From Microcaldota archaeon (GTDB lineage Archaea > Micrarchaeota > Micrarchaeia > Norongarragalinales > UBA8480): a stretch of 12,955 nt of DNA. Location: contig JAHFHN010000007.1 in assembly GCA_023246885.1 (NCBI GenBank), positions 1 to 12,955 of the forward strand. The letters run 5' to 3'. Shown piece by piece: positions 1 through 12,955 of the stretch. Made by a program: the position numbers and the translations under genes. The notes beneath the pieces are model-generated. The model was not told the DNA's origin. It did not search any database and saw nothing but the letters and a program-made list of their open reading frames with translations. Numbering within the stretch: the first letter of the stretch is position 1; each line of letters starts with the position of its first letter.

Positions 1-40
1 TAGTAAAGTTTTTATACTTCGTTTTAATTCTGAATAAAGC

Positions 41-172
41 ATGAAGTTCAATTCAATTAAAAAAACCGAATTTCAGCAAGTTGAAACAAAGCCACTTGCG
101 CTTACTTCTATAACTGACGAGCAATTAGCTAAATTAATTGACCAAAGCGTGTCAAAAGCACTTGAATGCTAA
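41..172 (+). CDS. small hypothetical protein, 43 aa
   Basis: I do not recognise this ORF. ATG at 41 opens a 43-codon frame ending in TAA at 170-172, and an in-frame TAA at 35-37 shows that it does not extend to the left. A TATA-like stretch (TTTTATAC, about 11-18) lies roughly 26 bases before the ATG, the spacing expected for a leaderless archaeal mRNA. The peptide has a Lys-rich start and a probable helix near the C-terminus (roughly residues 26-42), with one Cys as its penultimate region residue. No signal peptide or membrane segment is visible. It converges on the RCK gene, leaving 11 bases between stop codons. The coding call rests on promoter spacing only, so it could be a chance ORF. 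Confidence 0.42.
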   Translation: MKFNSIKKTEFQQVETKPLALTSITDEQLAKLIDQSVSKALEC

Positions 173-183
173 TGCGTGTTTTT

Positions 184-924
184 TTATTTAATTAAACTGA
201 ATAGTTCTTTTGCGCCAGCTATTTCTGGCATTATTACACTTCGCACGCCAACGTTTTTTAATTTTTTAACGTGGTTTTCGTCGTCACTTCTTGCAAGCAC
301 TTCTATATTTGGATTTAATTGTCTAGCCGTTAGTGTAAGTAAAATGTTTTTTTCACCAGATGAAATAGCTGCCACTAGTATAGCTGCTTTTTCAATATTG
401 GCTTCTTTAAGCGTATCTTCGTTTAGTGCATCGCCGTTGATAACTGTGAATTTCTCATGACGTAATTTTATTGCCGTAGCGTGGTCTTTTTCAATTATCA
501 CAATTTGCTTGTTTTTTGCTTTAAGTAGCGTTGCTAGGAAATGGCCCACTCGCCCGCCGCCGCATACAATTATGTGATCTTTTGACCTGCCTGCTTTAAC
601 CAAGTGCATTACCTCTATTAGGTACTTTCTCAAGTGACCTTTAAATATTAACTCGAATATCGTCCACAATGTGAACCAAAGAAGTACGCTTCCAAAAATC
701 AGTAGCGACGTTTGCATTGCTCTAGCTAAAAAGGTTGTTTCAGCTTTATGCGCAAACTCAAGAGACTCTATTGTCAACACGAACCCGGTTTGTAAATCAA
801 CTTGTTTTATTACTGAAAAGCCAATTGTGCCGTAAGCGAACAATAGTATGAGCATGATTAAAAGTTTCTTTGCCTTATCGTAAATAGAATGGTAGCGTGC
901 GTGTGTGAGTATTTTTTTATACAT
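184..924 (-). CDS. RCK/TrkA-N domain ion-channel-like membrane protein
   Basis: This looks like a two-helix channel subunit fused to a cytoplasmic RCK (TrkA-N) domain. From the ATG at 924 the protein has 246 residues: a hydrophobic helix at about 20-38, a short loop, a second helix at about 72-95, then an N-terminal RCK Rossmann fold from about 116. That fold has a glycine-rich nucleotide loop (CGGGRVG, 121-127) and an acidic residue ending the second strand (IIEKD, about 143-147). In potassium channels of this layout (MthK type) the segment between the helices carries the TVGYG filter. Here it reads LTIESLEF and has no such motif, so potassium conduction is doubtful. The RCK C-terminal domain is also absent. 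A frame from TTG at 933 is possible, but ATG at 924 has a TATA-like AATTTAAT about 30 bases upstream. The role is inferred from the fold only. Confidence 0.8.
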   Translation of the reverse strand: MYKKILTHARYHSIYDKAKKLLIMLILLFAYGTIGFSVIKQVDLQTGFVLTIESLEFAHKAETTFLARAMQTSLLIFGSVLLWFTLWTIFELIFKGHLRKYLIEVMHLVKAGRSKDHIIVCGGGRVGHFLATLLKAKNKQIVIIEKDHATAIKLRHEKFTVINGDALNEDTLKEANIEKAAILVAAISSGEKNILLTLTARQLNPNIEVLARSDDENHVKKLKNVGVRSVIMPEIAGAKELFSLIK

Positions 925-947
925 ATCTGTCAATAGCCCAGTACCTA

Positions 948-962
948 GTGAATTAAATTCAC
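948..962. promoter_or_regulatory. perfect 7-bp inverted repeat between divergent genes
   Basis: GTGAATT-A-AATTCAC is a perfect palindrome with a one-base centre. It sits about 24-38 bases upstream of the RCK-gene ATG at 924 and includes the only TATA-like sequence for that gene. It lies about 10 bases before the TTTAAATA box of the divergent basic peptide/folC unit. The position suits a repressor operator or simply a symmetric TATA element. No binding protein can be named. Confidence 0.4.
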
Positions 963-970
963 AGCCTACC

Positions 971-995
971 TTTAAATATTAACTATTAAGGTGAT
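971..995 (+). promoter_or_regulatory. TATA-like box and GGTGAT ribosome binding site for the basic peptide
   Basis: TTTAAATA at about 971-978 fits an archaeal TATA box. GGTGAT at 990-995 matches the anti-SD complement and lies 6 bases before ATG 1002. The two signals are close together: a start site 25 bases after the TATA box would fall near the ATG and remove the SD. Either the real TATA lies further upstream or the mRNA is leaderless and the SD match is incidental. Confidence 0.45.
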
Positions 996-1001
996 TCAAA
1001 T

Positions 1002-1088
1002 ATGACAAGAAGAAAATCAAATAGCGCAAAAGGCATCAAAAAAGCAGTTGGCAGAAGAAAAAAGATCATGAAAAAGTTGATGCGTTAA
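1002..1088 (+). CDS. 28-aa highly basic peptide
   Basis: ATG at 1002 opens a 28-codon frame ending TAA at 1086-1088, and the next ATG (folC) follows with no gap. The peptide holds 13 Lys/Arg in 28 residues and no acidic residue, a composition seen in tiny ribosomal proteins such as eL41 and in nucleic-acid binding peptides. A perfect GGTGAT ribosome binding site sits 6 bases upstream, the best SD match on this side of the window. The stop-start abutment suggests translational coupling with folC. I cannot align it convincingly to eL41, so the product stays unnamed. That it is translated is an inference from the SD, the extreme composition and the abutting start. Confidence 0.55.
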   Translation: MTRRKSNSAKGIKKAVGRRKKIMKKLMR

Positions 1089-2381
1089 ATGAATTACGGC
1101 CAAGTAATTTCTTGGCTCAATTCAATCGCGGTTAAGAACACGCCGTCAACTGAATTGCGACTTGATAGAATTCAATGTTTACTCAATTTATTGGATAATC
1201 CGGAAAGGGGCTTTAAGTCAATTCACGTTGCTGGAACAAGCGGCAAAGGTTCAACTTCAACTTTCATCTCTTCCATTCTATCAAGCCATGGCTTCAAAAC
1301 AGGTTTAACCCTTTCTCCGCATGTTGAATCAATAAATGAACGCATTCAATTAAACAACGTCCCTATTTCTCAAACTGATTTTTGCGCTTTAGCAAATAAG
1401 GTTTATTCTTTTTGGGAGCAATGTGAAACAAAGTTTGGCTTTCCAACTTTTTTTGAAGTAATAACCGCAATGGCTTTTCTTTATTTTTCCGAACAAAAAG
1501 TTGATTATGTCGTTGTAGAAACTGGGCTTGGTGGGGAGCTTGATGCAACTAATGCTTTAAATTCAGAAGTAAATGTAATCACTCCAATTTCACTTGACCA
1601 CGCGACTACACTTGGAGATACTATTGAGAAAATAGCTGGGAAAAAAGCTGGCATCATTAAGCAAAATTCAAAGACAATCACAAGTTGCTCTTCTCCTGCA
1701 TTTGAAGTAATTCAAAAAGCAGCGAATGATCGAAATTCAAAACTTTTCGGTTTAAATCGTGATTTTTTTTATCAAATAAAACAAAATAACTTAACTGGCT
1801 TGACATTTGACTATGTTTCCAAAGAGTTCCGCGCTTTTGACTTAGAATCCAATTTACTTGGCGCGCACCAAGCATTAAACGCTTCAACTGCAATTGCCGT
1901 ATGTGGCCAAGTTGCTGAATTAACCGAAGAAAAAACAAGGCAAGGTGTAAAAGCAGCGTATTTGCCTTGTCGCTTAGAAGTTGTTTCTCGTGATCCAATT
2001 GTTATAATTGACGGGGCGCATAATCCAGAAAAAGCTGCTTCCACTGCTAATTTTTTGCGCGAAACTTTTCCAAATGGAATCCAGCTTATAATAGGAATAT
2101 TAGACCGCCGCGATCCAGTTGGAATTCTAAACCACTTGCTTCCAGTTGCGTCAAGTGTTTTTTTTGTTTCGCCACCGTTTGACAAAAAGTTTCACGATGC
2201 ACAGCATTTGTCAAATGTTGCCAAGCAAATCGCGCCAAATCTTAGCATTCAAATTACCAACTTGGAAAATATCAAACAAATTTGCATTGAACCTACTTGC
2301 ATAACTGGTTCGCTTTACTTAGCCGGAATGGCTAAACCAACGCTTTTTTTGAATTCTTTAAAATCGCCAAGTAATTTGTAG
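1089..2381 (+). CDS. folC: folylpolyglutamate synthase / dihydrofolate synthase (Mur-ligase family)
   Basis: This cytoplasmic ATP-dependent ligase adds glutamate to folates and, in bifunctional members, to dihydropteroate. The 430-aa length is normal for the family. The P-loop GTSGKGST is at residues 49-56, followed by the folate-site segment TLSPHVESINERI (about 73-85). The ETGLGGELDATN block, the SLDHATTLGDTIEKIAGKKAG block with the Lys that is carbamylated in Mur ligases, and the C-terminal-domain motif IDGAHNPEKA follow in the usual order. The start is the ATG directly after the stop of the 28-aa basic peptide, so expression is probably coupled. The 3' end overlaps the convergent methyltransferase gene by 50 bases. 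The family includes bacterial and some archaeal members. Whether this one is mono- or bifunctional cannot be told here. Confidence 0.93.
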   Translation: MNYGQVISWLNSIAVKNTPSTELRLDRIQCLLNLLDNPERGFKSIHVAGTSGKGSTSTFISSILSSHGFKTGLTLSPHVESINERIQLNNVPISQTDFCALANKVYSFWEQCETKFGFPTFFEVITAMAFLYFSEQKVDYVVVETGLGGELDATNALNSEVNVITPISLDHATTLGDTIEKIAGKKAGIIKQNSKTITSCSSPAFEVIQKAANDRNSKLFGLNRDFFYQIKQNNLTGLTFDYVSKEFRAFDLESNLLGAHQALNASTAIAVCGQVAELTEEKTRQGVKAAYLPCRLEVVSRDPIVIIDGAHNPEKAASTANFLRETFPNGIQLIIGILDRRDPVGILNHLLPVASSVFFVSPPFDKKFHDAQHLSNVAKQIAPNLSIQITNLENIKQICIEPTCITGSLYLAGMAKPTLFLNSLKSPSNL

Positions 2382-3036
2382 CCATAATTTTTTCTCCACA
2401 TTTAATTGCTGGCTTAGTTACCTTTTCTAGTTTAACTATTTCAAAAACACTGTAAAACTCTTGCAATTCTGCTTCGTCGTAGTCCTTTTGAAATTTTCCA
2501 TTTTGCGGCCAAACAACGCTGTTCTTTTCCGTTCCGGGATTGCTTTTCATATAGCGTTTTTCGAATTCATCTTCAGCTGATACAACCGCTACAAATGCGT
2601 AGCCGTTCGGCTTGAGTGTGCGTAGTATTTCATCCCTACATTTTTCTCTTCCACTTTTTGTCTCAATGTCAATTGAAGAAAAACAATCAACTGCTATGTC
2701 GAAAAAATTGTCTGCAAACTTCCATTCGTCGTCAATTTGTCCAGTTTCAAAATGAACACGCTCGCTAACTCCTTGTTGTTCTGCTAATTTTTTGCATATG
2801 CTAATAGCCGAATGAATGTAGTCTACGCCGTAAACTTCAAAGCCTTGCTTCGCCATGTAAATTGAATTTCTTCCTTTTCCACAACCAATATCAATAATTT
2901 TTCCAGCGGTTATTTTTTGTTTTTTCAAAAAATCTGCAAAGTATACAACTGCGCTTGAAGGTTCTTGTTCGGATAGTGAAGGAATTGCAGTGGCTGTTTC
3001 ATGTTCAGTTTGCCAAATCAATTGTTGCTTTCTCAT
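2332..3036 (-). CDS. class I SAM-dependent methyltransferase
   Basis: This is a Rossmann-fold methyltransferase of unknown substrate. With the ATG at 3036 it has 234 residues. Motif I (IIDIGCGKGRNS, about 47-58) binds S-adenosylmethionine. The acidic end of strand 2 follows (YGVD, Asp about 72), then an Asp-containing motif near VDCFSSIDIE and the LKPNGYAFVAVV strand typical of the family. A longer frame starts at TTG 3072 but overlaps the upstream regulator by 32 bases. ATG 3036 lies 4 bases after that gene's stop codon, which fits a two-gene operon, so I chose it. The gene order (regulator then methyltransferase) suggests the regulator controls it, but that is inference. The closest general class is the Methyltransf_11/25-like small-molecule enzymes, and no specific substrate can be read. 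Confidence 0.87.
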   Translation of the reverse strand: MRKQQLIWQTEHETATAIPSLSEQEPSSAVVYFADFLKKQKITAGKIIDIGCGKGRNSIYMAKQGFEVYGVDYIHSAISICKKLAEQQGVSERVHFETGQIDDEWKFADNFFDIAVDCFSSIDIETKSGREKCRDEILRTLKPNGYAFVAVVSAEDEFEKRYMKSNPGTEKNSVVWPQNGKFQKDYDEAELQEFYSVFEIVKLEKVTKPAIKCGEKIMATNYLAILKNSKKALV

Positions 3037-3040
3037 CCTT

Positions 3041-3514
3041 TCACTGCCTTGGTTCCAATCGTTTCCATTCAAATGCTATTTTTTCTAAGTAAATTGCAAA
3101 CTGGTTACTCCACTTCACTGTCATTTTGTTACTAGTTGGCTCGCGATTACGGTCAAGCATACCTATGCGGACAAGGCGAGGGAGAACCTTGTTGTAAAAC
3201 GTTGCTTTACTTATTCTTGTTTTTTCAACAAACTCTCCAATTTGCGAAGAAGTAAGCGAACCATTATTTTGCTGTAACGCTGTCAAGAAAGAAACTGCTA
3301 CGCGGTGATAAGCTGAACGATAACGTTGTGGAAAAACAAATTGTAACAAGTCGCTTGCATCCCACGAAGTACTTGAACGAATAGCCCCTTGTTTTTTCAA
3401 TAGATCATCAAGCGTATCTTTACGCGGTAAATATAGCTGATCTTCACTTGGAATCCCAGTTTTTGGCCTTTTACCTGCTAATGTGCTTAATGATTCGGTT
3501 GTTGTTTCTTCCAT
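3041..3514 (-). CDS. winged-helix DNA-binding protein
   Basis: This 157-residue protein probably binds DNA. After a low-complexity Thr/Ser-rich start and a polar region, residues about 70-130 look like a winged helix: a first helix (VAVSFLTALQQ), a helix-turn-helix (SSQIGEFVEKTRISKATFYNKVLPRL) and a following wing-like segment (GMLDRNRE). The pattern of a sensor helix, turn, ISKATFYNKV recognition helix and hydrophobic strand is typical of MarR/ArsR-like folds, but I cannot assign a named family. The ATG at 3514 has a TTTAAA box (3538-3543) 26 bases upstream, which suits a leaderless transcript. The methyltransferase gene follows 4 bases after the stop. The divergent isocitrate dehydrogenase begins 66 bases away, so it could also be a target. 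Confidence 0.68.
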   Translation of the reverse strand: MEETTTESLSTLAGKRPKTGIPSEDQLYLPRKDTLDDLLKKQGAIRSSTSWDASDLLQFVFPQRYRSAYHRVAVSFLTALQQNNGSLTSSQIGEFVEKTRISKATFYNKVLPRLVRIGMLDRNREPTSNKMTVKWSNQFAIYLEKIAFEWKRLEPRQ

Positions 3515-3580
3515 ATAGTTATAAACTTCGACAAATGTTTAAAGCATTGCGTTCGTTAAGTAATACGGTGTGTGTTTCAA

Positions 3581-4798
3581 ATGAAAATGTCAATGTCAAA
3601 AGAGGGTCAATTAGTTGTTCCAGATGCTGTTGATATTCCTTTTATAGAAGGCGACGGAACTGGCTCGGACATTTGGGCAGCTTCTCGAATTGTTTTTGAT
3701 GCAGCGGTCAAAAAAGCGTACAACGGCAAACGCAGCGTAAATTGGGTTGAAGTCCTTGCTGGCGAAAAAGCGCAAGAAGCAAAGGGAACCATGCTTCCAG
3801 ATGAGACGCTTGAACAAATTAAATCCCACTTTGTGGCAATTAAAGGCCCGTTGACAACCCCCATTGGAACTGGTTTTCGCAGTATAAACGTCACATTGCG
3901 CCAAGTGCTTGACCTCTATGCTTGTGTTAGGCCAGTCAAGTGGTATAATGGAGTTCCTGCTCCAGTTACTCACCCCCAAGATTTAAACGTCGTAATTTTT
4001 AGGGAAAACACTGAAGATGTTTATGCTGGACTTGAATGGCAAAGCGGAAGCGAGAAAGCAAAGAAACTCGTGCATTTCTTAAACACTGAACTTGATTGTA
4101 AATTATCAAGCGAAGCCGGTATTGGCATAAAGCCAATGACAAAAGCAAATTCTCAACGATTAATCCGTGCTGCAATTAAGTATTCTCTAGCAAATCGCAG
4201 TAAGAGCCTCACTCTTGTACACAAAGGCAATATCATGAAGTACACTGAAGGGGCGTTCAAGCAATGGGGTTATGAATTAGCTGCAAGTGAATTTAGCAAC
4301 CAAACAATTACTGAAACTCAAGCAACTGAAAATCCAGCTCTTGCCAGTGGCAAGTTAATTGTAAATGACCGGATTGCGGATAATATGTTCCAACAAATTC
4401 TCCTCAGGCCAAGCGAATATAGTGTAATTGCGTGTCCAAACCTCAATGGAGATTATCTTTCTGACGCAGCTGCAGCACAAGTTGGCGGCCTCGGAATAGC
4501 ACCGGGCGGTAACATTAATTACGAAACTGGCTACGCGGTTTTTGAAGCAACGCACGGCACTGCACCTAAATACGCTGGACAAGACAAGGTTAACCCGGGT
4601 AGTGTTATCTTAAGCGGTGTGATGATGTTTGAATATATAGGCTGGAGTGAAGTTGGCAAACTAATTGAAACCTCAATGGCAAAAACAATTGAAAGCAAAA
4701 AAGTCACGTATGACTTCCACCGCCAAATTCCAGGAGCAACGCTTGTCAAGTGCTCAGAGTTTGCAAATGAAATAGTTACCCATATTGAAAAGAGCTAG
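3581..4798 (+). CDS. icd: isocitrate dehydrogenase, NADP-dependent type
   Basis: The enzyme oxidatively decarboxylates isocitrate to 2-oxoglutarate. The protein matches the E. coli Icd subfamily along its full length (405 aa from ATG 3581). It has the N-terminal PFIEGDGTG, the substrate loop [22 protein letters not shown] (Ser of the E. coli phosphorylation site, Asn and Arg kept), [13 protein letters not shown], the [15 protein letters not shown] catalytic Lys/Tyr region, and the metal-binding Asp in [20 protein letters not shown] determinants known from E. coli are present: Lys-Tyr in [13 protein letters not shown] and the Tyr/Arg of TYDFHR. GTG 3572 is a possible earlier start, but GGTG at 3567-3570 fits an SD 10 bases before ATG 3581. 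No other TCA gene is visible, so its role may be glutamate precursor or NADPH supply. Confidence 0.95.
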
Positions 4799-4826
4799 AA
4801 CGAGGAAAGCAACTCTACTAAAAACC

Positions 4827-4833
4827 TATTTAA
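4827..4833 (+). promoter_or_regulatory. TATA-like box for the tRNA gene
   Basis: TATTTAA lies about 30 bases upstream of the first base of the mature tRNA at 4863, with a pyrimidine/A-rich stretch between. The position fits an archaeal promoter with a short 5' leader. It lies 28 bases after the icd stop, so the tRNA probably has its own transcript. Confidence 0.45.
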
Positions 4834-4891
4834 CTTCTTTTCTCCTTAAAATATTTACAAATGCGGGGGTCGCATAGTGGCTATTGCGGTA

Positions 4892-4953
4892 AACCCCCTT
4901 TTTCCTACAAAGAAAAAGGCCGTTTACGGTTCAAAAAAAATTTGGGTACGCAA
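4892..4953 (+). other. tRNA intron 1 (position 29/30), 62 nt
   Basis: This intron interrupts the 5' strand of the anticodon stem. The junction has a bulge-helix-bulge shape: exon GCGG (4886-4889) faces ACGC (4948-4951) with three GC pairs and one G-A mismatch. The 5' bulge is UAA (4890-4892) and the 3' bulge is AAG (4952-4954). The next helix, ACCC (4893-4896) with GGGU (4944-4947), stacks directly on the 3' strand. Inside lie a CCTTTTTC/GAAAAAGG hairpin (4897-4919) and a small CCG-TTTA-CGG hairpin (4920-4929). Confidence 0.75.
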
Positions 4954-4961
4954 GCCTGCTA

Positions 4962-5001
4962 ACAATTTCCTTTTAACCAATAAAGGAAATCAGGAATGGT
5001 C
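4962..5001 (+). other. tRNA intron 2 (position 37/38), 40 nt
   Basis: This is at the canonical archaeal anticodon-loop site, just after A37. Its core is a hairpin ATTTCCTTT (4965-4973) with AAAGGAAAT (4982-4990). The central helix expected from bulge-helix-bulge rules is weak (CUGC with AUGG, mostly wobble pairs), and a competing CCUG/CAGG pairing exists at 4955-4958 with 4991-4994. The splice points are therefore set mainly by the need to restore loop CUGCUAA and stem GUAGC/GCUAU. Confidence 0.68.
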
Positions 5002-5035
5002 AGCTATTGAGGTGTAAATCTCGCGTGGGTTCGAA

Positions 5036-5101
5036 AAGCCATGCCTTTTCTTTTAGAAAAAGAAAAGGCCAGGCGTGGCCAAAAGAAAAACGGCACGAAA
5101 A
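5036..5101 (+). other. tRNA intron 3 in the T-loop (position 59/60), 66 nt
   Basis: T-stem GTGGG (5025-5029) and CCCAC (5103-5107) are split by this intron. The junction is close to the canonical bulge-helix-bulge: central helix TTCG (5030-5033) with CGAA (5096-5099), 5' bulge AAA (5034-5036) and 3' bulge AAT (5100-5102). Cutting after the second base of each bulge restores the consensus loop TTCGAAT. A 12-bp hairpin (GCCTTTTCTTTT, 5043-5054, with 5058-5069) occupies the middle. Confidence 0.85.
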
Positions 5102-5162
5102 TCCCACTCCCCGCGTTTATACTAATTCGAGCAAAAAAACCAAGTCTTGTTCGGTTGCTTGT

Positions 5163-6608
5163 TCATAGTTTTTTTACTATCCCTTTAACTGCGTCTACTT
5201 CAATAAGATCGCCGTCTTTCAAGGCTCGTGTTGCAATGCGGGTGCCGATAACACAAGGCTTGCCTAATTCCCTGCTTACAATAGCAGCGTGACACGTCAA
5301 GCCTCCAACATCAGTTATAATTGCAGCTGCTTTTTTCATCAGAGGTACCATATTCGGGTTGGTAGCGACACTGGCAAGGATCTCGCCTTCGTTGAACTTT
5401 GAATAATCTTCCTTGCTAAGAACTATTCGCACAACGCCGCGAGCCACTCCCTTAGAAGCAACTTCTCCATTTAGTTCCTTAATCTCCGGAACTTCTTCGT
5501 GAGGAAGTAATTTTCGGAACTGTTGAGCATCATCTCCAGAAAAAGTAGAAAAACGGCAGTCTTCATATAGAAAGACAAATCTTTTGGTTCGCTTCCCAAG
5601 TTCTTCCCTATTAATTTCACCAGTGCGAAGCGCTTTGATTATTTCGCTTGCAAGCAAGAAACGCGCTTGGTTAATAGAGAATTCAAACCGCTTTGCAAAT
5701 TCCTTGAAAACGCCCCAGAGCACGTAATTCGAGTAGTACTCTGCGTCTTTGCGCAGGGCTTTCAAGTAGAACAACTCAGCAAGTGTGTCAATTGTTTTTC
5801 TTTCCTCGCTAGATAGTTTCAGTTGTTCTAAGTAATACTCTCGTTGTTTTTTCTTTTTTTCTTCCTCAGTTTTCAATACTTCCAGCGTTGCTCCGCTTTT
5901 CACTACATCTGCAAGTGCCATTGAAAAATATTCTTTGTCAAGAACAGGTCCTTGAAAAGCAAATGAAATCCATTCATACTTTTTGGCGTGTTTCTTTAAT
6001 TCTTCTATTACTTCTAGCGAATTAATAGCAAGCTTTTTTTGCTTCATCGCATCAGCTATTTTCAATAAATCTTCCTTTTCACGGTAAACGAACGTAGCTT
6101 CAGGCCAATAAGTAACTGCTTCGAACACTTCATTGATATTAGCCTCCAGGTTTCTTTTCTGTATTATTTCCAGTATTTTCTTAGAACCGTAGCTGTACTC
6201 GTACTCCGCTGCTGATATGACGACCCCCCAAGCGCCAGCGAACGTAAAGGCATAGTTAAACCCTTCAAGCAAGTCAGCCAATTGGCTATTAGTTACGCCA
6301 TCCAAATTGGTTTGGCCTATTTTTTCCGATATTTTGAAAAGATCCGTTATTCCCTTGCGTGAATTTGCGGCTACTATTTGTGCAAATTTCAAGTCATTCA
6401 ATTTCGCAGTTGCTGATGCACTTATACGCCGCCAATCCTCCTTGTCAAACATCTGTTTGAAATGGCCATTTTCAAAAAAAATGAAAATATGTCTCAAGCC
6501 ATCCCCAAACACTTTCGGAAACTCCTTTACCATTGTGTCCATGTAAACGTGGTACGGGTAAGGATGAGCGTCAAAATGCTGTTCAATGACAAACCATTCT
6601 CTAGACAT
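5163..6608 (-). CDS. PEP-utilising-enzyme mobile (phosphohistidine) domain protein
   Basis: The last ~90 residues form the phosphohistidine swivel domain of PEP synthase and pyruvate phosphate dikinase. They run from ASKGVARGVVRIVLS through GEILASVATNPNMVPLMKKAAAIITDVGGLTCHAAIVSRELGKP. The phosphoryl-carrying His is in the TCHAA motif, residue about 440 of 481. The N-terminal ~370 residues are mostly helical and charged, and I see neither the ATP-grasp domain nor the PEP/pyruvate TIM barrel, so the protein cannot by itself be a PEP synthase. It might accept phosphate from a partner, or be a regulator or scaffold. TTG 6620 gives four more codons, but ATG 6608 is the natural start. A Bat-like HTH gene lies 58 bases upstream on the same strand and may be co-transcribed. 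Similar orphan mobile-domain proteins are annotated in many archaea without a defined reaction. Confidence 0.82.
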   Translation of the reverse strand: MSREWFVIEQHFDAHPYPYHVYMDTMVKEFPKVFGDGLRHIFIFFENGHFKQMFDKEDWRRISASATAKLNDLKFAQIVAANSRKGITDLFKISEKIGQTNLDGVTNSQLADLLEGFNYAFTFAGAWGVVISAAEYEYSYGSKKILEIIQKRNLEANINEVFEAVTYWPEATFVYREKEDLLKIADAMKQKKLAINSLEVIEELKKHAKKYEWISFAFQGPVLDKEYFSMALADVVKSGATLEVLKTEEEKKKKQREYYLEQLKLSSEERKTIDTLAELFYLKALRKDAEYYSNYVLWGVFKEFAKRFEFSINQARFLLASEIIKALRTGEINREELGKRTKRFVFLYEDCRFSTFSGDDAQQFRKLLPHEEVPEIKELNGEVASKGVARGVVRIVLSKEDYSKFNEGEILASVATNPNMVPLMKKAAAIITDVGGLTCHAAIVSRELGKPCVIGTRIATRALKDGDLIEVDAVKGIVKKL

Positions 6609-6666
6609 AGCTAAACACAAAACAAGTAGAACAAAGAAAGGATATATTTGTAATGTAGCGCATGCG

Positions 6667-7320
6667 CTACTCTATCCTGGCGTGTACTGTTGTTAGTACC
6701 TTTTTTTCTGCTCTGCGTAGGGCAGCACGTGTTGCCGTTTTTGACAACCCGGCTTTTTTCGCCAGTGCGTTTAGATTAGCCTGTCGCGGATATTGGTAGT
6801 ATCCTTCTTTGCACGCGAGATTGAAAATAGCGCGTTGTGTTTCTGTTAATTGTGCAAGTAAACCACTTGAATGGAACTTTGGTTTTTCCTGTTTTAGAGA
6901 AATTATTTCTGCAGTGGAAGTTCCAGTTAAGTTTATCCTCTTTGCTAATTGTGTTATGTGTTTTTTGTCGTGCGAGCCAACAGTCCATTCTTCGAATCCG
7001 TTGTTCAAGAATATGGGCTTAACGAAAAACACTTTGCTTCCAAGCATCAAACTATGATACTGGTCGCTGCTTTTTATTGAGTAGAAAATTTGGTTGCCTT
7101 CAACTTCCAATATATTAGCTCTTTTCCCTTCTTCCTCAACAAAATCTCGCGTAAATTCTTTTCTTTCACTTCCCTCAACTATCATCACTCGGTTAATGTA
7201 AGCTTTTCCATCTTCGTAAAAAGAATTTAGATACTGGACCGTTAAATTTACCGAGTACTTCTTTGTCAGTTCAATACTAGCAGAGCCAGCGTGCCACATT
7301 TTGATCCTTGCAACCCACAT
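6667..7320 (-). CDS. Bat-like HTH_10 transcription regulator
   Basis: This 217-residue protein ends with a bacterio-opsin-activator-type HTH (HTH_10). The region starts with LTETQRAIFNLACKEGYY at about residue 158, then a Tyr-Pro-Arg turn, then the recognition part (LAKKAGLSKTATRAALRRAEKKVL, about 185-208). The N-terminal part is an uncharacterised alpha/beta domain beginning MWVARIKMWHAGS, a start resembling those of other archaeal HTH_10 proteins, and that supports ATG 7320 over the Met at 7299. No receiver, PAS or GAF domain is present. The same-strand ORF before it overlaps its first 44 bases, and the mobile-domain protein follows after 58 bases. It probably regulates its own neighbourhood, but no operator can be shown. 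Confidence 0.82.
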   Translation of the reverse strand: MWVARIKMWHAGSASIELTKKYSVNLTVQYLNSFYEDGKAYINRVMIVEGSERKEFTRDFVEEEGKRANILEVEGNQIFYSIKSSDQYHSLMLGSKVFFVKPIFLNNGFEEWTVGSHDKKHITQLAKRINLTGTSTAEIISLKQEKPKFHSSGLLAQLTETQRAIFNLACKEGYYQYPRQANLNALAKKAGLSKTATRAALRRAEKKVLTTVHARIE

Positions 7321-7507
7321 AATTCAATTTCACTTCGTATGGTTTTATGCCTACGCTTAATTTATAGGGAGCAAATTTCTCGTATTTGTTTATCATGAAT
7401 TTAATGTCTTCAGTAAACTTATTTGGATTTTTTTTGATTTCTTCTTTTATACGTACTACGCGATGAGCATGTTCTTTAATATTTTTACTAATGAGCGTCA
7501 AAACCAA
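7277..7507 (-). CDS. hypothetical protein, 76 aa, TTG start
   Basis: I do not recognise this ORF. It runs from TTG 7507 to a stop at 7277-7279 and overlaps the start of the Bat-like gene by 44 bases in another frame. The first ~45 residues are Lys/Glu-rich and probably helical (KEHAHRVVRIKEEIKKNP). The rest looks beta-rich with two Cys near the end. A TTTAAA box (about 7530-7537) lies about 26 bases before the TTG, consistent with a leaderless transcript. No ATG occurs near the start. If the HTH gene is expressed from this promoter, translation through this ORF could couple the two. It could also be a non-coding leader with a fortuitous frame. Confidence 0.42.
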   Translation of the reverse strand: MVLTLISKNIKEHAHRVVRIKEEIKKNPNKFTEDIKFMINKYEKFAPYKLSVGIKPYEVKLNYVGCKDQNVARWLC

Positions 7508-7529
7508 GCGGTTTAATAAACTCTTTTTG

Positions 7530-7537
7530 TTTAAATT
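7530..7537. promoter_or_regulatory. near-symmetric TATA-like box between divergent genes
   Basis: TTTAAATT lies about 26 bases from the TTG of the minus-strand 76-aa ORF and about 20 bases from the FKBP ATG at 7553. Its symmetry could serve either direction. A second AT-rich element (TTTAATAAA, about 7511-7519) is 35-40 bases before the FKBP start. Confidence 0.35.
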
Positions 7538-7552
7538 TGTTATAGATTTTTT

Positions 7553-8071
7553 ATGAATAAGTTTATTTTACTTTTACCTTTCTTACTACTATTGGGGTGC
7601 ATTTCTACGGGAACTGTTCTAACTGTTAAAAATAATGATACTGTTTTAATCGACTACACTGGATCGTTTCAAAACGGAAAAGTGTTTGACACTAGCGTAA
7701 AAGCAGATGCAGAAAAAGCAGGGCTTCCATTACGTCAAGCGTATGCTCCACTTGAATTCACAATAGGTGCTGGACAAGTGATTAAAGGCTTTAACGATGG
7801 CATAATTGGAATGAAAGTTGGTGAAGAAAAAACAATTACCGTCCCTCCAGCTGACGGTTACGGAGAAAAAAACCCAGCGCTTGTACAAGATATTCCCCGT
7901 GAAAATATAGAAGGCAACATCACTGTAGGCACTATGCTAAGCTCTCCCACTGGTTCAACTGGTAGGGTAGTTGAAGTGACTAATTCAAGTGTAAAAGTTG
8001 ACTTTAACCACGAGTTAGCTGGAAAAACACTTGTCTTCAAAATAAAACTAGTAGAAATTACTCCTGGTTAG
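7553..8071 (+). CDS. FKBP-type (SlyD-like) peptidyl-prolyl isomerase lipoprotein
   Basis: This predicted prolyl isomerase/chaperone sits on the outside of the membrane. A hydrophobic signal (residues 2-14) ends in LLGC with the lipidation Cys at 16. The FKBP domain follows: VLIDYTGSFQNGKVFDTS (about 31-48), LEFTIGAGQVIKGF (67-80), GMKVGEEKTITVPPADGYGE (86-105). The polypeptide then holds an IF-type flap (about 106-155) and returns to FKBP with NHELAGKTLVFKIKLVEI (152-169), the order seen in archaeal SlyD/FKBP26-like proteins. Active-site aromatics Tyr35, Phe45 and Tyr103 and Asp46 are present. The length of 172 aa fits the short archaeal form plus signal. The DUF167 gene follows 15 bases after its stop, so they probably share an mRNA. 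Lipid anchoring is inferred from the lipobox alone. Confidence 0.9.
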   Translation: MNKFILLLPFLLLLGCISTGTVLTVKNNDTVLIDYTGSFQNGKVFDTSVKADAEKAGLPLRQAYAPLEFTIGAGQVIKGFNDGIIGMKVGEEKTITVPPADGYGEKNPALVQDIPRENIEGNITVGTMLSSPTGSTGRVVEVTNSSVKVDFNHELAGKTLVFKIKLVEITPG

Positions 8072-8086
8072 GAAGCGCTTACTGTT

Positions 8087-8305
8087 ATGATTTTTGAAGT
8101 TAAAGTTGTCACCAATTCCGATAAGCCAGGCGTCTGGGAACAAGAAGATACTGTAAAAGTAAAAGTGAAGTCCCTTCCATTTGACGGCAAAGCGAATAAA
8201 GAAGTTGTTGAACTACTTGCACTTCACTTTAAAGTAGACGAAAAAAAAGTGCGCATTATAAGTGGTGAAAAGTCAAAGAGAAAAACAGTTGAAGTAATCG
8301 CCTAA
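8087..8305 (+). CDS. DUF167 (UPF0235/YggU-like) protein
   Basis: The 72-aa protein matches the DUF167 fold: an initial strand (MIFEVKVVTNSDKP), a basic strand (DTVKVKVKSLPFDGKANKEVVELLALHFKV) and a final ISGEKSKRKTVEVI strand. The DGKANKEVV and SGEKSKRK segments are the family signature. Members are small conserved cytoplasmic proteins of unknown function. Family length is usually 75-100 residues, so this is near the short end. It starts 15 bases after the FKBP gene and is likely in the same operon. I see no clear SD. Confidence 0.85.
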   Translation: MIFEVKVVTNSDKPGVWEQEDTVKVKVKSLPFDGKANKEVVELLALHFKVDEKKVRIISGEKSKRKTVEVIA

Positions 8306-8345
8306 TTCTTTGTTTAGTGATTTGCACTGTATTTTTTCATGTGCT

Positions 8346-8510
8346 TTAATGTTTTGCATTTCCACTTGGCTTTATTTTCCAAGTGTGATTAGTTATGTGA
8401 ACCACAAGCACAATTGCAAGAAATGTAAATGCAAGTGGGTTATTGCCGGGCGTGTAATTTAGCAAACCTGCTATTAGTATTATTAGTAGCAGCAAAGAAG
8501 TTGTGTTCAT
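8346..8510 (-). CDS. small two-helix membrane protein, 54 aa
   Basis: This lies in what looks like a 265-base gap. ATG at 8510 opens 54 codons ending TAA at 8346-8348. The peptide has two hydrophobic segments (residues about 5-18 and 26-39) split by a polar NYTPGNNP turn, then a short basic tail (KIKPSGNAKH). This is the shape of a hairpin membrane protein with both ends probably inside. It is on the same strand as the two S16 proteases and begins 60 bases after the last of them. An A/T-rich TATA-like element (ATTAAAAA, about 8536-8543) precedes it, so it may be independently transcribed. I do not recognise the family. The hydrophobic pattern and the turn make a chance frame unlikely. Confidence 0.6.
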   Translation of the reverse strand: MNTTSLLLLIILIAGLLNYTPGNNPLAFTFLAIVLVVHITNHTWKIKPSGNAKH

Positions 8511-8570
8511 TGTAATGAAATCAGTTTTTTTAGTTGTTTTTAATTGTCTTCTTTAGCTGCTTATAAAAAA

Positions 8571-9179
8571 TTAATTTAACAAAATATCACTGGCTTCCTT
8601 TATATTAGTTACGCGAATTATTTCCATTTCACTAGAATCCATTGTATTTTTTACCACTTGTTCTTTTGCAACCACAAATTTTATTTTGCCACTGTTTTTA
8701 GCTGCAATTATCTTTTCTTCAATGCCATCAACTGGAAACAAATTGCCAGTAGCAGTAATTCCTCCGCTCATTGAAACAAGTGGATTTACTTGCTTTCCAG
8801 TATAAGCTGAAATTATGCCAATAGCGAACATTGCCCCCGCGCTTTCTCCCCCGATATCGCTTCCACTTGCACCAATGTCAAGTACAACGTCAAAGTAACG
8901 AAACTTTATTCCAGTTAATTTCTCGGCATTTTGCTTTGCCTTTACAAGTGCATCTTCAGTATCCCTATGATAATTAGCATTATCGATATTGACAAGTGTC
9001 CTGCCGTTTCCAGGAGACAAAGTTATTCGAAATGGTACCATTACGCCTATTCCGTCGTCAGTAATTGCAGGAGCTTGAAAATCACTAGTTTTAACTGGAC
9101 CAGGCGCAGCTAAATAGCCAAGCATCCCTGCTGCAATTCCAATTAAAGCCACTAATATGAAAAGTAATTTCGGGTTCAT
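8571..9179 (-). CDS. membrane-anchored Lon-type (S16) serine protease domain protein, no ATPase
   Basis: This 202-residue protein is an N-terminal membrane anchor (about 5-25) joined to a Lon proteolytic domain. The catalytic Ser is Ser113 in GGESAGAMFAIGI, and the paired Lys is Lys156 in VDGIEEKIIAA. Between them lies the family's SMSGGITATGNLFPVDG segment. In Lon the domain follows an AAA+ module. Here there is none, so unfolded or small substrates, or a partner, must be invoked. A related gene ends 36 bases upstream on the same strand, so the pair probably arose by duplication and is co-transcribed. By the anchor the protease domain should be on one face of the membrane, probably outside, since the segment after the anchor carries no positive cluster. 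Substrates are unknown. Confidence 0.88.
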   Translation of the reverse strand: MNPKLLFILVALIGIAAGMLGYLAAPGPVKTSDFQAPAITDDGIGVMVPFRITLSPGNGRTLVNIDNANYHRDTEDALVKAKQNAEKLTGIKFRYFDVVLDIGASGSDIGGESAGAMFAIGIISAYTGKQVNPLVSMSGGITATGNLFPVDGIEEKIIAAKNSGKIKFVVAKEQVVKNTMDSSEMEIIRVTNIKEASDILLN

Positions 9180-9215
9180 TGTTGTGTATCTCGTTCTTTT
9201 CTTGTTTTATCCTTC

Positions 9216-10082
9216 TTATGTTTGTTGTATCATTTGTAAATACGCGGTTGCTATATTTGCAACTTCAACGACGCGTATGCCCGTCTCATTGCTTATGTCG
9301 ATTATTCGTGTTTCAAGCGTTTGATTGTTTCTACAACTTGTAAACGTGCCGTTTCCAATTGATTGTTCAGTACAAGTTTGCCCTGATTTTGCAGTGGTGA
9401 TTTCTTGTTGAGCTTCTCCAATTGGCACGAATAAAGTTGTTACGCTACCCGTGTTTTTCAATGCCCTTGCTTTTTCTAATACGCCGCCAACGCGGGAAAT
9501 CGAGCCATCTGAATTTATTCCGCCAGTAATTGCGATTGACGCATTGAGTTTTTTGTTTTCAAGTAATGCCAGTGTACCAATTGTAATTGCTGCACCCGCG
9601 CTTGATCCAGCTACTTCATCTGAATTTGTTTCAAATGAATAAAGTAAATTACTGCGCCAATAATTTGCATTTGCTTTACTGCTAATTGTTTTAACAACTT
9701 GCGTTGCGTTTTTTATTGACTCAAATGTTTCAAGCGCAATAGTGGGTTGAGATTCGCCAAATTCAATAAACGTTTTGCCAGTGCCGTTTTTCTTTTCAAT
9801 ATTTAATCGTGCAATAACACCTTGCTGATTGGAGTCTATTCCCGGTAAAATAAGAGAACTAAATGCAGTTGCTTGGTTTGCTAAAACCTGATTAAGTTTA
9901 TCATTATCGGAGGTATAGTTAGCACCTGTATTCGTATTTGTAATGGATTCGTTTGACTGTATTCGTATTACAGTGGTATTTTGTTGTTTTGATCCGATTT
10001 CCATTCCAATTAGAAAAACCACTAATAGCGACACGACTATTACTATGATATAAATCGTCTTTTGTTCAAAACCGTTTTCCAT
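9216..10082 (-). CDS. second membrane-anchored Lon-type (S16) protease domain protein
   Basis: This 288-residue paralogue of the downstream gene has a single helix at about 10-27, then an Asn/Thr-rich linker (about 35-60) with several NxT/S sites such as NTT and NES, as seen in exposed archaeal proteins. The S16 domain follows. Catalytic Ser161 is in AGSSAGAAITIG and Lys204 in VGGVLEKARAL, with SIAITGGINSDGSISRVGG between them. An extra segment near 225-265 carries two Cys (237 and 250), possibly a disulfide, which again suggests an extracytoplasmic face. No AAA+ module is present. The gene is first in the operon. The divergent lipoprotein gene begins 120 bases away. Confidence 0.87.
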   Translation of the reverse strand: MENGFEQKTIYIIVIVVSLLVVFLIGMEIGSKQQNTTVIRIQSNESITNTNTGANYTSDNDKLNQVLANQATAFSSLILPGIDSNQQGVIARLNIEKKNGTGKTFIEFGESQPTIALETFESIKNATQVVKTISSKANANYWRSNLLYSFETNSDEVAGSSAGAAITIGTLALLENKKLNASIAITGGINSDGSISRVGGVLEKARALKNTGSVTTLFVPIGEAQQEITTAKSGQTCTEQSIGNGTFTSCRNNQTLETRIIDISNETGIRVVEVANIATAYLQMIQQT

Positions 10083-10202
10083 TTTCGTCTTGTCTCTTTG
10101 CTTTATGTTGTCGCATTTTTTTGTATTGTATTAGCAACTCATGTAATAGATTTAAATACGTCGCCGTTATACTATCTGAAAAAGTAAAAAAGGATTTTTG
10201 AC

Positions 10203-10427
10203 ATGAAGAAACTTGCTGTTTGTGCGCTTATTTTTTCAATTTTACTTTTTGGTTGTTTAGGTGGAACCGGCCAAAAACAGCAAACTCCATCTGATTATTC
10301 TAATAACTATACTGCTTTGCCTGATGGGGATATCGCAGGCGTCGGAAGTGACTTACTTAATGTATCCGATGATTTTTCCGATTTAGACATTTCAGAACAA
10401 GAGCTAAATGACACGCTTGGCGGTTAA
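10203..10427 (+). CDS. small acidic lipoprotein, 74 aa
   Basis: A signal peptide with lipobox LLFGC puts the lipidated Cys at residue 18. The mature part is about 56 residues, rich in Asp, Ser, Asn and Gly, with no Lys or Arg after the first few residues (GQKQQ). No fold is recognisable. It is probably an exposed, flexible lipid-anchored peptide. A TATA-like TTATACTA (about 10167-10174) lies about 30 bases upstream, with a second TTTAAATA at 10151-10158. It is divergent from the tandem S16 protease genes. A T-rich tract follows the stop. Confidence 0.72.
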   Translation: MKKLAVCALIFSILLFGCLGGTGQKQQTPSDYSNNYTALPDGDIAGVGSDLLNVSDDFSDLDISEQELNDTLGG

Positions 10428-10432
10428 GGCGA

Positions 10433-10482
10433 ATTTTTCTTTTTGTAGTTTTTCTACTTTTTTTCTATATTTTAGTTTTTTC
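10433..10482 (+). terminator. T-rich tract after the small lipoprotein gene
   Basis: Four runs of T five or more long occur in the 50 bases after the stop codon. Archaeal RNA polymerase terminates at such T-runs without needing a hairpin. The tract separates the gene from the convergent SRP RNA. Confidence 0.5.
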
Positions 10483-10492
10483 TATAAAGAGT

Positions 10493-10768
10493 GGCTCTTG
10501 AGCGGAGTTGTCTTGTCAGTTGGATAACTATAGGCATTCAACTTTCGCCTCGGCTTTGTAACTCACGAGCACGTTTTTCAATGTTTAGAGTTGCTTCCTT
10601 CCGGACCTGGCTCGGTTCACATTGACCCACGTAACGTGAGGCAAAGCGTCTACAGTTTCTGCTGAACCTAGTTATAGCTATTCAAAAGCCGTGAGCAGCT
10701 CTCTTCACTCCGCTTAAGGGGATTGCAGCTTCCAGGGAACCCCTAGCTCCCCAGCTAGCTCAAAAGCC
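10493..10768 (-). ncRNA. ffs: signal recognition particle RNA (7S RNA)
   Basis: This 276-nt RNA is the scaffold of SRP and binds SRP54 and SRP19. On the minus strand, helix 8 holds the diagnostic AGGUCCGGAAGGAAGCA (about 10592-10609), with a GGAA tetraloop flanked by the asymmetric loop that binds SRP54. The 5' end GGCUUUUGAGC (10768-10758) pairs perfectly (one G-U) with the 3' GCUCAAGAGCC (10503-10493), the helix 1 closure typical of archaea. The Alu domain follows the 5' end, with GGGGAGCUAGGGGUUCCCU. A TATA-like element lies about 25-32 bases upstream. Ends are set by the closing helix and could differ by a few bases. Confidence 0.93.
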
Positions 10769-10792
10769 AATAAAATTCAGAACGTCTAATGC

Positions 10793-10800
10793 ATATAATA
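10793..10800 (-). promoter_or_regulatory. TATA box for the SRP RNA
   Basis: Read on the minus strand this is TATTATAT. It ends 25 bases before the SRP RNA 5' end inferred from helix 1, exactly where an archaeal TATA box belongs. It falls in the 48-base gap after the cysteine hydrolase gene, so the RNA has its own promoter. Confidence 0.65.
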
Positions 10801-10816
10801 GGTTAGGTATTTTTTG

Positions 10817-11479
10817 TTACAATACTGCCAGTAGATCTTTAGATTCTGCAGCCCAACCTAAAATTCCTCCTTGGGCAGTTATTATATCTAGCGTTGCTTT
10901 ATGCCGGTCTAAACTATATGACGCCATTGCATCACTTACGGCCAATACGTCAAATCCAAGGTCATTAGCGCCTGCTAATGTTGTTACTCCACAAATATCA
11001 GTAGTAACTCCAATTTCAATTATGCTTTCGATTTTTGTTTCTATTAGTATTTGCTCTAATTGTGTTCGTAAAAATGCATTTTTTCCAGGTTTATCTATAA
11101 TTATTTCTCCAGAAAGTGGTTTTAAGTCACTAATAATTTCATGGCCTGGTTCGCCTCTGATTAATATTCTGCCCATTGGCCCGGCATCGCCTATTCGTTT
11201 ACCTTTTGGCCAACGTGCTAATTTAGTTCTAGGGCAGTCGCTTAAGTCCGGTAAGTGGCCTTCGCGTGTGTGAATGATCAATAACCCGATTTTACGTGCT
11301 GCTGATAAGATTTGTTTTGCTGGTTCAATTGCTTTTCTAAGCACGCTAACATCATTTCCTAGTGCTGCCCCATAGCCGCCTGCTTCTAAAAAGTCTCTTT
11401 GCCAATCTACTGAAAGTAACGCTGTTCGTTTTGGATCAAAGCGAAATGAAGTTGGTCTAGCTTTTACTTCTAATAGCAT
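10817..11479 (-). CDS. isochorismatase-family cysteine hydrolase
   Basis: This cytoplasmic hydrolase acts on C-N bonds in amide- or imide-like small molecules. The triad of the family is visible in the 220-aa protein: Asp25 in LLSVDWQRDF, Lys130 in IIDKPGKNAF, and nucleophile Cys163 in IGVTTDICGVTT. The segments HTREGHLPDLSDCPRTKL (70-87) and IGDAGPMGRILIRGEPGHEI (96-115) are shared with the biuret/ureidoacrylate hydrolase-like subgroup common in bacteria. That suggests nitrogen scavenging, and possible transfer. TTG 11497 is an in-frame alternative, but ATG 11479 has a TTTATA box (11503-11510) 24-31 bases upstream, so a leaderless ATG start fits. It is divergent from ftsZ and stands alone on its strand before the SRP RNA. 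Confidence 0.88.
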   Translation of the reverse strand: MLLEVKARPTSFRFDPKRTALLSVDWQRDFLEAGGYGAALGNDVSVLRKAIEPAKQILSAARKIGLLIIHTREGHLPDLSDCPRTKLARWPKGKRIGDAGPMGRILIRGEPGHEIISDLKPLSGEIIIDKPGKNAFLRTQLEQILIETKIESIIEIGVTTDICGVTTLAGANDLGFDVLAVSDAMASYSLDRHKATLDIITAQGGILGWAAESKDLLAVL

Positions 11480-11502
11480 ATAGTTACTTTGTTTCAATTA
11501 GG

Positions 11503-11510
11503 GTATAAAT
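11503..11510 (-). promoter_or_regulatory. TATA box for the cysteine hydrolase gene
   Basis: On the minus strand this reads ATTTATAC. Its centre is about 27 bases before ATG 11479, which implies a leaderless transcript and argues against the longer frame from TTG 11497. Confidence 0.55.
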
Positions 11511-11576
11511 AGTCTTTTAAATTTTGGCTATGTAATACTTGCCAAGGGAAAACTCAAGGGTTTTTTTCAAAATCGA

Positions 11577-11582
11577 AGGTGA
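11577..11582 (+). promoter_or_regulatory. AGGTGA ribosome binding site deciding the ftsZ start
   Basis: AGGTGA ends 11 bases before ATG 11594. The GTG at 11579, which would give a frame five codons longer, lies inside this SD match and is therefore an unlikely start. Confidence 0.6.
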
Positions 11583-11593
11583 AGTTATTTTCT

Positions 11594-12697
11594 ATGGAAG
11601 ATCTTATTTCTGAAGCGTTAAAAAGTTCAAAAAGCGGTTCTGGTAATAGCCAAAAATCTAAAACTCTAGACGAAGGGTTCTTGTCCCCAAAAATTATGGT
11701 AGTTGGCACTGGTGGCGGTGGATGCAATTCAATCAACCGATTAGCACGCGCAGGCATCAAGGGCGCTGAACTAGTTGCAATTAACACTGACAAATTACAC
11801 TTAACCACTATCGCTGAAAGCGTTAAAAAAGTGCTAATTGGCGCAAGTATCACTCGCGGATTGGGTGCTGGCGGTTACCCTGAAATAGGAATGAAAGCAG
11901 CTGATGTTTCACGCGAAGCACTTGAAAAAATCTTCAGTGGAGCTGACTTAGTTTTCTTAACTTGTGGAATGGGTGGAGGAACCGGAACTGGCAGCGCGCC
12001 AGTTATTGCAGAAGTATGCAAGAAGTCAGGCGCAATTGTAATTTCAATTGTCACTTATCCATTTGCATTAGAACGCGCTCGCCTAGAAAAAGCAGACCAG
12101 GGTTTAGAGGCACTTAAACGACAAGCTGACACGATTATAGTCATTGACAATAACCGACTAGTGCAAATTGTACCTAATTTGCCAATTGACCAAGCGTTCA
12201 ACGTAGCTGATGAAATCATCGCACGTGCAGTGCGGGGCATTACTGAGACTATTACTACTCCTTCGCTTGTTAACCTCGACTTTGCTGACGTGAAGGCAGT
12301 TATGAGCAATGGTGGCGTTTCAATGATCGCAGTTGGCGAAGCAAAAGGACCTAACCGCGCTAAAGACGTTGTTAAAAACACTTTGAGCCACGCTTTGCTT
12401 GACGTTGACTATGCTGGCGCAACTGGAGTATTGCTACATATAACTGGCGGGCCAGATATGACGCTTGGTGAATGTAATTCAATTGGAGAAGCATTAACTG
12501 AACAAGTTGATACAAATGCTTCAGTTATTTGGGGCGCGCGTATCACGCCTGACTTCGATGGTAAAATTGAAGCAATTGCGATTTTCACTGGCATTAAAAG
12601 TCCGTACGTGCTAGGCAAAAGCGTTCGCCAATCTTCAACGGATTCATTCTCTTCAAAGAGCAACGTTGCTGGCGTAAGCGACATTGAATTCCTCTGA
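11594..12697 (+). CDS. ftsZ: cell division protein FtsZ
   Basis: FtsZ is a tubulin-like GTPase forming the division ring. From ATG 11594 it has 367 residues. A polar N-terminal extension of about 30 residues precedes the nucleotide-binding [13 protein letters not shown]. The tubulin signature GGGTGTG is at about 127-133, VIDNNRL at about 184-190, and the T7 loop [11 protein letters not shown] at about 227-237 supplies the catalytic Asp. The ITGGPDMTL block of the C-terminal domain follows. DNNRL...VPNLPI and GITETIT resemble the FtsZ1 group of archaea more than FtsZ2. A flexible tail (Ser/Lys-rich) ends in SDIEFL, similar in place to the conserved C-terminal peptide that binds partners. In many euryarchaea secE and nusG follow ftsZ, but here the next gene does not look like secE. 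A T-rich tract follows. Confidence 0.96.
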
Positions 12698-12712
12698 AGT
12701 TAATCGCCAATT

Positions 12713-12832
12713 CTTTTATTTTTCTTTTCTATTTTTTCTATTTTTTCTTTAACTTTTTTAGTTTTTATTTTTCTTTTTTTCTTTAACTTTTTCTAGTTTT
12801 TATTCTTCCTTTTTTTAGTTTTTTTCCCTTTA
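12713..12832 (+). terminator. T-rich, partly repeated tract after ftsZ
   Basis: About 120 bases are almost pure pyrimidine/T with scattered A. Two imperfect copies of a ~35-base unit occur, each with TTTCTTTAACTTTTT, then TAGTTTTTATT (about 12746-12778 and 12776-12812). Multiple T-runs are effective intrinsic terminators in archaea. The repeat suggests local slippage or duplication. No ORF of note reads through it. Confidence 0.55.
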
Positions 12833-12840
12833 GTCAAAGC

Positions 12841-12848
12841 ATTTAAAT
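12841..12848 (+). promoter_or_regulatory. TATA-like box for the gene at the right edge
   Basis: ATTTAAAT lies about 28 bases upstream of ATG 12873, consistent with a leaderless transcript beginning after the ftsZ terminator. Confidence 0.5.
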
Positions 12849-12872
12849 TAGCCTTTATTGTAATGTTTGGCA

Positions 12873-12955
12873 ATGGGGATAAGGGCGGAGTTACTTAGGT
12901 TCTACTTTGAAATTGAATCTAAGTACTATGAGTTATGTGATACATTAGACGAAAA
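12873..12955 (+). CDS. partial CDS, N-terminus only
   Basis: ATG 12873 opens a frame that stays open for 27 codons to the window edge. The visible part (MGIRAELLRFYFEIESKYYEL and following) is a probable amphipathic helix rich in Glu, Tyr and Leu. I do not recognise it, and it does not resemble SecE, which follows ftsZ in many archaea. Promoter spacing supports the start. An ATG at 12863 in another frame stops after 11 codons. Confidence 0.5.
   Translation, partial: MGIRAELLRFYFEIESKYYELCDTLDE

Follow-up and report, generated by a model that had tools for sequence, protein, structure and literature searches.

A tRNA-Ser(GCU) gene in four exons from a Microcaldota archaeon and a family of dispersed elements that includes two of its three introns

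The locus at positions 4863–5115 of the window (the whole stretch of 12,955 nt that was analysed) raises two questions: whether its scattered segments make up a functional tRNA gene, and where the sequences that separate them came from. Direct reading combined with a script gave a tRNA-Ser(GCU) gene of four exons and three introns, as listed here.

4863–4891, plus strand: exon 1 (nt 1–29), with the acceptor 5' strand, the D-arm and the first 3 nt of the anticodon stem; the same in G002, a genome of the same genus.
4892–4953, plus strand: intron 1 (junction 29/30), 62 nt, with a relaxed bulge-helix-bulge (BHB) motif; member of a dispersed element family.
4954–4961, plus strand: exon 2, a microexon (nt 30–37, GCCTGCTA, anticodon GCT), from the script; a separate exon also in G002, G004, G006, G009 and G015.
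4962–5001, plus strand: intron 2 (37/38), 40 nt, with a hairpin inside it (ATTTCC/GGAAAT) and a weak or relaxed splice motif.
5002–5035, plus strand: exon 3 (nt 38–59), with the 3' anticodon stem, the long variable arm, the T-stem 5' strand and TTCGAA of the T-loop.
5036–5101, plus strand: intron 3 (59/60, in the T-loop), 66 nt, with a near-canonical BHB and a fold z of −3.26; 66 of 66 nt the same in G002.
5102–5115, plus strand: exon 4 (nt 60–73), with T60, the T-stem 3' strand, the acceptor 3' strand and the discriminator G.

Removal of the introns of 62, 40 and 66 nt left an 85-nt product, which ARAGORN identified as tRNA-Ser(gct) with all stems: a 7-bp acceptor stem, D-arm, 5-bp anticodon stem, long variable arm and a T-loop reading TTCGAAT. 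The acceptor strands, read directly, are GCGGGGG and TCCCCGC, and the discriminator G73 lies at 5115. The original prediction, made from the letters of this sequence, had named the serine identity and GCU anticodon, the matching acceptor strands, the 8-nt anticodon exon at nt 30–37 and the three intron lengths, and its positions proved exact to the base. It had also expected ordinary scans to miss the gene, and they did: ARAGORN found no tRNA at the unspliced locus with or without its anticodon-intron option (-i), and Rfam at its gathering threshold did not find the gene in the window, an SRP RNA elsewhere being the sole match.

The splice junctions were inspected by eye and by folding. At intron 3, TTCG (5030–5033) pairs with CGAA (5096–5099), the bulges are AA^A and AA^T, and the inner helix is GCC/GGC with one A·A mismatch, which agrees with the almost ideal BHB predicted for this T-loop intron. 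Its junction was set at 59/60 because the accessible text of PMC12397907 places the endonuclease cut between bulge nucleotides 2 and 3. Intron 1 has a relaxed motif, made of GCG (4886–4888) with CGC (4949–4951) and ACCC (4893–4896) with GGGT (4944–4947), and the motif of intron 2 is weak, with no clear BHB in either the pairs drawn by eye or the folds. The T-loop intron with its flanking exons folded better than 200 of 200 shuffled sequences, and the stretches around introns 1 and 2 did not rise above their shuffles (z −1.39 and −0.86). With the As repeated at the junctions, the splice points can shift by about one base (28/29 or 29/30; 58/59 or 59/60), leaving the product unchanged.

To place the gene among its relatives, we compared the window's genome G000 (contig C99; a 771-kb draft, 63% complete) with G001 and G002 of the same genus (71 and 91% complete) and with further genomes of the order. 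Twelve of 40 genomes, G000 among them, contain exon 1 with at most three mismatches. A 27-base pattern from the exon-1 region (at most two mismatches) gave a single match apiece in 23 of the 29 order genomes, including all eight with at least 90% completeness and at most 5% contamination; the six genomes without it include G001. The 23 homologues were split into exons at boundaries set by hand in a script, and when spliced every one was called tRNA-Ser(gct) by ARAGORN (23/23), one of them (L127) only with an insert in the variable arm removed as well. Seven proved intronless, and the other 16 carried 28 introns in all, at 37/38 (11 genes), 59/60 (nine), 29/30 (six), 54/55 (one) and in the variable arm (one).

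That the anticodon stem is assembled from three exons, as had been claimed, is supported by the six genes with the 8-nt exon, where 29 of 30 pairs of this stem are kept, and the T-stem keeps 50 of 50 pairs in the ten genes with a T-loop intron; both counts are partly circular, because the splice boundaries were chosen to give the tRNA cloverleaf, and it is the variation inside the pairs that was not built in. Across the 23 genes, pair 27–43 is G-T, C-G or G-C, plus one T-T, and pair 50–64 occurs in five types. What did not hold was the supposed rarity of a T-loop intron combined with an 8-nt microexon. The 8-nt exon GCCTGCTA, framed by introns at 29/30 and 37/38, is present in 6 of the 23 Ser(GCU) genes of the order (G000, G002, G004, G006, G009 and G015) and a T-loop intron in 10 of the 23; three introns occur together in four (G000, G002, G009 and G015), and T-loop inserts are common in other tRNAs of the genus too. 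The locus holds a genuine gene, of a type already known and not as rare in the order as was supposed.

Could the locus still be a decayed pseudogene, or a chance resemblance or assembly artefact that looks like a split tRNA? The draft state of G000, at 63% completeness, is a point in favour of such a reading. Against it, every exon base is the same in the separate genome G002, which has the same three introns, intron 3 being identical and introns 1 and 2 varying mainly by indels; the stems are intact, the homologues splice to tRNA-Ser(gct), and a covariance model for intact or lightly interrupted genes found no other Ser(GCU) gene in G002. We consider this explanation disfavoured to the point of being scarcely credible.

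The last point bears on a refutation that the original prediction had itself proposed, a second intact tRNA-Ser(GCU) in the genome. We searched with a covariance model made from seven intronless Ser(GCU) genes, which recovered genes outside its training set in G004 and G006, each with two short introns and a score of 74 bits, and in G003 (64 bits). No second tRNA-Ser(GCU) was found by this model in G000, where the sole match was a tRNA-Asp, or in G002, where it was a tRNA-Ile; the model is blind to three-intron genes, so these results exclude only intact or lightly interrupted extra copies. The exon-1 pattern likewise gave one match per genome. The gene thus appears to be single-copy, G000 alone being too incomplete to settle this.

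Several observations concern the surroundings of the gene. The upstream flanks of G000 and G002 differ at three places in 90 nt and are identical over the last 30 nt, and downstream, from window position 5116 on (compared with L135), the two genomes diverge almost at once. In 5 of the 23 homologues (L120, L122, L125, L130 and L127) a second tRNA 3' end lies ~40–135 nt behind the gene, four found by script (at most two mismatches in 14 nt) and that of L127 by eye, with element-like runs between the gene and the extra end in some of the five. Two homologues from two genera of family f2 (L139 in G007 and L140 in G019) have C rather than U at position 33 (CCGCTAA). The tRNA adjoins an isocitrate dehydrogenase gene (window 3572–4798) that is 53–62% identical to the 80 loci listed, 78 of which, by reading, have bacterial record titles; this hints at acquisition by lateral transfer, judged from sequence similarity. 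No syntenic tRNAs were obtained from these 80 loci. The SRP RNA (window 10498–10763, minus strand) has Bacteria_large_SRP as its best Rfam match, though the splicing endonuclease is archaeal.

That endonuclease and the ligase were examined next to the gene. The EndA of G000 (L142, 387 aa) aligned with ARMAN-2 4FZ2 over residues 11–387 (377 aa, E 6e-128), with the catalytic Y236, H251 and K282 and the loop pair Y160–K161 conserved; the roles of the catalytic Tyr, His and Lys and of the loop residues are those given in the accessible text of PMC12397907. PF01974 was present in 36 of 40 genomes, G000 included, and in many it matched twice within one frame of ~400 codons. In its available portion, PMC4033280 describes the epsilon-2 endonuclease as cutting relaxed motifs. 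RtcB was partial in G000 (C81, cut by the contig end) and full-length in G002 (C19), and it was not found in three of the nine genomes searched, all three of which are less than 90% complete.

Taken together, the locus is very probably a functional, apparently single-copy three-intron tRNA-Ser(GCU) gene whose introns would be spliced by proteins and of which introns 1 and 3 would derive from a family of elements that insert into tRNA genes. Its host has a small genome and, to judge by the ARMAN-type enzyme, is probably Micrarchaeota-like. The gene would be transcribed as one precursor with introns at 29/30, 37/38 and 59/60; an ARMAN-type epsilon-2 endonuclease may then cut intron 3 at TTCG/CGAA and the other two introns at relaxed motifs, and RtcB may ligate the four exons, including the 8-nt anticodon exon. 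Intron 2, with neither a clear BHB nor kinship to the family, counts against the full model.

The kinship of the introns emerged when they were compared by BLAST with 243 kb of sequence from the genus, in 93 loci. Intron 3 matched its orthologue and elements in many other places of the genus; its match to the anticodon-loop intron of another G000 tRNA (L008) was 91% over 53 nt, this tRNA being Thr(CGU) by eye and Ala(cgc) according to ARAGORN. Intron 1 matched an element elsewhere in G002 (L284) at 92% over 50 nt, and L255 and L014 at ~80%. Intron 2 matched nothing but the orthologous gene among these loci. By sequence, intron 1 and intron 3 fall into one dispersed family, whose mark is a hairpin together with a mirror purine run. 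A prediction from a single sequence could not have revealed this origin for two of the three introns. The shared core consists of CC, a pyrimidine run T(a)CT(b) (Y), a short loop, A(b)GA(a) (R2), a spacer (4–20 nt allowed) and A(e)GA(f) (R3), and in intron 3 it lies as follows.

5044–5090, plus strand: element core in intron 3, beginning with CC at 5044–5045, the Y run TTTTCTTTT at 5046–5054 and R2 AAAAAGAAAA at 5057–5066.
5067–5090, plus strand: remainder of the core, with the spacer at 5067–5080 and the mirror run R3 AAAAGAAAAA at 5081–5090.

R3 mirrors R2: among the 67 copies with unequal Y runs (86 copies parsed), the first run of R3 has the length of the first Y run (e = a) in 58 and that of the second (e = b) in two. 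The run lengths a and e correlate at 0.95, a value matched by 0 of 2000 shuffles, which is not a clean probability because the copies are related. A base stem formed by the spacer with the bases that precede Y has at least 4 bp in 37 of 86 copies, against 12% of mismatched pairs, and at least 3 bp in 72 of 86, against 55%. An intramolecular triplex needs a purine mirror repeat, and R3 could serve as the third strand of a triplex forming in the element. RNAalifold on a MAFFT alignment found no pair (26 of 34 copies), and the covariance model was one of sequence only.

The family was counted by a sequence pattern, with the reversed pattern as control. TTTCTTN{1,12}AAGAAAN{8,20}AAAGAA gave 526 matches, nested ones included, in the 29 order genomes, against 37 for the reversed control. 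At least one match was present in 22 of the 29, and across the phylum in 76 of 245 sampled genomes. The pattern is rare in the large families f10 and f14 (at most seven and two per genome), and genomes of several other families hold 20–57. G009 and G226 are among the genomes rich in the element. A pattern for T-loop introns, GGTTCGA...CGAANNTCC, gave 29 matches in 15 of 29 genomes but 20 for its reversed control, so it was not used as a count.

Where do the copies lie? In G000, G001 and G002 there were 88 distinct places, of which 87 were kept, G002:C36:30268 being merged since it apparently equals another copy including the 12-nt flanks. By eye, 78 of the 87 are in tRNA genes or within ~100 nt of one and nine are not; one of these nine (L276) appears to be a match by chance within a gene. 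On the minus strand of L277 (G002), at ~1291, a copy is perhaps inside some other structured RNA gene, not a tRNA. A T-loop context was seen for 29 copies, and removal of the insert gave an ARAGORN tRNA in 22, some of doubtful isotype (one Stop); the window gene and its orthologue are among the seven without, because two more introns remain in them.

Evidence of gain comes from five orthologous T-loops in the genus, each of which lacks an insert in one species and carries one in another. The empty sites of Asp, Leu and Arg were flagged by script; those of Ala, Thr and a second Asp were read by eye with ARAGORN calls.

Asp(GTC) T-loop: empty in G000 and G002, filled in G001.
Ala(GGC) T-loop: empty in G000, filled in G002.
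Leu T-loop: empty in G001, filled in G002.
Arg(GCG) T-loop: empty in G000, filled in G002.
Thr T-loop (by eye): empty in G000, filled in G002.

A copy outside tRNA genes, at the EndA stop codon of G002, lies between two 26-nt stretches (one mismatch), and G000 has a single such stretch. These observations suggest recent, mobile-like intron gain. A long target duplication for every element was considered and is not supported: direct repeats scoring at least 12 flank 6 of the 87 copies, against 2 of 261 control places, so such a duplication is the exception. Individual copies do show a duplicated target, but as a general mode this is unproven.

The same data bear on an explanation that needs no mobile DNA element, in which the only routes that shuffle introns among tRNA genes are homologous recombination, gene conversion, or reverse splicing with reverse transcription. 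Most copies do sit in tRNA genes, which have exon sequence in common, only 6 of 87 are bordered by direct repeats, and a comparable intron transposition has been described for Thermoproteales (as cited in the available parts of reviews). Such shuffling fits poorly with copies outside tRNA genes, such as that at the EndA stop codon with its duplicated target and empty counterpart in G000, and with the antisense element copies found between tRNA pieces in some cases. We regard shuffling as conceivable, though on the doubtful side.

The tRNA pieces themselves invite another reading. Exact repeats of 26, 42 and 52 nt, which are duplicated 5' or 3' tRNA pieces, flank elements in L147, L150 and L178, and elsewhere 3' pieces lie behind elements. 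At L147:1340–1572 (G012) three tandem tRNA 5' pieces, each the first 23–26 nt of the tRNA, have two elements between them in an order that resembles repeat–spacer, the last piece being an intact tRNA. Partial copies of this kind could be scars of att-type or casposon-type integration, with the introns as by-products of integration or recombination, as has been proposed for the tRNA-Thr of Caldiarchaeum; integrases do leave duplicated tRNA pieces, according to the accessible text of PMC3293823. The inserts, however, share a conserved core and measure only tens of nucleotides, unlike a plasmid, and a duplicate of this kind is missing beside most intron copies, so we think this origin unlikely.

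A more far-reaching reading of the family as a whole, to which we give slightly less than even odds, is a novel archaeal mobile sequence: a gene-less element with a core of ~40–50 nt, a triplex-capable hairpin plus mirror run and a patchy distribution over lineages of one phylum, which would prefer tRNA genes and become a protein-spliced intron on arrival, since duplication of a TTCGAA target would make the splice motif. The reading of the gene given above already holds that such short elements would insert mainly into tRNA genes and turn into introns there, and that at the T-loop a duplicated palindromic TTCGAA may supply the TTCG/CGAA central helix. L262, L250 and similar copies, with GGGTT-like repeats on both sides, gave rise to the duplication idea. 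If the more far-reaching reading is right, the family would be for tRNAs what introners are for eukaryotic genes, and most non-canonical tRNA introns of these archaea would stem from it. The wandering-intron family is the new and more surprising part of this locus, the tRNA gene itself being of a known kind.

Where archaeal tRNA introns come from, and whether they are ancient or recent gains, has long been disputed. With the same tRNA present with and without an intron in one genus, a shared core and an empty counterpart at a non-tRNA site, gain can be watched and tested here, and the element family offers a route to the study of tRNA intron origin. Multi-intron tRNAs, T-arm introns, epsilon-2 endonucleases and the transposition of introns in Thermoproteales are already in print, as far as the available parts of that literature show, and PMC11782384, in its accessible text, argues, on the strength of direct repeats, that introns act like mobile elements, those of archaea among them. 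The hairpin-plus-mirror family was not described among the matches listed in searches of the open literature on Micrarchaeota or DPANN tRNA introns and on introner-like or MITE-like archaeal elements, and a Micrarchaeota genome survey (PMC12892359) does not use the word intron in its main text. The available part of that survey gives 17 to 67 tRNAs in Micrarchaeota lineages (tRNAscan-SE), against only 11 tRNA genes that our Rfam search found in a genome of this genus with 91% completeness; tRNA genes are thus missed, and claims on completeness or codon decoding that are based on tRNAs need care.

Eukaryotic introners are dispersed short elements that become introns at their landing site, and those introns are spliceosomal introns of mRNA. 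The family described here resembles them in being dispersed, short and intron-forming, and it has two of their traits, a multicopy dispersed related sequence and presence or absence at orthologous sites; it differs in that its introns are tRNA introns, which would be cut by protein rather than by a spliceosome. Thermoproteales, for their part, also have introns at T-loop positions such as 59/60 and the combination of 29/30 with 37/38. Like their multi-intron tRNAs, as the available sources describe them, the window gene has no more than three introns of putative BHB type, at canonical and non-canonical positions, and is missed by ordinary scans. Three introns each are reported in the accessible text of PMC4390854 for pre-tRNA-Glu(UUC) of Pyrobaculum calidifontis and pre-tRNA-Pro(UGG) of P. 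islandicum, and since the available portion of PMC4033280 gives three as the maximum per tRNA in Thermoproteales, the window gene stands at the known maximum. Unlike theirs, it belongs to another lineage with another type of endonuclease, and its introns share the hairpin plus mirror-run core.

The multi-intron tRNAs of ARMAN-1 and ARMAN-2 are similar in being served by the same epsilon-2 endonuclease architecture, which cuts relaxed motifs, although the mirror-repeat family is not named in the accessible parts of the papers on them (PMC4033280 and PMC12397907). With the intron transposition of Thermoproteales (Fujishima 2010, as cited in the available parts of reviews) our case shares the occurrence of similar introns in different tRNA genes; judged by those citations, it is set apart by copies outside tRNA genes, duplicated tRNA fragments and empty and filled sites within one genus. 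Finally, tRNA-Thr(GGU) of Caldiarchaeum, in the accessible text of PMC3293823, likewise ties intron gain to a mobile element with a duplicated tRNA 5' piece, but there the insert is 1.8 kb with a putative recombinase gene, whereas the inserts seen here are gene-less and tens of nucleotides long.
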